Under the pieces are notes generated by a model. It did no database searches, was not told the DNA's origin, and was given only the letters and a program-made list of their open reading frames with translations. Shown piece after piece: positions 1 through 64,000 of a stretch of DNA of 64,000 nt. This DNA is from a virus. Each line of letters opens with the position of its first letter. Position 1 is the stretch's first letter. The position numbers were made by a program, and so were the translations under genes. The stretch is taken from IMG/VR virus record IMGVR_UViG_3300044691_000347, positions 1 through 64,000 of that record. One strand, written 5' to 3'.

Positions 1-253
1 TGCGCGGCTTACGGGTAGCGCGAGCAGGCTTCGGCTCGGCAGCAGGCTTCGGCCCATCTGCGGGCTTGATCTCGTCGACAGTCTCAGGCGCCGGCTCAGG
101 CTTCGGCTCGGCGGCCTTCTGCTCGGAGGCAGGAACCTCCCGCCAGTACGACCAGAACAGCAAGTCGGGGCGCGGCTCGGCTGACTGGACTACCAAAGCC
201 TGATCGTCGCCCGTGTATTCATAGACGTAGGGCACTGAGTTCTCCAAATACAT
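1..253 (-). CDS. Lys/Pro/Glu-rich protein, partial (C-terminus outside window)
   Basis: The ATG is at 253 and the frame is open to the window edge, so only the N-terminal 84 residues are seen. The start reads MYLENSVPYVYEYTG; after residue 40 it becomes a low-complexity tail with repeated AEPKPEP-type segments and basic residues. It lies just downstream of the major capsid gene on the same strand, a usual place for head-decoration or head-tail connector genes, but the sequence alone does not identify it. Confidence 0.65.
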   Translation of the reverse strand, partial: MYLENSVPYVYEYTGDDQALVVQSAEPRPDLLFWSYWREVPASEQKAAEPKPEPAPETVDEIKPADGPKPAAEPKPARATRKPR

Positions 254-265
254 TGCTGCGTTACC

Positions 266-300
266 GTGCCCCCGGCAGCCGCGAGGACTGCCGAGGGCAC
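266..300 (-). terminator. Hairpin after the coat gene
   Basis: Twelve paired bases around one C-A mismatch (arms 266-278 and 288-300) with a 9-base loop lie between the coat gene stop and the next start. There is no U-run on either side. It may be a partial terminator or an mRNA 3' stabiliser that lets the coat gene be expressed more strongly than the genes after it. Confidence 0.45.
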
Positions 301-308
301 AGGACGAA

Positions 309-1229
309 TTAGGTGGCGAGTGCTCCGCGCAGCAGGACGCCGCGGTTTGCGTCGAGGACCTTCACGCCAAACAGCATGTCCAGCGAAATAACATCGCTCT
401 TCAAATGCATGTCGTACTGCTTGACAATGCGGATCGACAGACCCTTGTACGACTCGATTCCCGCCCAAGTGTTATCAGTGGGCAGAGCCAGAGTCGCCGA
501 CGCAAACGCCGTGCTGGTCTGGTGGAACGCCAACCCGACTTCAGTGGTAGGCGCACCGGTCGCAGGCGAACCCGCCGGCTGAGCAATATTCTGGGTCATG
601 AAAGTGTTGAAGCCCAGCAGGTTGTCGCCCAGCGAACCCTGACGCAGCACGGCAGTGCTGCCCGAGTGCTCCGCGAACTTCAGCCAGTCGCTATTCGACC
701 AGCTGGCCTTAGCGGTGGGGCCAACGACGGCATTACGCTGCGAAGACGCCACCTTCTGCACGTCCAACTGACGGCCAGCCTCGATCAGAGTCTCCGGCTT
801 ATTGAATTCGTATCCGGTCTGAGTGCCCGCAACCTGAGTGAACCCAGCCAGCATGCCCGCGATGATCGCCCGGTCCGCAGCCTGAGCCAGAGCCTCAGAG
901 GCAGGCATCAGGAACTGTGCATCAAAATCTTCCAGGCGCAAAGTCAAATCCTGCGAAGTGATCTGGAACGACACATCCTTGTGGGTATCCAGGACGACAG
1001 CCACACCGGTTTCCGTCGCGTTCTGGACGGTGATCGACGGCGAGGTCGGATCGAAAGTATTCGCGGTGAAAGTCGCGGGCTTCCGGATGGTGACAGACGA
1101 ACCGATCTTTTGACCGGTCCATTCCTGGGAAACGTCGGTGTAAACCAACGGAACAATTCCGAGCTGTTCGTACAGGTTCGCGAGCGTCTGCTTAGCAATA
1201 ACACTCGGGGTGAGCAGGGTATTAGCCAT
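309..1229 (-). CDS. Major capsid protein, P22 coat-like
   Basis: 306 residues. The N-terminus MANTLLTPSVIAKQTLANLY followed by a segment ending TVTIRKPATF is typical of the P22 gp5-like coat family (HK97 fold). It would form the icosahedral shell. The upstream scaffold gene and the strong hairpin downstream fit a highly expressed structural gene. It is shorter than P22 coat (430 residues), as is common for actinophage members. Confidence 0.9.
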   Translation of the reverse strand: MANTLLTPSVIAKQTLANLYEQLGIVPLVYTDVSQEWTGQKIGSSVTIRKPATFTANTFDPTSPSITVQNATETGVAVVLDTHKDVSFQITSQDLTLRLEDFDAQFLMPASEALAQAADRAIIAGMLAGFTQVAGTQTGYEFNKPETLIEAGRQLDVQKVASSQRNAVVGPTAKASWSNSDWLKFAEHSGSTAVLRQGSLGDNLLGFNTFMTQNIAQPAGSPATGAPTTEVGLAFHQTSTAFASATLALPTDNTWAGIESYKGLSIRIVKQYDMHLKSDVISLDMLFGVKVLDANRGVLLRGALAT

Positions 1230-1246
1230 TAAGGTTGGCTCCTAGA

Positions 1247-2008
1247 TTAGGACCATTCACGCTTTTTTTGATCGCGTTCGCGTTTTTCGCGGCGAAGGTC
1301 GTCGATGGATTTTTCTCCAGTCGGTTTCGTTGAACCGTTTCCGCTGGAGAGGTCACCGCCGCTTCGGGGAGCCGCCACCTGGACAGCCTTTTTCAGCTTC
1401 GGGTTAGTGGTGACTGCGTTTTCGACAATGGCTTCCACCTGGGAAGAGAAATCGTCGGCAGTCGGATCGAGCTGCGCCAGCGCACCCGTACCAGTCAGGT
1501 ATGGGGCGAGGATGCTCGTGTCGCCGTCATGCTTTTCAGCAGCAGCATTCAATGCTTTTTCAATACGCAGCGTGCGCAATTCGGTTGCCACAGTGTCACG
1601 TTCCGCAGAGAGCTGCGCTTCCCGCGCAGATGCCTGCTTCAGCAGCTCCTCAGGAGCAAGCGGGGCATCCTCAACGAAACCTAAAGCGCGACCAAGCCTC
1701 TCAGTCAGAGACTTCTGTGCGTCCGATGCTTCCTGCGCCTGCCGGGCTGCCGCCTGGGCGGCCTTCTCGGCGTCCTTAGCTTTGACGCGGGTAGCGGCGT
1801 TCTCGTCACGCAATTTGCGGACATATGATTCGTCGTAGGTTTTCGTAGACTTATCGGTATCAACCGAGTCAGTAACGACAATATCGGTTTCGGTGCCCTG
1901 TACATCGGCACCGATATCCGTGGTGCTGTCGACAGTCGCCGTAGTGTCCACGGTTTCAGTCACAGCGTTTTCAGTTGTGGTTTCCTGGATGGTGGCTTCG
2001 TCGGCCAT
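1247..2008 (-). CDS. Capsid scaffolding protein
   Basis: 253 residues. I start at 2008 because AGGAGG lies at the right distance; the open frame runs to 2122 but that extension has no ribosome site. The N-terminus is Thr/Glu/Asp-rich and disordered, residues 65-130 look like a charged coiled coil, and the C-terminus is strongly basic (RREKRERDQKKREWS), as in scaffold proteins that bind coat protein through a basic tail. Its position between minor capsid and coat genes supports this. Confidence 0.8.
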   Translation of the reverse strand: MADEATIQETTTENAVTETVDTTATVDSTTDIGADVQGTETDIVVTDSVDTDKSTKTYDESYVRKLRDENAATRVKAKDAEKAAQAAARQAQEASDAQKSLTERLGRALGFVEDAPLAPEELLKQASAREAQLSAERDTVATELRTLRIEKALNAAAEKHDGDTSILAPYLTGTGALAQLDPTADDFSSQVEAIVENAVTTNPKLKKAVQVAAPRSGGDLSSGNGSTKPTGEKSIDDLRREKRERDQKKREWS

Positions 2009-2076
2009 TGAATGTGCCTCCTGGACACTGAGAAACACCAGACGGCACCAGGCCGGAACGGTGTTGAAATGACGAA

Positions 2077-2097
2077 ACCCCCGACATAGTCGGGGGT
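2077..2097 (-). terminator. Rho-independent terminator
   Basis: Perfect 9-bp stem (2077-2085 with 2089-2097) and a 3-base loop. Read on the minus strand it is followed by TTTCG. It lies between the minor capsid gene and the scaffold gene, so scaffold and coat probably have their own promoter or depend on read-through. Confidence 0.7.
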
Positions 2098-2141
2098 CAG
2101 AACCCGCAATAGAGCGGGACAATTAGGAAGGGGACGGATGC

Positions 2142-3122
2142 CTATCGGTGCACGGCAATGCGGGCAGCTGCTACGCGCTGACGTACACGGCTACGACGTA
2201 CTAATGCAGACTGCTGGCGTCGAGCCTCGCGCACACTGTCGGATAGCCTGATCGCCGCGGGGGGTGCCGGATCATCCGGTGTCCACACGCCGATCGTGTG
2301 ACGGCATCCTCTGTGGAATAGGCCGCGCTCGCGTGCCTGGTCGAGTGAGCACATCACGTTCGCGGGGATTGCTTGCCCGGTAGCAGTGTCTCGGGTGATC
2401 GCGCCGGCGATCCCGCCGCTGATCGACAGGATTTGACCTTCGAAGGGCGTGCACAGTGGGCAACTGCCCGGAACGTCGGACACGATGATGAGGTCGTAGC
2501 CGTTGTCGGTGAGTTGTTGAGTGTAGGACTCGACTTCAGCGTGTGAGATCGCCGTTCTGACAGTGGTTTCCGCGTAGCTCACGAGGTCGTAGCGCCGGTT
2601 GTGGCGATCTACGAACCCGGTGATGCCGAGGCGCGCGAACCTGTCCAGGACGCGTTGGGTCAGCGTGCGGCGGTCATATTCACTGCCTGCGCCTGCGTCA
2701 TGTGACGATTCAGCTACCGTCTTGCGGTATATGGTTTCGGCGGCTTCCGGGATCTGCCGGTGCGCTACAGCCAGGGCCGCAGTCACCTGCTCGACAAGAT
2801 CGCGTGCCGCGGCCTCGTCGACGTGACGCGCGATATGTGGGAGGTCAGTACGTGCCGCAGTCGCACCGTCGCGCCATGCGCTCATCAACGCTCTCGTCAC
2901 ACGGGCACGAGACTCCGCATCTAGTTCGGCGACGATCTTCGCGACACCGTGCCGGAACCGAGGTAGCCACAGCAAGGTCCGCTGAAACCATGTCGGCCCG
3001 TAGCCCTTTTCAGCGGCCAACGATGTTGCGATCCAACGCAACACCGACTGCTCGGCTTTGGAGTAAAGCGAGATAACCGGGCCTGCATGCTGGTCACCGT
3101 AGGAGGGCGTCAACGGCATCAT
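2142..3122 (-). CDS. Minor capsid protein (phage minor capsid 2 / MuF-like)
   Basis: 326 residues. The segment YAETTVRTAISHAEVE, then VSDVPGSCPLCTPFEGQILS, is the core motif of the phage minor capsid protein 2 family, with CPLC as a probable metal-binding pair. Such proteins sit at the portal and are often injected or process head proteins. Its start overlaps the portal stop, indicating translational coupling. The start could be either of two adjacent ATGs (3122 or 3119). Confidence 0.8.
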   Translation of the reverse strand: MMPLTPSYGDQHAGPVISLYSKAEQSVLRWIATSLAAEKGYGPTWFQRTLLWLPRFRHGVAKIVAELDAESRARVTRALMSAWRDGATAARTDLPHIARHVDEAAARDLVEQVTAALAVAHRQIPEAAETIYRKTVAESSHDAGAGSEYDRRTLTQRVLDRFARLGITGFVDRHNRRYDLVSYAETTVRTAISHAEVESYTQQLTDNGYDLIIVSDVPGSCPLCTPFEGQILSISGGIAGAITRDTATGQAIPANVMCSLDQARERGLFHRGCRHTIGVWTPDDPAPPAAIRLSDSVREARRQQSALVRRSRVRQRVAAARIAVHR

Positions 3123-4774
3123 GCAGCCATCGGTGTTTCGGCAGCGACTCCCCCATTGGTGTTGTCGCTGTCGGTGCCGTCGTCTTGGAGATCACTATGC
3201 GCCTGCATCGTTGGGTCTTCCGGTGGCTGTCCCGCGAAATCACCGGGCGCCGGCACCGATACCTGCATTTCTTCCTTGATGCGATCCACTTCCGCATCAA
3301 CGTCGTCGCTGGACATGTTCGGGTTGAACATGCGGACGCTAGCCTCAATCGAGATCGCGTCAGCGGTACGAAGGTTCATGATGGTTTGCGACAGCTGAAT
3401 CGGGCTCTGATCGGCGCGTACCGGAAACTTCATTTCCGGGTTAGCTTTGATGCCGTAGCTGCCGCCGTACACGATCTGGTCTACTTCGAGCATCGTGCGC
3501 GCCAGTGGAGCCATCGCCGACTGCCAGTACAAAACCTTCTTGGACCGGGTGCGGTTCGAAAGATCCTGCCGTGCAGACACTTCCGTCGCCGTGATGCTGG
3601 ACGCCATCTGGTCGTCACCGAAATCGCCGATACTGTAGCCAGCAGCAACGAGGATACGGTTCATCAGAGCATCGCAAGTCGCCTTGTGCTCTGCATGCCG
3701 GATCTCGAATTGCTGCGCCTGCACAAGACTGCTCTTATCTTCCGGCAGCCCCATCGCAGTTCCCGGGACAGGACTATAGATTGCCTGCTCAGGATCCCAA
3801 TACGAGCCGTTGCCGGGACCAGCATCCGTCAGCGCGTCCTCCGCGACAAATAGACGTGCCTTGGCTAGGTCGAGGTCCCGCATCCATGAGCTATAGGCTT
3901 CATCGAGCGAATCGAACAGCGACTCAAGCCCCTCAAAGTCGCTGCGTCCCAACGGACTCAGCATGGGGACGTTGCGCCACTTGCGAGAGGGGCGGACATT
4001 CGGGACGTATGCGGCAGTCAAGCCGCTAACACGCGTCGCGATTGACCCGTTCGTGTCGACGAGATCCGCGGCCCACGCTGTAGCCGGCTGCTCGCTCAGG
4101 TCTGCCAGACGCCCAATGTCGCCGTCGTCGCCCTTATAGAGGGCATGGAAGATAGCGCCCGGCTCGTGCCGTTCCAGATGACGCCACACACCAGTCTTGT
4201 CATCGCACACGGTCGTCCAAAACGTGACCGCGGACAGCATGCCGTAACGCCACTCGGGGATAGCGCAATCGGGTGCGACGGTACCAACCATGACTTTGTC
4301 GACAGCGTCTTTATCCCACCACAAGCGCAGGTACGCGCCGCCTAGGGCCGCTTGAATTTCGGCGGCCTCCAGTAGCGTCGCGACCGTATCCGCGCCCTCC
4401 AAGAGAATGTTCAGGCGATCCTGCGCGGCCCCCAAATCGGATGCTTCGCCATCAGTCAGCACCCACTGCGGCGGCTGCCCGAACAGAAGATCAGCGGACG
4501 TGCGCGCCACATCCGCAGGCGCCGGAACATGCAGACGTTTCGTGCTGGACTGCATGGGAGGACGCCCCCACCAGAAGCGGGCAAGTCGGCCCAGGAAGCC
4601 GCTGTAATACTGAGAGCGGTGCGCAACAGCAGGTGTGCCATCGGGGAACAATTGGTACAAGCGCTGAAGGGTGAAGGTGTCGCCTTCGAGCCAGGCGCTC
4701 CACAGGTTGTAGGCATCTTGAGCTTGATCCCACGGTTCGGGCGGCCACACACCACTGTAATCGGGCATCGGCAT
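3119..4774 (-). CDS. Portal protein, SPP1 gp6-like
   Basis: 551 residues, the usual length for SPP1 gp6-type portals. The protein forms the dodecameric ring at the DNA-entry vertex. The N-terminal region has aromatic-rich segments (YYSGFLGRLARFWWGRPP) and the middle carries a long helix region ending in QAQQFEIRHAEHKATCDALM. GGGAGG lies 9 bases before the ATG at 4774. A gap of about 70 bases separates it from the phosphoesterase upstream. Confidence 0.85.
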   Translation of the reverse strand: MPMPDYSGVWPPEPWDQAQDAYNLWSAWLEGDTFTLQRLYQLFPDGTPAVAHRSQYYSGFLGRLARFWWGRPPMQSSTKRLHVPAPADVARTSADLLFGQPPQWVLTDGEASDLGAAQDRLNILLEGADTVATLLEAAEIQAALGGAYLRLWWDKDAVDKVMVGTVAPDCAIPEWRYGMLSAVTFWTTVCDDKTGVWRHLERHEPGAIFHALYKGDDGDIGRLADLSEQPATAWAADLVDTNGSIATRVSGLTAAYVPNVRPSRKWRNVPMLSPLGRSDFEGLESLFDSLDEAYSSWMRDLDLAKARLFVAEDALTDAGPGNGSYWDPEQAIYSPVPGTAMGLPEDKSSLVQAQQFEIRHAEHKATCDALMNRILVAAGYSIGDFGDDQMASSITATEVSARQDLSNRTRSKKVLYWQSAMAPLARTMLEVDQIVYGGSYGIKANPEMKFPVRADQSPIQLSQTIMNLRTADAISIEASVRMFNPNMSSDDVDAEVDRIKEEMQVSVPAPGDFAGQPPEDPTMQAHSDLQDDGTDSDNTNGGVAAETPMAA

Positions 4775-4843
4775 GCGGGCGGCCTCCCAGAGGATGTGTT
4801 CGCGCCCAAATCCGGTGCAGCGCTGTGAAGTTGGTTGAGTTCC

Positions 4844-6067
4844 TTACAGGAACGCGAGGTCAGACCAGCCGAGCGGGGAATGCTCACCCACGAGGTAGGT
4901 CAAGATGCCGGAGCGGGAGTAGCGACCGGAGATATCGCGCAGCCATTTCGAGCCGCCGTCCAGACTTGGGGCTTGGAACACCGAGCAACTGCCCATATCC
5001 CATGCCGCGAAGTGGTGCCGATGAGCTGTTTGCCAGATCCTGGCGCGATGCGCCTTCTCGTCTCCGCGCGCCTGACCGTTTAGCCACTTCTCAAACGACG
5101 AGGCATCGCCGTTCCCGGGCACCTTATGCCCATGATTGAAAGCGAGCGGGATACCTGCGGCAGCGGTGTACACGTTCATTTCGTCGTGCGGGATCGTCCA
5201 CTTTACGTGGTCGAAGGCGGCGTGACCGGTGAGAGTACGCCGTAGTGTTTCAGCCAAGAAGCCGCCGACATTGTCAGAATCGGAGGTCTTGTTGTCCCGA
5301 CCAGACTGTCTAGATAACTGTCCATGATTACATAGCACTGAGACAAACTGAGCCTTGGAGAACTGGGGAAAGAGTTGCTTGGCATACAGCTGCCACATGT
5401 CGAGGGCGAAGTTCATCTGACCGCGCAAGTTGAGTTCAACCGTAAAAAGCTGGCTCTGGTAGCTTCCATCGCAACCCTCGATCGGATCACCGTTGTTGAC
5501 AAGCACAAGTTCCGCTACGTCGTACGTAGACGACATCCGGTTCAGCCAATGCTGAACGTTCTCTAAACCGTCCGTAAGGCGCTTCTGGGTGGCAGCAACG
5601 CCGCCGCCCTCACTCTTGCCGCCCTGGATGTCCGCCAGGTTGACTACAGCGGCTACGGGTGGTCGGTTTGGCCGTACGGGCCGATCCTGTCCAGCGGTGA
5701 GATTGAAGTGCTTCGGCATCTTCCACGCCCGAAGTTCGGCGCGGCGCTGCTCTACTTCGTCATCCGGGATGCGCTGTTTCGGTTTGCGCTTGAATCGGGC
5801 CGAATATGAGTATAGTTGCACCGTGTCGCGGTCGCCGCTATTGGTACGTTTAGACTGCTGCCACGTGGAGCAACGGACGGTGTCGTCCACAACCTCGAAC
5901 TCGTCAGCGTTCAGTTTGAACAGCTCGAAGACATGCGCCCAATCATCGTTAATGGGCGCATCGACGACTACATTGTTGACGGTGGCGCCATCGCTGGTTA
6001 CGTCGATGGATCCCCTGTTTTGCGGGTCGCGCGGTTCGACGTCGGCGATTGCGTCTGCGAGGCTCAC
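4844..6067 (-). CDS. Calcineurin-like metallophosphoesterase in the head module
   Basis: 407 residues from GTG 6067, chosen because it overlaps the stop of the gene before it as GTGA; the open frame extends to 6247 but that part is a shadow of the upstream gene. Metal-binding motifs are visible in order: DIQGGK, NNGDPIEG, CNHGQLSR, FNHGHK and TAHRHHF. The first 160 residues lack motifs. Family members cleave phosphodiester or phosphomonoester bonds; the substrate here is unknown. Its place between terL and portal is common in actinophages. Confidence 0.75.
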   Translation of the reverse strand: MSLADAIADVEPRDPQNRGSIDVTSDGATVNNVVVDAPINDDWAHVFELFKLNADEFEVVDDTVRCSTWQQSKRTNSGDRDTVQLYSYSARFKRKPKQRIPDDEVEQRRAELRAWKMPKHFNLTAGQDRPVRPNRPPVAAVVNLADIQGGKSEGGGVAATQKRLTDGLENVQHWLNRMSSTYDVAELVLVNNGDPIEGCDGSYQSQLFTVELNLRGQMNFALDMWQLYAKQLFPQFSKAQFVSVLCNHGQLSRQSGRDNKTSDSDNVGGFLAETLRRTLTGHAAFDHVKWTIPHDEMNVYTAAAGIPLAFNHGHKVPGNGDASSFEKWLNGQARGDEKAHRARIWQTAHRHHFAAWDMGSCSVFQAPSLDGGSKWLRDISGRYSRSGILTYLVGEHSPLGWSDLAFL

Positions 6068-6318
6068 TCGACGATCCCCAATCCGAGGAAGCAAGAACAC
6101 CTGGCGCGACAGTGCCGCCGGAACTGGGTTTCGCCTGCCTCGCAACCGTTTTTGATCGCCAACTTGTGCAAGTCGGCGACTGCGCCAGCGCGCTCCAAAA
6201 AGTCTTGAAAAGCGTCCCGATCCCGGTCCGCAAGTCCAGCAACCCAAATCCCAGTCTTACACGGGTTCGGCTTCCGGGACTGCTGCGCATGGTCAAACAC
6301 GTCATCCGCGAATGACAT
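6064..6318 (-). CDS. Small Cys-containing protein, possible DNA-binding
   Basis: 84 residues from ATG 6318, preceded by AAGGAGGCGGA. Conserved-looking parts are RKPNPCKTG and CEAGETQFRRHCRARCSC, four cysteines that could bind zinc. Similar small proteins precede phosphoesterase genes in other actinophage head operons. I see no certain fold; a DNA-binding role in packaging is only a guess. Confidence 0.7.
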   Translation of the reverse strand: MSFADDVFDHAQQSRKPNPCKTGIWVAGLADRDRDAFQDFLERAGAVADLHKLAIKNGCEAGETQFRRHCRARCSCFLGLGIVE

Positions 6319-6327
6319 TCCGCCTCC

Positions 6328-6348
6328 TTGATCCACCTTCTAGATCAA
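6328..6348 (-). promoter_or_regulatory. Inverted repeat at ribosome-binding site
   Basis: On the minus strand TTGATC, nine bases, GATCAA, then GGAGG. The right arm abuts the Shine-Dalgarno of the 84-residue gene, so pairing could mask it. The same arrangement occurs at 23448-23464. Confidence 0.45.
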
Positions 6349-6367
6349 TCATATTGACGGAAGCAAA

Positions 6368-6380
6368 CCCGACAGTCGGG
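6368..6380 (-). terminator. Short terminator-like hairpin after terL
   Basis: CCCGA, CAG, TCGGG, followed on the minus strand by TTTGCTT. Short stem and weak U-run; it lies directly after the terL stop. Confidence 0.4.
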
Positions 6381-6388
6381 CCGCGTTA

Positions 6389-7684
6389 TCATGCAGCGAC
6401 ATTCGACAGCTTCACATGCCGGCGCCACTTACGTTCAGTTGACAGACACCCGTACCGGATAGCGTCAAGACCGTGATCATTCAGTTTGATCGGCTGATCG
6501 CGGCCTTCGGTCGTGGCCTTCGTGTCCCACATGTATCCGGGAATCTCTTTCAGGAGGCCCGCGCACCTGTCAGAAACCTTGAGCTTGTCAGAGCTGAATA
6601 GGGCGGACATCGTTCGAATCCCGTACAGAACTTCTTTGTTGGCGAGATAGGTTGTGAGCCCATCCTGTTTCAACTGGACCCGATAGTCTGTGGCGGATGA
6701 ATCCACGATGACCGGGCATGTGATGCGCGGCGGGTTGTCATGATCGTCACTCGGATGATGAGGTTTCGCCAGCCAATCCCGAAGTCCCTGCGACAGCTGC
6801 ACATTCGACCACCGGGCTTCACGATTGCTCGGCGCATACCGCCACTCGTCCAACGCATACAGGACGTTGTCGACACCAAGGCCGATCATCACTGCATGCG
6901 TAGGGTTGGTGGTTCCGTGGTCGACGCCAACACCGATATTCCATTGCATCTCAGGCAGTTCCGACCAGGGCACGACATGCCGGGCCGGATCGAAACAGTC
7001 GTAGACCGATCCCTCTGCTGCAACCCACTGGCCTAGAATGTTCCGTAGATAGAACAGGCCTTGATTCTCAGCTTTGATCGATGCTACGTATAAGGGATCG
7101 AGTGACGGGTTGTCGTCGAGGGTGAAATCCCACGCCTTCAAACGCATGTCGCGTTCATGCTGACGGTCGATGAAACCAGTCTTCAAATAGTGTTGCGGGT
7201 TGTCCGGGTTCGTCGTCGCCAAACAGCGGGCACCAGGAACAGAAAGGCGACCGAGGAGCTGATTCCAGAACGGTTGGGGAAGCAATGTTGCCTCATCGAC
7301 CAACGCCAAGCAGGCTGTCAGACCGCGGAGCTTCCCTTCCGACAGGACGTTGGCAGCACCGATGAGATGCACCATGCGGCCAAGGATTACAGCCGTGTTC
7401 GATCCGCGCGTGTGATGCACTTCAGACGCCCATGGACCGAAAACTTCCGGGTCCTGCATCGGCTCGATAATGTTCCGTTCGATCGTCTGCAATGTTCGCC
7501 CGCAGATCAGGATGAGTCCGGTGCTGGGAGCTTCCATCACAGCGCCGTAGAACGAGAGGATGGATGCGATTGTCTTGCCGGATCGGATCGCGCCGGACCA
7601 GATCGATACGCGTTGGTGTCGGGCTTCGACGATTGATCCGATCTGTTTGCGGGACAGCGGCAATGCGTCAAGCAGTTCGGTCAC
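6389..7684 (-). CDS. terL: Terminase large subunit
   Basis: 431 residues. ATPase domain: Walker A at about 30-37 (SGAIRSGKT), Walker B LALVDEATL at about 130, and a TTNPDNP coupling motif near 157. C-terminal RNase H-like nuclease: VGVDHG near 250, VDSSATDY near 322 and NDHGLDAIRY near 408. It translocates DNA into the prohead and cuts the concatemer. Overlaps the small subunit gene by 4 bases. Confidence 0.95.
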   Translation of the reverse strand: MTELLDALPLSRKQIGSIVEARHQRVSIWSGAIRSGKTIASILSFYGAVMEAPSTGLILICGRTLQTIERNIIEPMQDPEVFGPWASEVHHTRGSNTAVILGRMVHLIGAANVLSEGKLRGLTACLALVDEATLLPQPFWNQLLGRLSVPGARCLATTNPDNPQHYLKTGFIDRQHERDMRLKAWDFTLDDNPSLDPLYVASIKAENQGLFYLRNILGQWVAAEGSVYDCFDPARHVVPWSELPEMQWNIGVGVDHGTTNPTHAVMIGLGVDNVLYALDEWRYAPSNREARWSNVQLSQGLRDWLAKPHHPSDDHDNPPRITCPVIVDSSATDYRVQLKQDGLTTYLANKEVLYGIRTMSALFSSDKLKVSDRCAGLLKEIPGYMWDTKATTEGRDQPIKLNDHGLDAIRYGCLSTERKWRRHVKLSNVAA

Positions 7685-8187
7685 TGCTCATCCGTCACAT
7701 CGTCGCGCTCGGCTGCGTCCGCGTTGTCGGCTTCATATACTTTTTCGAGAGCATCGAAGAAGCGCCCAACCATGCTTGACGTCTCGGTGCTGACGGTGCC
7801 CTTAGCTTCAGCGATGGCTTTCAACTCGGCAGACTTGTAGACGCCGGTGAGCCTTGCCCGCTGGTCCATGATGGCTAGGGCACGGTCGATGATCCAAGGT
7901 TGCGCGTCCCGCTGCTCGCGAGTGTCGAGTTCCTTGATCCGGGGCCAGATCGCGGCAAGCATCGCGTCGAGGCGCGACAGCTCCAACTCTAGGTATTCTT
8001 CGGCGCGCTCACGGGTGACGTTGGTGAGAGCGTGCTGTATGTAGTCGCTGATGGTGGACTTGTGCAAGCCCATCTCTTCAGCGATTTGTGACTGGTTCAT
8101 CCCGGACAAGCGGAGTTCTAGGGCGCGCTTGCGCCGTTCCTGCACTTCAAGCACTTGTTCAACGGGCTTCGTTTTCTTGCGTGCCAT
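7681..8187 (-). CDS. terS: Terminase small subunit
   Basis: 168 residues. The N-terminal part (RALELRLSGMNQSQIAEEMG then LHKSTISDYI) is a helix-turn-helix, followed by a helical oligomerisation region and an acidic C-terminus. It recognises the packaging site and recruits the large subunit. It precedes terL with an ATGA overlap. Confidence 0.85.
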   Translation of the reverse strand: MARKKTKPVEQVLEVQERRKRALELRLSGMNQSQIAEEMGLHKSTISDYIQHALTNVTRERAEEYLELELSRLDAMLAAIWPRIKELDTREQRDAQPWIIDRALAIMDQRARLTGVYKSAELKAIAEAKGTVSTETSSMVGRFFDALEKVYEADNADAAERDDVTDEQ

Positions 8188-8232
8188 GATGGCGGACCTC
8201 CAGGAACGACGCCGGCGCCTGGCCGCACGTGT

Positions 8233-8397
8233 TCAAGTGGTGGGGACGGCTGACACCTGGTCAAGCCGGGAAAGGGGCACGATCTGTGCGTGCCCCGGTG
8301 TGATTGGTGTAATGAGTGCACGCCCGCGGTGGATGCGGGCGATCTCGTAGCGGCCGGAGCCGTCGAGTGTGACGATGTCGCGGGGCATGTAAAGCAT
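8233..8397 (-). CDS. Small beta-rich protein (54 residues)
   Basis: ATG at 8397, stop at 8233. The protein alternates hydrophobic and basic residues (RYEIARIHRGRALITPI), suggesting a small SH3- or KOW-like barrel. No strong ribosome site is seen. Function unknown; it lies between terS and the peptidase gene. Confidence 0.55.
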   Translation of the reverse strand: MLYMPRDIVTLDGSGRYEIARIHRGRALITPITPGHAQIVPLSRLDQVSAVPTT

Positions 8398-8463
8398 TGC
8401 TCGCCAGCCTTTTTCGATTTTGTGTGCTGGGGCGAGCCAGACACGCCCCGTCGACAGGTCGTG

Positions 8464-9243
8464 CTAGTGAAGGTCCTTGGCGATCGGGAATGGACCGGCC
8501 TGACCGGTCAGAGCCTTGTAGTCGGCGTTCAGTGTGGCGCCGTCGACGTTGGCGGGCGAAACACCCTGTGCCGTCAGCCAATCGAGTGAAATTGGTGCCC
8601 AGAATTCATCAAAGTAGGTTGCCAGGAACGGGATATCCATCTCCTGGACGGCACCCCAAGTGACGGCGCTGAAGCTCTCTGCGTCGTACGCGCCGATCGG
8701 GACGCAATGGCCGCCCTCGATGGGGCTGCGCTTCACGACCGTCCATGGCTTGCCCGCGTTGAACTGGTCCATCGCGCTCTTGGGAACGTTGAAACCGGTG
8801 TACACGGCGCCGAACAGGTCGATGCAGGCGCGGATGGTGTCGAGGTCGCTGGCATCGAGCTGCGCGAACGCAACGATCTTGTGGCCCGCGATGCCGGTCT
8901 TGCGCCAGTAGTTCAGGGCATCTTGAAGGGTCGCGCCCTGATCGGTGGACGGGTCGCCTGGCTTGTATCCGCCGATCGCCTCATACATTTTGAGGATGTA
9001 GGCATCGGGAATGGGTGCGTTCTTGCCCTGCCCGTACCAGGCGAGTTGCTGGGCGACGTGACCTGCGCCGGCGCAAGTACAGTCGCCGAGCTGGTCATTC
9101 AAGCTCATGGGCCACGACGGCACCTTTGACAGCCAGTCAGCGGAGGCAGGCGGGGTGACACCGGGAAGGTGTGCGGCGGTCAGCTTCAGGCGAGGCTTGC
9201 TGGGATCGTTAGGGAGGCGACCAAAAAGACGCTGCTGTGTCAA
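8464..9243 (-). CDS. Papain-like/C39-like cysteine peptidase, possible lysin
   Basis: 259 residues, no signal peptide. A likely catalytic Cys lies in QLGDCTCAGAGH (about 53-55), a His in EGGHCVPIGAYD (about 179) and a later polar residue near TWGAVQEM, the Cys-His order of papain-fold peptidases. It sits beside small membrane proteins and the esterase, so a role in cell-wall lysis is plausible, but no wall-binding domain is seen and a structural or anti-host role cannot be excluded. Confidence 0.6.
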   Translation of the reverse strand: MTQQRLFGRLPNDPSKPRLKLTAAHLPGVTPPASADWLSKVPSWPMSLNDQLGDCTCAGAGHVAQQLAWYGQGKNAPIPDAYILKMYEAIGGYKPGDPSTDQGATLQDALNYWRKTGIAGHKIVAFAQLDASDLDTIRACIDLFGAVYTGFNVPKSAMDQFNAGKPWTVVKRSPIEGGHCVPIGAYDAESFSAVTWGAVQEMDIPFLATYFDEFWAPISLDWLTAQGVSPANVDGATLNADYKALTGQAGPFPIAKDLH

Positions 9244-9244
9244 G

Positions 9245-9472
9245 TTATTTCAACCTTGCGAGGAGGGAAAAGGGATCTATTTCGTCCGGGATCAATCCGG
9301 CGAGGTGAAGGGCTGTGATGCCGATCGCGGCACGAGTGGCAACCGGATGTTTCGTCAAGGCGCGGTGGCAGGCTGCGGTGAGCAGTTGATCTGCGGGCGT
9401 TGCGATCTCGTATGCTGCGATGACGGCAGCGACGACAACCCATGCGGGGCCGCCTCGAAGATGGGCGCGCAT
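9245..9472 (-). CDS. Small membrane protein, holin candidate
   Basis: 75 residues with one clear hydrophobic helix near the N-terminus (AWVVVAAVIAAYEIA) and a second weaker one (IGITALHLAGLIP). It ends one base before the peptidase start. Size, membrane segments and context fit a lysis-cassette membrane protein; holin activity is inferred. Confidence 0.65.
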   Translation of the reverse strand: MRAHLRGGPAWVVVAAVIAAYEIATPADQLLTAACHRALTKHPVATRAAIGITALHLAGLIPDEIDPFSLLARLK

Positions 9473-9639
9473 TACTCTTCGTCTTCGCCGACTTCTTCGG
9501 GCATGAGAACGATCTGCGACATCGGATTCTGGGCCATGGCAGACCAGAGCGCGGCTACCAGATCTGTCGGTGAGACCTGGACGGGTTCAGGCATTTGGAT
9601 ATCGAGTTCGAACCAGAGAAACTTCAGCCGGAATTTCAT
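9472..9639 (-). CDS. Small protein with acidic C-terminus (55 residues)
   Basis: ATG at 9639 after CAGGAGATTCC; its TAA overlaps the next ATG (TAATG). N-terminus MKFRLKFLWFELDIQ is amphipathic, the end is EEVGEDEE. Function unknown; coupling to the putative holin suggests a lysis-related role. Confidence 0.7.
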   Translation of the reverse strand: MKFRLKFLWFELDIQMPEPVQVSPTDLVAALWSAMAQNPMSQIVLMPEEVGEDEE

Positions 9640-9667
9640 GGAATCTCCTGTCCGGCACCCGAAGTAG

Positions 9668-9937
9668 TTAGTCGGGGTCGTTCACTATGGCGCGGATACG
9701 GGTACCGCGATACTCCAGTAAGCCGAGCTGCACATGTAACGGGACGGCATTGTCTCGGGTGAACGTGCCAACGGAAGTCCATCGGTCGCCGTCTTCGTCG
9801 AATCCAGCGCGGGCGCCGATCACCACAAAGTCAGTGAGTACACCGCGGTCCGGGTCGTCGATGTAGGCAGCCCACACAGCCTCTACTGCGACGGTTAGTG
9901 CCTCGTCGGCAGCTCGCTGTTCAGGCGTCCGCGACAT
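9668..9937 (-). CDS. Conserved phage protein, unknown function
   Basis: 89 residues from ATG 9937 (MSRTPEQRAADEAL), overlapping the redoxin stop by 17 bases. A longer frame to 9997 is a shadow. It contains a helical N-terminus and beta-rich middle with VLTDFVVIGARAGFDEDGDR. I recognise the style of a recurrent actinophage protein but know no function. Confidence 0.65.
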   Translation of the reverse strand: MSRTPEQRAADEALTVAVEAVWAAYIDDPDRGVLTDFVVIGARAGFDEDGDRWTSVGTFTRDNAVPLHVQLGLLEYRGTRIRAIVNDPD

Positions 9938-10163
9938 ACCGTGCAGCCCATTCGAGGTGGCCTGGTTTGTAGCCTGCCCAATGCTCGTCGCCGACAACTA
10001 CGACGGGCGCTTGGGAGTAGCCGAGACCTTTGATCAGGACCAGCGCTTCAGTATCCTCGGTGACATCAACCTTGATGTAGGCTGCACCGAGCTTGTTCAA
10101 CTTCCGGATTGTGGCTTTGCAGGGTTCGCAGTTGGGTCGACTGTATACAGTGATCTGCGGCAT
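9921..10163 (-). CDS. nrdH: NrdH-like glutaredoxin
   Basis: 80 residues. Redox motif CEPC at residues 13-16, cis-Pro in QAPVVVV, and the end GYKPGHL typical of NrdH redoxins. These reduce class Ib ribonucleotide reductase. No reductase gene is in the window, so it would serve the host enzyme or one elsewhere in the phage. Confidence 0.85.
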   Translation of the reverse strand: MPQITVYSRPNCEPCKATIRKLNKLGAAYIKVDVTEDTEALVLIKGLGYSQAPVVVVGDEHWAGYKPGHLEWAARYVADA

Positions 10164-10790
10164 TTACTGGAACCAAACCCCATCAGCATTGCTCGGATAG
10201 TCGGAAGCGGTGAAGTCGTAGTCGGTGTGGGCGCTCTCGAACAGATAGCCGACCGGGCCAGCCGGGAAGTTGCACACCCAGTCATTCGAGTGGCACACCT
10301 CAAGCACAGGGACGGCGCCGAAGTTCGAGTCGACGCCCGCGAGCGGCCAGCCCACAATCCAGTTGCCGGGGATGCCTGCGAGACCAGCACCGCCAGGACC
10401 AGCCGCGCGCTTCGGGTCAGCGATCAGTACCGCAGACACGTTCGGGAAGGTCTCATTTGCGGTGATCCACGCGTGCGCGATGCCACTGCCCTCACTATGG
10501 CCCACAATCTCGATGTGATCGGCAGGGCACTCGTAGCGATGCCGCAGGATCAAACGGTCCAGCTCGCGATACCCGGAGATCGGATTGCCGCTGTCATAAC
10601 CGACAGGCTGATCGACAGACAGATACCGCGAATCCTCGCCAGTCCCGCCAGGGATGCCGATCTGTAGTCCACCGATGCCGACCGACCATGAGCCGATACA
10701 GGTTTCAGCGTGCACCGCGGCTGCCGAAACGGTAGCCACTGAGATCCCGAGCGCGACAACGACCGCAAATACAGTGAGGCGACGGCGCAT
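10164..10790 (-). CDS. lysB: Secreted cutinase-fold esterase, lysin B-like
   Basis: 208 residues from ATG 10790, after GGAGG. Residues 1-28 (MRRRLTVFAVVVALG and on to VHA) form a signal peptide. The nucleophile elbow is GHSEGSGIAHAW near 105; probable acid and base are in the C-terminal third, with His in SAHTDYDF. Lysin B enzymes cut the mycolic ester link to arabinogalactan. A classical signal peptide is unusual for lysin B and suggests Sec export independent of a holin. Confidence 0.75.
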   Translation of the reverse strand: MRRRLTVFAVVVALGISVATVSAAAVHAETCIGSWSVGIGGLQIGIPGGTGEDSRYLSVDQPVGYDSGNPISGYRELDRLILRHRYECPADHIEIVGHSEGSGIAHAWITANETFPNVSAVLIADPKRAAGPGGAGLAGIPGNWIVGWPLAGVDSNFGAVPVLEVCHSNDWVCNFPAGPVGYLFESAHTDYDFTASDYPSNADGVWFQ

Positions 10791-10823
10791 GATGCCTCCA
10801 CAGGCGATCGATGAAAGCTGATG

Positions 10824-10899
10824 CCCGCCGGCTCCCAGGTAGCGACCAAAGGCCGGCGGGCGGGTCGCGGCGCGCAAGCGGATGCGCTGCCAGCGACCC
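10824..10899 (-). terminator. Tandem GC-rich hairpins
   Basis: A 9-bp perfect stem (10824-10832 with 10852-10860) and next to it a 7-bp stem (10862-10868 with 10893-10899) with further inner pairing. They fill the gap between the 45-residue membrane gene and the esterase gene. No U-run. Probably a terminator or processing signal. Confidence 0.5.
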
Positions 10900-10914
10900 C
10901 GCCACCCGGAAGCC

Positions 10915-11052
10915 CTACGACCGCGGTGTGAGATGCGCGGCGGCCCCGACCGAATGGGGCACGAGGGTGGTGGCGAAAACTAGTGCGGTCGCGTACAGTT
11001 GAGCAAAGAACGCCCCCGTGTACGCCGCCTCTACTCCCCCCGTAAGCGGCAT
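10915..11052 (-). CDS. Small membrane protein (45 residues)
   Basis: ATG 11052 follows AAGGTAGAGGCG. The central stretch AFFAQLYATALVFATTLV is a single membrane helix. The frame extends upstream to a GTG at 11121, but the DNA at 11012-11082 folds into a branched hairpin with a UUCG tetraloop (11059-11070), so the shorter start is preferred. Possible second holin. Confidence 0.5.
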   Translation of the reverse strand: MPLTGGVEAAYTGAFFAQLYATALVFATTLVPHSVGAAAHLTPRS

Positions 11053-11176
11053 CGCCTCTACCTTCGGGTATGCGCCGGGGGCTTCTTCATGTTTAGCGGT
11101 GAGAGTTCTCAGGGCAGACACCGACTACCCGTTGCGTTACCTCGTTAGAGAGGTCGCACTACGCATGTACGCGCAG

Positions 11177-11275
11177 TTAGTTACCGGCAACGACAGACAG
11201 TACGTCTCCGAGAGCCTTGAAGACGATAAGGCCGATCTTGCCTAGCTCGATGAGCAGGTTCAGGTCAACACCCAC
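11177..11275 (-). CDS. 32-residue amphipathic micropeptide
   Basis: GTG 11275 is preceded by GGAGGGG at a spacing of six bases, one of the best ribosome sites in the region. The product runs MGVDLNLLIELGKIGLIVFK and ends SVVAGN: one amphipathic or hydrophobic helix, net charge near zero. Size and composition recall pore-forming micropeptides or minimal holins. An in-frame ATG five codons upstream lacks its own ribosome site. Confidence 0.6.
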   Translation of the reverse strand: MGVDLNLLIELGKIGLIVFKALGDVLSVVAGN

Positions 11276-11353
11276 GGTGTGCCCCTCCATTTAGTTGTTA
11301 CGGTTTGCCAGCCGGGCGGCCGGCCGGACATCAATTCCTGGTGTCAAGCGACG

Positions 11354-11536
11354 TCACCAAGTGAGCCAACCCTGAGTCGGTTTCGTCTGCCTCGTATCAG
11401 CGAGGTCGAAGCGGTCGTTGCGCATCAACTGGCGGGCTCTGTTACGTTCCGTACGGCGAGTCAGCTGGCGAGCCCACGAGTTCTCATGCCGATACCAAAA
11501 CCGGTCAGGGAAATCGGAACGTCGAGTACGGCTCAT
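11354..11536 (-). CDS. Basic aromatic protein, conserved actinophage type
   Basis: 60 residues, MSRTRRSDFPDRFWYRHENS then Arg-rich helices. Similar short basic proteins with the start MSRxRRxDFPxRF recur in actinophages near tRNA genes. It overlaps the gene before it as ATGA. Probably nucleic-acid binding; function unknown. Confidence 0.7.
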   Translation of the reverse strand: MSRTRRSDFPDRFWYRHENSWARQLTRRTERNRARQLMRNDRFDLADTRQTKPTQGWLTW

Positions 11537-11766
11537 GACTTTCCGTGCAGGCTTCGAGCCTCTTTCGAGTTGGGCCCGAAACCGAAATGAGCCATATAGT
11601 ACTCGCTTGCCAGCCCGTTAGCCTTTTCAATCGACATGTGCGCCAGCAGAAGACCCCGCAACGTGCGCCACGGCGTCGGGCTTTCAGCCCACCTGGACAA
11701 GCCTTCACCCAGCCAAAACTCATTGAACTGTCTAACGCCAATGCCAGGACTCGGATCGACAGCCAT
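11533..11766 (-). CDS. Unknown small protein (77 residues)
   Basis: Start chosen at ATG 11766 (MAVDPSPGIGVRQFNEFWLG); the frame opens four codons earlier. Helical content with RWAESPTPWRTLRGLLLAHM. Coupled to the next gene. No recognised domain. Confidence 0.6.
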   Translation of the reverse strand: MAVDPSPGIGVRQFNEFWLGEGLSRWAESPTPWRTLRGLLLAHMSIEKANGLASEYYMAHFGFGPNSKEARSLHGKS

Positions 11767-11794
11767 GACCACCACCATTTACGTCTAAAAGAAA

Positions 11795-12085
11795 TCGGTA
11801 GTAGCGCCGGGGGTCTTCTCACCCTGTTGTCTTGGCCCTAGTTTTGGTCTCCGATCTTACCTCGGAATCGACTACTACCGAAAGTGCGGTGACGAGTGGC
11901 TGCCGTAGCTACACCACACGCCGTGAAGGCTGTCGCGCCGAAGCGGGAGAACCTTCTACGGTTACCGCAAGCAAAGCCCCAATGTTGATATCAGAGTTGG
12001 GGTTACTCTGGGCCGTCACCGCCAGGTGATTCCGTGAAATACGGAAGGACAGTCAAACCCGCTGCCAGAGGCGACGGACCATATG
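11795..12085 (-). ncRNA. Candidate structured RNA with pseudoknot
   Basis: No credible gene lies here. Elements: a 10-bp closing stem (11795-11804 with 11872-11881) enclosing a TCCGA/TCGGA hairpin with 7-base loop (11850-11866) and GGGT/ACCC (11811-11824); a 6-bp hairpin (11992-11997 with 12005-12010) whose loop can pair with 11977-11981, giving a pseudoknot; TCACC/GGTGA (12016-12029); TTCCGT/ACGGAA (12030-12046). It begins at the 3' end of the Thr tRNA, so it would be in the same transcript. Confidence 0.5.
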
Positions 12086-12157
12086 AGCTTCCACCAGGAC
12101 TCGGACCCGGCACTCTTGTTTACTAGACAAGTGCTTTACCAGATAAGCTATGGAAGC
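12086..12157 (-). tRNA. tRNA-Thr (AGT)
   Basis: Complete cloverleaf: acceptor GCTTCCA/TGGAAGC, D-stem GCTT/AAGC, anticodon stem CTTGT/ACAAG with loop CTAGTAA, T-arm CCGGG-TCCGAGT-CCTGG, discriminator T. Position 34 is A, rare in bacterial Thr tRNAs. Confidence 0.85.
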
Positions 12158-12190
12158 GACTACCCATCGATCCCGGAGGATGACGAGCCG

Positions 12191-12439
12191 TTAAACGCGC
12201 GGCGGCCAGTTCCAGCAACCGGGGGTCGGCACTTCAGCGAACGGAACGAGCTGGTTGAAGAACATGCCAGTCGGGTTGAGCACGCACAAACCGACATGCA
12301 CTTTAGAGGGGTTGGCGAGGTCCGGCGAGTCATCAGGGTACGTGCAAGTAATGATGGCAGCTCGTGGCTCGGGCAGATATTCGCCGCCCGGAGTACCGTA
12401 CGACTGGTAATGGACGATGCGACCAACTGTAGGATTCAC
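12191..12439 (-). CDS. Conserved actinophage protein, unknown function
   Basis: 82 residues. GTG 12439 starts two bases after the Ser tRNA 3' end; the longer frame to 12532 would translate the tRNA and is rejected. The product is beta-rich (PTVGRIVHYQSYGTPGGEY, LNPTGMFFNQLVPF) and of a type common in actinophages. No ribosome site is visible, so translation may begin on a transcript freed by tRNA 3' processing. Confidence 0.75.
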   Translation of the reverse strand: MNPTVGRIVHYQSYGTPGGEYLPEPRAAIITCTYPDDSPDLANPSKVHVGLCVLNPTGMFFNQLVPFAEVPTPGCWNWPPRV

Positions 12440-12440
12440 G

Positions 12441-12524
12441 CGGAAGTTTGATGAGTCGAACACCCGGGTTTTACCCCGCCTCTGGCTTTCAAGGCCAGCT
12501 GCCGACCACTCGGCGGAAACTTCC
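12441..12524 (-). tRNA. tRNA-Ser (TGA)
   Basis: Acceptor GGAAGTT/AACTTCC, D-arm GCCGAGTGGTCGGC, anticodon stem CTGGC/GCCAG with loop CTTGAAA, long variable arm containing GGGTAAAACCC, discriminator G. The T-stem has one mismatch. Confidence 0.9.
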
Positions 12525-12532
12525 AGACGCAC

Positions 12533-12579
12533 CTAGCGGCCGGGACTGGAACCCGGGAAACCATTGCCACACTCGCTAG
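12533..12579 (-). other. tRNA-like minihelix (acceptor plus T-arm only)
   Basis: A 7-base acceptor-like pairing (CTAGCGA with CCGCTAG, one mismatch) and a perfect T-arm (CCGGG-TTCCAGT-CCCGG), with only about 12 bases where D and anticodon arms should be. It is flanked closely by the Met and Ser tRNAs. Either a decayed tRNA or a deliberate tRNA mimic. Confidence 0.35.
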
Positions 12580-12601
12580 ATGCTGGTGCACCGTGGCTAC
12601 G

Positions 12602-12675
12602 TTGCGATGGCAGGATTTGAACCTGCGACCTAGAGCTTATGAGGCTCCCGAGCTACCGAACTGCTCCACATCGCA
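12602..12675 (-). tRNA. tRNA-Met (CAT)
   Basis: All stems intact: acceptor TGCGATG/CATCGCA, D-arm GAGC/GCTC, anticodon stem GGAGC/GCTCT with loop CTCATAA, T-arm GCAGG-TTCAAAT-CCTGC, discriminator A. Absence of the GGG/CCC anticodon stem argues against an initiator; a CAT anticodon could also be Ile after lysidine modification. Confidence 0.9.
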
Positions 12676-13131
12676 CTGAGGCCCTTGATAACGGAGGTCT
12701 GCAACTCCGGTCCACCGTCTTTCGGTCCCAGCGCATAGCGTGGACTGTAGGGCACGGCAGTCATGCGTTTTAACACCTGAGCCTTGCGGCTACCGCCTTA
12801 CCGTGTATTTCGGCCCCACATGCGCGGCAGGGAATGTTAGCCCCTGCTGCCCCGACGACTCTCCGTCGCCGGGCCGCGCAAGTTTAAAAGGTGGGCGGCT
12901 TACTAGGCCAATCGACCGGAGGACGAACACTTAGTCATGTAAGTTGATCCGGTGCCACAACACTTTGTCCGCTAAGACTGGAAAGCCTCGGGCCGCTAAG
13001 CCTTCGGTGGATAGTGGTTCCTCAGCACTCGCCGTTGGTTCCACTTCATTCCCGTTGTGCACATTTCAGCCCGCGTTCCCGGTAGGCTGAACACTCTGTC
13101 ACCACCAGCGCGAGCCGCTAAACCCGCGCTT
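12676..13131 (-). ncRNA. Candidate large structured RNA between tRNAs
   Basis: About 455 bases without a credible gene. Helices, in transcript order: 13125-13130/13107-13112; 13085-13091/13065-13071 (7 bp); 12948-12953/12915-12920 enclosing 12940-12944/12929-12933; a 60-base three-way junction at 12821-12880 (outer 7 bp, arms of 9 bp and 5 bp, all paired); directly abutting it an 8-bp stem 12813-12820/12746-12753 continued by 12799-12804/12754-12759 and a GCAA tetraloop hairpin at 12780-12791; then 12714-12726 and 12692-12709. The motif TTAGCGG recurs three times. Size and tRNA context recall GOLLD or ROOL RNAs. Confidence 0.5.
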
Positions 13132-13133
13132 TG

Positions 13134-13204
13134 CTCCCCATCCGCGAGTCGAACGCGGACGTAGCCTTTTATATCGGGCAGCTCTACCGTTGAGCTAATG
13201 AGGA
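13134..13204 (-). tRNA. tRNA with degenerate anticodon arm
   Basis: Acceptor TCCTCAT/ATGGGGA (one G-T), D-arm AGCTC/GAGCT and T-arm CCGCG-TTCGACT-CGCGG are perfect, but between them GCCCGATATAAAAGGC allows only three anticodon-stem pairs, so the anticodon cannot be read with confidence. It is the first RNA of the cluster in transcription order. Confidence 0.65.
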
Positions 13205-13292
13205 AACCGTGAGAGTCAATACCCCCAACCCCCACAATGCTAGGGCATGTTTCCCCTAAATCCGGCTTTGTCGATAACGATTACATAACGTC

Positions 13293-13931
13293 CTATGCTA
13301 CTTCAGCCGCAATCGCCGCATAGCCCGCGATATCTACGCACGAATCCCGTTTGTGTCCGGCCGCTTCCCGCGCGATCTTCGCGAGAATCATCATCAACGC
13401 CACATCCCGCGGTTGCAGCAAATCACCAGACTGCATGATCGGATACAGGTAGTCGTTCCAATACTCCGCGATCCTCTTCAGGTTGTCCCGCGGATTCCCG
13501 TACTGGTCCTCTCGATCCCCGCACACAAGGCTTTCAGCTTCACGCAGGACTTGCGCGCGGACGGGAATGTCTTCTTCTATATCCGGTTCTTCGTCGTCGC
13601 ACCGCGACCAGACACCGCCGTTCGGGTCCGGCAGCTGTCTATACGGTTCACGAAGGGCGAGCGTGAACCCGGTTGCTTGACAGAACTCTTCGAGGGTGGT
13701 GATGCCGTTGAGCTGGTCGCCGTACGTGACGGCACTTTCCAACTCGAATGGGCCATCCTCTGGTCCGATGAACACCTTCGCCTGACCGTGCCGATACTTG
13801 AAGTGCCGGTATTGCCCGGTCGCTGTCCACGCATCCCACGTCGACGGGATCCCGTAACAGGTGTGGATGGCCTTCACGATCACCGTGTCACTCGGCACCG
13901 CCCGAAACTCCTCTTCTGTCAACGCACTCAC
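13293..13931 (-). CDS. DUF6378-type protein
   Basis: 212 residues from GTG 13931, which overlaps the preceding stop as GTGA and follows GAGGTGG. The C-terminal 80 residues, with LREAESLVCGDREDQYGNP and then DVALMMILAKIARE, form a helical domain frequent in phages and linked to nucleotide-metabolism genes. The N-terminal half is unassigned. It is the last gene before the tRNA/RNA cluster; 13205-13292 holds no gene. Confidence 0.7.
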   Translation of the reverse strand: MSALTEEEFRAVPSDTVIVKAIHTCYGIPSTWDAWTATGQYRHFKYRHGQAKVFIGPEDGPFELESAVTYGDQLNGITTLEEFCQATGFTLALREPYRQLPDPNGGVWSRCDDEEPDIEEDIPVRAQVLREAESLVCGDREDQYGNPRDNLKRIAEYWNDYLYPIMQSGDLLQPRDVALMMILAKIAREAAGHKRDSCVDIAGYAAIAAEVA

Positions 13932-14224
13932 GCTGCCACCTCTTTCTTTGTCGGTCGTCTCGTCCCCTGCATCTCCCGGACACGCCCTACACCGGTCGGC
14001 CCATACCAGAGGGCTTTCGAAACCTCGCCGGCGATCACCTCGGGTGCGGGATGCCCCCAATGCCATAGGCCGTCGATGTGCGGGCATGGATAGGCTTGCA
14101 GCCGTTCACCCGGAAACCGGCGTCGCGCTGCGGTGCGTGCGTGTTTGCGGCTCGGGTAGGCGTGCTTCCGGCACTGCTCACACCTGCCGACCGCGCGACC
14201 ATCAACCGGTCTGTTCCTGTTCAC
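13928..14224 (-). CDS. Zinc-ribbon-like conserved phage protein
   Basis: 98 residues from GTG 14224 (GTGA overlap, GGGGAGG before it). The pattern CEQCRKHAYPSRKHAR, then YPCPHIDGLWHWGH is a Cys/His motif repeated across actinophages. Probably metal-binding; function unknown. Confidence 0.7.
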   Translation of the reverse strand: MNRNRPVDGRAVGRCEQCRKHAYPSRKHARTAARRRFPGERLQAYPCPHIDGLWHWGHPAPEVIAGEVSKALWYGPTGVGRVREMQGTRRPTKKEVAA

Positions 14225-14868
14225 GCCGCCTCCCCGAAGTCGAGCGGGAAACCTGGATGGTTGTCAGCCGTGTCGATCCAACTCATCAGCTTCGGCAAAT
14301 TCTGATCCGGCCCAAATGTCAGGTAAGTCCCGTCGACCGAGTTGCAGCCAATGGCCTCCGCGTACCGAAAGCGGCGCAACGAGTTCACTCTTCCCATGTG
14401 TACCCACTTCCCGCGGCGCTTCGCCTCACCCACGAGTGCGCGCGCACTCGAACTCAGTTTCCATTCCGTCGATCCGCCAATGAACAAGACGTCGAACTCG
14501 CTCCACGGGATCGCCCATGGCGCAGGCAGCGCTTCCAAGCCGTCCTGGGCGACAAACGCAGCCGGGTAGCCCAACTCTCGGACTTTCGGCAGCCAAGGGA
14601 GCGAGCGCCGTAGAGTCGCGACGGCGTCACCGACAACATCGGGCGCGGTAGCGAATAGGCATGTTCCCGCATCAGTTGCGTTGGCTGTCAACCATGTCAG
14701 CCATGCCGCGTCTCCTGGATACCCCTTGCCGAAGCAGCCGTTGTCAGCACACCAACTGACACCAGAGGGCCGCTTGTTGCCTTGCGCTGGGGTATCGATG
14801 AATCCGAGCATGCCGCTCACCATGGCTGCCACGGTCGCCGCACCGCACGGGTTGGCCATGTATTGCAT
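14221..14868 (-). CDS. dpdA: DpdA-like 7-deazaguanine DNA transglycosylase
   Basis: 215 residues from ATG 14868; a GTG at 14901 is possible. The order MANPCG, DTPAQGNKRP, CADNGCFGKGYPGD, FATAPDVVGD, VLFIGGSTEWK and MGRVNSLRRFRYAEAIGCNS, then DGTYLTFGP, matches the tRNA-guanine-transglycosylase-related phage DpdA group. Such enzymes exchange guanine in DNA for preQ0 or a derivative, shielding it from restriction. The next genes upstream supply a QueF-like enzyme and a preQ0 transporter, which strengthens the call. Confidence 0.7.
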   Translation of the reverse strand: MQYMANPCGAATVAAMVSGMLGFIDTPAQGNKRPSGVSWCADNGCFGKGYPGDAAWLTWLTANATDAGTCLFATAPDVVGDAVATLRRSLPWLPKVRELGYPAAFVAQDGLEALPAPWAIPWSEFDVLFIGGSTEWKLSSSARALVGEAKRRGKWVHMGRVNSLRRFRYAEAIGCNSVDGTYLTFGPDQNLPKLMSWIDTADNHPGFPLDFGEAA

Positions 14869-14872
14869 CGCG

Positions 14873-15196
14873 TCACGCTCGGCCTCGCTTGACCCGTACA
14901 CTCATGCTGGCGGTCGTCCATGTGCTCGACACGCCAACGACTTCGGGGCCGTCAAGCGAGGCCAGTTCGTCGAACACGCGGCTTGTCAGAGCTTCGTGCG
15001 ATATCGGCGTTTCAGCGAAGCCATTGAAATATTCTGCCAGTGCATGCAATTCGAATGTACAATCCGAGACCAAGAACACGACCGTGACCTCACCCTCGTC
15101 CACTTCGTCCGCAAATGGGCACAAGTGTTGGATGGGTGCGGTGATGGTGACAGTCTCCGGCCCGACTTCAGGCGAAAGATTTCTGACGATCGACAT
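14873..15196 (-). CDS. queF: QueF-like T-fold enzyme (preQ0 reductase-like)
   Basis: 107 residues. APIQHLCPFADEVDEG carries a candidate catalytic Cys followed by an acid, FELHALAEYFNGF matches the QueF ESKSLKLYL region, and ISHE matches the fHE motif. It is short compared with QueF (about 165). QueF reduces preQ0 to preQ1; QueF-like phage enzymes can instead add ammonia to give an archaeosine-type base. Overlaps the transporter gene by 29 bases. Confidence 0.55.
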   Translation of the reverse strand: MSIVRNLSPEVGPETVTITAPIQHLCPFADEVDEGEVTVVFLVSDCTFELHALAEYFNGFAETPISHEALTSRVFDELASLDGPEVVGVSSTWTTASMSVRVKRGRA

Positions 15197-15722
15197 ACGA
15201 GGCCCCCTTCCCGATGATCAGGTAGGCGAGTCCCGCCCATATTTTTCCAACGAGTTGGCCGAGCAGAACACCGCAGATTGCCGCGGCCCCGAACGCGAGT
15301 CCAATGAATACGACGGTGTCGATGACGGCACCCGCGATGGCAGATGCCATGACGGCTGCGCCCCAACGCATGTCGCCGAGACGGGACCGATTCCGTAGCG
15401 GCGTGTAGACAGCAAAGTCCAGCAGTTCGGCGAGCACGAATGCGGCTGTCGAGGCAATCGCGATAGCCGGGCTCGACACCGCATAGGAGACGACGGCAGC
15501 AACTGCAATCACCAGCACGACTGAGAGTTTCCCGATGAGATCTTGGATCGCGTCGCGCAGAACGAGCCCAAGCCCAGCGAAGATAGTCCCTGCGGTCGCT
15601 TGAAGTCCGAACCCGACATCGATGAATCCGTATCGCGATGTGACATAGTTCGCGGCCACAACAGAGGCGACAAGCGCCGTCGCGAAGGCGAGACCGGACA
15701 GTGTCTTTGCGTTCATCTTCAC
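15168..15722 (-). CDS. yhhQ: YhhQ/VUT-family queuosine precursor transporter
   Basis: 184 residues with about six membrane helices. Family signatures GLVLRDAIQDLIGK and LAELLDFAVYTPLR are clear. These carriers import preQ0 and preQ1. No queC, queD, queE or folE gene is seen, so the phage appears to salvage the base rather than make it. GTG 15722 overlaps the MazG-like stop as GTGA. Confidence 0.85.
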   Translation of the reverse strand: MKMNAKTLSGLAFATALVASVVAANYVTSRYGFIDVGFGLQATAGTIFAGLGLVLRDAIQDLIGKLSVVLVIAVAAVVSYAVSSPAIAIASTAAFVLAELLDFAVYTPLRNRSRLGDMRWGAAVMASAIAGAVIDTVVFIGLAFGAAAICGVLLGQLVGKIWAGLAYLIIGKGASYVDRQKSFA

Positions 15723-16342
15723 GCAGCCTCACTCCAGCTGTGCACGCCGAGAACGCCAGCGATATCCGGGGGCGTCCAACCGTTCGGCTTCATCACCTTG
15801 CCGTCAGGGCGTCGAATAGCGATGCCGCCCACCAACTTCGCAAGGTTCGAGCGTTGCACCTCATCCCACACTGCCTGCAAAGGAAGCCCGAGCATGTAGC
15901 CGACGCCAGCGACGCCGTACATTGCGTCATGGATGGCGTTGTCGATGCGGATGAGGTTCCGGTCGTGTGCAGCGTCGAGGATGCAAGCGTGTGCGGACTC
16001 CAAATCCTCACGCACCGACCGGATGTCCTCGCCGGTGAGCGCGGTGAAACCGATCGTGATCCCGTGGATCGGCGCCTTCAGGAAGTCGGTAACGAATCGG
16101 CGCGCGACACCCAGACGGAGAGCGAGACCAGCGAGAACGTAGAGACTGTCGGCCACAGCGTCGGCAGTCTCTACGATGTCCCGGACCTCCAGCGCGGAGT
16201 CCAACTCGCTCAACTCTTCCGCAACCAGGCTCAATGCAAGCTGAAGTTCATCATCGGGCACCCAACCGGGCACAAGCCGCATGCGCACATCGCAGGCGCG
16301 GCTGAAGGTCTCAACGTCCAGCCACAGATTAGAAGTCATCAT
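15719..16342 (-). CDS. MazG-like / phosphoribosyl-ATP pyrophosphohydrolase-like
   Basis: 207 residues. All-alpha NTP-PPase features: VAEELSELDSALEVRDIVET, then ADAVADSLYVLAG in the first half gives the EExxE and ExxD metal sites. The C-terminal half repeats the fold (IHDAMYGVAGVGYMLG) and ends with NLAKLVGG and KVMKPNGWTPPD. It would hydrolyse (d)NTPs or a related nucleotide. The start overlaps the kinase stop. Confidence 0.7.
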   Translation of the reverse strand: MMTSNLWLDVETFSRACDVRMRLVPGWVPDDELQLALSLVAEELSELDSALEVRDIVETADAVADSLYVLAGLALRLGVARRFVTDFLKAPIHGITIGFTALTGEDIRSVREDLESAHACILDAAHDRNLIRIDNAIHDAMYGVAGVGYMLGLPLQAVWDEVQRSNLAKLVGGIAIRRPDGKVMKPNGWTPPDIAGVLGVHSWSEAA

Positions 16343-17282
16343 GGTCGGGAATCCCCAATCTCATCAGCGGCACGCCAAGACGAGCCCACATTCTTGCCAC
16401 ACTCAGTCGATCATCGAAAACCCCGAGAATCCGGTAGCGGCACCGGATCTGCTGGTCAAAGATGCCGTACTTGACCGTGTAATCCGGTCGCTTATCCCCC
16501 GTGACCCGCATGTGGATCTCATCGAACGGGATGCCGTTGGCACGCAACCATGCCGCGGTCACGTCCTTGCAGGCGTCATCCCTGCCGCTCAAAATTACGA
16601 TCGCCGAATCGGCGGCCAACTTTCGCACCACTTCCACCGTGTGAGCGATCGGGATATCCTCATGCACGCGCGTGTAGTCGTAGATACCGCGAGTCGGGGA
16701 CTTCGTTGCGAGCGTCCCATCAACGTCGACCAGCCATGCCGGCGGAAGGGCTTCATCGGGCACATACGGATCTGGGTAGAAAAACAGATCTGGTGACGGT
16801 TCGACCTTCGGCCAGTTCTTGCGCGGGAACCGTCTGGCGAGCGCCCGAATCGCGTCCTCTCCGACCGTCCTGCCACCAGCTTCACCGCGGGCTTTGTCGC
16901 GGGCTACGCAAACGTCTACGGGAGTGTCGAGGTAGATCGATTCTACGTCGGCGCCGTTCAAGGCCGCTATGTTTGCCCAGCCGCGTGTCCACTGTGCGCG
17001 CAGGTTCATTGCGTCGACGAAGACGTCGAATCCGGCGTCGATGAGCGTTTTCGCCTGTGCCCGTTCGGCTTTAGTGATCACTTGCTCTTGATCGTTCGGG
17101 AGCCGTCCGTGTGCACCGAACAGGGTTACCCGTAAATCGTCACGGGACACGCGAGCAAGCAACGGGTTGGTGGCACGCATCTGCTCGAATAGGCTGGTTT
17201 TTCCTGCTCCAGGCCAACCGATCGGCACATACACTTTCGGGCGACGTGGCGCGTCCACGACTGCCAGTTTCTCGATGCTCAT
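16329..17282 (-). CDS. pnkp: Polynucleotide 5'-kinase / 3'-phosphatase (T4 Pnk type)
   Basis: 317 residues. N-terminal kinase: P-loop GWPGAGKTSLF near 22-32 and lid residues around RDKARGEAGGR. C-terminal HAD phosphatase: LVDVDGTLA near 187, LSGRDD near 232 and a DDR near 290. This is the order of T4 Pnk, which heals 2',3'-cyclic phosphate and 5'-OH ends in cut tRNA before ligation. The RNA ligase lies two genes upstream in the same operon. Confidence 0.9.
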   Translation of the reverse strand: MSIEKLAVVDAPRRPKVYVPIGWPGAGKTSLFEQMRATNPLLARVSRDDLRVTLFGAHGRLPNDQEQVITKAERAQAKTLIDAGFDVFVDAMNLRAQWTRGWANIAALNGADVESIYLDTPVDVCVARDKARGEAGGRTVGEDAIRALARRFPRKNWPKVEPSPDLFFYPDPYVPDEALPPAWLVDVDGTLATKSPTRGIYDYTRVHEDIPIAHTVEVVRKLAADSAIVILSGRDDACKDVTAAWLRANGIPFDEIHMRVTGDKRPDYTVKYGIFDQQIRCRYRILGVFDDRLSVARMWARLGVPLMRLGIPDHDDF

Positions 17283-17896
17283 GCCGATACCACCTCATCG
17301 CGGTTGAAAACGAACTTCTGATAGACGCTCCGGTTGGTGGCACGCATCCGAACGGAGATCCTGTCTCCATGGCGCATTAGGTCCCCGCGGAACGCCCCGT
17401 AGAGCGGCAACGCTGCCGCCACACGGGCCGCTACAGCCACGGCGAACGCTTCGTCGACCTCTCCCCCCAGTTTCATTTCCAAACGTTCTGGGGTGGCTGT
17501 GAGGCGCGCATACTTGTTGCTGCCCCCATAGATGAGCTGCACTTCGGCTGGTGCGCCACTTCGGTCCGGCATCCCATCCGGTTCACGTTCATACAGTTCG
17601 GCTCGGTTGCCTGGATAGGCCGCCCAGCTCAGGTTTTCGCGGCGATCGTTCGACAAGTCTCCATCGGCGTGGATTACATCGACATCACTCGGCATCCAGC
17701 CCAGGAACGCCACCGCTACAAGCCGATCAACGCGAACAACTGAGCGGACACCGTTCTTCACCAAGACGACGTAATTTCGCCCTGCTGCGTGCCCTGGACG
17801 TTGAGGTACCGGCAAACCAGCGCTGCGCACGCTGCCGTGGTCGGATACCTCGCATCCGGGCTCACAACCGGAGATTCGACGCCACTCTTCGGTCAC
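17279..17896 (-). CDS. NUMOD4/HNH-type protein
   Basis: 205 residues. The start EWRRISGCEPGCEVSDHGSV is a NUMOD4 motif; VIHADGDLSNDRRENLSW resembles the HNH core HxNGDxxDNRxxNL with the second key residues altered (DGDLSND). The C-terminal 90 residues are unassigned. Either a homing endonuclease that entered between the two repair genes or one domesticated there. Confidence 0.65.
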   Translation of the reverse strand: MTEEWRRISGCEPGCEVSDHGSVRSAGLPVPQRPGHAAGRNYVVLVKNGVRSVVRVDRLVAVAFLGWMPSDVDVIHADGDLSNDRRENLSWAAYPGNRAELYEREPDGMPDRSGAPAEVQLIYGGSNKYARLTATPERLEMKLGGEVDEAFAVAVAARVAAALPLYGAFRGDLMRHGDRISVRMRATNRSVYQKFVFNRDEVVSA

Positions 17897-19158
17897 GCAG
17901 CCTCCCCCAGCGATTCGAGGTCGACTTTACCCTTGTCCAACTGTTTGGTCTCGAAAGCGAAGAACGCTGGAGCCTTCGCCTTCGAGAAGTGCGGGGCGAT
18001 GCCCTCCACGCGTACAACAACGCCTTCGTCCACGGTCTTTCCAGGTTCGAGCGGGATGGCGTGCAGATAGCCTTCGTCGCGGTAGCGTTTGTCGAGCCAG
18101 TCTGCGACGGCGAAGTCGGAATGCAGCCCAGTCCACAGTTCCGGGACGTGCTTCAGTCCGCGGTCGCGGCAGAACTCTTTGACGGCTTCCCAAGACAGGT
18201 CGACCGCTATTCCTTGACCGTTCACGACAGCAACGCGGTAGATGTACAGTTCGGCGTCGCCCCTGGGGATGCAATACGTGTAACCGGTCTGTAATGCTGC
18301 ACCGTCCTGCGACCAGCCGACGAGTTCACCGTACACGATGTAGTTTTCGGGAAGCATGCCGTCGAGCCGTTTGCCGTAGTGGGTCCACACGTCGGATTCG
18401 TAGTGATGCTGTTGGCCCTTGTTGTTGGCGTCCTTCACTACTCGACGACTCGCATACACGTAGTCGTGTTCGGTGGTTGCCACCTTGACACCGAACTTGC
18501 GTGCGATTCGGTCGCGGATCGGCAGTGCTCGCGCAACGGTGGTGTGCCCCACGCGGATTGAGGTTCCGTGCAACTTCTGGGTGCAGAGGATGCGAGCATC
18601 CGCGGGGATCTGCGCGGAGACCCGGAAATAGTTGTCGGTCGAAAAATGTTCCGGCATGAACTTTTTGTCGACGCGCGTGAACTTGGCCTTGTTCTTCTCT
18701 GTCAGCGAAGCGCCGTTGCCCTTGACCATGACCTCATATTTGGAGCAAATCGGGTGCCCGTTCAATGTGTCGAATGTGTCGCCGACCTTCAAGTCGTCAA
18801 CGTCGACGCCCGTGAAGGCAAGCGATGCCAACGGCATGAACAGGGCATCTGACCGGTGTCCACGCAGCTTTATGGCACGCACACGTCGGTTGTCACCCAA
18901 GTAGCCCTTGGCGTCGGGTGTGGCATTCAGGTGGGCATGCGCGTGGAGGTCGTTGACCCGCGCGTACTCGTCGCTGAGCTGTGTCTCCGCAGTGAAAACC
19001 ACGCCGACGGTTCCTTGTGCCGTGTCTTTGCCCACGATCGCCTGAAAACCAAGCGCCTGTACACCAACGATGTTGTCGCAGCCATGTAGCTCGTTCGGCG
19101 CGGGGAGCGCTACGACGACGGCGCTGTAATTCGGGTTTGCTGGAGTAGTCAACTTCAT
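17893..19158 (-). CDS. RNA ligase (nucleotidyltransferase superfamily)
   Basis: 421 residues. Motif I TQKLHGTSIR near 195 (Lys nucleophile), VYGELVGW near 277, DEGVVVRVEG near 381, and AFFAFETKQL at the end. The first 180 residues form an extra N-terminal domain, as in DraRnl/Rnl5-like ligases, where an OB-fold precedes the catalytic domain. It would seal RNA ends prepared by the kinase-phosphatase. A TACGATA-type operator lies just before its ATG. Confidence 0.85.
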   Translation of the reverse strand: MKLTTPANPNYSAVVVALPAPNELHGCDNIVGVQALGFQAIVGKDTAQGTVGVVFTAETQLSDEYARVNDLHAHAHLNATPDAKGYLGDNRRVRAIKLRGHRSDALFMPLASLAFTGVDVDDLKVGDTFDTLNGHPICSKYEVMVKGNGASLTEKNKAKFTRVDKKFMPEHFSTDNYFRVSAQIPADARILCTQKLHGTSIRVGHTTVARALPIRDRIARKFGVKVATTEHDYVYASRRVVKDANNKGQQHHYESDVWTHYGKRLDGMLPENYIVYGELVGWSQDGAALQTGYTYCIPRGDAELYIYRVAVVNGQGIAVDLSWEAVKEFCRDRGLKHVPELWTGLHSDFAVADWLDKRYRDEGYLHAIPLEPGKTVDEGVVVRVEGIAPHFSKAKAPAFFAFETKQLDKGKVDLESLGEAA

Positions 19159-19163
19159 TTACC

Positions 19164-19182
19164 TACGATAGCGTATATCGCA
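19164..19182. promoter_or_regulatory. Operator-like palindrome before RNA ligase gene
   Basis: TACGATA, GCGTA, TATCGCA: one mismatch from the palindrome at 40221-40241, five bases from the ligase start codon. A 12-bp palindrome ATCGCATGCGAT overlaps its right end (19177-19188). Confidence 0.55.
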
Positions 19183-19191
19183 TGCGATCGT

Positions 19192-19956
19192 CTACATCGG
19201 ATTCAGACTGTTCGTCTCGACGATCACCGTGTTCTCTGCGATCGGTGAGGAGTCATCGTTGAGGATGTTGACGGTCGTCGAGTAGTCGGCGCCGTTCAGG
19301 GTGGTAGTGAGCCGCCCGTGGTAGTGGCCGGCGTACAGGTGGCGCGGTTTCACGTCATCGACGACTGACCGCAGGAGTTCCCGATGGCATTGCGCGGCAT
19401 AAATTTCGGCCTCCGGGTAGCCGTGCGGGTTGCCTTCGATCCACGGGATTCGGGCGCCTGCGGGCACATCGTGACAGATCATGACGTCGGCGGGTCCGTC
19501 GTCACAGGCCTGTTGTGCTTGCTGCCAGCTGATCGTCTCGTCAGGCCACCACTCGACGCCAGGTGTCCGCCAGGGCCGGTCAACGCTATGCGCGCCACCC
19601 AGCGCGAGGAATCGGATGTCGTTCCATGTCCATCGGTAGGTGCGCGGCAAGTAGAAGATGTTCGGCCGCATCGCGATCGGGGTGATGCCGTGTTCGTCGA
19701 CGAGGGCGTTCAGCCGGGGATGATCCTCATGGTTCCCATCAACGAACCCGAGCGTGAGTCCTGCGTCCTCTAGGGCGTATTGCACGTGCCGCATGAACCG
19801 GTCTGCGAACGTGTAGCCGAAGTCGCCGACATGCAGGATAACTTGGGCACCATTGGCTTTCGCGTATTCGATGGCCCGCTTGGCGAAATGTTGATTTCCA
19901 TGCCAATCACCAGACAACGTGATCGGTGTTGGCGCGAGATCTTCCCAGGTGCTCAT
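19192..19956 (-). CDS. Metallophosphoesterase
   Basis: 254 residues from ATG 19956 (ATGA overlap). Motifs in order: SGDWHGN, HVGDFGYTF, DGNHEDH, ICHDVP and AGHYHG, all metal ligands present. The operon also carries RNA-repair genes, so removal of 2',3'-cyclic phosphates or another RNA end is plausible, but the substrate cannot be told from sequence. Confidence 0.85.
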   Translation of the reverse strand: MSTWEDLAPTPITLSGDWHGNQHFAKRAIEYAKANGAQVILHVGDFGYTFADRFMRHVQYALEDAGLTLGFVDGNHEDHPRLNALVDEHGITPIAMRPNIFYLPRTYRWTWNDIRFLALGGAHSVDRPWRTPGVEWWPDETISWQQAQQACDDGPADVMICHDVPAGARIPWIEGNPHGYPEAEIYAAQCHRELLRSVVDDVKPRHLYAGHYHGRLTTTLNGADYSTTVNILNDDSSPIAENTVIVETNSLNPM

Positions 19957-20264
19957 CGTTCGATCCGTCCGTGTTTGCGCACTTGTTTCCAACGCCGCCA
20001 CACTCGGTCTTGATGGCAGGTGCTTTGATACGGGTTGCAGTCGTCGCATTCGCGTAGGTCGCGGAACTCCCATAGTGCGATGACGAGGACATGGAAACCT
20101 ACCGGAATAGCGAGCGTCTTGCGGTAGTACTCGTCGCCACCGAACCAAGGCCACACGTACGGGCGCAGATGCCCTCGTTTCGGAATCCCCATGTTCGTCA
20201 GCCACATTCGGCCACGGATGGATCGGCGAAGGCCCCGAAGTTCGGCAACTTCTCGTATCAACAT
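19953..20264 (-). CDS. Unknown protein with one membrane-like helix
   Basis: 103 residues, ATG 20264 (GTG 20273 possible). Basic N-terminus, hydrophobic segment IPVGFHVLVIALWEF, then two cysteines in ECDDCNPYQSTCHQD. Could be membrane-anchored with a small metal site. No family recognised. Confidence 0.6.
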   Translation of the reverse strand: MLIREVAELRGLRRSIRGRMWLTNMGIPKRGHLRPYVWPWFGGDEYYRKTLAIPVGFHVLVIALWEFRDLRECDDCNPYQSTCHQDRVWRRWKQVRKHGRIER

Positions 20265-20310
20265 GCTGCCCACGTCCTGATCATGTCGTCGGTTGCGTAG
20301 CGATGGTGCT

Positions 20311-20625
20311 TCACGGTTCCCGCTGCGCCCAGGTCTTCATCATGAACGAGGGTGCGTAGCGTTCGGCGGTGCGTTGAATCCATTCACGGCCAACGCGTTC
20401 TGCTGAGTGCACATACAAGAGTCCGGGCCACCATTCGTGTTGTGCCATCCACATGACGAGGGGCCGTGCGGTGTCGCTGCCACCCAAGTCATGGTCGAGA
20501 GACAGTGCCTCCAGTTGCTGTCCGCAGTCTCGGAGCATGGTGAACCAGCAAAGCGCTTCAAGGCTCGACTTCGCCAGCTCCCAACCGTCCGGTGCGGGCC
20601 GGAGGTCATCGACGTACAGTTTCAC
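20311..20625 (-). CDS. Cyclic-phosphate processing receiver-domain protein
   Basis: 104 residues: MKLYVDDLRPAPDGWELAKS, LSLDHDLGG and LYVHSAERVG are the hallmarks of the receiver-like domain predicted to act on cyclic phosphate ends and often found with RNA-repair genes. Aspartates at 6-7 and in DHD form the expected acidic pocket. GTG 20625 overlaps the preceding stop. It is part of the repair operon with phosphoesterase, ligase and kinase. Confidence 0.75.
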   Translation of the reverse strand: MKLYVDDLRPAPDGWELAKSSLEALCWFTMLRDCGQQLEALSLDHDLGGSDTARPLVMWMAQHEWWPGLLYVHSAERVGREWIQRTAERYAPSFMMKTWAQREP

Positions 20626-20801
20626 GCCTCGTGCCCCTCGATCTCGTTGAAGCTGTACAGGCGGGTGACGGGCTCGTCGCAGCCTTCAATCTCGAAGGCG
20701 ACACGACAGCCGCTGGACGACACATAGGTCACGAAGCCTTCTTCAACGCGGCGGCCGACCTCCATCATCAGTCGGTCGCCGACCTTCAACCGTCGCTTCA
20801 C
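20622..20801 (-). CDS. Small KOW-like protein (59 residues)
   Basis: GTG 20801, stop overlapping the next GTG. The sequence (MKRRLKVGDRLMMEVG, GCRVAFEIEGCDEP) looks like a small beta barrel. No family named. Confidence 0.55.
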   Translation of the reverse strand: MKRRLKVGDRLMMEVGRRVEEGFVTYVSSSGCRVAFEIEGCDEPVTRLYSFNEIEGHEA

Positions 20802-20831
20802 CGTTCATTTGCCGCAAGGATCGGGCTCGCC

Positions 20832-21299
20832 TCAGCCTTGGATGTCATATCGTTCGATTCCGCCTTCACCATGCTGATTGGCTTGTGCGGCAGCCCAATT
20901 CAGGAGTGGCAGCACGATTTCGCGACGTGCTTTGCTGGTCGTGTGCACGGTCCCGAAGTCGGCGTAATCGTCGGCCCACGTGAACATGAGGCCGGGACCG
21001 CGTCGGCGTAGGTTCCGGGACGTCGATGCCACGACGTTCTCTGTCCGGTAGTCGAGTAGTCCAATCCACAGTTCGGGATCGTCGCTGGTGTACTTCACGC
21101 CCGATTCCCACATGTGTCCTTCCGGCGGGGACGGCAGATGGGATCGGAACTCCTCCACCAGATCGAAGGCATGCCCGTAGGTTTCGACGGCCGTGACGGT
21201 CGGCGAGATTGGTGGCGGTGGTTTCCGATGCATCGCACGCACGAGGTACACCCAGGCGACAGATAGGGAGACACCGCATGCCAGCCCAAACAAGAACAT
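20832..21299 (-). CDS. Membrane-anchored protein, unknown
   Basis: 155 residues from ATG 21299 after AGGATAGATCAC. An N-terminal membrane helix (MFLFGLACGVSLSVAWVYLV) is followed by a soluble domain with ELWIGLLDYRTENVVASTS. First gene downstream of the AT-rich segment at 21300-21333. Confidence 0.65.
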   Translation of the reverse strand: MFLFGLACGVSLSVAWVYLVRAMHRKPPPPISPTVTAVETYGHAFDLVEEFRSHLPSPPEGHMWESGVKYTSDDPELWIGLLDYRTENVVASTSRNLRRRGPGLMFTWADDYADFGTVHTTSKARREIVLPLLNWAAAQANQHGEGGIERYDIQG

Positions 21300-21333
21300 G
21301 TGATCTATCCTACTCGTTGCAATAGCGTAGATC

Positions 21334-22005
21334 CTACTCAAGGATGCCGGGGGGAAGTTCGGCGCCGAGCAATGAAGCTAGGAAGCGGAAGCGGTCTGGC
21401 GCCCAACTCGTCTCGCAGGCCGCGCATGTGGCGGATGAGGTGTCGGCTTGCAGCACGTATCGCCGCACTTGCTCGCCGCTGCCGTCGTCGATGAGTTGTG
21501 TGGTTTCCCCGCAGGATGGGCAGGGCGCGCGCAGCTCCCACGTATGCGTAACCTCGGTCGGCAGGAGGATGTTCGCCCGTTCTACCCAGCCTTGCACTTC
21601 GCGTGTGTACCGCTTCAAGTCCGCCAACTCATACGGTGACCACGGCCAGTCGACGAGGATGTAGAGGCGTTGCACGGTGATCGGCAGGCCCGGGTATTTC
21701 TCGGCGAGATCTCCGAGGATGGGCCACCAGCGTGCCACGGTCTGATCAATGCGCACCACCAGCGACAGAGCGTCAGTCCATCCGGGCGGGCGGCTTCCGG
21801 GTGTTGGCCGGCGAGTGGTCCCGTCCGCGTGCCGTTCACCGTGGCGGGCATCCAGGAGTTCGGTGTACAGGCTGTCCCGCACGATGGCTTCCCGGCTGAA
21901 GTCGTCGCGCTCGATCGCATCGGGCCGCAAAGCGATCAGGTCGTGTACGGCGTCGGAGAATGCTGCGATTGCGCCCGCGGTTAGTTCGCTGGTTGCTTCA
22001 CTCAT
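21334..22005 (-). CDS. Unknown protein with C-terminal zinc ribbon
   Basis: 223 residues from ATG 22005 (overlaps upstream stop). The N-terminal 135 residues are helical; CPSCGETTQL and CAACETSW form a zinc ribbon near residues 150-200. Possibly nucleic-acid binding. Confidence 0.65.
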   Translation of the reverse strand: MSEATSELTAGAIAAFSDAVHDLIALRPDAIERDDFSREAIVRDSLYTELLDARHGERHADGTTRRPTPGSRPPGWTDALSLVVRIDQTVARWWPILGDLAEKYPGLPITVQRLYILVDWPWSPYELADLKRYTREVQGWVERANILLPTEVTHTWELRAPCPSCGETTQLIDDGSGEQVRRYVLQADTSSATCAACETSWAPDRFRFLASLLGAELPPGILE

Positions 22006-22552
22006 GGGCGACGACTCCGAGTGCTTTGAGTATGCGCATGTTGTGGCGGGCGTCTTCCAGCGCGTTGTGTTCGCCTTCGTCCTGCTGGGGCGGCTCGAAT
22101 CCGGGGACAGCCTCGATGGCCTGCCGGATGTCGTGAGTCCATATCGGCAGACCTTCGGGCAGCTTGACCATCGGACCCCACAGCTGGCAGAGCGCCACAT
22201 GGTCGTAAGCGCCATAGTCCGCCCAGAGCTTCGGCTTGCCCGCGGAGAGAAGGAATTCGCGGATCTCGTTGGCGATCACCCATTTCGGTTTCACCAGGGT
22301 CGATGAGGTGTCGAGCACGCCGTCACTCGCGCTGCCGACATAGCCGGTGGATGGGCGACGGCCACGTAGAGGGAGGGACGGCCACACATTGTCCATCAGC
22401 CAGCGGTGTTTGTTGATGCGTTCGACGGGCATATCGGAGTTGACTGCGTAATATTCGCGTCCGTCCTCGCAAACCACACCGGTCGAGATCAGTTCGATGG
22501 TGCGGCCGTCCTCCAAGAATTCGAGGTCGTAGGCGTAGATGGTCTCACTCAT
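21998..22552 (-). CDS. 3'-5' exoribonuclease, Rv2179c-like (DEDDh)
   Basis: 184 residues from ATG 22552. YDLEFLEDGRTIELISTGVV supplies the DxE pair, YGAYDHVAL the second Asp, and HNALEDAR the His and last Asp. Rv2179c-type enzymes trim RNA 3' ends and hydrolyse poly(A). Only about 1.5 kb from the RNA-repair genes, so a shared role in RNA maturation or turnover is plausible. Confidence 0.8.
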   Translation of the reverse strand: MSETIYAYDLEFLEDGRTIELISTGVVCEDGREYYAVNSDMPVERINKHRWLMDNVWPSLPLRGRRPSTGYVGSASDGVLDTSSTLVKPKWVIANEIREFLLSAGKPKLWADYGAYDHVALCQLWGPMVKLPEGLPIWTHDIRQAIEAVPGFEPPQQDEGEHNALEDARHNMRILKALGVVAHE

Positions 22553-22682
22553 CGGTGTCGTCTTCGTCTGCCACCCATTCATAAATGCACATCCCGTCGA
22601 GGTCGACACCGGCGCGGACAAAACGCATCCGCGGCATATCGGCTGGCAGCGGGCCACCCTTGGCGTACTCGTGTTCATTCAC
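22545..22682 (-). CDS. Small acidic protein (45 residues)
   Basis: GTG 22682 to TGA 22545, overlapping both neighbours. MNEHEYAKGGPLPADMPRMR and an acidic end DEDDTDE. Function unknown. Confidence 0.55.
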   Translation of the reverse strand: MNEHEYAKGGPLPADMPRMRFVRAGVDLDGMCIYEWVADEDDTDE

Positions 22683-22824
22683 CGGTGTCGTCTCCGTCGT
22701 GTTGGTGTTCGGGGCGTACGCATCGAAAGTCGTGGTCCCAAAGGCATTCGTTGGGGCGCATTTCGGCGGGATACCAGTAGTCGCGCTGCCAGCCGCGGTT
22801 GCGTTGTGCCTGCGTACCGATCAT
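22675..22824 (-). CDS. Small protein (49 residues)
   Basis: ATG 22824 to TGA 22675. Contains WYPAEMRPNECLWDHDFRC, with two Cys and several His, possibly metal-binding. Ends overlap the next gene. Confidence 0.55.
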   Translation of the reverse strand: MIGTQAQRNRGWQRDYWYPAEMRPNECLWDHDFRCVRPEHQHDGDDTGE

Positions 22825-22826
22825 GA

Positions 22827-22904
22827 TCACGGTCTCCGCGGAGTCACGGCTTCACGCTCGGGTTTGCTGCGATGTTCGCGGTTCCGGCGCCAACGGTTCA
22901 GCAT
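22827..22904 (-). CDS. Basic micropeptide (25 residues)
   Basis: ATG 22904 overlaps the preceding stop; product MLNRWRRNREHRSKPE and so on, strongly basic. Very short; supported mainly by coupling on one side. Confidence 0.35.
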   Translation of the reverse strand: MLNRWRRNREHRSKPEREAVTPRRP

Positions 22905-22990
22905 TCGCAGTCCTCCCAATGCTTGCGGCATCGAGCACAGTTGTCGCCGTCGAGCCAGTCGGCCATGTCGTCAAAGTCGTCATCCAACAT
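22898..22990 (-). CDS. Zinc-knuckle micropeptide (30 residues)
   Basis: ATG 22990 to TGA 22898, overlapping both neighbours. Acidic start MLDDDFDDMADWLDG then NCARCRKHWEDCEC, a compact four-Cys metal site. Confidence 0.55.
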   Translation of the reverse strand: MLDDDFDDMADWLDGDNCARCRKHWEDCEC

Positions 22991-23153
22991 CCGGGGTCTC
23001 CTCCGGTTTGTTGCCGAACAGGCTGTCGACTGTGACTGGTTTGTTGGCGTGTTGGAGTGCGTGCGTGACGGACAACGCTTTTATGTCGGCGGCGTTCAGG
23101 TGTTCGCCTTGCCACAGGATGCAGCCGTGGGAGACGCATTTGATTTCCTGCAT
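22980..23153 (-). CDS. Small protein with Cys/His start (57 residues)
   Basis: Start MQEIKCVSHGCILW at ATG 23153, chosen because AAAAGG lies seven bases upstream; the frame extends further without a ribosome site. Helical after residue 20. Unknown function. Confidence 0.6.
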   Translation of the reverse strand: MQEIKCVSHGCILWQGEHLNAADIKALSVTHALQHANKPVTVDSLFGNKPEETPDVG

Positions 23154-23163
23154 GGATGGCCTT

Positions 23164-23277
23164 TTACCCGACATCGTTGATGCCATCTGACGCTTGCACC
23201 TTCGCCAGAAACCAAGCAATCCCCGCCAGCCATGCAAGAACTGCCGCGGCCAAGATGCTAATCGCAGTCCGGCTCAT
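23164..23277 (-). CDS. Single-helix membrane micropeptide (37 residues)
   Basis: MSRTAISILAAAVLAWLAGI and a short polar tail. One membrane span. Overlaps the preceding gene by 20 bases. Confidence 0.6.
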   Translation of the reverse strand: MSRTAISILAAAVLAWLAGIAWFLAKVQASDGINDVG

Positions 23278-23437
23278 CGGGCTCACCAACCTCAGACCCG
23301 TAAGGCGATAGATTCCGGTCGACCCCGATATGGCCGGGCATGTAATACTCTGTCGGCACATCATCTTCCCAGTCGTCCACAAAATCATCTACGAAATCAT
23401 CGGCAGTCCGAATCATGCCGTCTTCGATGCTTCCCAT
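23258..23437 (-). CDS. Acidic protein (59 residues)
   Basis: ATG 23437 after AAGGAGACGGCA. Very acidic (DDFVDDFVDDWEDDVP). Unknown; acidic phage proteins are sometimes DNA mimics, but nothing specific supports that here. Confidence 0.65.
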   Translation of the reverse strand: MGSIEDGMIRTADDFVDDFVDDWEDDVPTEYYMPGHIGVDRNLSPYGSEVGEPDEPDCD

Positions 23438-23447
23438 TGCCGTCTCC

Positions 23448-23464
23448 TTGATTGGCTAGATCAA
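23448..23464 (-). promoter_or_regulatory. Inverted repeat at ribosome-binding site
   Basis: On the minus strand TTGAT, CTAGCC, ATCAA followed by GGAG of the 59-residue acidic gene. Second copy of the motif seen at 6328-6348. Confidence 0.45.
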
Positions 23465-23504
23465 GAATATCGGCGAAGTCAAACCGCGCGGTTCGAGACG
23501 GTTT

Positions 23505-23756
23505 TCAACCGGCAGCCTGCCGGAACCACGCCCAATACGGGGCATCAAACTTGCGCCAGTACAGAGCGTCGAGAGCGTAGCCGTGCCCCTCAATGGTCGG
23601 CGCGCAGCATTCAAACTCGCTGGCAGTGAGAGTCACCAAATCTTCGTCCGTCATCTCCGCAATCCAGCCCACATACCGGAGGCCGTCCATTCGACTCCCG
23701 GACCAAATGCCGTCGCCCACTGCGGGAAGAAAGGGTAGCGGTTTCGGGGCCGTCAT
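23505..23756 (-). CDS. Unknown protein (83 residues)
   Basis: Start taken at ATG 23756 (MTAPKPLPFLPAVGDGIWSG). Beta-rich first half, C-terminus rich in Tyr/Trp (YWRKFDAPYWAWFRQ). Codon choice in the region shared with the previous gene favours this frame. The start is uncertain because the upstream gene runs on for 146 bases inside it. Confidence 0.55.
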   Translation of the reverse strand: MTAPKPLPFLPAVGDGIWSGSRMDGLRYVGWIAEMTDEDLVTLTASEFECCAPTIEGHGYALDALYWRKFDAPYWAWFRQAAG

Positions 23757-23889
23757 CACCGCATACGACCATGCCGAACCATGCCTGATTGCCTTTGCCG
23801 TGAACGACAATGTCCCCGATATTGACGATCAGTTCGCCACGGTTGAACGCTTCTCTCACGGCCTCAGTGAAATGCAGTTCGCAAGTCAA
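23611..23889 (-). CDS. Unknown protein, C-terminus doubtful
   Basis: TTG 23889 (TTGA overlap with preceding stop, GGGAGG upstream). The first 45 residues (LHFTEAVREAFNRGELIVNI, then VVHGKGNQAWFGMVV) look genuine; the rest overlaps the 83-residue gene in another frame and has poor codon use. A sequencing or natural frameshift joining the two genes is possible. Confidence 0.45.
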   Translation of the reverse strand: MTCELHFTEAVREAFNRGELIVNIGDIVVHGKGNQAWFGMVVCGDDGPETATLSSRSGRRHLVRESNGRPPVCGLDCGDDGRRFGDSHCQRV

Positions 23890-24092
23890 CGCGCCCGCCT
23901 CCCTCCTGGGTTGAGCATGAATTCGTATGCCCGAATGTCGGCTAGGATGCCGCGCTGGACGGCATCCAATTCCCAATCGTCGCCAGCGGTTTTGAAACCA
24001 TCCAACGTCCAACCCAGTGCCTCTACATGGGCAGTCAGGCTAGCCAACTCATCGCGCACCAGCTCAAGAGTGAGCATGCGGACGGTGGTCAC
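23886..24092 (-). CDS. Helical protein (68 residues)
   Basis: GTG 24092 overlaps the preceding stop; ATG 24077 is an alternative. LELVRDELASLTAHVEALGW and IRAYEFMLN suggest two amphipathic helices. Unknown. Confidence 0.6.
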   Translation of the reverse strand: MTTVRMLTLELVRDELASLTAHVEALGWTLDGFKTAGDDWELDAVQRGILADIRAYEFMLNPGGRRAR

Positions 24093-24361
24093 GGCCGAAA
24101 GATGCTTTCGACGGCTGCAACAACCTGCTGCGGCAACTGCTGCACTTCCACACTCACGGCGGCTACTACTTGCGCGGGCAACTGCGGCAGGTCGCCGGCG
24201 AGCGGCGCCACAACGTCATCGACTGCTTTCGACACGGCCGCGACAACAGCTTGAGTGACTGCTTCAGCGAGCGCGGGTGTCTGGTCTGCGATCGTCTGCC
24301 CGATCTGTTCGGCGAGTGCTACCGCGATCAGGTCAGCGATGTTCGTAAGAATCTTGTTCAA
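24089..24361 (-). CDS. Alanine-rich helical protein (90 residues)
   Basis: TTG 24361 overlaps the preceding stop as TTGA and has GGAG ten bases upstream; GTG 24370 is less well spaced. Repeated VVAAVS and LPxQVVAAV segments give a heptad-like pattern. Possibly a coiled coil or membrane-associated helix. Confidence 0.6.
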   Translation of the reverse strand: MNKILTNIADLIAVALAEQIGQTIADQTPALAEAVTQAVVAAVSKAVDDVVAPLAGDLPQLPAQVVAAVSVEVQQLPQQVVAAVESIFRP

Positions 24362-24597
24362 TGGAGCCACACTCCTTCGTCGGTCTGGGCCGGATCAGGT
24401 TTCGGTGGCTGAGGTATTTCACCTTCAAGTTCAAACCGAATGCGAAACCACTCCCGGAAATATTCGGCAGGCCATGCAACGGATTGCCGCTCAAAATCGA
24501 AGCGTGGCTCTTGGCGCATCCCGCACCGGTACTGGATGCCCAGCCAAGTAACCTTGAAGCCATCTACGTCGTTGCCGTGGATCTCGAAGTGGGGCAT
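24358..24597 (-). CDS. Unknown protein (79 residues)
   Basis: ATG 24597 after TAGGAGTCGGG. MPHFEIHGNDVDGFKVTWLG then a charged C-terminus. Beta-rich start. Unknown. Confidence 0.65.
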   Translation of the reverse strand: MPHFEIHGNDVDGFKVTWLGIQYRCGMRQEPRFDFERQSVAWPAEYFREWFRIRFELEGEIPQPPKPDPAQTDEGVWLH

Positions 24598-24605
24598 CCC
24601 GACTC

Positions 24606-25025
24606 CTACCCGTACGAGCAGTTCAGGTGCCAGCCGAGACCATCAGCGGGCATGCTCAGTTCCAGCAGCTCGACGAACCGGGCGATAAGATCGTCCCAAC
24701 CAGGATCTACGGCGAGAGGATTGAGCTTGATCGAACCGTAGTCGTCGGCAGTCTGAACGGACGCCTTGACCTGCAACGCCCAAAACTCGTCGCCTTCATC
24801 GGAGCCATAGGTTACGAGCCCGACTGGATATGCTCTCAGAAATGCCCATCGCTCACTCCATGAGCCGCCCTCGAAGCCAAGGCACGCAGCCATCTTTTCT
24901 TCGCGGTCGTCGCTGTTATCTTCAGCTTCCTGCCACCAGTCCGGGGCGGTCGACTCGTAATCCGAGTCATACATCATGCCAAGGTCGTAGCCGTAATACA
25001 GGTCGGCGCTCGGGCTGCTACCCAT
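24606..25025 (-). CDS. Conserved-looking acidic protein (139 residues)
   Basis: ATG 25025 after GAGAAG. Starts MGSSPSADLYYGYDLGMMYD and contains WAFLRAYPVGLVTYGSDEGD. No known domain; the compact mixed alpha/beta pattern suggests a folded protein. Confidence 0.65.
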   Translation of the reverse strand: MGSSPSADLYYGYDLGMMYDSDYESTAPDWWQEAEDNSDDREEKMAACLGFEGGSWSERWAFLRAYPVGLVTYGSDEGDEFWALQVKASVQTADDYGSIKLNPLAVDPGWDDLIARFVELLELSMPADGLGWHLNCSYG

Positions 25026-25317
25026 TTAAACTTCTCCAATCGCAGCCGCATCCGGACTGTCTGATACTGATCGGCGGGTTCTTTTCACCCGCGCACGCTT
25101 CGATCATGTCGGCAGCCAGCTTGGCTGCTTCGTCGCGGTGTTCGTCCCGCCAGTCTTGAGCAGCTTTCAAATCCATTTCCGCGAGCTTCTGGGCTGCCAG
25201 CGGAGACAGCATGAGCCGTCCGTCCGCGGTCTGCACGAAAATCTGATCTTCCCGGATGATCTCGCGCAAGCTATCCAGTTTGGCGCGCATCGCCCCCGGA
25301 TCGAAACCCGGCCTCAC
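25018..25317 (-). CDS. Helical protein with CGCDW end (99 residues)
   Basis: GTG 25317 overlaps the membrane-protein stop. Long helices (LDSLREIIRED, AAQKLAEMDLKAAQDWRDEH). Ends SGCGCDWRSLNG. Unknown. Confidence 0.6.
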   Translation of the reverse strand: MRPGFDPGAMRAKLDSLREIIREDQIFVQTADGRLMLSPLAAQKLAEMDLKAAQDWRDEHRDEAAKLAADMIEACAGEKNPPISIRQSGCGCDWRSLNG

Positions 25318-25523
25318 TTCTTCGCCTTCGACTTCTCTTCAGCAAACTTGACTGCCCCGAGGGTGAGCAAAGAGAGTACGAGCACACCCAATTCAACCCA
25401 AAGCGGGATCAAGACGTACCACCAGGGCCAGCCGACGAGGCCCACGGTTTTCAATGTTACAAAGATCAGCAGAAGCACAGTCATGTAACCGGGGGTGCTG
25501 TGGGACGACTTCTTGTCACTCAT
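25314..25523 (-). CDS. Two-helix membrane protein, Fragile-X-F-like
   Basis: 69 residues: MTVLLLIFVTLKTVGLVGW and WWYVLIPLWVELGVLVLSLL. This short two-span layout with WWYVLxPLW resembles the transmembrane Fragile-X-F family found in phages. Role unknown. Confidence 0.65.
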   Translation of the reverse strand: MSDKKSSHSTPGYMTVLLLIFVTLKTVGLVGWPWWYVLIPLWVELGVLVLSLLTLGAVKFAEEKSKAKK

Positions 25524-25539
25524 CGGGTAATCGCCTCGC

Positions 25540-25860
25540 TTAAATCGTGTCGGCTACCGCTTTCACGGCATGCCAGCCTTCCGGCTCGGGATAGAGTTCC
25601 GGATGCAGTGCATAGTTGACCCAGTCGGCGCGAATACCCGCATTCGGGTTACGCTCCGATATTTGAACCACTGCACACACTGTCTGAACTGATTCTATTC
25701 GCGCACGCAAACCCGCATTCTCGGCTTGCAGACGGCGGCGAGACGCCCACAACACGCGGACCACCCGCGCGGCCTTCTGGCGCGCCCGATCGTGCCCGTA
25801 AATCACTGCACCATAAAGGCGCGCCTGATACGGGCTGATCTGATCGTCATTCACACCCAC
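25540..25860 (-). CDS. Helical protein (106 residues)
   Basis: GTG 25860 with GGAG six bases upstream; the frame runs to 26094 but overlaps the next gene there. Central coiled coil (RRRLQAENAGLRARIESVQT). Ends in LYPEPEGWHAVKAV. Unknown. Confidence 0.55.
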   Translation of the reverse strand: MGVNDDQISPYQARLYGAVIYGHDRARQKAARVVRVLWASRRRLQAENAGLRARIESVQTVCAVVQISERNPNAGIRADWVNYALHPELYPEPEGWHAVKAVADTI

Positions 25861-25906
25861 GGCAGACTCCAATACAGCGGCGGATGATTTCTGACCGGAC
25901 CCATCG

Positions 25907-26098
25907 TCATGACGGCTCTCCAGGGGATCCGTAGCCGTAAAGGCTGTCGGGGTGAAGTTGTCGCCATGCACGCCCAGCGATCCGGCGACGCGCCGAGAAC
26001 AGCGGGCGCACGTAGTCGTTCGCCTTGGCGTCATCACAGAGGGCATGCGATACGGCGTTGAAGAACTTCGCGAACTCGATGTATGCAGGGTCATTCAT
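25907..26098 (-). CDS. Unknown protein (63 residues)
   Basis: ATG 26098, ATGA overlap with the gene before it. [20 protein letters not shown] and basic middle. Unknown. Confidence 0.6.
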   Translation of the reverse strand: MNDPAYIEFAKFFNAVSHALCDDAKANDYVRPLFSARRRIAGRAWRQLHPDSLYGYGSPGEPS

Positions 26099-26481
26099 GC
26101 CGCCTCCCCCGTCAGCGAGTCCGCAGGCCGTTCATAGCCCAGGTGATGACCGCATTCGCAGGTGACGTCCAACAGGTCAGCGGACAACTCGTCCCTATAT
26201 CCACCGACCCGCTTATCCGCAACTGTGCGGACCGTCTCGAAGGCCACCACCGAGACGCCACGCGCAAACCGACGTTTCAGGTTGACGCTGAGACACTTTG
26301 GGCATTCCATGGTGTCTCGCGCGGCCGGATAGCTGGCTAGAATCTCACGGAATTGTGCCGCTGCTGTAGCCCTGGCTTTCCGATACTCCTCTGCCCAGCG
26401 CGCACGATCCTCACCAGTCGTGTAATACTCTGGTGCGGGATCGGCGTAGAAGTCATCCCGAGGGCGCCTAAAGATGCTCAT
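26095..26481 (-). CDS. Zinc-ribbon protein (128 residues)
   Basis: ATG 26481 overlaps the clamp gene stop. [13 protein letters not shown] and [12 protein letters not shown] form a zinc ribbon; ends [12 protein letters not shown], a tail also seen in the 112-residue zinc protein at 44796-45134 (ERPADSVSDYEADAA), so the two are probably paralogues. Confidence 0.65.
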
Positions 26482-27629
26482 GACGGCAACCGGACGGGCA
26501 TCAACAGGTGCCGGTATGCGCTATCCAGAGGTGTGAACGCGCCACTCTCCGTGACGCCGACATCGTCGATGGCCGCCGTGAGCACGCCCGGACGGCTCGG
26601 TGTCGTGAACGCGAAGGCGACACGATCCGCATGCAATGCGCCGAGTGCATCCGCTAGAAAACCGGGGTTGAACGCGATCGTCAACGGCGCCCCTTGGAAG
26701 TCGGCGTCAACTGCTTCTTCGGCGCGCCCATTGTCCTCGCCACCCGCAGCCAACAGCACCGTGCCATCGGCGAACGCCAGGCGGACTTGCGCGCCCCGCT
26801 CCGAGACCAGAGCGACACGTTTGATGGCGCCCACCAGATCCGCGACCACGACGGTTGCGACCGCCGTATGGTCCTTCGGGAACAGCTGCCGGAACTTCGG
26901 GAACTCGGCATCCAGGAGACGGGTTGTGGTGCGGCGGCCTGCGTTGACGATGCCCAACAGGCCCTTATCGCCGATGGACAATCCGACTGGCGCCGAATCC
27001 TCCAAGACCTTGACGGCTTCCATGAGGGTCTTCGCCGGCACAAGCATTGCCGCCTTCATGTCGGCGTCAACGGGCTGCCATTCGATATGGCGGACTGCGA
27101 GCCGAAACCGGTCGGTGGCGGCGAGCGTGATTCCGTTGCCGTCGATTTCCATACGGATCCCGGTGAGCATGGGGAGTGTGTCGTCATGCCCGGATGCGGT
27201 AGCGACTTGCATGACCGCCTGGGCGAACGTGTGGGCGTCGACTGTCCCAGTCTGGTCGGGCATGTCCGGCAGTTCCGGATAGTCCTCTACAGGGAGCGTG
27301 GGGAGGGCAAATTTCGCTGTCCCGCAAGCAATCTGCATGCGTTCGCTGTCGACGCTCACATCGACAGGCTTGTTGGGAAGGGCTTTCGCGATACCCGCGA
27401 GCAGTCGCCCCGACACTAGGATTCGCCCAACCGTGTCGATCTCGGCTGCCACCCGCATTTGTGTCGACACCTCATAGTCGAAGCCGGACACAGTCAACCC
27501 GTTGTCGTCGGCGACGATCAGAACACCCGCGAGCACGGGTACAGGCGGTCGAGCTGGAAGGCTGCGCGCCACCCAGTTGACGGCGTCCGCGAAATCATCC
27601 CGTGCGATACGAAACTTGATGCCAGTCAT
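26478..27629 (-). CDS. dnaN: DNA polymerase III beta sliding clamp
   Basis: 383 residues, full length for a bacterial clamp. Start at ATG 27629 after GGAG. Three repeated clamp domains are visible; recognisable parts are [52 protein letters not shown] and the end [12 protein letters not shown], matching the usual C-terminal MPVR/MPMR. A phage-encoded clamp could load phage or host polymerase or bind repair enzymes. Rare but known in large actinophages. Confidence 0.9.
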
Positions 27630-27862
27630 CGTGTTTTCTCCGTTACTTTCCATGCGGTGATGTGGTGCCAGCGTTCTTGTACAGCGACCTGATAGCCCGC
27701 TTCGGTGAGTTGTCGCCGCTCAGACCAGACATGCGACGAGTCCGTGAACCGGAAAAACTCTTCACCGGTTGCAGGATCTCGGTAGACGATCCGGAATTCG
27801 GGGCGTTGGGTCTCCATTTCGCCGGCGGGTGGGATCCAGGGCTCAAGGTTGTCAGGCGGCAT
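27626..27862 (-). CDS. Unknown protein (78 residues)
   Basis: ATG 27862 after GGAGGCAACCC. Beta-rich ([34 protein letters not shown]). Coupled to the clamp gene. Unknown. Confidence 0.6.
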
Positions 27863-28412
27863 GGGTTGCCTCCGGGAGTGAAAGTTTGTCCAGTGCAGCA
27901 AGATTCGCCACAGGCATAGGATCATCAATGGGTTCTCCGATGAGACGACATCCGATTGCCGCGAGGGTGAGCGCGTCAGCCTCGTCGTTGCCGTTGATGT
28001 CGAGATCCGGGTATCGGCGCACGACTGCGGCAAGAACAGCGTCCTTGCCTGCGTTGCCTTTCCCTGCCGCATACTTCGCGCGCACGGTCGGAGGGACCGG
28101 GATGACGGTTCGGGTCGTACCTGCGAGGAGGTCATACGCTATCCACCACAGGCCGGATCGGTCGTGCTGGTGTCCGGTCGTGGATGCGTAGGAGGGCGCT
28201 TCGAGAACCACCAGGGCGCATTCCGGGATGACAGGCAAGATGTTCAGGGCGAGCGTGGTGATGCGCTTGTGCCGCTGCTGCCAGGTCGCGTCAGTCTTGC
28301 CCGCGGATTTGATGGTGGCTGTCCACACGTTCGGGTCGCCAGGTTTTGTGATCGCGATCCCGGTTGAGGTGAGCGACAAATCAAGGCCGACAACGGTTTC
28401 GAAAGCGATCAC
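27852..28412 (-). CDS. RuvC-like Holliday junction resolvase
   Basis: 186 residues. VGLDLSLTSTGIAI gives the first Asp, LVVLEAPSYAS the Glu, and NGNDEADALTLA the last acids of the RNase H-like fold. Phage RuvC-like enzymes resolve branched DNA before packaging. Start at GTG 28412 (GTGA overlap); ATG 28427 is possible. Confidence 0.8.
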   Translation of the reverse strand: MIAFETVVGLDLSLTSTGIAITKPGDPNVWTATIKSAGKTDATWQQRHKRITTLALNILPVIPECALVVLEAPSYASTTGHQHDRSGLWWIAYDLLAGTTRTVIPVPPTVRAKYAAGKGNAGKDAVLAAVVRRYPDLDINGNDEADALTLAAIGCRLIGEPIDDPMPVANLAALDKLSLPEATHAA

Positions 28413-28669
28413 AGCGGCGTCACCCATTCGGCAGACTCGAAGGTCGAAAAGAATCGCATACAGTGGCTACATTTGCGGCCGCCATGGTTAACCCAGATAG
28501 ATCTGTCGTAGGCGACGCATCCGGCACACGCGAACTTGGCTTTGCATCCGTGTATATTGACCCAGAACTGAGCGGCTGGCGGAACATTCTTATGCAGCGT
28601 TCCTTCGCAGGCGGGCGTGTGGTCCAAGTGTTCGATACTGTCGACCTGCTCAATGGTTTGAGTGCTCAT
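28409..28669 (-). CDS. Multi-Cys zinc protein (86 residues)
   Basis: ATG 28669 (ATGA overlap). CKAKFACAGCVAYDRS and RKCSHCMRFFSTF make two CxxC pairs. The spacing suggests one zinc ribbon. Unknown function. Confidence 0.65.
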   Translation of the reverse strand: MSTQTIEQVDSIEHLDHTPACEGTLHKNVPPAAQFWVNIHGCKAKFACAGCVAYDRSIWVNHGGRKCSHCMRFFSTFESAEWVTPL

Positions 28670-28992
28670 GCTGCCCGCTCTTGATAGATAGGTGACTTGG
28701 TTGTGTGCCAGTGTTGTCCGGATGGGCATTCGTAGACACGTGACGGGCGCGGCCCGGGTGCCGTATACCGCAAGAACTTGTTGATCGCGTTGCGGGCTTC
28801 GAACTCGCTGCCGTACGCGGTTTTCTTCGGTGTCGGGCAGGCAGGTCGGCTCGCGTTGATCACATGCTGGTAGATGGCGACGAGGACATTGGCCTGGTTG
28901 CTTTTCGATTCGGGGTGCCCGCACAAGCAATGCGCAACCCAAGAGCCACGCCCAACATGTCGGACTTCGGTGATGCGATGAACGTCGGTCAT
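28666..28992 (-). CDS. Cys/His protein (108 residues)
   Basis: ATG 28992 (ATGA overlap). HCLCGHPESKSNQANVL and YECPSGQHWHTT suggest metal binding at both ends around helices. Unknown. Confidence 0.6.
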   Translation of the reverse strand: MTDVHRITEVRHVGRGSWVAHCLCGHPESKSNQANVLVAIYQHVINASRPACPTPKKTAYGSEFEARNAINKFLRYTAPGPRPSRVYECPSGQHWHTTKSPIYQERAA

Positions 28993-29318
28993 CTGGTCGG
29001 CACCTCCCGCAGCGTGCCATCCTTGCAACGCCATTTCGTACGCCAGCCGACGATCAGACGGGCCTCCGCGATCGTTCTGGGCCAGTAATCAGCGATAAAC
29101 TCTGGGGAGATTCCCTCGTCCAGTTGGGCGGAATAATCGAAGTGGACCATTCGACACATAGCATCACAATGAACGCACTGTTTCCAGGTGTAGATGTGCC
29201 CGTCGTAGATGTTGCGCTGATACTCGTACATCTCGCCGGGGTCGATCGTCCTGGAGCACAGCGAGCATGTGTGCGGCTTGCGTGCCTTGCGTTTCCCTGA
29301 GTCCAGTGACTCAATCAT
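28989..29318 (-). CDS. Zinc-finger protein (109 residues)
   Basis: ATG 29318. HTCSLCSRTIDPGEMYEYQR and KQCVHCDAMC form a treble-clef-like metal site of a type recurrent in phages. C-terminus charged. Unknown function. Confidence 0.7.
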   Translation of the reverse strand: MIESLDSGKRKARKPHTCSLCSRTIDPGEMYEYQRNIYDGHIYTWKQCVHCDAMCRMVHFDYSAQLDEGISPEFIADYWPRTIAEARLIVGWRTKWRCKDGTLREVPTR

Positions 29319-29526
29319 TCGGCATCGCCTTCAGTTCGCCTTTGCCGTGGTGGAAGACGCGGAGGGAGCGGCCCGTTGGGGACACGTAAATGTCCACCTC
29401 CTGCCCGGTATCAGTTTTCACACCGATGCAAACCTGGCCGTCTCGCTCCGTCAGGCGAGTGACTTCCGCTGCGCCCCATTTAAATCCGTAGACGGTACGC
29501 TCAAAATGGGCTTTACGGGTTCCCAT
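29311..29526 (-). CDS. Beta-rich protein (71 residues)
   Basis: ATG 29526 after GGAAGG. EVTRLTERDGQVCIGVKTD then SLRVFHHGKGELK. Overlaps both neighbours. Unknown. Confidence 0.6.
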   Translation of the reverse strand: MGTRKAHFERTVYGFKWGAAEVTRLTERDGQVCIGVKTDTGQEVDIYVSPTGRSLRVFHHGKGELKAMPND

Positions 29527-29722
29527 TGCGCACCTTCCGCACCCGCACTTCGCCGACGACGAGTTCTGTTGAGGTGCGGAATGCGCCCGGATTGAGGATG
29601 ATCAGATCGCGGGCGTGACCGACGGCTTCTCCTATACTGGCGTCGTCATGCAGACGCGTCGACGCCAACTGAAGCGAGTCACCGTTTTTCACGAGCACGA
29701 CCAAGCCGACACGGTCACTCAT
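29513..29722 (-). CDS. Unknown protein (69 residues)
   Basis: ATG 29722. VGLVVLVKNGDSLQLASTRL and LVVGEVRVRKVRNGN. Mixed alpha/beta, unknown. Confidence 0.6.
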   Translation of the reverse strand: MSDRVGLVVLVKNGDSLQLASTRLHDDASIGEAVGHARDLIILNPGAFRTSTELVVGEVRVRKVRNGNP

Positions 29723-29888
29723 TCTCAGCCAACTCCTCTGCGGCATCCTTGATAGCCCTCTCCAAAATGTCGTAATGCATTTCTCGGGAGCACAAAGCGC
29801 CGTAATCGCCGGGATGCAAATCATCATATTGTCTAGAGGCTGCAAGGTAGAGTGCAGCCGATATGACGTGCTCGACCTTGTCACGCAT
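29715..29888 (-). CDS. Helical protein (57 residues)
   Basis: ATG 29888, stop at 29715, overlapping both neighbours. MRDKVEHVISAALYLAASRQ and a final coiled helix ILERAIKDAAEELAENE. Unknown. Confidence 0.6.
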   Translation of the reverse strand: MRDKVEHVISAALYLAASRQYDDLHPGDYGALCSREMHYDILERAIKDAAEELAENE

Positions 29889-30327
29889 CTTTGCCCTCCA
29901 GCATCGCGCGCACTTCGCCGGCGAGGTCGTATCCGCTCCACTCGTCCCACTTGTCGATCAGCTTCAACGCTTTCGCGATCCGTTCCCGGTCCCGCTGCTG
30001 CCTGGCGGCGATAGCGACATAGTTCGTCTCGGTCTCGATCCGCAGGTCGGACAATTCCATATGCGCCTCATCGCGTTCACGCTCGACGGCCTCCAGCCCA
30101 TCCAGCAGGGCGGGGAGGTTGTTGCGCGCCCACACGATGAGGTCGGTGTTCGCGTCGCTAAGAGCGGTGTCGTCGATGTCGCAGGTTTCAGCTACCCAGA
30201 CCCGCAATCCGGTGCGCTCGTCGTATGCGTTAGCCCGGTAGATCTCGGTAGAGTCGCCCTCCCAAGGTCCGGGCGTAGCGGCAGCCACCTTCTGGCGCCC
30301 TTCAGCGATCAGGTCACGGTCAGGCAT
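29881..30327 (-). CDS. Conserved phage protein with coiled coil
   Basis: 148 residues from ATG 30327. N-terminal part with AAATPGPWEGDSTEIYRAN is a motif frequent in actinophage proteins; residues 65-115 form a coiled coil. Unknown role. Confidence 0.7.
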   Translation of the reverse strand: MPDRDLIAEGRQKVAAATPGPWEGDSTEIYRANAYDERTGLRVWVAETCDIDDTALSDANTDLIVWARNNLPALLDGLEAVERERDEAHMELSDLRIETETNYVAIAARQQRDRERIAKALKLIDKWDEWSGYDLAGEVRAMLEGKDA

Positions 30328-30577
30328 TGCACCACTCCAAGAACTCGTTGTAGACGCTGTCATTGATGCCGTAGTTGCACTTGAGCCAGACGTCATACCG
30401 GACCTGTTGAGTCGACTCCGCTTCCAGTTCGGCGATGCGGGCGCGGGCGGCAATCAGCTCAAGAGCCATCGGCTTAGACCAGGTGCCAGGATTGTCAGCG
30501 ACACCGCGCAGCAGGTCATCAGGCAGCGGGTTCGGGTATTCGTCAGCCCAGTGACCGCGAATCTCGTTGTCAGACAT
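30320..30577 (-). CDS. Helical protein (85 residues)
   Basis: ATG 30577, overlapping the preceding stop. LELIAARARIAELEAESTQQ is a short coiled coil. Unknown. Confidence 0.6.
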   Translation of the reverse strand: MSDNEIRGHWADEYPNPLPDDLLRGVADNPGTWSKPMALELIAARARIAELEAESTQQVRYDVWLKCNYGINDSVYNEFLEWCNA

Positions 30578-30887
30578 CCTTCACCCACTTCGTGACCGTG
30601 ATGATCTCCTCGACGGGGCGCACAAGCGTCAGTTCGACGGCATGCTGCCCACCACCAAGTTCTGCCGGTCCGTAAGACTCCTGGCTCTCGGTCGAGCCGA
30701 CCTGGTGTTCCCACCGATAGTGTTGACCGCTGGGACCTCGGGTGATCTGGTGCCAGATCGTGTACCAGCGCTCGGTTTCTCCACGGATTTCCGCGACGGT
30801 TTCAAATCCTTCGCAGGTGTCACCCACCTCGATCAGAGCGTCGTAATCCTCAGCAAGAATGGCTGTCAGATCATCAATTTCGTTCAT
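30570..30887 (-). CDS. Unknown protein (105 residues)
   Basis: ATG 30887. DDYDALIEVGDTC-like acidic start, then RWYTIWHQITRGPSGQHYRW and LTLVRPVEEIITV; beta-rich. Unknown. Confidence 0.6.
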   Translation of the reverse strand: MNEIDDLTAILAEDYDALIEVGDTCEGFETVAEIRGETERWYTIWHQITRGPSGQHYRWEHQVGSTESQESYGPAELGGGQHAVELTLVRPVEEIITVTKWVKDV

Positions 30888-31048
30888 CGGCTAGGCCTCC
30901 ATTTCAGTGTGATGCAGCCGATACCACTGCGGCGTACATGTCGCATAACCTTGATGGCTGCCCACAACGAGTTACCCTCATACTGCGTAAAGTCCTGGTA
31001 CCCGTTGCCCTGATTAGCCCAGGCGAGCACTTCCCATTCAAAGCCCAT
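30884..31048 (-). CDS. Small protein (54 residues)
   Basis: ATG 31048 (TGATG overlap) to TGA 30884. MGFEWEVLAWANQGNGYQDF then basic helices. Unknown. Confidence 0.6.
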   Translation of the reverse strand: MGFEWEVLAWANQGNGYQDFTQYEGNSLWAAIKVMRHVRRSGIGCITLKWRPSR

Positions 31049-31326
31049 CAGCGGCGCACTTCGACGATGACAGCCCCATGACGCTCGATCGCTTCAATCA
31101 GATCCCCGCACGCCGCCTGCAAATCGGCATCATCTGTGGCGATCCGGACGCCGTGCAGAAACGGAACGATCTCCAGGCCCAGCCGATGACCGGTCTGGAG
31201 ATATCCGTCATCAAAATAGGTGTCTTGACTCTTGAAATAGGCTTCGAGGGTGTACGCCAGATCGAGATCCAGCCCGGAGCCTTCTGGAGGCGAAACGTCG
31301 GGGGTGTACGAGAATGTGCGGCTCAC
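31048..31326 (-). CDS. Unknown protein (92 residues)
   Basis: GTG 31326 overlapping the preceding stop. SYTPDVSPPEGSGLDLDLAY, ending AIERHGAVIVEVRR. Mixed alpha/beta. Confidence 0.6.
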   Translation of the reverse strand: MSRTFSYTPDVSPPEGSGLDLDLAYTLEAYFKSQDTYFDDGYLQTGHRLGLEIVPFLHGVRIATDDADLQAACGDLIEAIERHGAVIVEVRR

Positions 31327-31481
31327 CGGTTGTTCCTCCGTGACTGGCGCGCCACCTTGTTGCGGGCGCGGCGTCGAGCTTTCACATGCTCGGGAACGGT
31401 GCCCTCATACATGCGCATCCCCTGAAGCCTTTTGAGGATGCCTTGCGCCCAGGACGTTTCGTACGGGTTCGTCTCGCTCAT
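31323..31481 (-). CDS. Basic protein (52 residues)
   Basis: ATG 31481 to TGA 31323, both ends coupled. GTVPEHVKARRRARNKVARQ: strongly basic, probably nucleic-acid binding. Confidence 0.6.
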   Translation of the reverse strand: MSETNPYETSWAQGILKRLQGMRMYEGTVPEHVKARRRARNKVARQSRRNNR

Positions 31482-31822
31482 GCTGCTACGTCCTCGATAG
31501 GGATCAATGTCAATGCTGTCGGGTCGGCTCGTTTTACAGCGTCGTCACCAAAAATTTTGCCGCCCCAAATCCCCGACACCGGAAACCCGTACTGGTTGAT
31601 CAGCGACTTTCGTAGCGCCAGACATGCCTCCCGCGCGTCACAATTCCCGCACTGCCGCTGCGCCCTCAAACGCCGTTGATGTGCAGCCATCGTCGATTCA
31701 CCATCCACATGGTGATCCCACTGCGACGCGCCACGATGCGCTGTCCGCCACTCCTGCGAGAGCTTCGAAGCACACGGCGCATCCCGGTATGGGTTGTCAT
31801 CCCCGAACCGCCATCCACTCAC
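31478..31822 (-). CDS. WhiB-like iron-sulfur regulator
   Basis: 114 residues from GTG 31822 (GTGA overlap). Cysteines at DAPCASK, QRQCGNC and DAREACLAL give the C, CxxC, C pattern that holds a 4Fe-4S cluster, followed by the GIWGG turn and a basic-acidic C-terminus. WhiB proteins bind sigma factor A and alter promoter choice; phage versions can block host WhiB function. It is the second gene behind the operator at 31970. Confidence 0.85.
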   Translation of the reverse strand: MSGWRFGDDNPYRDAPCASKLSQEWRTAHRGASQWDHHVDGESTMAAHQRRLRAQRQCGNCDAREACLALRKSLINQYGFPVSGIWGGKIFGDDAVKRADPTALTLIPIEDVAA

Positions 31823-31932
31823 GCACACACCGCCGCAACGATCGGGGCAACCAGTACACCGACGATGACGATCAACACGCCCGCGATCACGCCCAGTATC
31901 CGCAACACAGCCTGTTTGACCTGTGCTTTCAC
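31819..31932 (-). CDS. Membrane micropeptide (37 residues)
   Basis: GTG 31932 after GGAGGTGTGTA. Product MKAQVKQAVLRILGVIAGVL plus a second hydrophobic half: one long membrane helix. First gene of the operon that includes the WhiB-like regulator. Confidence 0.65.
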   Translation of the reverse strand: MKAQVKQAVLRILGVIAGVLIVIVGVLVAPIVAAVCA

Positions 31933-31969
31933 TACACACCTCCAACTCAATATCATATCTTAGATCCAC

Positions 31970-31983
31970 TACGATAGATCGTA
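31970..31983. promoter_or_regulatory. Operator palindrome upstream of the WhiB operon
   Basis: TACGAT, AG, ATCGTA, perfect. A TATGAT or TAAGAT -10-like hexamer lies at 31952-31962 on the minus strand, which would place the palindrome over the -35 region of the leftward promoter. 31933-32058 holds no gene. Confidence 0.55.
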
Positions 31984-32058
31984 TCGCATTCAGAAGGCGG
32001 ACGCTACCCCTCAGCTATAGCGAATCCATCCCTGACCCGCCGCAACCGTTCCCGACTG

Positions 32059-32274
32059 TTACTGCTGGTCGTGCGCGTGCTGCCCGTGCTCCCCCAGAGC
32101 GCCCCACACCTGCACCAGTGCACCAACCAACGCTTGGATTTCGTCACGGGTGACAGTCACGGTTATCCCATGGCCGCTGTTGGAGCTGTAGAGGTTGGCT
32201 TTCGCCGGCTGACTGGGATCGGTGTGCGGCATCGCTTGTACGTCGATTTGCGCCCCGGAAACGGTTTTGATCAC
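32059..32274 (-). CDS. Unknown protein (71 residues)
   Basis: GTG 32274. SGHGITVTVTRDEIQALVGA, His-rich C-terminus (EHGQHAHDQQ). Last gene of the operon that starts near 37.1 kb. Confidence 0.55.
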   Translation of the reverse strand: MIKTVSGAQIDVQAMPHTDPSQPAKANLYSSNSGHGITVTVTRDEIQALVGALVQVWGALGEHGQHAHDQQ

Positions 32275-32299
32275 TCTGTTCGCCCTTGATTCGATAGTT

Positions 32300-32401
32300 T
32301 TACTTGCCGCTGTGATGGCGGGCGATGAGCCACGCAATCCAAGCGACCAGAACAAATAGGGCGACGAGTTCGACCATGTCAACCCATGTATCGGAGTGCA
32401 C
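32300..32401 (-). CDS. Membrane micropeptide (33 residues)
   Basis: GTG 32401 after AAAGGA. MHSDTWVDMVELVALFVLVA and a short basic tail: one membrane helix. Confidence 0.6.
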   Translation of the reverse strand: MHSDTWVDMVELVALFVLVAWIAWLIARHHSGK

Positions 32402-32414
32402 TGCGTGTGTCCTT

Positions 32415-32693
32415 TCAGGCTGCGACGGACTGTCGCTGGTGGGCGCGGTCGATCAACCTTTGCAATTCGTCCCGCTGGTGGGCGCGGTCCTCCTGCAACC
32501 GTTCCTGCCAGACGCGGTCGTCGTGTGCAGTCCGGGCCGCAATCAGCTTGTGCAACGCCATCACGTATGCGTTGATGGCACGCTCCGACTCGACTGATCC
32601 GCGACCGTACAGGCCAGTGATACGGTCGGCGGATTCGCTCAAAAACTCGATGTGGGCTGCGGTGTCGCTCGCCCAACTCCCTACACAGCTCAT
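32415..32693 (-). CDS. Coiled-coil protein (92 residues)
   Basis: ATG 32693 (ATGA overlap). C-terminal half is a charged helix with repeated RAHQR elements (EDRAHQRDELQRLIDRAHQR). Unknown. Confidence 0.65.
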   Translation of the reverse strand: MSCVGSWASDTAAHIEFLSESADRITGLYGRGSVESERAINAYVMALHKLIAARTAHDDRVWQERLQEDRAHQRDELQRLIDRAHQRQSVAA

Positions 32694-33070
32694 CCCCGCA
32701 CCTCACCAATCGGGTATTCGGACTCATCGAAACCGGTTGCGAGAAGGTCGAAGTCGCGCATGTCGTGTGCGACGAGGATGTCTTCAAGCCAGTCGATTGC
32801 CTGCCGGTTGGTGGCCGTCCGGAACGCGAAATCGGCTTCGTCGGGGATCAAGCCGAGCAGTTCAGCGGCGACCTCGTCAGTCCAACGAACGGCGCCGCTC
32901 CGGAAGTCGAGGACCTGCACGGCGTCGGCGGCCCCGCGATTCTCTAGCAGCCCGTAGTAGCCGTGCTGCCGGATGGTGATGCCGGCGAGGCAGTTACGCC
33001 AGCGGGTCTGATCGAGGTTACGGTTGGCGGATTCGTAGACGTTTCGCATGAGCGGAATGTTGTGTTGCAT
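32690..33070 (-). CDS. Unknown protein (126 residues)
   Basis: ATG 33070 after GGAGTAACTG. TIRQHGYYGLLENRGAADAV and DFAFRTATNRQAIDWLEDIL. Mixed alpha/beta, no family. Confidence 0.65.
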   Translation of the reverse strand: MQHNIPLMRNVYESANRNLDQTRWRNCLAGITIRQHGYYGLLENRGAADAVQVLDFRSGAVRWTDEVAAELLGLIPDEADFAFRTATNRQAIDWLEDILVAHDMRDFDLLATGFDESEYPIGEVRG

Positions 33071-33354
33071 CAGTTACTCCAGAGGTTGTTTTTGATGTCT
33101 TCAGCGGCGGCAGAGGCGGCGTCACGGTCGAGGTCAGTGACCCTGTAGACGAGACGATGTAGGGCTATCCCTGCACGGCGGCTGTCGAGGTCTTCGGCGA
33201 AGTCTCGAATCCGGTTGACGAGGATGCGGTACCGGTCGGCGTCATGCTGTAGCGAGTCGATGAGGGTGTTCGCAGTCGCGTTACTCAGGCTGGTCATGCC
33301 TTGGATGACTGCGAGAGTTACGTCGATGCCGACCGGATCAGGTGGCAGAGCCAT
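33070..33354 (-). CDS. Helical protein (94 residues)
   Basis: ATG 33354 after AAGGTG. Residues 30-90 mostly helical (TLIDSLQHDADRYRILVNRI). Unknown. Confidence 0.65.
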   Translation of the reverse strand: MALPPDPVGIDVTLAVIQGMTSLSNATANTLIDSLQHDADRYRILVNRIRDFAEDLDSRRAGIALHRLVYRVTDLDRDAASAAAEDIKNNLWSN

Positions 33355-33360
33355 TGGGGT

Positions 33361-33546
33361 TCACCTTGTTTCAGGGTTGTAGAGGTGCGTGTCGAGTCGG
33401 GCGCATCCGCGTGGAGGATCTGCCCAAACGAGTTCGTCGCTGTAGTGCTGTCCGGTCCCAGCCATGTCCATGCATTTCTGGAACAGTGCGTGGGCGTCGT
33501 CGCGGTTGTGGGCTGCGATGTAGACGCTGATCCCGTTGTTGGCCAT
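33361..33546 (-). CDS. Unknown protein (61 residues)
   Basis: ATG 33546. MANNGISVYIAAHNRDDAHA then a Cys-containing acidic part. No obvious ribosome site. Unknown. Confidence 0.55.
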   Translation of the reverse strand: MANNGISVYIAAHNRDDAHALFQKCMDMAGTGQHYSDELVWADPPRGCARLDTHLYNPETR

Positions 33547-33552
33547 CTGATG

Positions 33553-33705
33553 TCAGTTCTCTCCCTGATAGCTGCATCCGCAGCTGGCCCATTCGCTGTC
33601 GATGATGTGGAAGTAGTGGTCGCGCGCATCGGCGTGCTGTCCCATAGCCCAGTTCAAGAGCCAGTCCAGGGCGTTATCGTCGGCGGCTTGGTCTTTCTTG
33701 TTCAT
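33553..33705 (-). CDS. Unknown protein (50 residues)
   Basis: ATG 33705 after CAGGAGAGCA. NALDWLLNWAMGQHADARDH, ending CGCSYQGEN. The frame continues upstream to 33879 through a strong hairpin and is not taken as coding. Confidence 0.6.
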   Translation of the reverse strand: MNKKDQAADDNALDWLLNWAMGQHADARDHYFHIIDSEWASCGCSYQGEN

Positions 33706-33729
33706 TGCTCTCCTGGTTTGGTAGAGGCG

Positions 33730-33764
33730 GCGGCCCGAAAGTCTCTTGGGGCGTTTCGGGCCGC
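33730..33764 (-). terminator. 11-bp perfect inverted repeat
   Basis: GCGGCCCGAAA (33730-33740) with TTTCGGGCCGC (33754-33764), 13-base loop, no U-run. It lies in the 227-base stretch 33706-33932 that has no supported gene, and would separate the 88-residue gene from the 50-residue gene. Confidence 0.5.
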
Positions 33765-33932
33765 TGCCCCTCCTCCCGATCTGCCGACATGCTCCGCAAT
33801 AATGGGGTGGCCTGTCGATCAGCCGGGAAGGCTTTCTAAATGGGGTCACCGGGGGCAGTTTGGAGACACGCGCGCCCAATCCGGCCTTGGTGCGCTACCC
33901 CCGGTCGTTACCGGTCGGTCGACCCCTGCTAT

Positions 33933-34199
33933 TTATGCGGCGGCGTCCAGGACGTCTTGGGTGGCTTCTAATTCCCAGTCGGCGACGTCTTCCCACACGC
34001 CTGCCTCATAGCGGCGAACTCCCATGTGGTGGCTGACTTCTCGCCTCACACCGTGGACAGTTTCGTAAGCGGTTGTCGCTTCGATCGCAGCCAACACCGC
34101 GAGGGCTTCGGCCATGTTGCGGACGTGGATCCGGACGGCGCGGCGAGGCGGGTCAGCGGTGTACCACACATACAGGTCGTGCGTCTTCGGGGCGGTCAT
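33933..34199 (-). CDS. Unknown protein (88 residues)
   Basis: ATG 34199 (ATGA overlap). DLYVWYTADPPRRAVRIHVR then AEALAVLAAIEATTAYET. Mixed fold, unknown. Confidence 0.65.
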   Translation of the reverse strand: MTAPKTHDLYVWYTADPPRRAVRIHVRNMAEALAVLAAIEATTAYETVHGVRREVSHHMGVRRYEAGVWEDVADWELEATQDVLDAAA

Positions 34200-34396
34200 G
34201 ACAACCACTTCGGGCGCTGAATCGTCCACGGCTGGAAGCGTTGGCGCTCATAGGTTGCGAGCTCGACCGCGTAGTCAAAGGCTTCACGCCAGGTCTTCCG
34301 CATCCCGTAGAACTCGTATTCCTCGCCCGGTCGCCCAGCTGTGATAGCCCAACGATTCGAGCGGTACTCGCGGAAAACGAAGAAGCGCAACATCAC
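34196..34396 (-). CDS. Aromatic-rich protein (66 residues)
   Basis: GTG 34396 or ATG 34393. MLRFFVFREYRSNRWAITAG and YGMRKTWREAFDYAVELATY. Unknown. Confidence 0.6.
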   Translation of the reverse strand: MMLRFFVFREYRSNRWAITAGRPGEEYEFYGMRKTWREAFDYAVELATYERQRFQPWTIQRPKWLS

Positions 34397-35349
34397 GGCA
34401 GCACTTCCATGAATCCGATGAACCGGGCGTCGATGGCGTCCGCTGACACGATCCGCTCGACTGAGCCCGGGAAGGTCTCGAAAAAGAACTGGGTTCCGGT
34501 GCTGCCGCGTTGCCAGCGGTACAGATCATCGTCGTCCTCATCGCTGGACGGTCGGAACATCACCCCAAATGGGACTTCGTCCACTGTCGCCCAAGTCCGC
34601 GGCACGGTCAGGCCAACAACTTCAGCCTCCGGAACAGGCTCGCACAGCACTTCCACGAAACCGCGCTCCAGATCCCGGAATAGGTGCAGCGCATAGAGTG
34701 CCCCGCTATCCAACTGGACACAGTGATCGTCCGCCCGCTCGTACACATACTTCGCCGAGACGAGACGGAACCGAATGCCGACAGGGATCTCAGTCACGCT
34801 GTCCCACGTCCGCGGCCCGCGTTCGCCAAAGAGTTCGGAGTCCTCGGTGTCGGCTTGGTCTGCTACCTCGGTGACCTGTCGGCCGCCGGCGATCCGCCGC
34901 ACTTCATCCACGGACAGCAGACCGGACAGGTTCGGCGACGGGTCTACCCGAAAATAGCTTCCGGATCGCGTGTACCTGGTCTCGGAGAATTCGCCGATCC
35001 GGACAGTGACGCCTTCCGGGGTTTCGTCGGCGTAAGCCCAACGCCGGGGTTCGTACGCGACCGGGGCTTCTGTTACCAGCTCCCAAACGCGCGCTGTGGT
35101 CACGAAGTCGACTGCGACGACACGGTTCGCGGCACAGAAATCCTGTGTCGAAAGCCCAAACGGGGTCACCAGCTTGCAGAGCGCGTCGTGATGCAACTGT
35201 GCGGCCCGCTCGGTGTCCCATACGAGCACGCACTGACCGTTGACGTCTGCGAACTCGGCACCGCCTGAATACCCTGGCGTACTGGACAGAAGGCGACCGG
35301 CACATATCCGAATCGCGTACTTCGTTGTCGTAGAGCTATTCTCGGTCAT
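34393..35349 (-). CDS. Protein with internal repeats (318 residues)
   Basis: ATG 35349 (ATGA overlap). Three degenerate repeats begin near residues 88, 180 and 253: VWELVTEAPVAYEP, RTWDSVTEIPVGIRFR, RTWATVDEVPFGVMFR, each followed by a Tyr/Arg-rich beta stretch. This suggests a tandem-domain protein grown by duplication. No family known. Confidence 0.7.
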   Translation of the reverse strand: MTENSSTTTKYAIRICAGRLLSSTPGYSGGAEFADVNGQCVLVWDTERAAQLHHDALCKLVTPFGLSTQDFCAANRVVAVDFVTTARVWELVTEAPVAYEPRRWAYADETPEGVTVRIGEFSETRYTRSGSYFRVDPSPNLSGLLSVDEVRRIAGGRQVTEVADQADTEDSELFGERGPRTWDSVTEIPVGIRFRLVSAKYVYERADDHCVQLDSGALYALHLFRDLERGFVEVLCEPVPEAEVVGLTVPRTWATVDEVPFGVMFRPSSDEDDDDLYRWQRGSTGTQFFFETFPGSVERIVSADAIDARFIGFMEVLP

Positions 35350-35606
35350 GCCTGGTCTCCGTCGATGATGTTGTTGATCATGTCGAGCGCTTTCGTCAAC
35401 CCCATGTCGTAGCCTTGACGGACCGGGTTTTTGTATGTTCTGGTAGCGGCATCCGACATGGTTGACGTTCGGCGATGCTTATCAAGCGCGGAAGCGATCT
35501 GGGCTCGCAACACGTTCAAGTCGTCGCTGTGTCCACCAGAGCCGATCGGCACCGATTTGCCGTAGTGATCGAATCCGCCATGACTGCCATAAATGTGTGC
35601 GGTCAT
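35346..35606 (-). CDS. Unknown protein (86 residues)
   Basis: ATG 35606 (ATGA). MTAHIYGSHGGFDHYGKSVP then helices. Unknown. Confidence 0.6.
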   Translation of the reverse strand: MTAHIYGSHGGFDHYGKSVPIGSGGHSDDLNVLRAQIASALDKHRRTSTMSDAATRTYKNPVRQGYDMGLTKALDMINNIIDGDQA

Positions 35607-35944
35607 GCCACACCACCTTGGTGGCGTGCGATCATCGCGGCAACCTGATCGGCTGCTTCGCTTTGGTTGTGCCAGCGCAGGTCGTGTTCGAGTGCTCGCA
35701 GTCCTTCGACGATGCTGGGTGTGTTCTGGTTGGTGAGGCGCACGAGTGCGGCGGCGAGCATGGTGACGGCGTCTTCGTGGCCCGCGTATTCGTTGATGAT
35801 CAAGGCGAGTTCGGCGACGTCGACTCCGCGGCTGCCGTGCCGGGCGAGGTCGGTGCGCAGTTTGGTCAATGCTGTGTCGAGGAGTTCGTTGGCGGCTGCC
35901 GCATACTGGTCGGCAGCTGCGATCATGTTCGGCTGGTAGGTCAT
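35603..35944 (-). CDS. Helical protein (113 residues)
   Basis: ATG 35944 (ATGA). Continuous helices (AAADQYAAAANELLDTALTK, LRALEHDLRWHNQSEAADQV). Unknown. Confidence 0.65.
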   Translation of the reverse strand: MTYQPNMIAAADQYAAAANELLDTALTKLRTDLARHGSRGVDVAELALIINEYAGHEDAVTMLAAALVRLTNQNTPSIVEGLRALEHDLRWHNQSEAADQVAAMIARHQGGVA

Positions 35945-36423
35945 TTCGAATCCCCCTCGCCGGGCGCGGCGGCCATGATGGGCTCGCACCGCCATGTGAC
36001 GGTTTCGACCTTGCGGGTTTTGGTGATCTTGGGTGCGGCAGCGATGTAGTCCGGATCGGGTACTTTTTCGACGATTGTCTCGACACCGGTCACGACGCGC
36101 GTGCATACCGCTTCGCGTCGGTCGGTGAGCCGAAGCAGCATAGCCCGCAGCGGTACGGTGGCGTCGAAAAAGTCGCTGTCGTAATGCTTTTCGATCACAC
36201 CGGTAGCGATGGGCATCAGCTGCCGGATGGTCTCGGCCATCACTGAGCGATTGTCGTCCTTGTGCTCGTATGCGGCGGCATGCATAGGCCATAGGGTGCG
36301 CTCGAATGCTTGGCCGATCATCGCCGCCAAGTGCGGATTGTCCTCGATCAAGTCGGCGATGTCACGCAGGTCGGCGGCGATATCGGCAGGGTTTTTGCTG
36401 CCGGTGACGGGTTTGATGTTCAT
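35941..36423 (-). CDS. Unknown protein (160 residues)
   Basis: ATG 36423 (TGATG overlap). Helical first half (IAADLRDIADLIEDNPHLAA), beta-rich second half with VETVTWRCEPIM. No family. Confidence 0.65.
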   Translation of the reverse strand: MNIKPVTGSKNPADIAADLRDIADLIEDNPHLAAMIGQAFERTLWPMHAAAYEHKDDNRSVMAETIRQLMPIATGVIEKHYDSDFFDATVPLRAMLLRLTDRREAVCTRVVTGVETIVEKVPDPDYIAAAPKITKTRKVETVTWRCEPIMAAAPGEGDSK

Positions 36424-36659
36424 CAGTTGTCCTTGTGGTCTTGGAGGAATGCGTCGCAGCGGGCACGCAGTTCGCGGACTTCGCGGGCGGGCAGGTCGGC
36501 GCGGATGGCGTGAATAGGGTTGTCGTCCAACCCGACTCGAACGGAAAACAGTTCGGCACCGTCTTCGCATCCGACCTCAACTGCGTAGCCTTCGTGGTCG
36601 ATCAGGGGCGCGGCACCGTAGAGGGTGACGCGCCGCCCGTCGTCGTGGCGAGTGATCAC
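36423..36659 (-). CDS. Unknown protein (78 residues)
   Basis: GTG 36659 (GTGA). RRVTLYGAAPLIDHEGYAVE, beta-rich, then an Arg-rich helix. Unknown. Confidence 0.6.
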   Translation of the reverse strand: MITRHDDGRRVTLYGAAPLIDHEGYAVEVGCEDGAELFSVRVGLDDNPIHAIRADLPAREVRELRARCDAFLQDHKDN

Positions 36660-36982
36660 GCGGCCCGCTCGGTCGCAGTTTCGCCCGCATACACGGCCCA
36701 CCAGTAATTCACGGTGATGTGGGTGTCGTGGTCGGTGGATCGGTCGGCGCGTTCGAGGATGCAACGCGCCCCGTCTACAGCATGTGCACCGCACAGATTC
36801 GCGTCGGTCACGATGTAGCCCTCGTCGGGGTCGTCGACTGTGTACTCCACGTAGACGGCTGATAGGTGCGCGCATTCGTCGCACTCGGTGTCGAGGAACT
36901 GGCGGGCGTCGCGGTCGACTGTCCCGGTGAAAGCTGGTGCCCAGTCAGGGATGTCGAGGAGGCCGCGGATGTCGATGTTCAT
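36656..36982 (-). CDS. Cys-containing protein (108 residues)
   Basis: ATG 36982 after GAGGTAGCGGC. ECDECAHLSAVYVEYTVDD and LCGAHAV form a possible zinc ribbon. Unknown. Confidence 0.65.
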   Translation of the reverse strand: MNIDIRGLLDIPDWAPAFTGTVDRDARQFLDTECDECAHLSAVYVEYTVDDPDEGYIVTDANLCGAHAVDGARCILERADRSTDHDTHITVNYWWAVYAGETATERAA

Positions 36983-37098
36983 GCCGCTACCTCAAGTTCG
37001 ATGCGGACGACGATTTCGCCCTGGTAGTCGCAGGTGAAGCAGCCTTGCCCGTTGCAAACCTCGTGGATGACTGGGATGTCCTCGAACATGTCGCTCAT
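36979..37098 (-). CDS. Small Cys protein (39 residues)
   Basis: ATG 37098 after GAAGGACACCCG. VCNGQGCFTCDYQGEIVVRI: three cysteines. First gene of the leftward operon. Confidence 0.6.
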   Translation of the reverse strand: MSDMFEDIPVIHEVCNGQGCFTCDYQGEIVVRIELEVAA

Positions 37099-37149
37099 CG
37101 GGTGTCCTTCGCTTGGTGCCGGTGCCAGCCGGTCCGTGTGATGTATTCG

Positions 37150-37179
37150 ACTCTATCGTAGACAGTACGATACATGCAA
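37150..37179 (-). promoter_or_regulatory. Leftward promoter overlapping an operator
   Basis: On the minus strand TTGCAT (37179-37174), 18 bases, TAGAGT (37155-37150). The palindrome TATCGTA, GACAG, TACGATA (37154-37172) fills the spacer, so a bound repressor would block this promoter. First gene start is about 50 bases downstream. Confidence 0.6.
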
Positions 37180-37224
37180 TAGGTATCTACATGTAGTTTG
37201 CTGCGATCTTCTGAGACAAACCTC

Positions 37225-37253
37225 TTGTATACGATCTATCATACTTGTAGGCT
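37225..37253 (+). promoter_or_regulatory. Rightward promoter
   Basis: TTGTAT (37225-37230), 17 bases, TAGGCT (37248-37253). The spacer holds GTAT...ATAC symmetry around ACGAT, and a further half-site ATCGTAT lies at about +1 (37262-37268). The downstream sequence CTTGTAGGCTT is shared with the promoter at 40241. Confidence 0.65.
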
Positions 37254-37286
37254 TAGCGTAGATCGTATCGACACGAGGAGCCCCAG

Positions 37287-37511
37287 ATGACCGCCTGCAC
37301 TACTCCCGCCCGTTGCCCCAAGTGCCGCTGCCGCATCGAGGAGGACTGGGAGCGCGACTACGTCGCGCAGGTCGGGCAGTGCCGGGACTGCGTACAGGAC
37401 GCACAGCCTTCCTGCCGCATATGCCACGACACCTACCTGATGAACGTCGAGCGCGGCACCTGCGGCCTGTGTGAAGGCGCGTACGAGAACGCCATCCTCG
37501 GCATCTACTAG
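37287..37511 (+). CDS. Multi-zinc-finger protein (74 residues)
   Basis: ATG 37287 after GAGGAGCCCCAG. Four CxxC pairs: CPKCRC, CRDC, CRIC and CGLC, enough for two zinc sites. First gene of the rightward operon, a position often held by early regulators or host-takeover proteins. Confidence 0.7.
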   Translation: MTACTTPARCPKCRCRIEEDWERDYVAQVGQCRDCVQDAQPSCRICHDTYLMNVERGTCGLCEGAYENAILGIY

Positions 37512-37584
37512 CCCGTTTGCATCGCGCTCGGGAGTCCGGGCGCGATGTCGACCAACAAAACCTCCACTCGCACAGGAGATTCCG

Positions 37585-37896
37585 GTGATCACTCTTGCCG
37601 ACTGTTTCGCGACCGTCCGGCCGTACATTCTCTTCGGGCGCACCCGCTACAGCGCGAGTTGCACGACGTGCGGTACGTCCTGTAGCGGTTGGACCGAACG
37701 GCAGGCACGAGCCGAGTTCGAAGCGCATCGCGCGATCCCTGCACCGCCCGACGATGTTTTGGCGGCTCCGCTCACTCAGGCGATCGTCGCCGAGTACCCC
37801 TACTACTACATCCGGGGCCGCGGTCACCGTCTCGCCGCCATCACCGATTGCGGGCACGGTTACTGGTTGACCGACTCGTGCCCTTGCTGCCCGTAA
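37585..37896 (+). CDS. Cys-rich protein (103 residues)
   Basis: GTG 37585 in the context ACAGGAGATTCCGGTG. CTTCGTSCSGW and CGHGYWLTDSCPCC suggest a metal site formed by both ends. Unknown. Confidence 0.65.
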   Translation: MITLADCFATVRPYILFGRTRYSASCTTCGTSCSGWTERQARAEFEAHRAIPAPPDDVLAAPLTQAIVAEYPYYYIRGRGHRLAAITDCGHGYWLTDSCPCCP

Positions 37897-37926
37897 CCTA
37901 CTGCTGTACAGGAGAATTCGATCATC

Positions 37927-38049
37927 ATGTGGGACAGTTCTGAAACCCAATTTTGTGCCGAATGTCAGCTCTACCACTATCGAGACGAATGCACGGATCC
38001 GAATTTCAACGACCCGGCTAACTGGCGGCCGGACAGGAGAATCCGGTGA
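37927..38049 (+). CDS. Small Cys protein (40 residues)
   Basis: ATG 37927 after CAGGAGAATTCG. QFCAECQLYHYRDECTDPNF: a likely zinc knuckle. Stop overlaps the next GTG. Confidence 0.6.
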   Translation: MWDSSETQFCAECQLYHYRDECTDPNFNDPANWRPDRRIR

Positions 38050-38276
38050 CCGCGATCTGTAGCGAGAATCTGATTCTGGGTGTCGCGATCATGTCGACCG
38101 CATCAAGCGGCTACGAACCTAGTCATGGCTGCCGCGCCTGCGGCATCCCGTTGTGGCTCGTCTGGTCGTTCGATGACATGCCGTTCGCTGCCTGCCCGCA
38201 CTGTGGCGAGGAAGCCGAACAGATCCGCTACTGCCCGTCATGTGACCGCCCTGGCTGCCGCAACCCCGGCTGCTAA
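38046..38276 (+). CDS. Double zinc-ribbon protein (76 residues)
   Basis: GTG 38046 in ACAGGAGAATCCGGTG. CRACGIPLWLVW, CPHCGEEAE, CPSCDRPGC. Two zinc ribbons. Unknown target. Confidence 0.65.
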   Translation: MTAICSENLILGVAIMSTASSGYEPSHGCRACGIPLWLVWSFDDMPFAACPHCGEEAEQIRYCPSCDRPGCRNPGC

Positions 38277-38308
38277 CCCCGATCCCCCCAACCAACCAGG
38301 AGATTCCA

Positions 38309-38596
38309 GTGACAACGATTGATGATTTGACCCGCGGGCAGCAAGTGATGCTTCGGTTCTGCGGCAGCACTGAACTCGGCCACAAGCCGTACACCGAGGA
38401 GGCGAACTTCCGCGGCGTCATCGGCAAAGCCGAGGATCGGCGCGCGGTCTTCGAGTCCGTTGACGGAGACGGCAGTACCTACAAGTGGAACGCATACCGC
38501 TTCGAGGGCGATTGGGCGTACGGAACCTCTGCGGAGCGGCTGCAATTCGTGCGGGCCATTGATCCGGCAGCGTCTATCGGCAAGGCGGTGGCGTAA
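38309..38596 (+). CDS. Beta-barrel-like protein (95 residues)
   Basis: GTG 38309 in CAGGAGATTCCAGTG. LTRGQQVMLRFCGSTELGHK, then RAVFESVDGDGSTYKWNAYR. Possibly SH3-like. Unknown. Confidence 0.65.
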   Translation: MTTIDDLTRGQQVMLRFCGSTELGHKPYTEEANFRGVIGKAEDRRAVFESVDGDGSTYKWNAYRFEGDWAYGTSAERLQFVRAIDPAASIGKAVA

Positions 38597-38907
38597 TGTC
38601 TCGACGTTTAACGAACGCTGAAGTGCTACGGATCTTGCGCATGCACGTCGACCAGGCAACGAAACCGCGTGAGATCGCCCGCAAGCTGAAAGTCAGCGTG
38701 AACACTGTCAACGGCATTCTGTGGGGTCTCTCACATCTCAATATTACCCAGGGCCGCAACGTGTCTCAAGCACGACAGAACACTGCGGAACGCGCCGAAC
38801 TGATCCGCGTCGTGTATGCGGCAACCGGCAGCAAAACTGCTGCCGCACGGGCCGCCGGCGTCACCTGGCAGGGCGCGAACTATCACCTGACGAAGGATGC
38901 GGCATGA
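38596..38907 (+). CDS. Double helix-turn-helix protein
   Basis: 103 residues, ATG 38596 (TAATG overlap). Two HTH units: KPREIARKLKVSVNTVNGIL and SKTAAARAAGVTWQGANYHL. A candidate regulator; it is one possible binder of the palindromic operators in this window, but there is no direct evidence. Confidence 0.75.
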   Translation: MSRRLTNAEVLRILRMHVDQATKPREIARKLKVSVNTVNGILWGLSHLNITQGRNVSQARQNTAERAELIRVVYAATGSKTAAARAAGVTWQGANYHLTKDAA

Positions 38908-39521
38908 GATGGATGCCCGTAGAGTCATATCGGGAGTTCGTTTCGAACACTCGCGATCACACAATGACGATCCTGCATGATGACGGCCTGTACCGGCATG
39001 TGCGGTTTCAACGGCCAGGTTCGAGCATCTACCGGTTCGATCTGGTGACCTGGCCCGGTCATCTGTCGATTACGGGCGATCTGGAGTCGTACACGTTCGC
39101 ACGTGACCTGGACATGTTCGAGTTCTTCGCGAGCACACCCGGTCACATCAATCCGGGGTATTGGGCGGAGAAGATCCGCGCCGGGTCGTCGCCGATGGAG
39201 CATTCGCCCGCGAGGTTTAAACAGGCCGTTGTACAACATTTTTGGGATAGTCGCGCCATGTACCCTGGCGAGTCTGTGCAACTGTTCCAGGCAATCCGTG
39301 CGGATGTCCTGGATTACAGCGAGTACGAGGAAACAGCGCGTGGTGCGCTCGACAGTTTCCGGTACAACTCTATCAACAGCTACCGCGTGTTCGACTTCGC
39401 CGACTGGCGGGATTGGGATCTCGCCGATTGGTCCGTTCACTACCTGTGGTCGTTGCACGCGATCGTGTGGGGTATCGACCAGTACCGGAAGGCGACTGCA
39501 TCAATCGAGGTGCCGGCATGA
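38904..39521 (+). CDS. Unknown protein (205 residues)
   Basis: ATG 38904 (ATGA overlap). Aromatic-rich, with FDFADWRDWDLADWSVHYLW near the C-terminus. Mixed alpha/beta, no catalytic motif visible. One of the larger rightward genes. Confidence 0.65.
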   Translation: MRWMPVESYREFVSNTRDHTMTILHDDGLYRHVRFQRPGSSIYRFDLVTWPGHLSITGDLESYTFARDLDMFEFFASTPGHINPGYWAEKIRAGSSPMEHSPARFKQAVVQHFWDSRAMYPGESVQLFQAIRADVLDYSEYEETARGALDSFRYNSINSYRVFDFADWRDWDLADWSVHYLWSLHAIVWGIDQYRKATASIEVPA

Positions 39522-39817
39522 TCTTCGCCGAGCCCCGTTATCGGCAAGTCCGCATCGGCCTGTGCCATCCGCCCACCCCGCACGAGATGGAGGCCCGCTA
39601 CCGCTGCATTGATGCCCGGCATGAAGGGGTGCTCCATAACAGCAACGCAGACGCCACCTGGTGCTTGTGCGGGCGCGTGGTTCGCCCCGGGGATTGCGGG
39701 CGTCGGTTGTCTCTGTACGAGCGCGCGGAGTCGGACTGCAACCGTCGGGACGAGGTGGGCCGGAAGGCTCGCGCGTATCTGGCGGGGATGCAAGCCGAAG
39801 GCGAGGTCGCGGCATGA
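39518..39817 (+). CDS. Cys-containing protein (99 residues)
   Basis: ATG 39518 (ATGA). WCLCGRVVRPGDCGRRLSLY supplies a metal site; the remainder is helical and charged. Unknown. Confidence 0.65.
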   Translation: MIFAEPRYRQVRIGLCHPPTPHEMEARYRCIDARHEGVLHNSNADATWCLCGRVVRPGDCGRRLSLYERAESDCNRRDEVGRKARAYLAGMQAEGEVAA

Positions 39818-40053
39818 CGCTGCACCGGCCCGGTGAGTCGATCCCCGACATTCCGGTGCCGCACCTTCTGGAGGAGTGCCCACCTGATCTGTTGCCGCGG
39901 CGCGGTGAGGATGGTTGCTCGTGCCTGCGCGGTGAATGCAGTCTTCGATGGGCACATGACGGCGACGTGCACGCGCAGGTGAGCTTGTCCGGTTTGGTGC
40001 TGGATGTGTGGGAGCACGATTGCGTCACTGAGGAAGAGGAGTGGTGGATGTGA
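39814..40053 (+). CDS. Unknown protein (79 residues)
   Basis: ATG 39814 (ATGA). DGCSCLRGECSLRWAHDGDV with three Cys, acidic end EEEEWWM. Unknown. Confidence 0.6.
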   Translation: MTLHRPGESIPDIPVPHLLEECPPDLLPRRGEDGCSCLRGECSLRWAHDGDVHAQVSLSGLVLDVWEHDCVTEEEEWWM

Positions 40054-40221
40054 GTGTATGGCGCGGACGATGCAGCGCATGCAGTGAAGGAAGCTGAGCG
40101 GCGCCGGTGGGCTACCAAGGGCCGTAGTCCTGCGGTCGCAGTTGAAGCGGTGCAGCGGCGGGTGCTGCCTTTGGTGCCTGCGTGGATGCCGATCACTGGA
40201 GAGTCTTCGAAAAGATCTTGA
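40054..40221 (+). CDS. Small basic protein (55 residues)
   Basis: GTG 40054, right after the preceding stop. VKEAERRRWATKGRSPAVAV then a hydrophobic helix. Its TGA ends at the first base of the operator at 40221. Confidence 0.5.
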   Translation: MYGADDAAHAVKEAERRRWATKGRSPAVAVEAVQRRVLPLVPAWMPITGESSKRS

Positions 40222-40241
40222 TACGATAGCTCATATCGTAT
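40221..40241. promoter_or_regulatory. Operator palindrome
   Basis: ATACGATA, GCTCA, TATCGTAT: 8-bp arms, perfect. Its last base is the first base of the -35 element, so binding would interfere with the promoter at 40241. Confidence 0.65.
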
Positions 40242-40269
40242 TGCATACGCGCTACTCTTCTTGTAGGCT
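40241..40269 (+). promoter_or_regulatory. Rightward promoter
   Basis: TTGCAT (40241-40246), 17 bases, TAGGCT (40264-40269). CTTGTAGGCTT is identical to the promoter at 37225, so the same polymerase form probably uses both. Confidence 0.65.
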
Positions 40270-40303
40270 TCTAGGTATCAGCCAGTCAGCCAAGGAGCCG
40301 AAA

Positions 40304-40492
40304 ATGAGCCACCTCATCACCTCCGAGACAGTCCAGTCGGGCGACGCGATCCGGGAAGGGGCACACGTCTACACGATCGAGAGTGTCCGCCGTGTCCTGC
40401 TCACCGACTACGGCTACCAGTCCAATGCGATCGTGAAGACAAGCGAAGGCCCCAAGACGATGTGGGCCGGCGCGATCTACCACCGCGCATGA
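40304..40492 (+). CDS. Small beta-barrel-like protein (62 residues)
   Basis: ATG 40304 after AAGGAGCCGAAA. SGDAIREGAHVYTIESVRRV, KTMWAGAIYHRA. Unknown. Confidence 0.65.
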   Translation: MSHLITSETVQSGDAIREGAHVYTIESVRRVLLTDYGYQSNAIVKTSEGPKTMWAGAIYHRA

Positions 40493-40539
40493 CCGTCAGC
40501 TTCCCTGCCGTCAACGCGCCAGACCAGGAGCCGAGTTGA
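40489..40539 (+). CDS. 16-residue coupling ORF
   Basis: ATG 40489 overlaps the preceding stop and its TGA overlaps the next TTG start, so translation could be handed across it. Its product MTVSFPAVNAPDQEPS is probably not functional. Confidence 0.3.
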   Translation: MTVSFPAVNAPDQEPS

Positions 40540-40736
40540 CTGCCATATTGCCAGATACGAACCTCGTCGGGGTTGGAGATTTCGCCTATGCCGAGTGGTA
40601 CGTGACTCTCGACGATCTCTCGGATTATCACGGCCGCGCGCACGAAGACTGCGAGGTTTGTGAATATTTGGCCGACATGGATTACCTCTCGAACTGTGAC
40701 GCACTCACAGACGCGCTGAACTGGGGCCCGAAATGA
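40536..40736 (+). CDS. Acidic protein (66 residues)
   Basis: TTG 40536 after CCAGGAGCCGAG. AYAEWYVTLDDLSDYHGRAH and CEVCEYLADMDYL. Acidic, two Cys. Unknown. Confidence 0.6.
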   Translation: MTAILPDTNLVGVGDFAYAEWYVTLDDLSDYHGRAHEDCEVCEYLADMDYLSNCDALTDALNWGPK

Positions 40737-40993
40737 TCATCGCAGTCCTCGCCGACGCCTTCGAGCTGGTGTATGTGTGCAACGGCTGGACCCGCACCAG
40801 CCAACATGCCACCCGCGAAGCCGCTACGCAGTGCCTCAACGAGACGATCGCGGGCAAGGTGTGGGTGCGTCCGGTTGGTCGCCGGAACTGGTTGTACGCG
40901 AGCTGCACTGGCCTCGATTGCAGCGGTCTCCCGCATGCGGATGACAGCCACTCGCATCGAGTCGGGTACTACGAGATTTGTCCGACCGCCTGA
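40733..40993 (+). CDS. Unknown protein (86 residues)
   Basis: ATG 40733 (ATGA). Mixed fold with CNGWTRTSQHATREAATQCL and a Cys/His-containing end. Unknown. Confidence 0.6.
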   Translation: MIIAVLADAFELVYVCNGWTRTSQHATREAATQCLNETIAGKVWVRPVGRRNWLYASCTGLDCSGLPHADDSHSHRVGYYEICPTA

Positions 40994-41003
40994 AAAGTCC
41001 ACT

Positions 41004-41075
41004 GCGGTCCGGTTCTACGGCACAAGGGTGTGCCGGTCGGCGACAATGACGTCCCGGCATCTTGGACCGGACCGC
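41004..41075. other. Structured intergenic element with 10-bp closing stem
   Basis: GCGGTCCGGT (41004-41013) pairs perfectly with ACCGGACCGC (41066-41075). Inside are GGCACA/TGTGCC with a 4-base loop (41019-41034) and an alternative TGCCGG/CCGGCA pairing (41031-41059). Exactly 72 bases, but no T-loop, so not a tRNA. Terminator, small RNA or regulatory leader for the next gene. Confidence 0.45.
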
Positions 41076-41115
41076 TCTCCCACTCCCTCAACACTTTTCG
41101 TAGACAGGAATCTTG

Positions 41116-41343
41116 ATGCAGCTCACCTACACTGCCGACTGGGTTCAGACCACACGCACCCGCAGAACGCTGGAGATCGGCATATATCTCGCGGAAGTGA
41201 CCCACAATCGGGAGCCGTTCATGTGGGATGTGGACTCTGACCGCGGCGACCGACCAGCATTCGCGGGCGGCTGCGAAACAAGCTGGGAACTCGCCTGCGC
41301 TGCCGCCGAAGCCGCTATCCGCGAGCATCACGCCGCACAGTAG
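41116..41343 (+). CDS. Unknown protein (75 residues)
   Basis: ATG 41116 after CAGGAATCTTG. MQLTYTADWVQTTRTRRTLE, ends in a helix with AAEAAIREHHAAQ. Unknown. Confidence 0.6.
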   Translation: MQLTYTADWVQTTRTRRTLEIGIYLAEVTHNREPFMWDVDSDRGDRPAFAGGCETSWELACAAAEAAIREHHAAQ

Positions 41344-41380
41344 CCCTCAATAGCGCCCCCAAACCCTGAAGGATCAACTG

Positions 41381-41551
41381 ATGGATCTCCATGAAGCCGA
41401 ACAGATCATTGCCGGCGTGCGCGCCCTGGCCGATCGCTGGAACAGCGCAACGGTGATCGGTGCTATCTCCGGCGAGGAACGGCCGGATCTCATCACCCAA
41501 GGTTTCGCCGAACAATTGTACGCCGTACTTCCCGAGGAGAACGAGTCATGA
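41381..41551 (+). CDS. Helical protein (56 residues)
   Basis: ATG 41381 after GAAGGATCAACTG. EAEQIIAGVRALADRWNSAT. Stop overlaps the next ATG. Confidence 0.6.
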   Translation: MDLHEAEQIIAGVRALADRWNSATVIGAISGEERPDLITQGFAEQLYAVLPEENES

Positions 41552-41826
41552 CCGACCTCAATGACCGGTTCCATGAGCAGATTCGACAGCTTCTAGCGGA
41601 CAAGCATAGTTACGGCGGCTTCGTTATCGAGGTGACCCACGTGTCCGAGGTTGTCAAGCGTGGCGGCTTCTTCGGTACACCGTGGGAGGAGACGTCGCTG
41701 ACCGTGTTCTACAGGAATCCGAACGGTAACGATGCCGAGGTCGAGATCCCATACAATCTTCGCGAGCTGATCGCGCTGTTGCCTGACGCTGCCGAGTTTT
41801 TGCGGGCATTCGATGACCGTTCCTGA
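41548..41826 (+). CDS. Unknown protein (92 residues)
   Basis: ATG 41548 (ATGA). FVIEVTHVSEVVKRGGFFGT, NLRELIALLPDAAEFLRAFD: alpha/beta, unknown. Confidence 0.65.
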   Translation: MTDLNDRFHEQIRQLLADKHSYGGFVIEVTHVSEVVKRGGFFGTPWEETSLTVFYRNPNGNDAEVEIPYNLRELIALLPDAAEFLRAFDDRS

Positions 41827-41971
41827 CGAGCCCGCCGACCGCCCGGATCTTGCTGCGTGGCGTCGCCGGCATCAGCTTCGCAAGTCGAGTGCGGCGCAAC
41901 CGATCCCGTCCGGCACCGAGTACAAGCGGAAACCGAAGACCGAGCAGGAGAAGGATAAACGCGATGAGTGA
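41813..41971 (+). CDS. Basic protein (52 residues)
   Basis: ATG 41813 to TGA 41971, overlapping both neighbours. WRRHQLRKSSAAQPIPSGTE, Lys-rich end. Unknown. Confidence 0.55.
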   Translation: MTVPDEPADRPDLAAWRRRHQLRKSSAAQPIPSGTEYKRKPKTEQEKDKRDE

Positions 41972-42293
41972 GCAGTTGGTTTCGGATGTAGAGCGTGCGT
42001 TGTGGATGGCTGAGACGGAGGAAAGCGCCGCGCTGGAGGTGCCCGCGGCTGACCTGCTGCGTGAGCTGGCGAAGCTCGGCTACGCGGTGGTGAAGCTGCC
42101 GGACATGGAGGTCGATGATCCGGAGATGGCTACTTGGCCCGTGGATTCTGCCGAGCGCATCGTCGTCGCGCCGACGACGATGGGGCTGATCGACATCCGC
42201 GGCCGCAACTCATTCATGACTGCCGATGCAGCCTTGGCGCTTGCTGCGGCCCTGATCGCCGCCGCACAGCACGTGAAGGAGAACCGCGCGTGA
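41964..42293 (+). CDS. Unknown protein (109 residues)
   Basis: ATG 41964. VPAADLLRELAKLGYAVVKL and ALALAAALIAAAQHVKENRA. Small alpha/beta domain, unknown. Confidence 0.65.
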   Translation: MSEQLVSDVERALWMAETEESAALEVPAADLLRELAKLGYAVVKLPDMEVDDPEMATWPVDSAERIVVAPTTMGLIDIRGRNSFMTADAALALAAALIAAAQHVKENRA

Positions 42294-42502
42294 AGATTGT
42301 TGAGTCCCGCACTGGCAATTGGTATTACCATCTCGGCGACGATCCGTCTGGACTCATCGCATGGTGCGGCGCGAAAACCATGCACAGTTATGCCAGGCTA
42401 GATACTTGGGGACTGGTGACCCACATCGGGGAACGATACTGCGGCGAGTGCCGACGTCTCGCAGATTCGGCCGCCCAGCATGAGATGGGAACGGGCAAAT
42501 GA
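42290..42502 (+). CDS. Cys-containing protein (70 residues)
   Basis: GTG 42290 (GTGA). LIAWCGAKTMHSYARLDTWG then RYCGECRRLAD: a metal site of the C...CxxC type. Unknown. Confidence 0.6.
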   Translation: MKIVESRTGNWYYHLGDDPSGLIAWCGAKTMHSYARLDTWGLVTHIGERYCGECRRLADSAAQHEMGTGK

Positions 42503-42978
42503 GACGTGAAATGTTGTGTTGGTCGACGGGGCCGCGCATAAGCGGTGAGGGTATCCCTTACTGTCTCAAATTGGCTGGTCACGAGGGTCAGCACGAGTCG
42601 CATCCGGATTCAGGTTTAGATGTGTCGTGGGGTGATCCGCTGTGCATGGCAAATCCGGACACGATCCGCACTGCATGGATGCCCGACGAGCTGAAAGGCC
42701 CGTACGGCGGCAATGAGCCTGTCACCACTGGCATCGTAAAACCGCTCGTGTTGGAGGATCTTCGGCGTCTGGTAGCGGCTACGGAGGGTTGGGCGCCGCA
42801 GACGATCGTGCAGGTGCAGCATCCGGACGACCTGTCGGTGAGCCCGAAGCGTTGCCGGACCGCACTGGCAGTCGTACGCGGCAGTAGTTCAGCGCCTCGA
42901 AAGATCGGTACCGGCAATGACGCTGACGTGATGGGCGAATATTTGAGTGCACGGGAGGAGTGGGGCGATGCTCTCTGA
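42499..42978 (+). CDS. Unknown protein (159 residues)
   Basis: ATG 42499 (ATGA). Cys/His-rich N-terminus (CLKLAGHEGQHESHP), then LVLEDLRRLVAATEGWAP and TIVQVQHPDDLSVSPKR. The last two segments resemble phage proteins that evaluate access to a site, but no function is known. Confidence 0.65.
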   Translation: MRREMLCWSTGPRISGEGIPYCLKLAGHEGQHESHPDSGLDVSWGDPLCMANPDTIRTAWMPDELKGPYGGNEPVTTGIVKPLVLEDLRRLVAATEGWAPQTIVQVQHPDDLSVSPKRCRTALAVVRGSSSAPRKIGTGNDADVMGEYLSAREEWGDAL

Positions 42979-43537
42979 CCCGCGCCCACTCCTGTATGTC
43001 GATGTCGATGGCGTACTAAATCCGTACGCGGCGAAAGCGCATCGCCGGCCGGAAGGCTATGGCACGCATCGGCCTATGCCGCCGTCGTGGGTCGGGGGTA
43101 CGGACGCGATGGGCCGCAAGGTGAAGTCGTTGCGGGTATGGCTGAACCCGTCGCACGGTCCAGCACTGCTCGCTCTCACCGACCGGTTCGAGCTGTGGTG
43201 GGCGACGACGTGGCAGCATGAGGCGAACGAGTTCATCGGTCCACTGATCGGCTTGCCGGAGCTGCCTGTGGTCGAGTGGACGGGGCCGATGTTCGGGAAT
43301 GGCCCCGACGGAACGTTTTGGAAGACCACGCAACTCGTCGAACACGCTGCGGGGCGCCCGTTCGCGTGGATCGACGACGACATTAGCGACGATGACCGCC
43401 AGTATGTTGCGCGCCAGCATCCCGGGCCAGCGCTGCTGCACTACGTGAATCCAGCTCTCGGGTTGCTGGACGGCGACTTCGCGACGATGGCGAACTGGGC
43501 TACGAGCTTGAACGACGTGGAAGGATGGGCGGCATGA
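42968..43537 (+). CDS. HAD-like phosphatase
   Basis: 189 residues, ATG 42968. LLYVDVDGVLNPY carries the Asp nucleophile pair, WATTWQHEANEF follows the usual T/S motif II position, and AWIDDDISDDD the acidic motif. Similar to phage HAD hydrolases of unknown substrate; a nucleotide or nucleic-acid 3' phosphatase is plausible. Confidence 0.75.
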   Translation: MLSDPRPLLYVDVDGVLNPYAAKAHRRPEGYGTHRPMPPSWVGGTDAMGRKVKSLRVWLNPSHGPALLALTDRFELWWATTWQHEANEFIGPLIGLPELPVVEWTGPMFGNGPDGTFWKTTQLVEHAAGRPFAWIDDDISDDDRQYVARQHPGPALLHYVNPALGLLDGDFATMANWATSLNDVEGWAA

Positions 43538-43602
43538 GTGACAACCCCGTTCCCGCGAAATCGCTTAGGGCAGCGAGCAGCACGTATATAATGCAGGGGT
43601 GA
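43534..43602 (+). CDS. Micropeptide (22 residues)
   Basis: ATG 43534 (ATGA overlap) to TGA 43602. MSDNPVPAKSLRAASSTYIM. Overlaps a TATAAT hexamer; weak support. Confidence 0.35.
   Translation: MSDNPVPAKSLRAASSTYIMQG
43587..43592 (+). promoter_or_regulatory. Consensus -10 hexamer TATAAT
   Basis: The only perfect TATAAT noticed at an operon end; no good -35 lies 17 bases upstream. Transcription would start near 43599, at the head of the hairpin-rich region. Confidence 0.45.
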
Positions 43603-43790
43603 CCATGTTCCCTTTCGAGGGATCGCAACTGTCTGATTTTCGGCGTGTCAGCCGCGAGTCGACATCGCCCCTCCGAGGGGACGTGAACCAATCGAGCCCC
43701 TGGACGGTCTTCACGTCCAAGGGCTCGATCAGGGGTATCAGGCTGATCGCTCAGCATTGACGTGGCGATCGTACTCGATCGTCGCCGGCC
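43599..43790 (+). ncRNA. Candidate small RNA
   Basis: About 200 bases between the 22-residue and 44-residue genes. Hairpins: CCCCT/AGGGG (43668-43680); a 14-pair stem with one C-A mismatch and a 7-base loop (43692-43728); GCTGA/TCAGC (43742-43755); CGATCG/CGATCG (43770-43785 approximately). A 53-codon GTG frame crosses it but is broken up by the hairpins and has no homologue I know. Confidence 0.4.
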
Positions 43791-43820
43791 CTATCGGTGT
43801 CGCACGCTACGATCCGTGAC

Positions 43821-43955
43821 ATGTCAGATGAGCTGGTAGTGCGTGAGTGTGTGATCTGCGGTGAGGCCGCCGAACCTGGCCGGTGGATGCTGTGCGACAC
43901 CTGCCGGGCTCGGATCGAAGAGAACAACCGGACGAACTGGGGCGGCGAGTCTTAG
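43821..43955 (+). CDS. Zinc-finger protein (44 residues)
   Basis: ATG 43821. CVICGEAAEPGRWMLCDTC is a compact treble-clef-like site. Last rightward gene before the convergent leftward operon. Confidence 0.65.
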   Translation: MSDELVVRECVICGEAAEPGRWMLCDTCRARIEENNRTNWGGES

Positions 43956-43976
43956 CCGGCGAGATCAGACCCGGGA

Positions 43977-44219
43977 CTAGAGCAACCCTTGTCGTTTCGC
44001 GGCTTCCGTTCGCTCCTGCGGGGTAAGGGTTTTCGGCATCTTCTTTCGATCCACCAGCAGATATAGGACGGCGAACGCCCCTGTAGCCAGTCCGAAGATG
44101 CAGCCCGTCAGCGTTATTCCGATCCAGGACTCATGGTCTGTCCAGGCGCCGAACGCTACGAACGGTGGACCGAACACCAGGCATCCGATGATGTACCAAT
44201 CCCACTCTTTGCGGGTCAT
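43977..44219 (-). CDS. Two-span membrane protein (80 residues)
   Basis: ATG 44219 (ATGA overlap). Spans YIIGCLVFGPPFVAFGAW and IGITLTGCIFGLATGAFAVL, then a basic tail with TPQERTEAAKRQG. Last gene of the operon. Confidence 0.65.
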   Translation of the reverse strand: MTRKEWDWYIIGCLVFGPPFVAFGAWTDHESWIGITLTGCIFGLATGAFAVLYLLVDRKKMPKTLTPQERTEAAKRQGLL

Positions 44220-44650
44220 GCTCTTATTGTCGCCCCTGACGCACACTCGCGTACGACGATTCCGGCTTTCTTCGCGCGGCGCACACAGTCCCATGTGCCG
44301 CGCGAACGAGGCATCGGGAAGGCTAGACATAGGTCGGCGCCGAGGTCGACCATCGCTTGGTTCCGGTATCCGCCGGCGGCTTGGCAGTAGGGTGTTCTGT
44401 CGCGCCGGAATCGTGGTGAGTGTTGGCATTCGGGGCGGCAGTGATCCCAGTCGGCGGGGTGTGGTTCGTCGAGGAGTCCGCCGCTGGTCCAGATGTCGGC
44501 GGCGAGGAGATCGGCGCCGTCTGCTGCACCGTGTACGAGGATGATCGGCCCGGGTTGTAGGTCGCGCCAAGCTTGGGCGAGAGCGTCCCGCATCGTGTCT
44601 CGGTCGGTCCAGTCACGGGAGCCTGTGACAAGGAGTCGGCGAACGCTCAT
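44216..44650 (-). CDS. SLOG-family protein (DUF2493/YspA-like)
   Basis: 144 residues, ATG 44650. RRLLVTGSRDWTDRDTMRDA, LVHGAADGADLLAADIW and GYRNQAMVD, then CLAFPMPRSRGTW fit the Rossmann-like nucleotide-binding SLOG fold. Such proteins sense or cleave nucleotide ligands; some act in defence or counter-defence. Confidence 0.8.
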   Translation of the reverse strand: MSVRRLLVTGSRDWTDRDTMRDALAQAWRDLQPGPIILVHGAADGADLLAADIWTSGGLLDEPHPADWDHCRPECQHSPRFRRDRTPYCQAAGGYRNQAMVDLGADLCLAFPMPRSRGTWDCVRRAKKAGIVVRECASGATIRA

Positions 44651-44799
44651 CGTCGTTTCCGGCAGTGTCGGCACCGGTGCAGGATACAGCCGCGTTCGAT
44701 GAACGGGTACGCCCAGTCGGGCGGTTCGACGTGATGGAATTCGAGCGCCCAGCGGTGTCGTCCGACCTTGCAGCGCAGGCGATCCCAACGGGTAGTCAC
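44647..44799 (-). CDS. Zinc-ribbon-like protein (50 residues)
   Basis: GTG 44799 (GTGA). LRCKVGRHRWALEFHH and GCILHRCRHCRKRR. Cys/His pattern of a small zinc domain. Confidence 0.6.
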   Translation of the reverse strand: MTTRWDRLRCKVGRHRWALEFHHVEPPDWAYPFIERGCILHRCRHCRKRR

Positions 44800-45134
44800 G
44801 CCGCGTCCGCCTCGTAGTCGCTCACGCTGTCGGCTGGCCGTTCGAAGGTGTCGGCACCGCATTGCGGGCACTGCCGGACCATCAGCTTCCGTGTCGGCGG
44901 CCGCCATGCGCGAAAAAACAAACCAGCAGGCGGAATGTACCTGGACCAGTGTGACGAGTAGAAGCAAAGCAGGTACTTGTAGGTGAGCATCCCGAACAAG
45001 CATTTCGGGCATTCACGAGTCGAGCCGGCTAGTGGCAGTTGCGTGAACGCGGTCGCGGCCCGCTCTTCGTCTTCGCGCTCGGCTTCATCGAGCCAGCGAC
45101 AATCTTCGGGTGTCCGTTCGATACCCAGCATCAC
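44796..45134 (-). CDS. Zinc-ribbon protein (112 residues)
   Basis: GTG 45134 or ATG 45131. CPKCLFGMLTYK and CPQCGADTFERPADSVSDY form a ribbon with a long insert. Shares the end pattern ERPADS with the protein at 26095-26481. Confidence 0.65.
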   Translation of the reverse strand: MMLGIERTPEDCRWLDEAEREDEERAATAFTQLPLAGSTRECPKCLFGMLTYKYLLCFYSSHWSRYIPPAGLFFRAWRPPTRKLMVRQCPQCGADTFERPADSVSDYEADAA

Positions 45135-45469
45135 ACCACCTCCACGTTGTGGCTGGTTTTCGCCCAGTCGGGGATGTCTGCGATAGCGGTGACCTGGCCG
45201 CCAGACGCGAATGAGGGAGGTTCGGTGAGGGCTTTATCGATGACGTCACCGAGCCTTTTACTCCACAGCTGATCATGCAGCCTGAAAATCCGCTGCACCG
45301 TCCACGGTGCACCAGGGATCAGGTCTCGGACTGTTTCAGCGGCTTCATCTATCTCTTTCCGGGGGCCATCTTGGATGGCGTCGACGAGCTTGAGTGCGGC
45401 GCCCCGAAGTTCAGTCAGTTCCGCGCGGAGTTTCTGGTTCTGTTTCTTCAGCGTCTTCTTACTGGGCAT
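45131..45469 (-). CDS. Coiled-coil protein (112 residues)
   Basis: ATG 45469 after GGAAGAGG. Starts KKTLKKQNQKLRAELTELRG, a coiled coil; later AIADIPDWAKTSHNVEV. Unknown. Confidence 0.65.
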   Translation of the reverse strand: MPSKKTLKKQNQKLRAELTELRGAALKLVDAIQDGPRKEIDEAAETVRDLIPGAPWTVQRIFRLHDQLWSKRLGDVIDKALTEPPSFASGGQVTAIADIPDWAKTSHNVEVV

Positions 45470-45644
45470 CGACGTACCTCTTCCGGATTCGACTGATACG
45501 GCAGGGATTTCGAAGTTTGCTCCATGCCTGCCAGAACGTGCTGTACCTCCAGATAGATTTGCAGTCCTCGCACATCCACAAGTCCCCGAACGCTCCGCAA
45601 ACCCCAGCAGGATATTTGCACAGATGATTCTGTCGAATGAACAT
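45459..45644 (-). CDS. Small zinc-finger protein (61 residues)
   Basis: ATG 45644 (TGATG overlap). DLWMCEDCKSIWRYSTFWQA then a basic tail. Its C-terminal half matches the protein at 52181-52465 (LWMCDDC...), so the two are paralogues. Confidence 0.6.
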   Translation of the reverse strand: MFIRQNHLCKYPAGVCGAFGDLWMCEDCKSIWRYSTFWQAWSKLRNPCRISRIRKRYVDAQ

Positions 45645-45865
45645 CAACGCGCCTCGTCTTGGAGGTTGAGTGTGTAGGCGTTCCGCATGTCCCAGATCGA
45701 CAGTCCGGGGTTGACTTTCTTCGCGGCCCGTTTAGCGCCCCAAAAGGTTCGGTAGCTTTGTCCGCTGTCGGCGACGATGTTGCCGTTTTGGGCTACCCGC
45801 CTCCACCTATAGCGTCCGGCGCTATCACGATAGATTTCTAGGTCGTCGACTCTGGTTGCGTTCAT
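45644..45865 (-). CDS. DUF1508/YegP-like protein (73 residues)
   Basis: ATG 45865. LEIYRDSAGRYRWRRVAQNG then NIVADSGQSY is the DUF1508 signature. Small beta-alpha domain of unknown role, seen in bacteria and phages. Confidence 0.7.
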   Translation of the reverse strand: MNATRVDDLEIYRDSAGRYRWRRVAQNGNIVADSGQSYRTFWGAKRAAKKVNPGLSIWDMRNAYTLNLQDEAR

Positions 45866-46149
45866 ACTGTTTCGGTTCCTTCGATAGTCCACCAGTCAGT
45901 GACATACCGGCGTCCGCGGGCGAAACCCGGTTCGGTGGTGATCTTGAAGACGTTGGATTCCGTTGCGGTCGGCAGCAGATCGCCGAGAGCATCGACAGCC
46001 CCCGTGGCGATGCGCATCCACATTCGGCGAGAAGCACCATGGCAGTCTTCCCACACTATGCAGGTTTCTGCGGTTTCGGCAGCGGCTTGCTCATACTGCC
46101 ATCGCGCAACCCGTTCGATCGCTTTCGTACGGATCTCGTCAGCGTTCAT
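45862..46149 (-). CDS. Unknown protein (95 residues)
   Basis: ATG 46149 after AAGGAACAAGC. IERVARWQYEQAAAETAETC, ends RYVTDWWTIEGTETV. Unknown. Confidence 0.6.
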   Translation of the reverse strand: MNADEIRTKAIERVARWQYEQAAAETAETCIVWEDCHGASRRMWMRIATGAVDALGDLLPTATESNVFKITTEPGFARGRRYVTDWWTIEGTETV

Positions 46150-46520
46150 GCTTGTTCCTTGCGTCGTGTGCATGCCCGCCCGATCGCGGCCTGTAGTTCC
46201 GGAGACGGGCGAGCGTCACTGGCTGCCATCTGAGCGAGCGCGCCAGGTGGGACGACTGTTCTGTCGATCCTGTGGAGTCGTGCGAGGTCGGCCCGGTAGA
46301 CGGCCTCGTACCGGAACCACGAGCCGACGGAAATGCCGGTGACACGCGCCAGGCGGACCGCAGTGTCCCTCGTGATGGATGTGCGCCCGTTGACGATGTC
46401 GTCGACCTGTTCGCGGCTGTACCCCAGGAGATCCGCGGCGCGCTGCCGGGTCAAGCCGCGCTCGTCGATCCATTCCTTCAGGTACTCGCCCGGAGCGACG
46501 GCATAGTTGGTTTCGGTCAC
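46146..46520 (-). CDS. XRE/HigA-like HTH regulator
   Basis: 124 residues, GTG 46520. APGEYLKEWIDERGLTRQRA, then DLLGYSREQVDDIVNGR is the HigA/VapI type HTH. No adjacent HigB toxin is seen, so it is more likely an orphan regulator or antitoxin against a host toxin. The C-terminal 40 residues are disordered. Confidence 0.75.
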   Translation of the reverse strand: MTETNYAVAPGEYLKEWIDERGLTRQRAADLLGYSREQVDDIVNGRTSITRDTAVRLARVTGISVGSWFRYEAVYRADLARLHRIDRTVVPPGALAQMAASDARPSPELQAAIGRACTRRKEQA

Positions 46521-46768
46521 GTTTCGTCTCCTGATGTTCCGCGCATGGCTTCCCCGATCTGCTCAAACGCTTTGCCGGCGGATGTCGTCCAGTCTTTGAG
46601 TGCTTCATGGAAGGCGTGATGCTGTTCTCGGTCGAGGACGGGCACACCGCACAGGCGGCACACGTACAGGTCGAGATGAGTGAATGCGGCATCTACCTGT
46701 TCAGCCTTCTGCCGCTCGTATTGCTGCACCATGGCAACGAATTCGTCGTAGCTGTGGTCGTCGCTCAC
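46517..46768 (-). CDS. Zinc-site protein (83 residues)
   Basis: GTG 46768. CRLCGVPVLDREQHHAFHEA, a CxxC...HxxxH zinc site preceded by a helix. Unknown. Confidence 0.65.
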   Translation of the reverse strand: MSDDHSYDEFVAMVQQYERQKAEQVDAAFTHLDLYVCRLCGVPVLDREQHHAFHEALKDWTTSAGKAFEQIGEAMRGTSGDET

Positions 46769-46947
46769 CCGGACACCACCAGCATGAATCCGGTGAGCGC
46801 GAAGATGATGACAGCGCACGCCGCTTGGCCGATAGCGAAGACCCGGGCGACCTCGCGGACACCCTCACGCGGCGCGAACTTGCCGACCAGGCCAGCTACC
46901 GCGATGACCGTGAACCACACGCCGATCGGAACAGCAGACGGGTTCAT
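46765..46947 (-). CDS. Two-span membrane protein (60 residues)
   Basis: ATG 46947. VPIGVWFTVIAVAGLVGKF and GQAACAVIIFALTGFMLVV. Unknown role. Confidence 0.65.
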   Translation of the reverse strand: MNPSAVPIGVWFTVIAVAGLVGKFAPREGVREVARVFAIGQAACAVIIFALTGFMLVVSG

Positions 46948-47099
46948 GCTGCTGCCTCTCCTTGGTTCCCGAACTTTTCGTTGAGGGCGTCGAACATGGA
47001 TTGCCGGATCATCGGCCCGATCGGCTCGGTTTCGATCCCCATGTCGTCGTCACACTCGTAGCCGTCGAGATATTGAGGAAACCTGTCGCGGAGGCTCAT
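46944..47099 (-). CDS. Unknown protein (51 residues)
   Basis: ATG 47099 (ATGA). MSLRDRFPQYLDGYECDDDM, acidic. Unknown. Confidence 0.6.
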   Translation of the reverse strand: MSLRDRFPQYLDGYECDDDMGIETEPIGPMIRQSMFDALNEKFGNQGEAAA

Positions 47100-47311
47100 G
47101 ACTGGTCCCACAAGTGTCCGGTTTTGTCTTCGAGGCGTTCAATCCGCTTCATGAGGTCGATCATCATTTCGACCAACGGTGACGGCTTGGTCAGTTCCTG
47201 CTTCACTTCGTCTTCGGTCAACGGATGGAAATCCGGTGCACGCCGAACGATCGGGTGCCGGTATGGGTGCGGGAATACTGGTTTGCCGCATACTGTGCAC
47301 GTGTCGGTCAT
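47096..47311 (-). CDS. Unknown protein (71 residues)
   Basis: ATG 47311 (ATGA). CTVCGKPVFPHPYRHP: a Cys/His site, then a coiled coil (LVEMMIDLMKRIERLEDKTG). Confidence 0.6.
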   Translation of the reverse strand: MTDTCTVCGKPVFPHPYRHPIVRRAPDFHPLTEDEVKQELTKPSPLVEMMIDLMKRIERLEDKTGHLWDQS

Positions 47312-47811
47312 GTCCTGTAACCGTTCATTCCGAGCCGCGTCATGAGCTTGTCGTGCCACTCCTGATCGGAGCTGTAGCCTTCGGCCTCCAGTTCGCCGAT
47401 AGCGCCCGCAATCCCGTCAACGATGGTGGAGGTGAATGCGTGATCGTTGGCGGCCTGCTGGGCTCTGCGGGCACGTTCGGTGGCTTCACGTTCAGCTTGT
47501 CGGCGAGGTTCGTCGAACCAGTCGAGGAGACTATTCAACGGCAAACCCTCATAGGCGCTGAAGTCTCGGGTTCGGTTACCGCATTCGACGCGGAGATAGT
47601 TGTCGATGCTGTAGCAGGTGTGGCAGCCGCCGGACTCTTCCTGGTATTCGACGAAGTAGACGGGTTCGTCGGTCGCACCGAACCGCTCCCGAACCCTGTC
47701 GGCAAGTTCCCCGGTGATGAGGGTGCGTTTGAATTCGAGGTCAATATCGCGTTCGTCCGATTCCTCAACCCATTTCCGTACGGGTGTGGAGGTGTAGTCG
47801 GGCTCGATCAT
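47308..47811 (-). CDS. Unknown protein (167 residues)
   Basis: ATG 47811 (ATGA). Acidic N-terminal domain with VYFVEYQEESGGCHTCYSID, then an Arg/Ala-rich helix (RRQAEREATERARRAQQAAN). Unknown. Confidence 0.65.
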   Translation of the reverse strand: MIEPDYTSTPVRKWVEESDERDIDLEFKRTLITGELADRVRERFGATDEPVYFVEYQEESGGCHTCYSIDNYLRVECGNRTRDFSAYEGLPLNSLLDWFDEPRRQAEREATERARRAQQAANDHAFTSTIVDGIAGAIGELEAEGYSSDQEWHDKLMTRLGMNGYRT

Positions 47812-48215
47812 GCTGTTCCCTCCAGCCATGCGCGGATCAGGTCCCAGTCGTAGTCGCCGTGCCGGTCGCGGGCAATACAGGCGTCTCGCGGGGTGTCGCC
47901 GTCGCAGATCACGTTCATGATCACTTGACAAGCGGTCATGTCGTACATGTCGGCGATGATCCGGACAGGCGCGTCGGGTTTGGCATCGAGCCTTCGCCGG
48001 ATTTGATCCGCTAACTCACCGACAACCGACATTGTCGGATAGGTCGAGTTGGGTTCCCTGTTCTCGACTGTCCACGCCTGCCATTCTTCGAGCGTCGACA
48101 CGGCGCGGCTAGCGTCACGCATGATCTGTGCGGCCTGCTGGCGTCGCTGCTCGACTTGTTCCGGGGTCAGCTTGCGTCGGATGGGATGCAGATCTTCATC
48201 CGTTAGCGCGCTCAT
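47808..48215 (-). CDS. Helical protein (135 residues)
   Basis: ATG 48215 (ATGA). LTPEQVEQRRQQAAQIMRDA, then SVVGELADQIRRRLDAKPDA. Unknown. Confidence 0.65.
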   Translation of the reverse strand: MSALTDEDLHPIRRKLTPEQVEQRRQQAAQIMRDASRAVSTLEEWQAWTVENREPNSTYPTMSVVGELADQIRRRLDAKPDAPVRIIADMYDMTACQVIMNVICDGDTPRDACIARDRHGDYDWDLIRAWLEGTA

Positions 48216-48466
48216 GCGGGCTGCTCCGGATCGTTTTCGAAGGGGTGCGGCCAGGTGAGTATCTGCGTCAAGAACTCGATGTCTCGAACGGGCTCGCCGT
48301 TCTCGATGCGACCGGACCAGCGTTCCCCACTGCTGTAGTCGATCGTCATGTTGCGGCCATCAATCAACGCTTCCGCAGGCGGTGGCCCATCCCAGCTGCC
48401 GATCAGGTTGAAGTCTTTGTCCCACAACCTGTATCCCGACGGGGGAACGCCTCCCTCAGTGCTCAT
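48212..48466 (-). CDS. Beta-rich protein (84 residues)
   Basis: ATG 48466. GYRLWDKDFNLIGSWDGPPP, RNMTIDYSSGERWSGRIENG. Unknown. Confidence 0.6.
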   Translation of the reverse strand: MSTEGGVPPSGYRLWDKDFNLIGSWDGPPPAEALIDGRNMTIDYSSGERWSGRIENGEPVRDIEFLTQILTWPHPFENDPEQPA

Positions 48467-48672
48467 GCTGTCTTCTCCTGGAGTTCGGCGACGTCCATGA
48501 CGGTCGGTCGCGGGTCTAATGTGCTGTCACGGATGCGGGTGACGGTGTAGCAGAAGTCGGGATGTCGGTTGAGCCAGCTCGTTAGTTCGTGCTTGACTGT
48601 GAATCCGGCAATGATCCGATCGCCCGAATTATGTTGCTCGGCAACGACGTAGATGTACTGTGAGCGCGCCAT
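48463..48672 (-). CDS. Unknown protein (69 residues)
   Basis: ATG 48672. YIYVVAEQHNSGDRIIAGFT: alpha/beta. Unknown. Confidence 0.6.
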   Translation of the reverse strand: MARSQYIYVVAEQHNSGDRIIAGFTVKHELTSWLNRHPDFCYTVTRIRDSTLDPRPTVMDVAELQEKTA

Positions 48673-48674
48673 AC

Positions 48675-48881
48675 TTAGCCTCCGACCGTAATATTGACGG
48701 TTAGGGAATGCAGCGCGAACCAGCCGAGAAACACAGTGGTCGTTGCCAGGGCAGCCCAGAATGTGACGTACCAGAACGGGATAACGTACTCACCCCACGA
48801 ATCGAAGGCTCCAGCGATCGTCGCAGACAGTGCCACGAGTAGCACCCACAGCGCGACAGCAATCCAGAAGGTTGTGATCAT
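48675..48881 (-). CDS. Two-span membrane protein (68 residues)
   Basis: ATG 48881 (ATGA). WIAVALWVLLVALSATIAGA and WAALATTTVFLGWFALHSL. Confidence 0.65.
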   Translation of the reverse strand: MITTFWIAVALWVLLVALSATIAGAFDSWGEYVIPFWYVTFWAALATTTVFLGWFALHSLTVNITVGG

Positions 48882-50689
48882 GCGGCTTGCTCCGTCGTAT
48901 CGTTTGTGGCGTAGAAGGATTCGAGGGGGCGGCCAGCGAACGCGGCGAGCATCCGGAGGGTTTCGATGATGTGCTGTGGCACGAGTCCACCTGCGATCTC
49001 ATGTATCCGGCAGCCGTCGAGGTTCAGCCCACGCAACACGTCTTCCGGATGGGACCGCTCCAGATCGACGATGATCGGGTGCCTGATTCCGTGCTGCCGC
49101 GCGTACCGCCTGGCATCGCCGGATCGGCTGGCGATGATGATGTGTCGTTGATCAGACGGGCTGTATCCGGGGATCCGCGCATATTCGGCGAGGATGGCGT
49201 CTCGTTCGCTGTCGCCCGCCAAAGTGGCTGCCGTATGCATGTTCCGTACGAAGCCGACGGCGGCCGTAATGTCGCTGCCTTCGTCGGTCGGCGTGAAGGT
49301 GACCGCGTTGCGATCGACCGTGCCGATCTCCTGCCAGCCGCCATCGCGGAGCGCCTGCCAGCCGAGCGAATCCGTCAGGTCAGCACCTACCGGAGCGGCC
49401 AGTAGGCTTGCCGGCTGCGGGTCGCCAGGCAGCCAGCGGCGCAACGTGATCGGTGCTGGTGCATCCGGTTGTGTCGCAGGAGCGTTCACCGGGCGGAACA
49501 CGACATTGCGTGTGACCGTGTTGAATCCGGCAAGCTGGTAGCTGGTCGTGGACATCTGAGCTGTCGGCTCTACAGGCTCGCGGAAGGATGTAATCCGGAC
49601 CGGGTTCCGAACGTTGATCCGGTCGAACGTCCGCAGGTCGCCCGCTTCCTGCGTGTGCCCGTTCGCGGGTCCATCGCGCAACTCGACTTGCTCTGATCGT
49701 GGCTGGCGCCAACGGACTTCGATCACGCGCATGTGGCGCGATCGGTCGCGCTCTACCTCGCAGTAGACGAGATCCCGTGAGTCGATCCACACTCCCGGAA
49801 AGTGTGTGCGAGCTTCGCGCGTGAATGTGTGGGCCATCTCCTCGTTCAGATGGTTTCGCATGCTCGCATACACCTCTTCTACGACAGTGAGGCAGAAGAT
49901 CAACTGTTCGAGTCGCCGCACATGCGCGAGGTCGAGGATCGCGGTCTCATCACGCAAATACCAGTTACCTGTGACGGGCGGTGTCTCGCAGTGGATTTCC
50001 ATCCACTCGTCGCCGGTTTCGCGATTGAATCCGCTGATAGCGCTGGCGCACACGTCATAATCGGGCCGCATCAATATTCGTTCGTGTCCAGCGATAACGC
50101 GGGTGGCCGCCGGGAACATCACACGCCCGGGTACCGTATAGTTGACCTCGCGGTAACGTTCAGTGTCCAGGCGGATCCCGTGTCGGCGCACGTCGTCGCA
50201 ACGCCACCATTGCGGACCGTGCGTCAGTGTGGACGCGGAGCCGGTGAGTGGTTGCCAGCTGCTGCCGTTGGGCAGGAACGGGTTCGGCATCCACAACTGG
50301 CTGTCGCCGAGTGGGTCGTCCGGAATATCCCACGTCCCCAACCGCAATGCCAGGTCTCTCAGCGTATAGCCGCGCGGCACAGCATTCGGTGTGGCCGCAT
50401 ATTCTGGTGCGCTCGGAGACTCTGGTACGGGCGGCGTAAATTCGCCGTCGAACGATGATCCGGGGCAGATGACGGGCGTGTCGTCTTCGCTGTACCGATA
50501 GTCTTCGTCGTAGGAACCGGACCATCGCATCTGCTCGATGTTCTGGGTGATCGCGAGCCCGTGCCATTCGCGGTCACACCATGAGTGTGGGCATTCCGGG
50601 AACGTGGGATCGTCGAAGTCGTATCCGGTTTCCGGCTCGCCCTGGGCAAGCTGTTCGTCGATGGCGTCGACAATGTCACGGTCAGTCAT
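48878..50689 (-). CDS. Large multidomain protein of unknown function (603 residues)
   Basis: By far the largest gene among the small accessory genes. Residues 30-45 hold a Cys/His cluster (CPHSWCDREWHG), 75-95 are Pro-rich, 200-420 are beta-rich without known motifs, and 430-590 carry SERDAILAEYARIPG, RHIIIASRSGDARRYARQ and NLDGCRIHEIAGGL, an alpha/beta pattern like a Rossmann fold. It could be a fusion of several genes. No catalytic signature is certain. Confidence 0.7.
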   Translation of the reverse strand: MTDRDIVDAIDEQLAQGEPETGYDFDDPTFPECPHSWCDREWHGLAITQNIEQMRWSGSYDEDYRYSEDDTPVICPGSSFDGEFTPPVPESPSAPEYAATPNAVPRGYTLRDLALRLGTWDIPDDPLGDSQLWMPNPFLPNGSSWQPLTGSASTLTHGPQWWRCDDVRRHGIRLDTERYREVNYTVPGRVMFPAATRVIAGHERILMRPDYDVCASAISGFNRETGDEWMEIHCETPPVTGNWYLRDETAILDLAHVRRLEQLIFCLTVVEEVYASMRNHLNEEMAHTFTREARTHFPGVWIDSRDLVYCEVERDRSRHMRVIEVRWRQPRSEQVELRDGPANGHTQEAGDLRTFDRINVRNPVRITSFREPVEPTAQMSTTSYQLAGFNTVTRNVVFRPVNAPATQPDAPAPITLRRWLPGDPQPASLLAAPVGADLTDSLGWQALRDGGWQEIGTVDRNAVTFTPTDEGSDITAAVGFVRNMHTAATLAGDSERDAILAEYARIPGYSPSDQRHIIIASRSGDARRYARQHGIRHPIIVDLERSHPEDVLRGLNLDGCRIHEIAGGLVPQHIIETLRMLAAFAGRPLESFYATNDTTEQAA

Positions 50690-50861
50690 TCGGTGGCGTC
50701 CCGGGATCTCGTGAAATCGATTCGATCAGGTTGTGGACATCTTGCGCAAGCGAAAGGCTTTGCGTCGCATACTCCAGAGGCCCTTGCCGATCGAAACTCG
50801 CTACAGTTCGGCGGATAGCCGCGTTACGGAGTCTCGTCAGCAATCGAATATCTTCGTTCAC
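50682..50861 (-). CDS. Helical protein (59 residues)
   Basis: GTG 50861 to TGA 50682, overlapping the next ATG. IRLLTRLRNAAIRRTVASFD. Weak ribosome site. Confidence 0.55.
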   Translation of the reverse strand: MNEDIRLLTRLRNAAIRRTVASFDRQGPLEYATQSLSLAQDVHNLIESISRDPGTPPND

Positions 50862-50902
50862 AAACCAATTATCATCGCCGAGTCAAACCCGGATTCTCAC
50901 TT

Positions 50903-51034
50903 TCACATCAGGTTGAGCAGCGTCAGCACGAACAGGACGACGGCGAGTGCGAACAGGCCGCTGATGGTGCCGTAGAACTGCCAAGCAGGTATCACGTTCG
51001 GTCCGAAGAACACGTTTCTACGTTTGGGTGTCAC
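50903..51034 (-). CDS. Membrane micropeptide (42 residues)
   Basis: GTG 51034 (GTGA overlap). Basic start then FYGTISGLFALAVVLFVLTL: one span. Confidence 0.6.
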   Translation of the reverse strand: MTPKRRNVFFGPNVIPAWQFYGTISGLFALAVVLFVLTLLNLM

Positions 51035-51435
51035 GTCGTTTCCTCGGTGTAGATGTCGGCGAGGGCCCGGATGTATTCGCACGGCCACGTTTCATATTCT
51101 GGCTCGGAGTCGCCGGCGAACGGCAGTGTCGAACATGCCTCGCACGCCCGAATCTCGATCACACGATTTTCCGCGGACCGCGTTTGGACGAACACGCCGT
51201 CACCGTAACCGGTCAACGGTGCATGCTCACGCAGGATCAGACGCTTCAACGCGACTTCACGCGGCACACGGCGAGGGTCACAAGCATCTCTGATCGTGCC
51301 GGGAATGTGAATGTCGGCGATGCTGATGCCGTACATGTCACGATCCAGTTCGCGTACTCGTAGTTCGTTTTTCGCACGCTTCTCGTCTTCCGCGAGGCCA
51401 GCAGTCAGGCGGGCGAGCGGATCATCGACGGTCAC
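51031..51435 (-). CDS. DUF6221-like protein (134 residues)
   Basis: GTG 51435 (GTGA). DPLARLTAGLAEDEKRAKNE, ..., ACEACSTLPFAG, and the end WPCEYIRALADIY match a family common in actinobacteria and their phages. Function unknown. Confidence 0.7.
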   Translation of the reverse strand: MTVDDPLARLTAGLAEDEKRAKNELRVRELDRDMYGISIADIHIPGTIRDACDPRRVPREVALKRLILREHAPLTGYGDGVFVQTRSAENRVIEIRACEACSTLPFAGDSEPEYETWPCEYIRALADIYTEETT

Positions 51436-51695
51436 GTGTTCACTTCCGGATCGTGTTCAGTCTGGGTGAACGGGTGCGACGATTGAACGGTGATGCCCCG
51501 GGCACCATTACATGGATTGGCCGGATGATCCGAGCAGGGCGTCCCTACCGGTTCGGCGTGGAAGCCGTACGGATCGACCGGGCAGTTGTGAAGCCTGCGC
51601 TGCCAGCCGTCGGAATGGACCCAACTGTTGCCGGCGGTGGGACTTTGCTGGATGGGGCCGTCGCAGTGCTTGCAGATGGTCTGCTTCTCGCTCAT
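51432..51695 (-). CDS. Zinc-ribbon-like protein (87 residues)
   Basis: ATG 51695. CKHCDGPIQQSPTAGNSWVH then HNCPVDPYGFHA. Metal site likely; the rest is disordered. Confidence 0.65.
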   Translation of the reverse strand: MSEKQTICKHCDGPIQQSPTAGNSWVHSDGWQRRLHNCPVDPYGFHAEPVGTPCSDHPANPCNGARGITVQSSHPFTQTEHDPEVNT

Positions 51696-51922
51696 CAGTA
51701 GTTCACCCATACTTCGATGTTTTTCGATGCTTCGTAGTGGAAGGTTTCGACACAGTTTTGGGCGGCGATACAGTAGTGGTCGGTGGCGTCGGCGCTGAGT
51801 TTCGACCACTTCGGCAAGTCGGGGTCACCCAAGCGGATTCGCTGGTACATGACTTTCGCCGCTTTCACGATGGTCGGGGACCATTCGGAGGTCCGGAACT
51901 TACCGGTCGTGCTGTCACTCAC
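51695..51922 (-). CDS. Unknown protein (75 residues)
   Basis: GTG 51922 (GTGA). TIVKAAKVMYQRIRLGDPDL, ends FHYEASKNIEVWVNY. Unknown. Confidence 0.6.
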   Translation of the reverse strand: MSDSTTGKFRTSEWSPTIVKAAKVMYQRIRLGDPDLPKWSKLSADATDHYCIAAQNCVETFHYEASKNIEVWVNY

Positions 51923-52026
51923 CGCGCACCCCACGTCCACATGCCGAGCAGATGCAGGGGCGCGGTATGGAACAGCCACGGCAGGTAGATAGCGGTCGAA
52001 TCATGATTGGGCAGTGCGGGGTTCAC
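51919..52026 (-). CDS. Small hydrophobic peptide (35 residues)
   Basis: GTG 52026 after GAGGAGACATC. MNPALPNHDSTAIYLPWLFH then PLHLLGMWTWG. Possibly membrane-associated. Confidence 0.5.
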   Translation of the reverse strand: MNPALPNHDSTAIYLPWLFHTAPLHLLGMWTWGAR

Positions 52027-52184
52027 GATGTCTCCTCGTTGTCGTTGGGCCAAGAGTTGAAGCAAATGCCTTCGCTGTGGTCGCCGTCGTGGCCTTGGTT
52101 GAATCCGCATAAGTACTTGATGGTCGGGTGCGGCTCGTGACACATGGGCTCATCCACCGGAAACCAGCGACGGTTACGGTTCAC
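52023..52184 (-). CDS. Cys/His-rich protein (53 residues)
   Basis: GTG 52184 after CAGGAGATCCA. PMCHEPHPTIKYLCGFNQGH then EGICFNSW. Probable metal binding. Confidence 0.6.
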   Translation of the reverse strand: MNRNRRWFPVDEPMCHEPHPTIKYLCGFNQGHDGDHSEGICFNSWPNDNEETS

Positions 52185-52465
52185 TGGATCTCCTGGAGGT
52201 AGCGGCGCCGGTAGTATCGGGCGCGTATCGGGTTGACTTGGTTCCAGGTCCGGTAGTCGAAGAATGCGAGTTTGCGGATGATCCAGACGGCAAGGCAGTC
52301 GTCACACATCCACAGGTAGCCGTCGTCGCCGGCAGCTTCGTTGATCCGGTCGTTCGGTCGCGGTGACGTCGACAGGGATCCGGCGGGGCGTGGCGCGGGC
52401 CGCATCGGTGGCAAGCATGTGTGTGACGCTGGCGGCGGTTCTGGAGCCATTCTCAGCCATGTCAC
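52181..52465 (-). CDS. Zinc-finger protein with disordered N-terminus (94 residues)
   Basis: GTG 52465 (GTGA). Pro-rich first 40 residues, then LWMCDDCLAVWIIRKLAFFD and a basic end (RARYYRRRYLQEIQ). Paralogue of the protein at 45459-45644. Confidence 0.65.
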   Translation of the reverse strand: MTWLRMAPEPPPASHTCLPPMRPAPRPAGSLSTSPRPNDRINEAAGDDGYLWMCDDCLAVWIIRKLAFFDYRTWNQVNPIRARYYRRRYLQEIQ

Positions 52466-52761
52466 TGAATCTCCTGGATGTCGTTGAGTTCGATGTTTCC
52501 GTTGTACGGGAAACTGCCCGACTTCAACCGGTCCACCAGGTGGATTATCGCCGGTTCGAAAAACGTGCGCCGCAACGAATCCGGGTCGGCGAGATCGTTG
52601 GTCGACAGCCCGAATGTGACATCCGTGTGGTTTTGCCGGTCGAGGCTGAACATCTCGAAGCGCACGAACACGCCGCCCGGATTCTTCACGGCCATCCGCT
52701 CGAACGCTTCTTCATGCCCAACGGGAAGGGGCAGACCCTTGGCTGTTTCGCTGTCGCTCAC
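52462..52761 (-). CDS. Unknown protein (99 residues)
   Basis: GTG 52761 with GGAGGCGAAAGCAC before it. The frame continues to an ATG at 52866 that would be leaderless next to the palindrome at 52869; both starts may be used. GLPLPVGHEEAFERMAVKNP then FVRFEMFSLDRQNHTDVTFG. Unknown. Confidence 0.6.
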   Translation of the reverse strand: MSDSETAKGLPLPVGHEEAFERMAVKNPGGVFVRFEMFSLDRQNHTDVTFGLSTNDLADPDSLRRTFFEPAIIHLVDRLKSGSFPYNGNIELNDIQEIQ

Positions 52762-52868
52762 GTGCTTTCGCCTCCTGTGCGGCGAGCTGGACTCGCCGTC
52801 TTCATGCTTCGTGCGCATATCGCGGTATAAGTGTCTCTGCGGTGTCAAAGCCTCAATCTCTTGCATAT

Positions 52869-52886
52869 TTAAACCCTAGGGTTTAA
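52869..52886. promoter_or_regulatory. 18-bp AT-flanked palindrome between divergent genes
   Basis: TTAAACCCTAGGGTTTAA, perfect, at the only divergent boundary in the right half. It probably carries the operator and -10 elements for both directions. Confidence 0.6.
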
Positions 52887-52926
52887 GCTGATGTCATCGC
52901 CGAAACCGACTGAAGGACACACCTGG

Positions 52927-53316
52927 ATGTATGAGTCGATGACTGATCGCGACGAGATCTCTGCCTCATCCCAGCTGGCGCACCGCGTAATCGCCCACCT
53001 CGCTGCGGACACCCCCGATACCCTGACCGACGTGTGGTGGCACGACGGTACCCCCGATCGTGAGATTGCCGTCATGGGAGGCTGGGACCAGGCCGACACC
53101 ACCCCACGCGAGACTCTCGACTACGCCGTGATCAATTCGAACCTTGTCACCGTCTATTTCAACGGCGACCCCTCAGGTTCGGTGCGGTGGACTCTGTTCA
53201 CCCAGCACGAAGACGAAAACGGTTTCGAGTACAAGACCGAGACCGCCGCAGGCGAATCCACCGGCGATCCCGCAGCCGTCATCGCCGCGATCCGGCAGGT
53301 TGCCGAGGCGCACTGA
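52927..53316 (+). CDS. Unknown protein (129 residues)
   Basis: ATG 52927 after GAAGGACACACCTGG; the frame also has an ATG at 52891. SSQLAHRVIAHLAADTPDTL, then a beta-rich part with NSNLVTVYFNGDPSGSVRWT. Unknown. Confidence 0.65.
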   Translation: MYESMTDRDEISASSQLAHRVIAHLAADTPDTLTDVWWHDGTPDREIAVMGGWDQADTTPRETLDYAVINSNLVTVYFNGDPSGSVRWTLFTQHEDENGFEYKTETAAGESTGDPAAVIAAIRQVAEAH

Positions 53317-53825
53317 TGGCCTGGTATACGATCCACCACAGCTGCGAACACCAGTCCGAACGTCAGATCTACGGCACCAACACGCACGGTGAACGCGAGC
53401 GCGAAGCCGCGCACTACGGCCGCCGACGCTGCCCCGACTGTATCCGGGCGGCACGAGACGAAGAGTCCACCCAGGCAGCGGCTTACGCCGACATCGCGGG
53501 CTGGCCCGCACTGCAAGGCAGTGAGCGTCAAGTCCAATGGGCGCAGACGCTGCGCGCCAAAGCGCTCGACGAACTCGATAACGCCTGCCGCGTGGCCGGG
53601 GTTGCCGAGCACGATCACGATGAGCTGCGGGCGGTGCTGCTGGGCCAAAGGCGGGCACGGCAGTGGATCGAGTACCGCGGTGGTAACCCGCGCGGCAACC
53701 AGATGATGAACCTCGTCAACATGACGACCTTCACCCCGCTGCCGGGCCTGCTCGCGGCGTGGAGAAGCGATCCGGACAAGGGCGTTGTCGACCGGTTCCT
53801 AGACGCACACAAGGACAAGCCATGA
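53316..53825 (+). CDS. Zinc-site protein (169 residues)
   Basis: ATG 53316 (TGATG). HHSCEHQSERQIYGTNTHGE with RRRCPDCIRAARDE forms a C...H...CxxC site; then AGWPALQGSERQVQWAQTLR, a helix seen in several actinophage proteins. Unknown. Confidence 0.65.
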   Translation: MAWYTIHHSCEHQSERQIYGTNTHGEREREAAHYGRRRCPDCIRAARDEESTQAAAYADIAGWPALQGSERQVQWAQTLRAKALDELDNACRVAGVAEHDHDELRAVLLGQRRARQWIEYRGGNPRGNQMMNLVNMTTFTPLPGLLAAWRSDPDKGVVDRFLDAHKDKP

Positions 53826-54169
53826 CACATGACCCGATGACCGCGATCACCGGCGACGACATCTCTGCGCCGTCGCCGTGGAAATCCCTTGCCCAGCAAG
53901 CTCGCCGGCTCGCAGAGATAGCCGACCAATATGCGCAAGCCGCACCCGCCGATCTCGCGCCCCGCACCGATGATGACGACGAGTTCAACGCATTCACCGA
54001 CCTGAACGCGCGAGCAACCGCCCTCGTCGGTGTCGTCGCCGCCTGCCGCCGCGCCACCTGGAAGACACTCCACGACCAGGGGGAGAACTACTCCGCGATT
54101 GCCCGCATGTGGAACTCCAGCCCGCAGAACGTCAGCCAGACGCTCAAAGCGCCGAAGCAGCCCCACTAA
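53822..54169 (+). CDS. HTH-containing protein (115 residues)
   Basis: ATG 53822 (ATGA). Helical N-terminal half; C-terminal RRATWKTLHDQGENYSAIAR then WNSSPQNVSQTL is a helix-turn-helix. Probable DNA binding. Converges on the leftward operon with a 4-base overlap of stops. Confidence 0.65.
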   Translation: MTHDPMTAITGDDISAPSPWKSLAQQARRLAEIADQYAQAAPADLAPRTDDDDEFNAFTDLNARATALVGVVAACRRATWKTLHDQGENYSAIARMWNSSPQNVSQTLKAPKQPH

Positions 54170-54789
54170 ATCACCGTCCCGCCGTACCATGCCCGGATCG
54201 ATTCGATGTCGCCCGCGGACACGTCCATGCCGGCGAGTTCCAGGATTCTGCGATCCATCTCGATAGACGGCCCCGGCATCGGATTCGCGTGGATCACAAC
54301 TTGGGCGGCTGTCGCAGTCTCCTCGTCGTCCGACGTCACCAGCGCCAGCAGATCCCCGGACATCAGGATCGCTGAACGGATCATCGCCTCCACGGTCGGC
54401 GGCCCGAACATGGCACGCAGCAACGCATCCCCGACGCACCCGTCAATCAGGTCGTCATGGCTCGGGCGCCCACACCAGCAGCGCTCACTCATGCCAGCCC
54501 TGTCTCCTCGTTGATTGGTGCGCCGCCACACGGTCGTGGTACCGCCGTGCGAGCGTGCCGTGGTAGCCCGCACTTCAACCTTCTCGACACACCCTTTCCG
54601 CTTCAGGCCGAGGATCATCGGACCGAGTCGGCGAGACTCCGACAAGTCCGCCCAGCCTTTCACCCGCATCGCCGTAAGAATGTTCGCGTTGATGAACTCT
54701 TCACCAGGCGGCAGGCTGAGGATGAGCCGTTGCGCCACAGCCAGATACACGGTCGGATCAGGGCCGTCGACAACATCAGTCGTCGTCAT
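54166..54789 (-). CDS. Winged-helix-like protein with C-terminal extension (207 residues)
   Basis: ATG 54789 (ATGA). Residues 1-95 (LPPGEEFINANILTAMRVKG, GPMILGLKRKGCVEKV) look like a winged helix; residues 105-207 begin with CWCGRPSHDDLIDGCVGDAL and continue helical. No stop separates the halves, so I call a fusion. Confidence 0.65.
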   Translation of the reverse strand: MTTTDVVDGPDPTVYLAVAQRLILSLPPGEEFINANILTAMRVKGWADLSESRRLGPMILGLKRKGCVEKVEVRATTARSHGGTTTVWRRTNQRGDRAGMSERCWCGRPSHDDLIDGCVGDALLRAMFGPPTVEAMIRSAILMSGDLLALVTSDDEETATAAQVVIHANPMPGPSIEMDRRILELAGMDVSAGDIESIRAWYGGTVI

Positions 54790-56348
54790 GCCGCCACCGC
54801 CCCGGCGCCGTGGAGTACGGCACGCAACCGGGCACCGATCCACGCGCCAACCGCGGGGCTGACAGCGTTACCGTAACCGTCACATTGATTCCGGGCGCTC
54901 CCCCACACCTTGAATGTGCCTTCACGGCCGGGCCGGGTGGTGTCGAAGCCGCACCCTGCACCAACCTCGGGGGCCGTCAGCATCTTGAGGTGGCATGCCT
55001 CCAACGGCAGATCAGCAAGAACCACAGCCATTTCCGCGCTCAACATCCCTGGAATTTGCAGGGACGTCACCGTCGGCATCGGCTCCGAAGCGAGCACCGG
55101 GACTGTGTTCTTCCTGAACGGGATCACACCCGCCACCAGGGCGAGAGTTTCGGATCCGACGACAGTCGGCAGCGGGGTGCCGAGGCTGCGCGGTGCACCC
55201 TGAAAGTTGTTGATCGCCGCGAACATTGCATCCGTCGACAGCAAGGCCGTCTCCTGCTGCGAAGTCTGCGTAGACATCGGCTGCCACGGATGCCGTTCAA
55301 CACCATGCGCACTCTTAATAGGCATCAGAATGCCCGGGAACTCAGCGAATCTGCGGCGGCAACGCTCCGCGCGCGCCATCGTCGCCGGCGCCAACGGAAG
55401 CCGAACCTCCCGGTCACCCACCTTGAACGTCTTCAACGGCCGCTCACCAATCCGGGCACCCAAATCAGTGAGATCCAAGGCATGTAGCGACGGAGTCATC
55501 GGCGGAACAACCTCGCGACGGCACCGCGGGCATGTGTAATTGTATTGTTTGCCGTACCGCACCGAACCGCTCGGTGGAATACCGGTCTTCCACGACCACA
55601 CTGCAGGAACCGTGTCATCGCACGCAGCGCACCACGAGAGCGGCCGATGCTCCAAATCTGGGGCAGGCAAAGTCAGCAGCGAAAACACTATATAAATCCG
55701 GTCACGCGACTGCGGTGTATCGAAGAACTGCGAATTCAAATACAAAACCTGATGCCGGTACCCCTCGTTTCCGAGCTGCTTCAACCAATACCTGTACGTC
55801 GAACCATCCCCAACATTCGGTTTGCCGGGAATCGCAGGCCCCCACGACGTCAATTCCGTGGTGCATTCGATCAGAATCAGCCGCGGATGATGACGTTGAG
55901 CATAATGCAGGACACAATTCGCTGTGGCCCTGTCCTTCTCCGAACGGGTGACCCGATCATCGAAATCCGGATCATCCAAATCAAAAAGCGATAACCCCTG
56001 CTCGTAAGCCTTCTTCGTGTTCGCCTGCGTATGATTCGTGCAAGTCACGCCCGCACACAAAATATCTGCGGCAGGCAAATCACGGGCACTATGATAGTCG
56101 GAAGAGTCCGGGTTGATCAGATCCGCGATCCAATGCTCCGTTTCCGGATGGTTCGCTTCATGCACTGAAGTTTTGTAGGCATTGTGATTCGCGGCCATAA
56201 TCGTCGAAAATCCGGCACGCTTGATGCCTTCAGTCAAACCGCCGAAACCGGAGAACAAGTCAACGGCAACGAGATCATCATGACGCCAACGACGCCGTCG
56301 CGTCGCCGGCCGATGCTCCGCAGTGCGACTGATCGTTGTGGGCTTCAT
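54786..56348 (-). CDS. DNA (cytosine-5) methyltransferase
   Basis: 520 residues, ATG 56348 after CGGAGGTGTTCG. Motif I VDLFSGFGGLTEGIKRAG; motif IV region CAGVTCTNHTQAN with the nucleophile Cys preceded by Thr instead of Pro; motif VI IECTTEL in place of ENV; motif VIII DTPQSRDRIYIVF; a four-Cys zinc insert (CAAC...CPRC); motif X YGNAVSPAVGAW. It would methylate phage DNA against host restriction. Phage-branch variants of motif IV are known. Confidence 0.85.
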   Translation of the reverse strand: MKPTTISRTAEHRPATRRRRWRHDDLVAVDLFSGFGGLTEGIKRAGFSTIMAANHNAYKTSVHEANHPETEHWIADLINPDSSDYHSARDLPAADILCAGVTCTNHTQANTKKAYEQGLSLFDLDDPDFDDRVTRSEKDRATANCVLHYAQRHHPRLILIECTTELTSWGPAIPGKPNVGDGSTYRYWLKQLGNEGYRHQVLYLNSQFFDTPQSRDRIYIVFSLLTLPAPDLEHRPLSWCAACDDTVPAVWSWKTGIPPSGSVRYGKQYNYTCPRCRREVVPPMTPSLHALDLTDLGARIGERPLKTFKVGDREVRLPLAPATMARAERCRRRFAEFPGILMPIKSAHGVERHPWQPMSTQTSQQETALLSTDAMFAAINNFQGAPRSLGTPLPTVVGSETLALVAGVIPFRKNTVPVLASEPMPTVTSLQIPGMLSAEMAVVLADLPLEACHLKMLTAPEVGAGCGFDTTRPGREGTFKVWGSARNQCDGYGNAVSPAVGAWIGARLRAVLHGAGAVAA

Positions 56349-56620
56349 CGAACACCTCCGAAACCAGTCTCTCCACCGACGCAAACCCGCCGAAACCGAG
56401 CGAGCCCCGTAGAGCGATTCAGAAGCCGATCCGATACCGGTGTCGCAGAGACGGCATTACGTCCGGCAGCATGACGTACAGCGGGCACTACGGGCATCCT
56501 GAAACCAAGCACGCCCAGCAGGGAAACAAGGGGCGTTGGACGAAACTGCGTCGATCCATAAACGGAACGGTAACCCCGTTTATGGTTCATATCTGAATCA
56601 TTGTTGAGGTTTCTGTTCAT
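56345..56620 (-). CDS. Unknown protein (91 residues) spanning an inverted repeat
   Basis: ATG 56620 and stop 56345 are coupled by ATGA to both neighbours. MNRNLNNDSDMNHKRGYRSV, later FRMPVVPAVRHAAGRNAVSA. Its 5' part holds a perfect 10-bp inverted repeat (56556-56565 with 56576-56585) that may control translation of the methyltransferase. Confidence 0.55.
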   Translation of the reverse strand: MNRNLNNDSDMNHKRGYRSVYGSTQFRPTPLVSLLGVLGFRMPVVPAVRHAAGRNAVSATPVSDRLLNRSTGLARFRRVCVGGETGFGGVR

Positions 56621-57012
56621 GCCGCGACCGTCTTTCCGGTGATGCGGGCGAGGCATGGCGCGTGTGCTTCCTGCCCTGTGACCGGGTTTTTGCATGGATC
56701 ACCCGCCGGTTCTCCGCATCGTGGGCAGTCGTAGTTCAAGGCGCCTGCGGTTTGATAAGCGGCCATGGATGCTCGTCGCATCGGATGTTGCGTGCTGGTG
56801 CGGGTGCCGATTTGTTCGGCGAGGTCGATGACGTCTTTGGGCATGATCGCGTGGGTGTTGACTTTGTGGTGGATGGCGACGGCTTCTTCTGCGGTCGTTT
56901 TGTCGAGGTGCCCGATTTGGTGATGCCAGGTGGCGATCATGTCGCCGCTGGTTTCGCGTTGGTCGTATTCGGCGACGAGGTCGAGGATTTGTTGGGTTTC
57001 TGCACGGTTCAT
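56617..57012 (-). CDS. Conserved phage protein with zinc ribbon (131 residues)
   Basis: ATG 57012. Helical N-terminus (TTAEEAVAIHHKVNTHAIMP) and C-terminal CPRCGEPAGDPCKNPVTGQE, a motif present in many actinophage proteins. The first part resembles helicase-loader-like domains of replication modules. Confidence 0.65.
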   Translation of the reverse strand: MNRAETQQILDLVAEYDQRETSGDMIATWHHQIGHLDKTTAEEAVAIHHKVNTHAIMPKDVIDLAEQIGTRTSTQHPMRRASMAAYQTAGALNYDCPRCGEPAGDPCKNPVTGQEAHAPCLARITGKTVAA

Positions 57013-57578
57013 GCGGCGTCGTCCTGCTGCTCGTTGGTTTCGGGTGTTCCGGCGAATGCCCGTTTGGGTTCGCGGCCGGTATTGCGGTCGGTGGCGATGT
57101 TCCACAGCGATTCGAGGTGCCGCGGCGGCTCGTTGAGGAGTTCGCGGGCTGCGGTGATGCGATGCCGAAGCTCTGCGTCCTGGTCGGCGGTGAGGTTGAT
57201 CGTCGGGTTTCGTCCGAGTGCGATGGCTCGCGAGTACCGGTGGGCGTCGTTCGGCCCGAATCCCATGTCCTGCAAGGAATAGTTGGCGGTGTCCATGAGC
57301 TTGCGGCGGTCGTCGGGCAGGTCACGTAATGCTTCGAAGTAGGTGGCTTGGGCGTGTGTGACGATCGCGGCGGGTGTGGGTCGATAGTTTTCCGGGTTTT
57401 TCCGGTAGGCGAGGTCGACGCCGGCGAGGAGGTCTTCGCGGCTGAGTCGGGATTCGGCGAAGACGTGTGCCCAAGCGACGATGGCGGTTTGGCTGGGGTG
57501 CGGGAACCACAGGTCGTAGCCGTTGCATCGTTCGAATACGGCTTGGGTGATGTCAATGTATTGTTCTGCGCTGGTCAT
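57009..57578 (-). CDS. Replication-module protein, loader-like (189 residues)
   Basis: ATG 57578 (ATGA). ITQAVFERCNGYDLWFPHPS, RLSREDLLAGVDLAYRKNPE and MDTANYSLQDMGFGPNDAHR: all helical. Sits directly after the initiator-like gene and before another replication protein, the usual place for a helicase loader, but no ATPase motif is seen. Confidence 0.55.
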   Translation of the reverse strand: MTSAEQYIDITQAVFERCNGYDLWFPHPSQTAIVAWAHVFAESRLSREDLLAGVDLAYRKNPENYRPTPAAIVTHAQATYFEALRDLPDDRRKLMDTANYSLQDMGFGPNDAHRYSRAIALGRNPTINLTADQDAELRHRITAARELLNEPPRHLESLWNIATDRNTGREPKRAFAGTPETNEQQDDAA

Positions 57579-58624
57579 GCGGTCTCCGGGTATTCGCTGT
57601 CGCCGCTGAGGATTTCGAGGAGCGGCCGGTCGTCGGTGGATGAGATCGGGGTGTCGGTGCTGGCGATGAGGCCGAGGCTTCGTTTCGCTGCTTGGGCGGC
57701 ATCAGCCCATCCGAGACTTTTACGGTCGTGGTTCGACAGCTGGGAGCGGTCGACGGCGCCTGGGGTTGGGGCTGGCCGCGTTTTGGCGCGGATGATGTCG
57801 GTGACGAGGTGCGGCAGCTGCCGCGGTCCGAGGTCTTTGGTGAGCCACCGTTCGAGGCCCGCGGTGATGTCCTCAGCCGCGATGCCTTGTTTGAGCATCG
57901 CGGCGGCTTCGGTGGCGAGCGCGGTTCGGGTGGCCTGCGGGAAGTGCGCGCAGAGTGGCTTGATGAGTCGCCAGCCGTCGACGGAGACGGCTTTGCCGGG
58001 GCGTTCACTTTCAGTGTCGGGTTGCTGATCGGTTGCCTCGCGCGTGTGCGCGCGCGGGGGAGGTGAACTGGAGTTATCGTCAACTTGAGGTACCCCCAAC
58101 CCCAACCCCTTCCCCGCGGGCGTCGAGACGTCGTCGGAACGCCGTTCGAACGGCGTTCCAAGTCCGTTCGAACGGGGCTCGTTGGCCGTGTCTGCGGGGT
58201 CGATGCGGTCGGCAACTTCGCTGGCGTCGGCACGGCCGAGACGGCGCAGCTCCTCCGCGAGGACAGCTCTAAGGACGGGGCTTTCGATGCCTTCGGCGCA
58301 TGCAAGCGCGTTTTTGAAAACGTTCGCGTTCTTGGTGATGCCGTCGTTTCGAATGAAGCTCCGTACAAGAGTTTCTTCGGTGTATTCGTCGCACACAATG
58401 AACCGGACAGCGATGAGTTCGGCGAGTGCGTCTGTAATGTCCTCACGACTTGTGTGCCGACTGCGTTTGGCCCACTTCCCGACCTGCGTAGGGATCATTC
58501 CGGCATTGTTGATGCCACGCTGAGACAGAAGCAGCATGTATACGCGTTGAGCGTTCGGAGTCAGGTCGACGAAGTCCGGGTCATCCCAGATGGATACGAG
58601 GATCCGGCCATGATCGCGCGGCAT
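57575..58624 (-). CDS. Replication initiator-like protein (winged helix)
   Basis: 349 residues, ATG 58624. The N-terminal 115 residues (ILVSIWDDPDFVDLTPNAQR, GWVGKWAKR-like region, ALAELIAVRFIVCDEY) are the phage replisome-organiser winged helix. Residues 130-200 are a disordered linker encoded by DNA with a 24-bp palindrome; the C-terminal domain (LCAHFPQATRTALATEAAAM) is helical. An origin inside the initiator gene linker repeats the lambda O/ori arrangement. Confidence 0.7.
   Translation of the reverse strand: MPRDHGRILVSIWDDPDFVDLTPNAQRVYMLLLSQRGINNAGMIPTQVGKWAKRSRHTSREDITDALAELIAVRFIVCDEYTEETLVRSFIRNDGITKNANVFKNALACAEGIESPVLRAVLAEELRRLGRADASEVADRIDPADTANEPRSNGLGTPFERRSDDVSTPAGKGLGLGVPQVDDNSSSPPPRAHTREATDQQPDTESERPGKAVSVDGWRLIKPLCAHFPQATRTALATEAAAMLKQGIAAEDITAGLERWLTKDLGPRQLPHLVTDIIRAKTRPAPTPGAVDRSQLSNHDRKSLGWADAAQAAKRSLGLIASTDTPISSTDDRPLLEILSGDSEYPETA
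58136..58175. other. Candidate replication origin: phased palindromes
   Basis: Perfect 24-bp palindrome at 58136-58159 (arms GGAACGCCGTTC) and a second copy of its core CCGTTCGAACGG at 58164-58175. Centres are 22 bp apart, two helical turns. Located in the linker-coding part of the initiator-like gene. Confidence 0.5.
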
Positions 58625-59200
58625 TTACAGCTCTCCGTTGGCGAGGATTTCCGCCGCACGCTCTTGCGTCTGTTTGACTCGCGTCCAGCAGCAGCCGCAA
58701 AAGTATTTCCATTCGTCAGAGACGCGCGCGGTCATCGCTACCTCCGTTAGTTCCAAGAGGTCTTCAATGCCCAGGCCCGCAACAACGAACTGCCGAACGG
58801 ACTGGCGCCAGTCGGCGGCGGGCTCGATTTGATGTTTCCGCCCGGCCGGGTCAGTCCACGTCCATAAGTCCCACCAGCTACGAAAGTTGTCTTCTAGCGC
58901 TCGGTCCTGGAGGTGTGTGATTGCGCGCTCCCCCGCGGCCTGCCGCATTGCGTCGGCCCAGCGGAGCGCGTCTGCTGCCACGTCGGCGACGATCGCGGAA
59001 TCGGGTGCGATAGAAGACTTGCCGCCGTTACAGTCAGCGCAAGCTGTGACGAGATTCGTGGGGTCGTCACTTCCGCCGAGCGCAACCGGGGTTACATGGT
59101 CGACAGTCAGTTTCACGTCCGGCGCGGTGGCACCGCAGTAACGGCAAGCATGGTTGTCTCTCCGCAAGATTTCGAAGCGGAGTCGTCTTGATACTGACAT
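58625..59200 (-). CDS. HNH endonuclease
   Basis: 191 residues, ATG 59200 after AAAGGG. CRYCGATAPDVKLTVDHVTP and LVTACADCNGGKSS give CxxC...DHxxP...CxxCN, a standard HNH with zinc. C-terminal half with YFCGCCWTRVKQ adds a second Cys pair. May be a homing nuclease or a general DNase of the replication module. Confidence 0.85.
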   Translation of the reverse strand: MSVSRRLRFEILRRDNHACRYCGATAPDVKLTVDHVTPVALGGSDDPTNLVTACADCNGGKSSIAPDSAIVADVAADALRWADAMRQAAGERAITHLQDRALEDNFRSWWDLWTWTDPAGRKHQIEPAADWRQSVRQFVVAGLGIEDLLELTEVAMTARVSDEWKYFCGCCWTRVKQTQERAAEILANGEL

Positions 59201-59246
59201 AGGTGTGGCCCTTTCGCCGTTAGGCGGATTGGGGGGCGGATGAAAG

Positions 59247-59837
59247 CTAGGCGCTCTTGTCGCGAGGATCGACGGTGCGTCGCGGTTTGGTGTGCGGGTG
59301 GTCGATGTCGCGGTCGTACCAAGCGAGCGGGGGCGCGTATCCGCCGCGGGTGCGTGCGCGTCGGCCACCGTCGATGGATGGTCCTTGTGTGCCGGATAGT
59401 TCGTTGTAGAGGTCTCGGCAGTCAGCCCATGTCTTGTATGTGATGTGGTCGCGGCGCAAGCTGTCGTTCAGTACGAGCCGGTCGGGGTGTCCGAGCCGCT
59501 GTGCGAGGATCGTGGTCGGCCAGCCGATGGCGTTGAGTGCCCGGATGCGCCGGCGGGCGCCGATGGCGGGCACAAGTTTTTGTTTCGGATGTGGATGGTG
59601 GTCGATCTTCCATATTTTGGCTGCGATTTCGATTCGTACATGGTCGGTGTTGCGACGTTCGATGTGGCTGATGGTTTGCATATCGAGTTCGGCTGCGTGG
59701 GCGATCATCGAATTGGTGATGCCGAGGTTGTGTAGGTGTTCGATGCGGTTTTGAACGAGATGGATGGGCATGGTGGCGGGTTCGCCGCATGTCTGGCGCG
59801 TCCGATACATTTTGGATGCACGGGCTGTGCGGGTCAT
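59247..59837 (-). CDS. HTH protein, paralogue 1 (196 residues)
   Basis: ATG 59837 (ATGA). Two HTH-like units (ITNSMIAHAAELDMQTISHI; LNAIGWPTTILAQRLGHPDR). C-terminal NELSGTQGPSIDGGRRARTR then GGYAPPLAWYDRDIDHP matches the same segment of the next gene upstream. Probably DNA-binding regulators. Confidence 0.7.
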   Translation of the reverse strand: MTRTARASKMYRTRQTCGEPATMPIHLVQNRIEHLHNLGITNSMIAHAAELDMQTISHIERRNTDHVRIEIAAKIWKIDHHPHPKQKLVPAIGARRRIRALNAIGWPTTILAQRLGHPDRLVLNDSLRRDHITYKTWADCRDLYNELSGTQGPSIDGGRRARTRGGYAPPLAWYDRDIDHPHTKPRRTVDPRDKSA

Positions 59838-60694
59838 GCTGCTGTCTGCTGTCGTAGTTCGCGACGCATCCGGACTAACGCTTGATCTGCGGTGGCTAGT
59901 TTGACACCCAAAACTTGGGCGACTCTGGTTTTGTTCCAGTTGTGTTCGATTGCGTGATTCAAAACCGCTGTCCGCTCAGGTTTCGGAATTTCGCCTTCAT
60001 GCTCGCCCCGCAAGATTCGATGTAACAGAACTTCGTCGACGGCTGGATCGGCATCGTCTTCCGTTTCGACCGGCTCTCGCCAAGGATCGTCTATGTCGAT
60101 CCCTTCCCATGCGAGCGGAGGGAGCCAACCCCTTTTGGCTGCTCGGTCACGAGTTATGCTGCTCGGTCCTGGTGTACCCGATAGCTGGTCGTATACGTCT
60201 GCTACGGCATGCCACGTCTCATAGAGGTTCCCGAGGCGCGGGTGGGCCCATTGGTGAACCTGGGCATCAGATACATCGAGAAGATCACCTAACGCAGCTT
60301 GTGTCCATCCGATGGTCAGCAAGGCTTGCAACCGTCGGCGAGTTCCGTGGGCAGGCACGATCAGGCCACTCTGGGCAGGGACGGGCACATGTCCGACCAT
60401 GCGGAGGCGTCCAGCGATTGCATGCTGTGTCAACTGTCGGCGCGCCAACCTTATTCTGTACACCGCAGCGTGGCTGACACCGGCAGCCGCACCGATCGCG
60501 GGGTCTCCGAAGCCCATGCCGTGCAGCCATCGCACATGGTCGCCGATAGTGTCGGCGGAGATCGAAGTCGGTAGTCCTTGAACTCGTCGTCCATACAAGA
60601 TTTTCTGTGTCTTGTAAGCGCCGAGGACAGGACGTTCCGAGTGGCGATCGACTGTCACACTATGACGCCATTCGGCTTTCTTACGCGCGGTCAT
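59834..60694 (-). CDS. HTH protein, paralogue 2 (286 residues)
   Basis: ATG 60694 (ATGA). HTH units at GDPAIGAAAGVSHAAVYRIR, TQAALGDLLDVSDAQVHQWA and, at the end, NWNKTRVAQVLGVKLATADQ. DQLSGTPGPSSITRDRAAKR, GWLPPLAWEGIDIDDP is the shared hallmark. Three HTH units suggest a multi-site DNA binder. Confidence 0.75.
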   Translation of the reverse strand: MTARKKAEWRHSVTVDRHSERPVLGAYKTQKILYGRRVQGLPTSISADTIGDHVRWLHGMGFGDPAIGAAAGVSHAAVYRIRLARRQLTQHAIAGRLRMVGHVPVPAQSGLIVPAHGTRRRLQALLTIGWTQAALGDLLDVSDAQVHQWAHPRLGNLYETWHAVADVYDQLSGTPGPSSITRDRAAKRGWLPPLAWEGIDIDDPWREPVETEDDADPAVDEVLLHRILRGEHEGEIPKPERTAVLNHAIEHNWNKTRVAQVLGVKLATADQALVRMRRELRQQTAA

Positions 60695-61125
60695 GTTGCC
60701 TTCACATTTGTGGATAGTGCTTCGCGGATAGACTGTCCGGACATTGCGAGAGTTTTCCCGATTCGTGCCGTGCTCCATCCGCGCGCATAGAGTGCGCGGG
60801 CGTAAACTTTTTTGTCTCCGTATGGGATTATCGATGGTTTGCCGGACAGGATTCGGTCGATAAGTACGGGATCGACATAGGGGATCATGCATGCGCGAGC
60901 TTCGGTGATGCTCAAGGTTGCGATGCGGTCTGCGTGTTCGCGTCGGACCGTTTTCTGCCGGCCTCTCGCAACGACATGTGCAGTGGAGATGGGAATTCCA
61001 GCTAGCTTCGCCACCCTCTGATATGGGACTCCGGCAGCACGGAAGGCAAGTAGCCGACGTTTTGTCTCGTCAGCGTCGAGGTAGCCATGGTTCAACAACC
61101 ATTCGCGGTAATTCGGTACGGTCAT
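60691..61125 (-). CDS. HTH protein, paralogue 3 (144 residues)
   Basis: ATG 61125. VPYQRVAKLAGIPISTAHVV and WSTARIGKTLAMSGQSIREA are two HTH units. It lacks the PPLAW segment of the other two. Upstream-most of the trio. Confidence 0.7.
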   Translation of the reverse strand: MTVPNYREWLLNHGYLDADETKRRLLAFRAAGVPYQRVAKLAGIPISTAHVVARGRQKTVRREHADRIATLSITEARACMIPYVDPVLIDRILSGKPSIIPYGDKKVYARALYARGWSTARIGKTLAMSGQSIREALSTNVKAT

Positions 61126-61811
61126 GCGGCTTGCGCTCTCTGTGTGCGGATAGGCCATTGAATTGACACGTCGGTGTACGGCTTGCCCTGCTTCTCCAAG
61201 TACTCGATGAACGACAACTGACGGTCGCGATGCCATGCGGCCTGTTTGGTCATGAGTTCGTCGACGGTGTACTCGGCGAGCTGCGGATAGACTCGCGGTA
61301 GCCGCCATGCGAGCCGTGCGGCGGCTATCGAATCGGCTTCGGCGTCGTGGGCGTTGTCGAGTCGTACTCCGTAGTGACCGCACACGTCGACCAGCTTCCG
61401 GCGTCCCTTGCGGAACCGATCAAATTGTTGATCCAGGACTCTCACATCAACGATCAGCCCGCGGACCTCGAAATCCGGTGCGTACGTGGCGAGCAGGCTG
61501 AAGTCAAAGCTCCCGTTGTACACCGCGACATAGCGGCCTTCAGCCCAGCACGCGTACAGAGCGTCTACAGTCTCGCGCACTACTTCGGCGTGCGGGCGAC
61601 CATACTTCTGCGCATACTCCGTTGAGATCCCGTGCACCTCAGTGGCTTCCGCGGGGATCGGGATCCCGGGATCGGCCAACCATCGCTTGCAGTGAATGTC
61701 GCTTCCGTCGATCCGTGGAAGGCAGCCAGTCACGATGCGATCAGTGAACACATCGGTACCCGTTGACTCCAGGTCAAAGGCCGCGGCAGGCATTTCGGTC
61801 CAACTGGTCAC
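61122..61811 (-). CDS. DnaQ-like 3'-5' exonuclease
   Basis: 229 residues, GTG 61811. DEDDh motifs: AAFDLESTGTDVFTDRIV (Asp, Glu), VYNGSFDFSLL (Asp), DNAHDAEADSIAA (His, Asp). Could proofread for a polymerase or trim recombination ends. Confidence 0.85.
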   Translation of the reverse strand: MTSWTEMPAAAFDLESTGTDVFTDRIVTGCLPRIDGSDIHCKRWLADPGIPIPAEATEVHGISTEYAQKYGRPHAEVVRETVDALYACWAEGRYVAVYNGSFDFSLLATYAPDFEVRGLIVDVRVLDQQFDRFRKGRRKLVDVCGHYGVRLDNAHDAEADSIAAARLAWRLPRVYPQLAEYTVDELMTKQAAWHRDRQLSFIEYLEKQGKPYTDVSIQWPIRTQRAQAA

Positions 61812-62011
61812 TGTTGCCTCTCCCAGGCGTCGAGGACGGTTTGTCCGGGCAGGATGTAGATGGCGCGGTAGAGGTCACGCTGATTGGCGTAGCGGAGGGC
61901 TGCTAGCTCGTCGTCACCGAAATATGCGACCCCGAAGCAATCCCCGCCCTCGCCGGCTCGCGCCCCCTGAAGCGGGATCGCGAGCCAGCCGCCGTCGATA
62001 GGCGCGGTCAC
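61808..62011 (-). CDS. Unknown protein (67 residues)
   Basis: GTG 62011, one base overlap with the stop before it. WLAIPLQGARAGEGGDCFGV, ALRYANQRDLYRAIYILPGQ. Small alpha/beta, unknown. Confidence 0.6.
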   Translation of the reverse strand: MTAPIDGGWLAIPLQGARAGEGGDCFGVAYFGDDELAALRYANQRDLYRAIYILPGQTVLDAWERQQ

Positions 62012-62682
62012 TACGATTCCGGATCCGGCGGGAACATGGCACCGTCTTCGGCGTACGGGACGTCGGCGTAGTGGGAGGCGGGGACGTCCTGGACAGCATC
62101 CGAGGGCGCCGCCCTCCCGTAGCTGACGACGTTGGCCCGTTCCTTCCACAAGTGCACCAGGCGGTCTCGGTGCCCCCCCAGGTCGAACGTCTTCAGTTGG
62201 GTGCCGATCGAGTGGAGCGCTCCACGATCGGCAGCCTTTGCGATACCCGCTGCGATCTCTTCCGCCTGCGCATCACTGATCACGGGCGGCCCATCCGGGA
62301 GCGGCTCGACGACGAACGGCTTACGTTTTCCGCGCGTGACAGTGAGCGCGAGGGTCAGTTGCTTGCTGATATGCGACAGGGCCTTGATTCGGATGCCACC
62401 GACTTTTTCGGGGCCGAAACGGATTTCGGGGTCGCGGTAGATCATCATGCGCCGACCCGCGTACGTGCTGGACTCCGCACCCCACGCGTTGATGAGAACA
62501 CGGATCATGCTTTTACCTGGCCGGTAGGGGCGTCCGGGGCCGAACTCGACGGTGACGATTTCAACCGGTTGCTCGGCATTGCCCTTGCGGGTTTCGGTGA
62601 TGGTGACGACACGCGGACCAGACATCAGATCATCTGCGTTGATCTGGTCGGATTTCGGTGCGGCGGCTTCGGAAATGTCCAT
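62011..62682 (-). CDS. Recombination partner protein (223 residues)
   Basis: ATG 62682. Beta-rich N-terminal 110 residues (VVTITETRKGNAEQPVEIVT, YRPGKSMIRVLINAWG, RRMMIYRDPEIRFGPEKVGG) and helical C-terminus. It always seems to follow YqaJ genes in actinophages, the position of a single-strand annealing protein, but it does not look like RecT or Erf. Confidence 0.6.
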   Translation of the reverse strand: MDISEAAAPKSDQINADDLMSGPRVVTITETRKGNAEQPVEIVTVEFGPGRPYRPGKSMIRVLINAWGAESSTYAGRRMMIYRDPEIRFGPEKVGGIRIKALSHISKQLTLALTVTRGKRKPFVVEPLPDGPPVISDAQAEEIAAGIAKAADRGALHSIGTQLKTFDLGGHRDRLVHLWKERANVVSYGRAAPSDAVQDVPASHYADVPYAEDGAMFPPDPES

Positions 62683-62683
62683 G

Positions 62684-63565
62684 TCAAAACCTCATCTCGG
62701 TGAGTTCACGTTCAGTGGTGGGCAGCCCTTCGATGGCCTCGCCATAGAGGCGGACCATCTCGGCGGCGTTCGCCTCGAATGCGCGGACGGCTTCGAGGAT
62801 TGCCTCAAACCACTTCTGCTGTGGCAGCACTCGGCTTACATAGAGGGGCATCCCCCCTGCGAAAGACACGTAGTCGCACCACGCGCGTCCGGAGACGAGC
62901 AGCCCGCATTGCATCTGCGCCATGTTCTCGATTGGCGGGTGGTCTGCGAGGATCGTTTCAAGGTGGATCTTCGGGCGCCGGGATTTCACCTCGATCAATC
63001 CGTCAGCGCCGACGAGACCGTCCGGGGAGTAGCCAAGTTGGATGCCGCGGTGCTCACGAACCATGAAACCGACTTCTTGGACGGGGGCGTAGTGCTCGCT
63101 GTACTTGTCGCGGGCGCGGGGTTCGTCTTCGAGGCCACGGAACATGTCTTCACTCATGAATGTGGGATCGATCCATCCGGTGATGCGTTCGGCGACGAGC
63201 AATGCTGTGAGGCCGCGGGATGTGTCGTTGCTGGCGGTCTCGAACCTGGTGTTCGCGGAGTTGCGGCGGGCCAGTTCGGCGCGTTCCGGATGCAGGGTCT
63301 TGATTGCTGCGTCGGCCTTAACTTTGCTACGGCACGGGTCGTTTGCTGCCGCGCCACATGCAGTGCAGACGTAGTCGGACGCGGAGGGCTTGCGTGTGGT
63401 GATGAGGTTGCCGACGACGGACGCGGTGACGATCCCTCGCCGCTGGGCGAGCCATTCGTCCGAGCCCTGGAGTAGGTCTGGATAGACACTGAGGTGCGCC
63501 CGGTGCCATTCAGGTGAGCCGTGCTCGGTGGGCGGGAGTTCGTGGCGCATAGCGAGTTCGGTCAT
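62684..63565 (-). CDS. YqaJ-type recombination exonuclease
   Basis: 293 residues, ATG 63565. DEWLAQRRGIVTASVVGNLI, then LGYSPDGLVGADGLIEVKSR with the PD-(D/E)xK core, and QMQCGLLVSGRAWCDYVSF. A four-Cys insert (CTACGAAANDPC) near residue 65 is unusual. It resects double-stranded DNA 5'-3' for phage recombination. Confidence 0.85.
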   Translation of the reverse strand: MTELAMRHELPPTEHGSPEWHRAHLSVYPDLLQGSDEWLAQRRGIVTASVVGNLITTRKPSASDYVCTACGAAANDPCRSKVKADAAIKTLHPERAELARRNSANTRFETASNDTSRGLTALLVAERITGWIDPTFMSEDMFRGLEDEPRARDKYSEHYAPVQEVGFMVREHRGIQLGYSPDGLVGADGLIEVKSRRPKIHLETILADHPPIENMAQMQCGLLVSGRAWCDYVSFAGGMPLYVSRVLPQQKWFEAILEAVRAFEANAAEMVRLYGEAIEGLPTTERELTEMRF

Positions 63566-63672
63566 CAGTGGCCGCCCAGAAGTATGTAAATGACGAAGAT
63601 AAGAGTCGCCCCGAGCGCCATGGCGGCCAGTTCGGCGAGGAGTCCGTACATCAGTCCACGGAAGGTGTTCAC
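63565..63672 (-). CDS. Membrane micropeptide (35 residues)
   Basis: GTG 63672 (GTGA overlap, GGGGGAG upstream) to TGA 63565. AELAAMALGATLIFVIYILL: one membrane helix. Confidence 0.6.
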   Translation of the reverse strand: MNTFRGLMYGLLAELAAMALGATLIFVIYILLGGH

Positions 63673-63920
63673 TTCTCCCCCTTCAATCGCCGAATTTCGT
63701 CTGCCTGTCCGTCGATCACGGTCTGCTGGTAGTCGACAGCGGTTCGGAGGGCGGAAACCTCGCGTGCCATCGCCGTGACCTGTCGGGCCAAACCGAGAAC
63801 GGCCAAACTCATCTGGTCGGCGTCGTTGATGTCGGCCCAGCCGATGTCGTCTTGGGCGGCCTGCGCGTGTTTGACCAGGTCATCGGCTGGTCGAAGGTCT
63901 GTCGTATGATGTTCGTGCAT
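63669..63920 (-). CDS. Coiled-coil protein (83 residues)
   Basis: ATG 63920. Residues 38-80 are a coiled coil (RQVTAMAREVSALRTAVDYQ). First gene of this operon within the window. Confidence 0.65.
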   Translation of the reverse strand: MHEHHTTDLRPADDLVKHAQAAQDDIGWADINDADQMSLAVLGLARQVTAMAREVSALRTAVDYQQTVIDGQADEIRRLKGEK

Positions 63921-63955
63921 GCCGCGTGATCCTTTGCTTGGGCGTGGTGCGCATT

Positions 63956-63984
63956 GCCCGTCCCCCATGCCAGTGGGGGCGGGC
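63956..63984 (+). terminator. Strong hairpin at right edge
   Basis: GCCCG, T, CCCCCA pairs with TGGGGG, CGGGC (11 pairs, one bulge), followed on the plus strand by GTTTTAG. On the minus strand it would sit in the leader of the 83-residue gene. Possibly bidirectional. Confidence 0.55.
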
Positions 63985-64000
63985 GTTTTAGTGTTTAGAA

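Follow-up and report, generated by a model that had tools for sequence, protein, structure and literature searches.

A conserved structured RNA, designated element A, lies on the minus strand at positions 13133 to 12890 of the window, the 64,000-nt stretch of DNA analysed here, which was taken from a virus record of 91,377 bp; its existence is virtually certain. It directly follows a tRNA-like structure (TLS) in a phage tRNA cluster, recurs behind tRNAs or TLSs in other phages with a covarying secondary structure, and is non-coding. Most probably, element A represents a new class of phage RNA; it is likely to be released from a tRNA transcript and may then act in trans as a scaffold or sponge. 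The first-pass annotation had proposed one ornate RNA of 455 bases. A structured RNA was indeed found, but not with the strand, the borders and most of the helices named there. Instead of a single molecule, the stretch harbors an RNA of about 241 nt (13133-12890), a second one of 60 nt (12880-12821, element B) and about 145 nt for which support was not obtained. Of the local features noted there, the 60-nt junction and the three TTAGCGG copies, as loops, were recovered; the other local helices are not the conserved ones; the 5' neighbour of element A, at 13204-13134, was located outside the coordinates considered.

The surrounding phage tRNA cluster was confirmed by four ARAGORN calls, all on the minus strand (12085-12157, 12440-12524, 12601-12675, and 13133-13204), and tmRNA features, described as absent from the stretch, were detected neither by ARAGORN nor by Rfam. 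Genes for a polynucleotide kinase-phosphatase and an RNA ligase are located near the cluster (16329-17282 and 17893-19158, both minus), as expected for a tRNA-repair, anti-nuclease module. The closest terminase relatives of the window phage belong to Nocardia prophages and phage-plasmids, more distant ones to 85-93-kb plasmids of Rhodococcus, Prescottella, and Streptomyces. Scans for promoters and terminators were uninformative. When the whole 457 nt were folded as one molecule, energies were at the level of dinucleotide shuffles (z = -0.87 for the minus and -0.41 for the plus strand). That nearly every part of the stretch can pair, as pointed out earlier, has therefore no weight by itself; folding energy alone does not support an RNA here, and support comes from comparative data.

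Relatives were identified by blastn searches of the stretch against loci fetched via the terminase and via the sequence GGTGGTGACAGAGTG. Window positions 13159-12878 (minus strand) matched a viral contig, L096, with 82% identity, and the element A unit was also detected in L003, L085, L104, L106, L111, L124, L126, L127, L128, and L165. More members were found on the 92-kb plasmid plas1 of Prescottella equi (L125) and in L100, L123, L220, L234, L238, and L250. A covariance model, R1, was built from 11 members and run on the fetched loci and genomes. It assigned 94 to 195 bits to 18 full members, termed type I, 76 bits to L238, and 36 to 50 bits to shorter, type II members. The type II members were recruited by a sequence pattern and are regarded as kin on the basis of P0, P2, P3, P8, and the loops; they include the cultured mycobacteriophages DyoEdafos, Chaser, Bromden, Aegeus, and Baudelaire, in which no annotated feature underlies the match. 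In Aegeus, element A occupies almost all of the 204 nt that separate tRNA-Ile from tRNA-Pro. In total, about 25 distinct relatives were obtained from Nocardia prophages and phage-plasmids, the P. equi plasmid, metagenomic phages, and mycobacteriophages, among them cluster L-type phages (Lclasvirinae).

Each of 15 whole records searched with the model (E <= 0.001) contained exactly one copy. Element A was present in seven of 150 Nocardia genomes, and 401 genomes of the wider Nocardia family yielded two strong matches. Weak matches of 17 to 23 bits in the latter survey were attributed to chance, those open to inspection being devoid of the conserved motifs, and matches of about 76 nt at 31 bits in L093, L109, L115, and L122 were likewise judged to have arisen by chance around the search pattern. 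No copy was detected in eight other tRNA-bearing phages or in four other phage-plasmids (one from R. rhodochrous, three from Streptomyces); close relatives of the window phage (L002, L129, and L131) lack one. Element A is therefore an accessory of certain mobile elements and not a host gene. DNA searches of 50,697 phage records with the window copy matched only tRNA genes, and a search with the L003 copy retrieved nothing real; with type II copies, the five named mycobacteriophages were matched.

In 5' to 3' direction, the tRNA or TLS with its discriminator base is followed by CAA, P1, the 5' strand of P0, TGACAGAGTG, P2, AATGTG, the 5' strand of P3, two small hairpins that are missing from some members, P5, a linker, P6, the 3' strand of P3, GC, the P7 helix, the P8 hairpin, and the 3' strand of P0. 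From P1 to P0 the RNA measures 241 nt in the window and usually 211 to 218 nt in its relatives. The features of the stretch, all on the minus strand, are the following.

13134 to 13204, minus: TLS with acceptor, T-arm, D-arm, and degenerate anticodon arm, directly 5' of element A
12890 to 13133, minus: element A, CAA linker plus P1-P0[P2-P3[(P4)-P5-P6]-P7-P8]; covariance-model match of 142.5 bits, the sole one in the 91-kb record
13107 to 13130, minus: P1 hairpin, 8 bp, loop TTTAGCGG
13102 to 13106, minus: P0 5' strand, GGTGG, closing the RNA by pairing with 12894-12890
13092 to 13101, minus: near-invariant single strand, TGACAGAGTG
13066 to 13090, minus: P2 hairpin, 6 bp, strong covariation
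13060 to 13065, minus: invariant AATGTG
13054 to 13059, minus: P3 5' strand, CACAAC, pairs across about 90 nt with 12961-12956
12991 to 13002, minus: P5 hairpin, TTAGCG loop
12967 to 12978, minus: P6 hairpin, TTAGCG loop
12956 to 12961, minus: P3 3' strand, GTTGTG
12915 to 12953, minus: P7 helix, ACCGGA/TCCGGT with inner ACTT/AAGT stem
12895 to 12911, minus: P8 hairpin, CTAGTAA loop
12890 to 12894, minus: P0 3' strand, CCACC
12821 to 12880, minus: element B, separate 60-nt three-way-junction RNA, z = -4.19
12533 to 12579, minus: possible second TLS without anticodon arm, 47 nt, acceptor and T-arm only; weak

The long-range helices vary in sequence while remaining paired: P0 occurs as GGTGG/CCACC, GGTAG/CTACC (L125), GGCAG/CTGCC (L220), and TGTGG/CCACA, and P3 as TGCGAC/GTCGCA, CACAAC/GTTGTG, and CATGAC/GTCATG. 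The loop of P8 reads CTAGKAA in most members. In type I members (e.g. L106, L127, and L165), the CCACC of P0 is followed by a conserved tail of about 12 nt, mostly ending in TAACTT or TAAACTT, which is possibly the true 3' end of element A.

The first-pass annotation had named covariation among related phages and coding conservation as the observations that should decide on its proposal. Covariation was found. In a model alignment of 25 sequences, standard pairs occupy 97.4% of 735 cells, and changes on both sides are seen in 30 of the 33 pairs, values that lean towards the structure because the alignment was fitted to it and the structure was partly picked by eye. With the partner slid by one to three columns as a control, 39 to 49% of the cells were standard and 7 to 10 pairs had double changes. 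RNAalifold, applied to a plain MAFFT alignment of 14 sequences with no structure given, recovered P2, P3, P5, and P7, and 30 of its 52 predicted pairs carry double changes. In a hand alignment of 18 sequences, pairing is near-complete in every helix. When this hand alignment was compared with a permutation null built on a tree, as in R-scape, only two column pairs of the whole alignment reached E < 0.05, both in P8, and no significant pair was at odds with the structure. With the tests restricted to the 42 proposed pairs (E x 42/22155), 15 pairs pass in seven helices (P1, P2, P3, P5, P6, P7, and P8), a count that is partly circular, the structure having been chosen with the alignment in view. 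The P1 stem is wholly different in the close relatives DyoEdafos (CATCGGA/TCCGGTG) and Chaser (ACGTTAG/CTTAACGT), and pairing as well as the loop motif CCGTACA are kept in both despite this change. Coding conservation is absent. Stops interrupt all three sense-strand frames in each of the 18 relatives and insertions/deletions are not multiples of three; a protein-coding reading was therefore rejected. On the antisense strand, an open frame was seen in only two single cases among these relatives.

The TLS upstream of element A resembles a tRNA in part. Its acceptor strands TCCTCAT/ATGGGGA pair at 7 of 7 positions and its T-arm, CCGCG-TTCGACT-CGCGG, at 5 of 5, but the anticodon arm is malformed, GCCCG-ATATAAA-AGGCT pairing at only 3 of 5 positions, i.e. 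as GCC/GGC with a 10-nt loop. ARAGORN names this structure tRNA-Tyr(ata), and with the Rfam tRNA model it stays below threshold. Of the features of a functional tRNA, it has the acceptor and the T-arm with a TTCRA loop but not the anticodon stem of 5 bp with a 7-nt loop. The 28 nt that precede CAA consist, in each of the 18 type I members, of a T-arm, a 7-nt acceptor strand, and A or G as discriminator base. The T-arm is paired at 5 of 5 positions in 17 of them as scored, L234 being off by one base in the register of the script. The automatic search for the 5' acceptor strand mispaired many rows; on manual reading, the acceptor is paired at 7 of 7 positions in most members, for example TCCTCGA/TCGAGGA in L127, TCTCCGG/CCGGAGA in L104, and TCCGAAT/ATTCGGA in L111. 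The anticodon region is regular in L125 (tRNA-Lys) and in L100 and L111 (both tRNA-Asn). Elsewhere it is malformed, with 4-bp stems and GACG loops in L096, L104, and L165, and most Nocardia-type members have a malformed anticodon arm. Retention of acceptor stem and T-arm together with loss of the anticodon arm is in keeping with a role in processing and not in decoding, and the TLS is likely to serve as a processing signal that has lost its decoding function. The possible second TLS (12579-12533) matched the Rfam family mascRNA-menRNA with 19.6 bits, below the cut-off of 42.5 (E 0.8), and its single-sequence fold was not significant.

The motif TTAGCGG, noticed three times in the initial inspection, is present on the minus strand at 12969-12975, 12993-12999, and 13115-13121, which correspond to the loops of P6, P5, and P1 in the conserved model. 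Among relatives, the loops read TTAGCG, TCAGCG, GTAGCT, or CTAGCG, and TAAGCG, TTGGCG, or TTGGCA in type II members. What they have in common is a tetraloop, in most cases YAGC, with a wobble or comparable pair at its base. Since the same loop is present three times in a single RNA, it might be a docking site in multiple copies, a guess based on the repetition.

Element B is a separate RNA. The 60-base three-way junction recognized earlier at 12821-12880 is real; it folds on the minus strand with -37 kcal/mol, an energy that none of 200 shuffles reached. Relatives were found in two other phages, at L002:5471-5530, where element B fills the gap between tRNA-Trp and tRNA-Met, and at L106:6379-6324, where it follows element A as in the window. 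The three sequences share 90% mean identity, leaving little room for covariation analysis. For the helix suggested at 12746-12820, neither strand gave a significant fold (z = -1.32 and 0.05), and the searched loci contained no relatives of it. A tRNA reading of the same segment was rejected, as the ends are acceptor-like but a T-arm is missing. For the whole of 12820-12676, about 145 nt, there is no folding-energy signal and there are no relatives among the searched loci. A conserved intergenic stretch of about 230 nt, unlike element A, is present in the tRNA clusters of L002 (5583-5808) and L126 (5265-5494) with 85% identity; it is possibly a third RNA.

Element A is presumably co-transcribed with the phage tRNA cluster, and host tRNA-processing enzymes would most likely release it as a discrete stable RNA. 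The upstream tRNA or TLS would set the 5' border by a cut after the discriminator base, making CAA-P1 the 5' end, while the following tRNA or exonuclease trimming would set the 3' border near P0. The RNA folds into a closed, multi-branched body, in which P0 encloses P2, P3, P7, and P8 and the P1 hairpin is stacked on the outside; it displays P1, P5, and P6 as repeated hairpins with (U/G)-[YAGC]-(G/U) loops. These loops may dock a protein or another copy of the RNA, so that, in the course of infection, element A would serve in trans as a scaffold or sponge. Judged from the sequences, cutting of element A from the tRNA transcript at the TLS is likely; action in trans through the repeated loops is a more tentative proposal, which may well turn out to be wrong. 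Rather doubtful is the further idea of a two-module class, in which a non-decoding tRNA mimic is kept only as the cutting signal for host tRNA-processing enzymes, a three-loop body captures a host or phage protein, or further copies of itself, during infection, and element B is a second product made in the same way.

Element A could also be a cis-acting leader or spacer tuning processing or stability of the tRNA transcript, with no free RNA being formed. Its constant presence in tRNA clusters, abutting a tRNA or TLS in all 18 type I members, is consistent with such a role, and it could protect the 3' side of the tRNA or pace RNase processing. However, different phages have different tRNAs at the upstream position, and these frequently do not decode, which leaves no constant tRNA for element A to serve. 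Element A also exceeds its neighbours in conservation and is much longer than a spacer would have to be. A purely cis-acting element is therefore unlikely.

Even less probably, element A could be an ornate RNA like GOLLD or ROOL, complete or truncated to a single domain, that assembles from RNA alone. The setting is alike, since both of these structured RNAs are found in phages near tRNA islands (PMC12286853; PMC9569102): GOLLD, a homo-oligomeric RNA nanocage, is borne by phages and prophages, occurs in phage tRNA islands (PMC12286853), and is reported from Mycobacterium tRNA arrays (PMC9569102), and element A resides in the same kind of location. Yet the Rfam searches suggested in the first-pass annotation, including GOLLD, returned no family and speak for a new class. 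Scans with all families at gathering score, performed on the window and 10 other loci, gave no match to element A; only tRNAs and, elsewhere in the arrays, tmRNA and abiF RNA were reported, and permissive scans of the window element (E <= 10) revealed chance-level matches only. The abiF RNA matches are located in mycobacteriophage tRNA arrays at L252:4194-4230 (DyoEdafos) and L255:4174-4210 (Bromden). With the GOLLD model RF02032, nothing was retrieved at E <= 10 from the 14 element A carriers searched, and for ROOL, the all-family scans gave no match in the window or in the other loci. Moreover, element A comprises 211 to 244 nt compared with 600 to 850 nt for GOLLD and about 580 to 660 nt for ROOL, and its helices and motifs differ. 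Membership in these classes is refuted.

A Y-RNA-like partner of Ro60/Rsr of the YrlA type, using a TLS without anticodon arm, was also considered. As in YrlA and bacterial Y RNAs, where tRNA mimicry is joined with another structured domain, a non-decoding tRNA-like module is found beside a structured RNA, and two of 15 phage records with element A, those of L003 and L231, also encode a TROVE (Ro60) protein (Ro60-like genes at G158:49328-49561 and G161:6632-7645). Two carriers are too few for an obligate partner; the remaining 13 records, including that of the window, are without TROVE, though a host protein could stand in. Rfam holds Y-RNA-like families and none of them matched, and the tRNA-like part lies outside the closed RNA, not inside. 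A Y-RNA-like role is thus improbable.

Several carriers are phage-plasmids, such as the 92-kb P. equi plasmid, and cluster A mycobacteriophages lacking RepA require a non-coding RNA for replication, encoded beside parABS (PMC7157519). By analogy, element A might be a ColE1-like initiator RNA at an RNA-based prophage replication origin. This is very improbable, since it lies in tRNA clusters, whereas the cluster A RNAs adjoin parABS, and it is also found in Lclasvirinae, a group for which integration at a chromosomal attB has been reported (PMC10865867), but not in close relatives of the window phage. Degenerate tRNA remnants folding by chance, with no RNA of their own, would agree with the damaged tRNA-like pieces in the cluster and with single-sequence folding at the level of shuffled sequences, and this probably holds for 12820-12676, but for 13133-12890 it is refuted by the compensatory pairs, the near-invariant single strands, and the fixed architecture in distant phages.

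To our knowledge, phages have yielded very few classes of large structured RNAs, and GOLLD and ROOL, the most familiar of them, have no assigned function. Element A adds a smaller class, unrelated to these two, with a well supported secondary structure. Its carriers include cultured, genetically tractable mycobacteriophages of M. smegmatis (DyoEdafos, Bromden, Chaser) and M. chelonae (Aegeus, Baudelaire), and deletion, probing, and pull-down experiments are therefore feasible. The findings also suggest that phage tRNA clusters may also serve to produce RNAs of other kinds, tRNA mimics without an anticodon marking the sites to be cut. Some of the unusual or degenerate tRNA genes in such clusters would thereby be explained. 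A description of element A was not found in the open-access literature; subscription papers and preprints were mostly outside the scope of this search, so that an earlier report is possible.

Among known systems, mascRNA and menRNA, the 3' modules of MALAT1 and MEN-beta, show the same combination of a TLS without proper anticodon arm and a non-coding RNA, and their TLS is thought to act as processing signal. There, however, the long RNA is located 5' of the TLS, here 3', and the two are not akin. Like element A, tmRNA is a structured RNA with a tRNA-like part found in phage tRNA arrays, but here the tRNA-like part is complete on the 5' side alone, and neither ARAGORN nor Rfam detected tmRNA at element A; the carrier of L231 has a separate tmRNA in addition. 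With no match to Rfam or GOLLD and few TROVE carriers, element A is filed as a new RNA class, which it is by sequence and structure, while it shares its habitat with GOLLD and ROOL.
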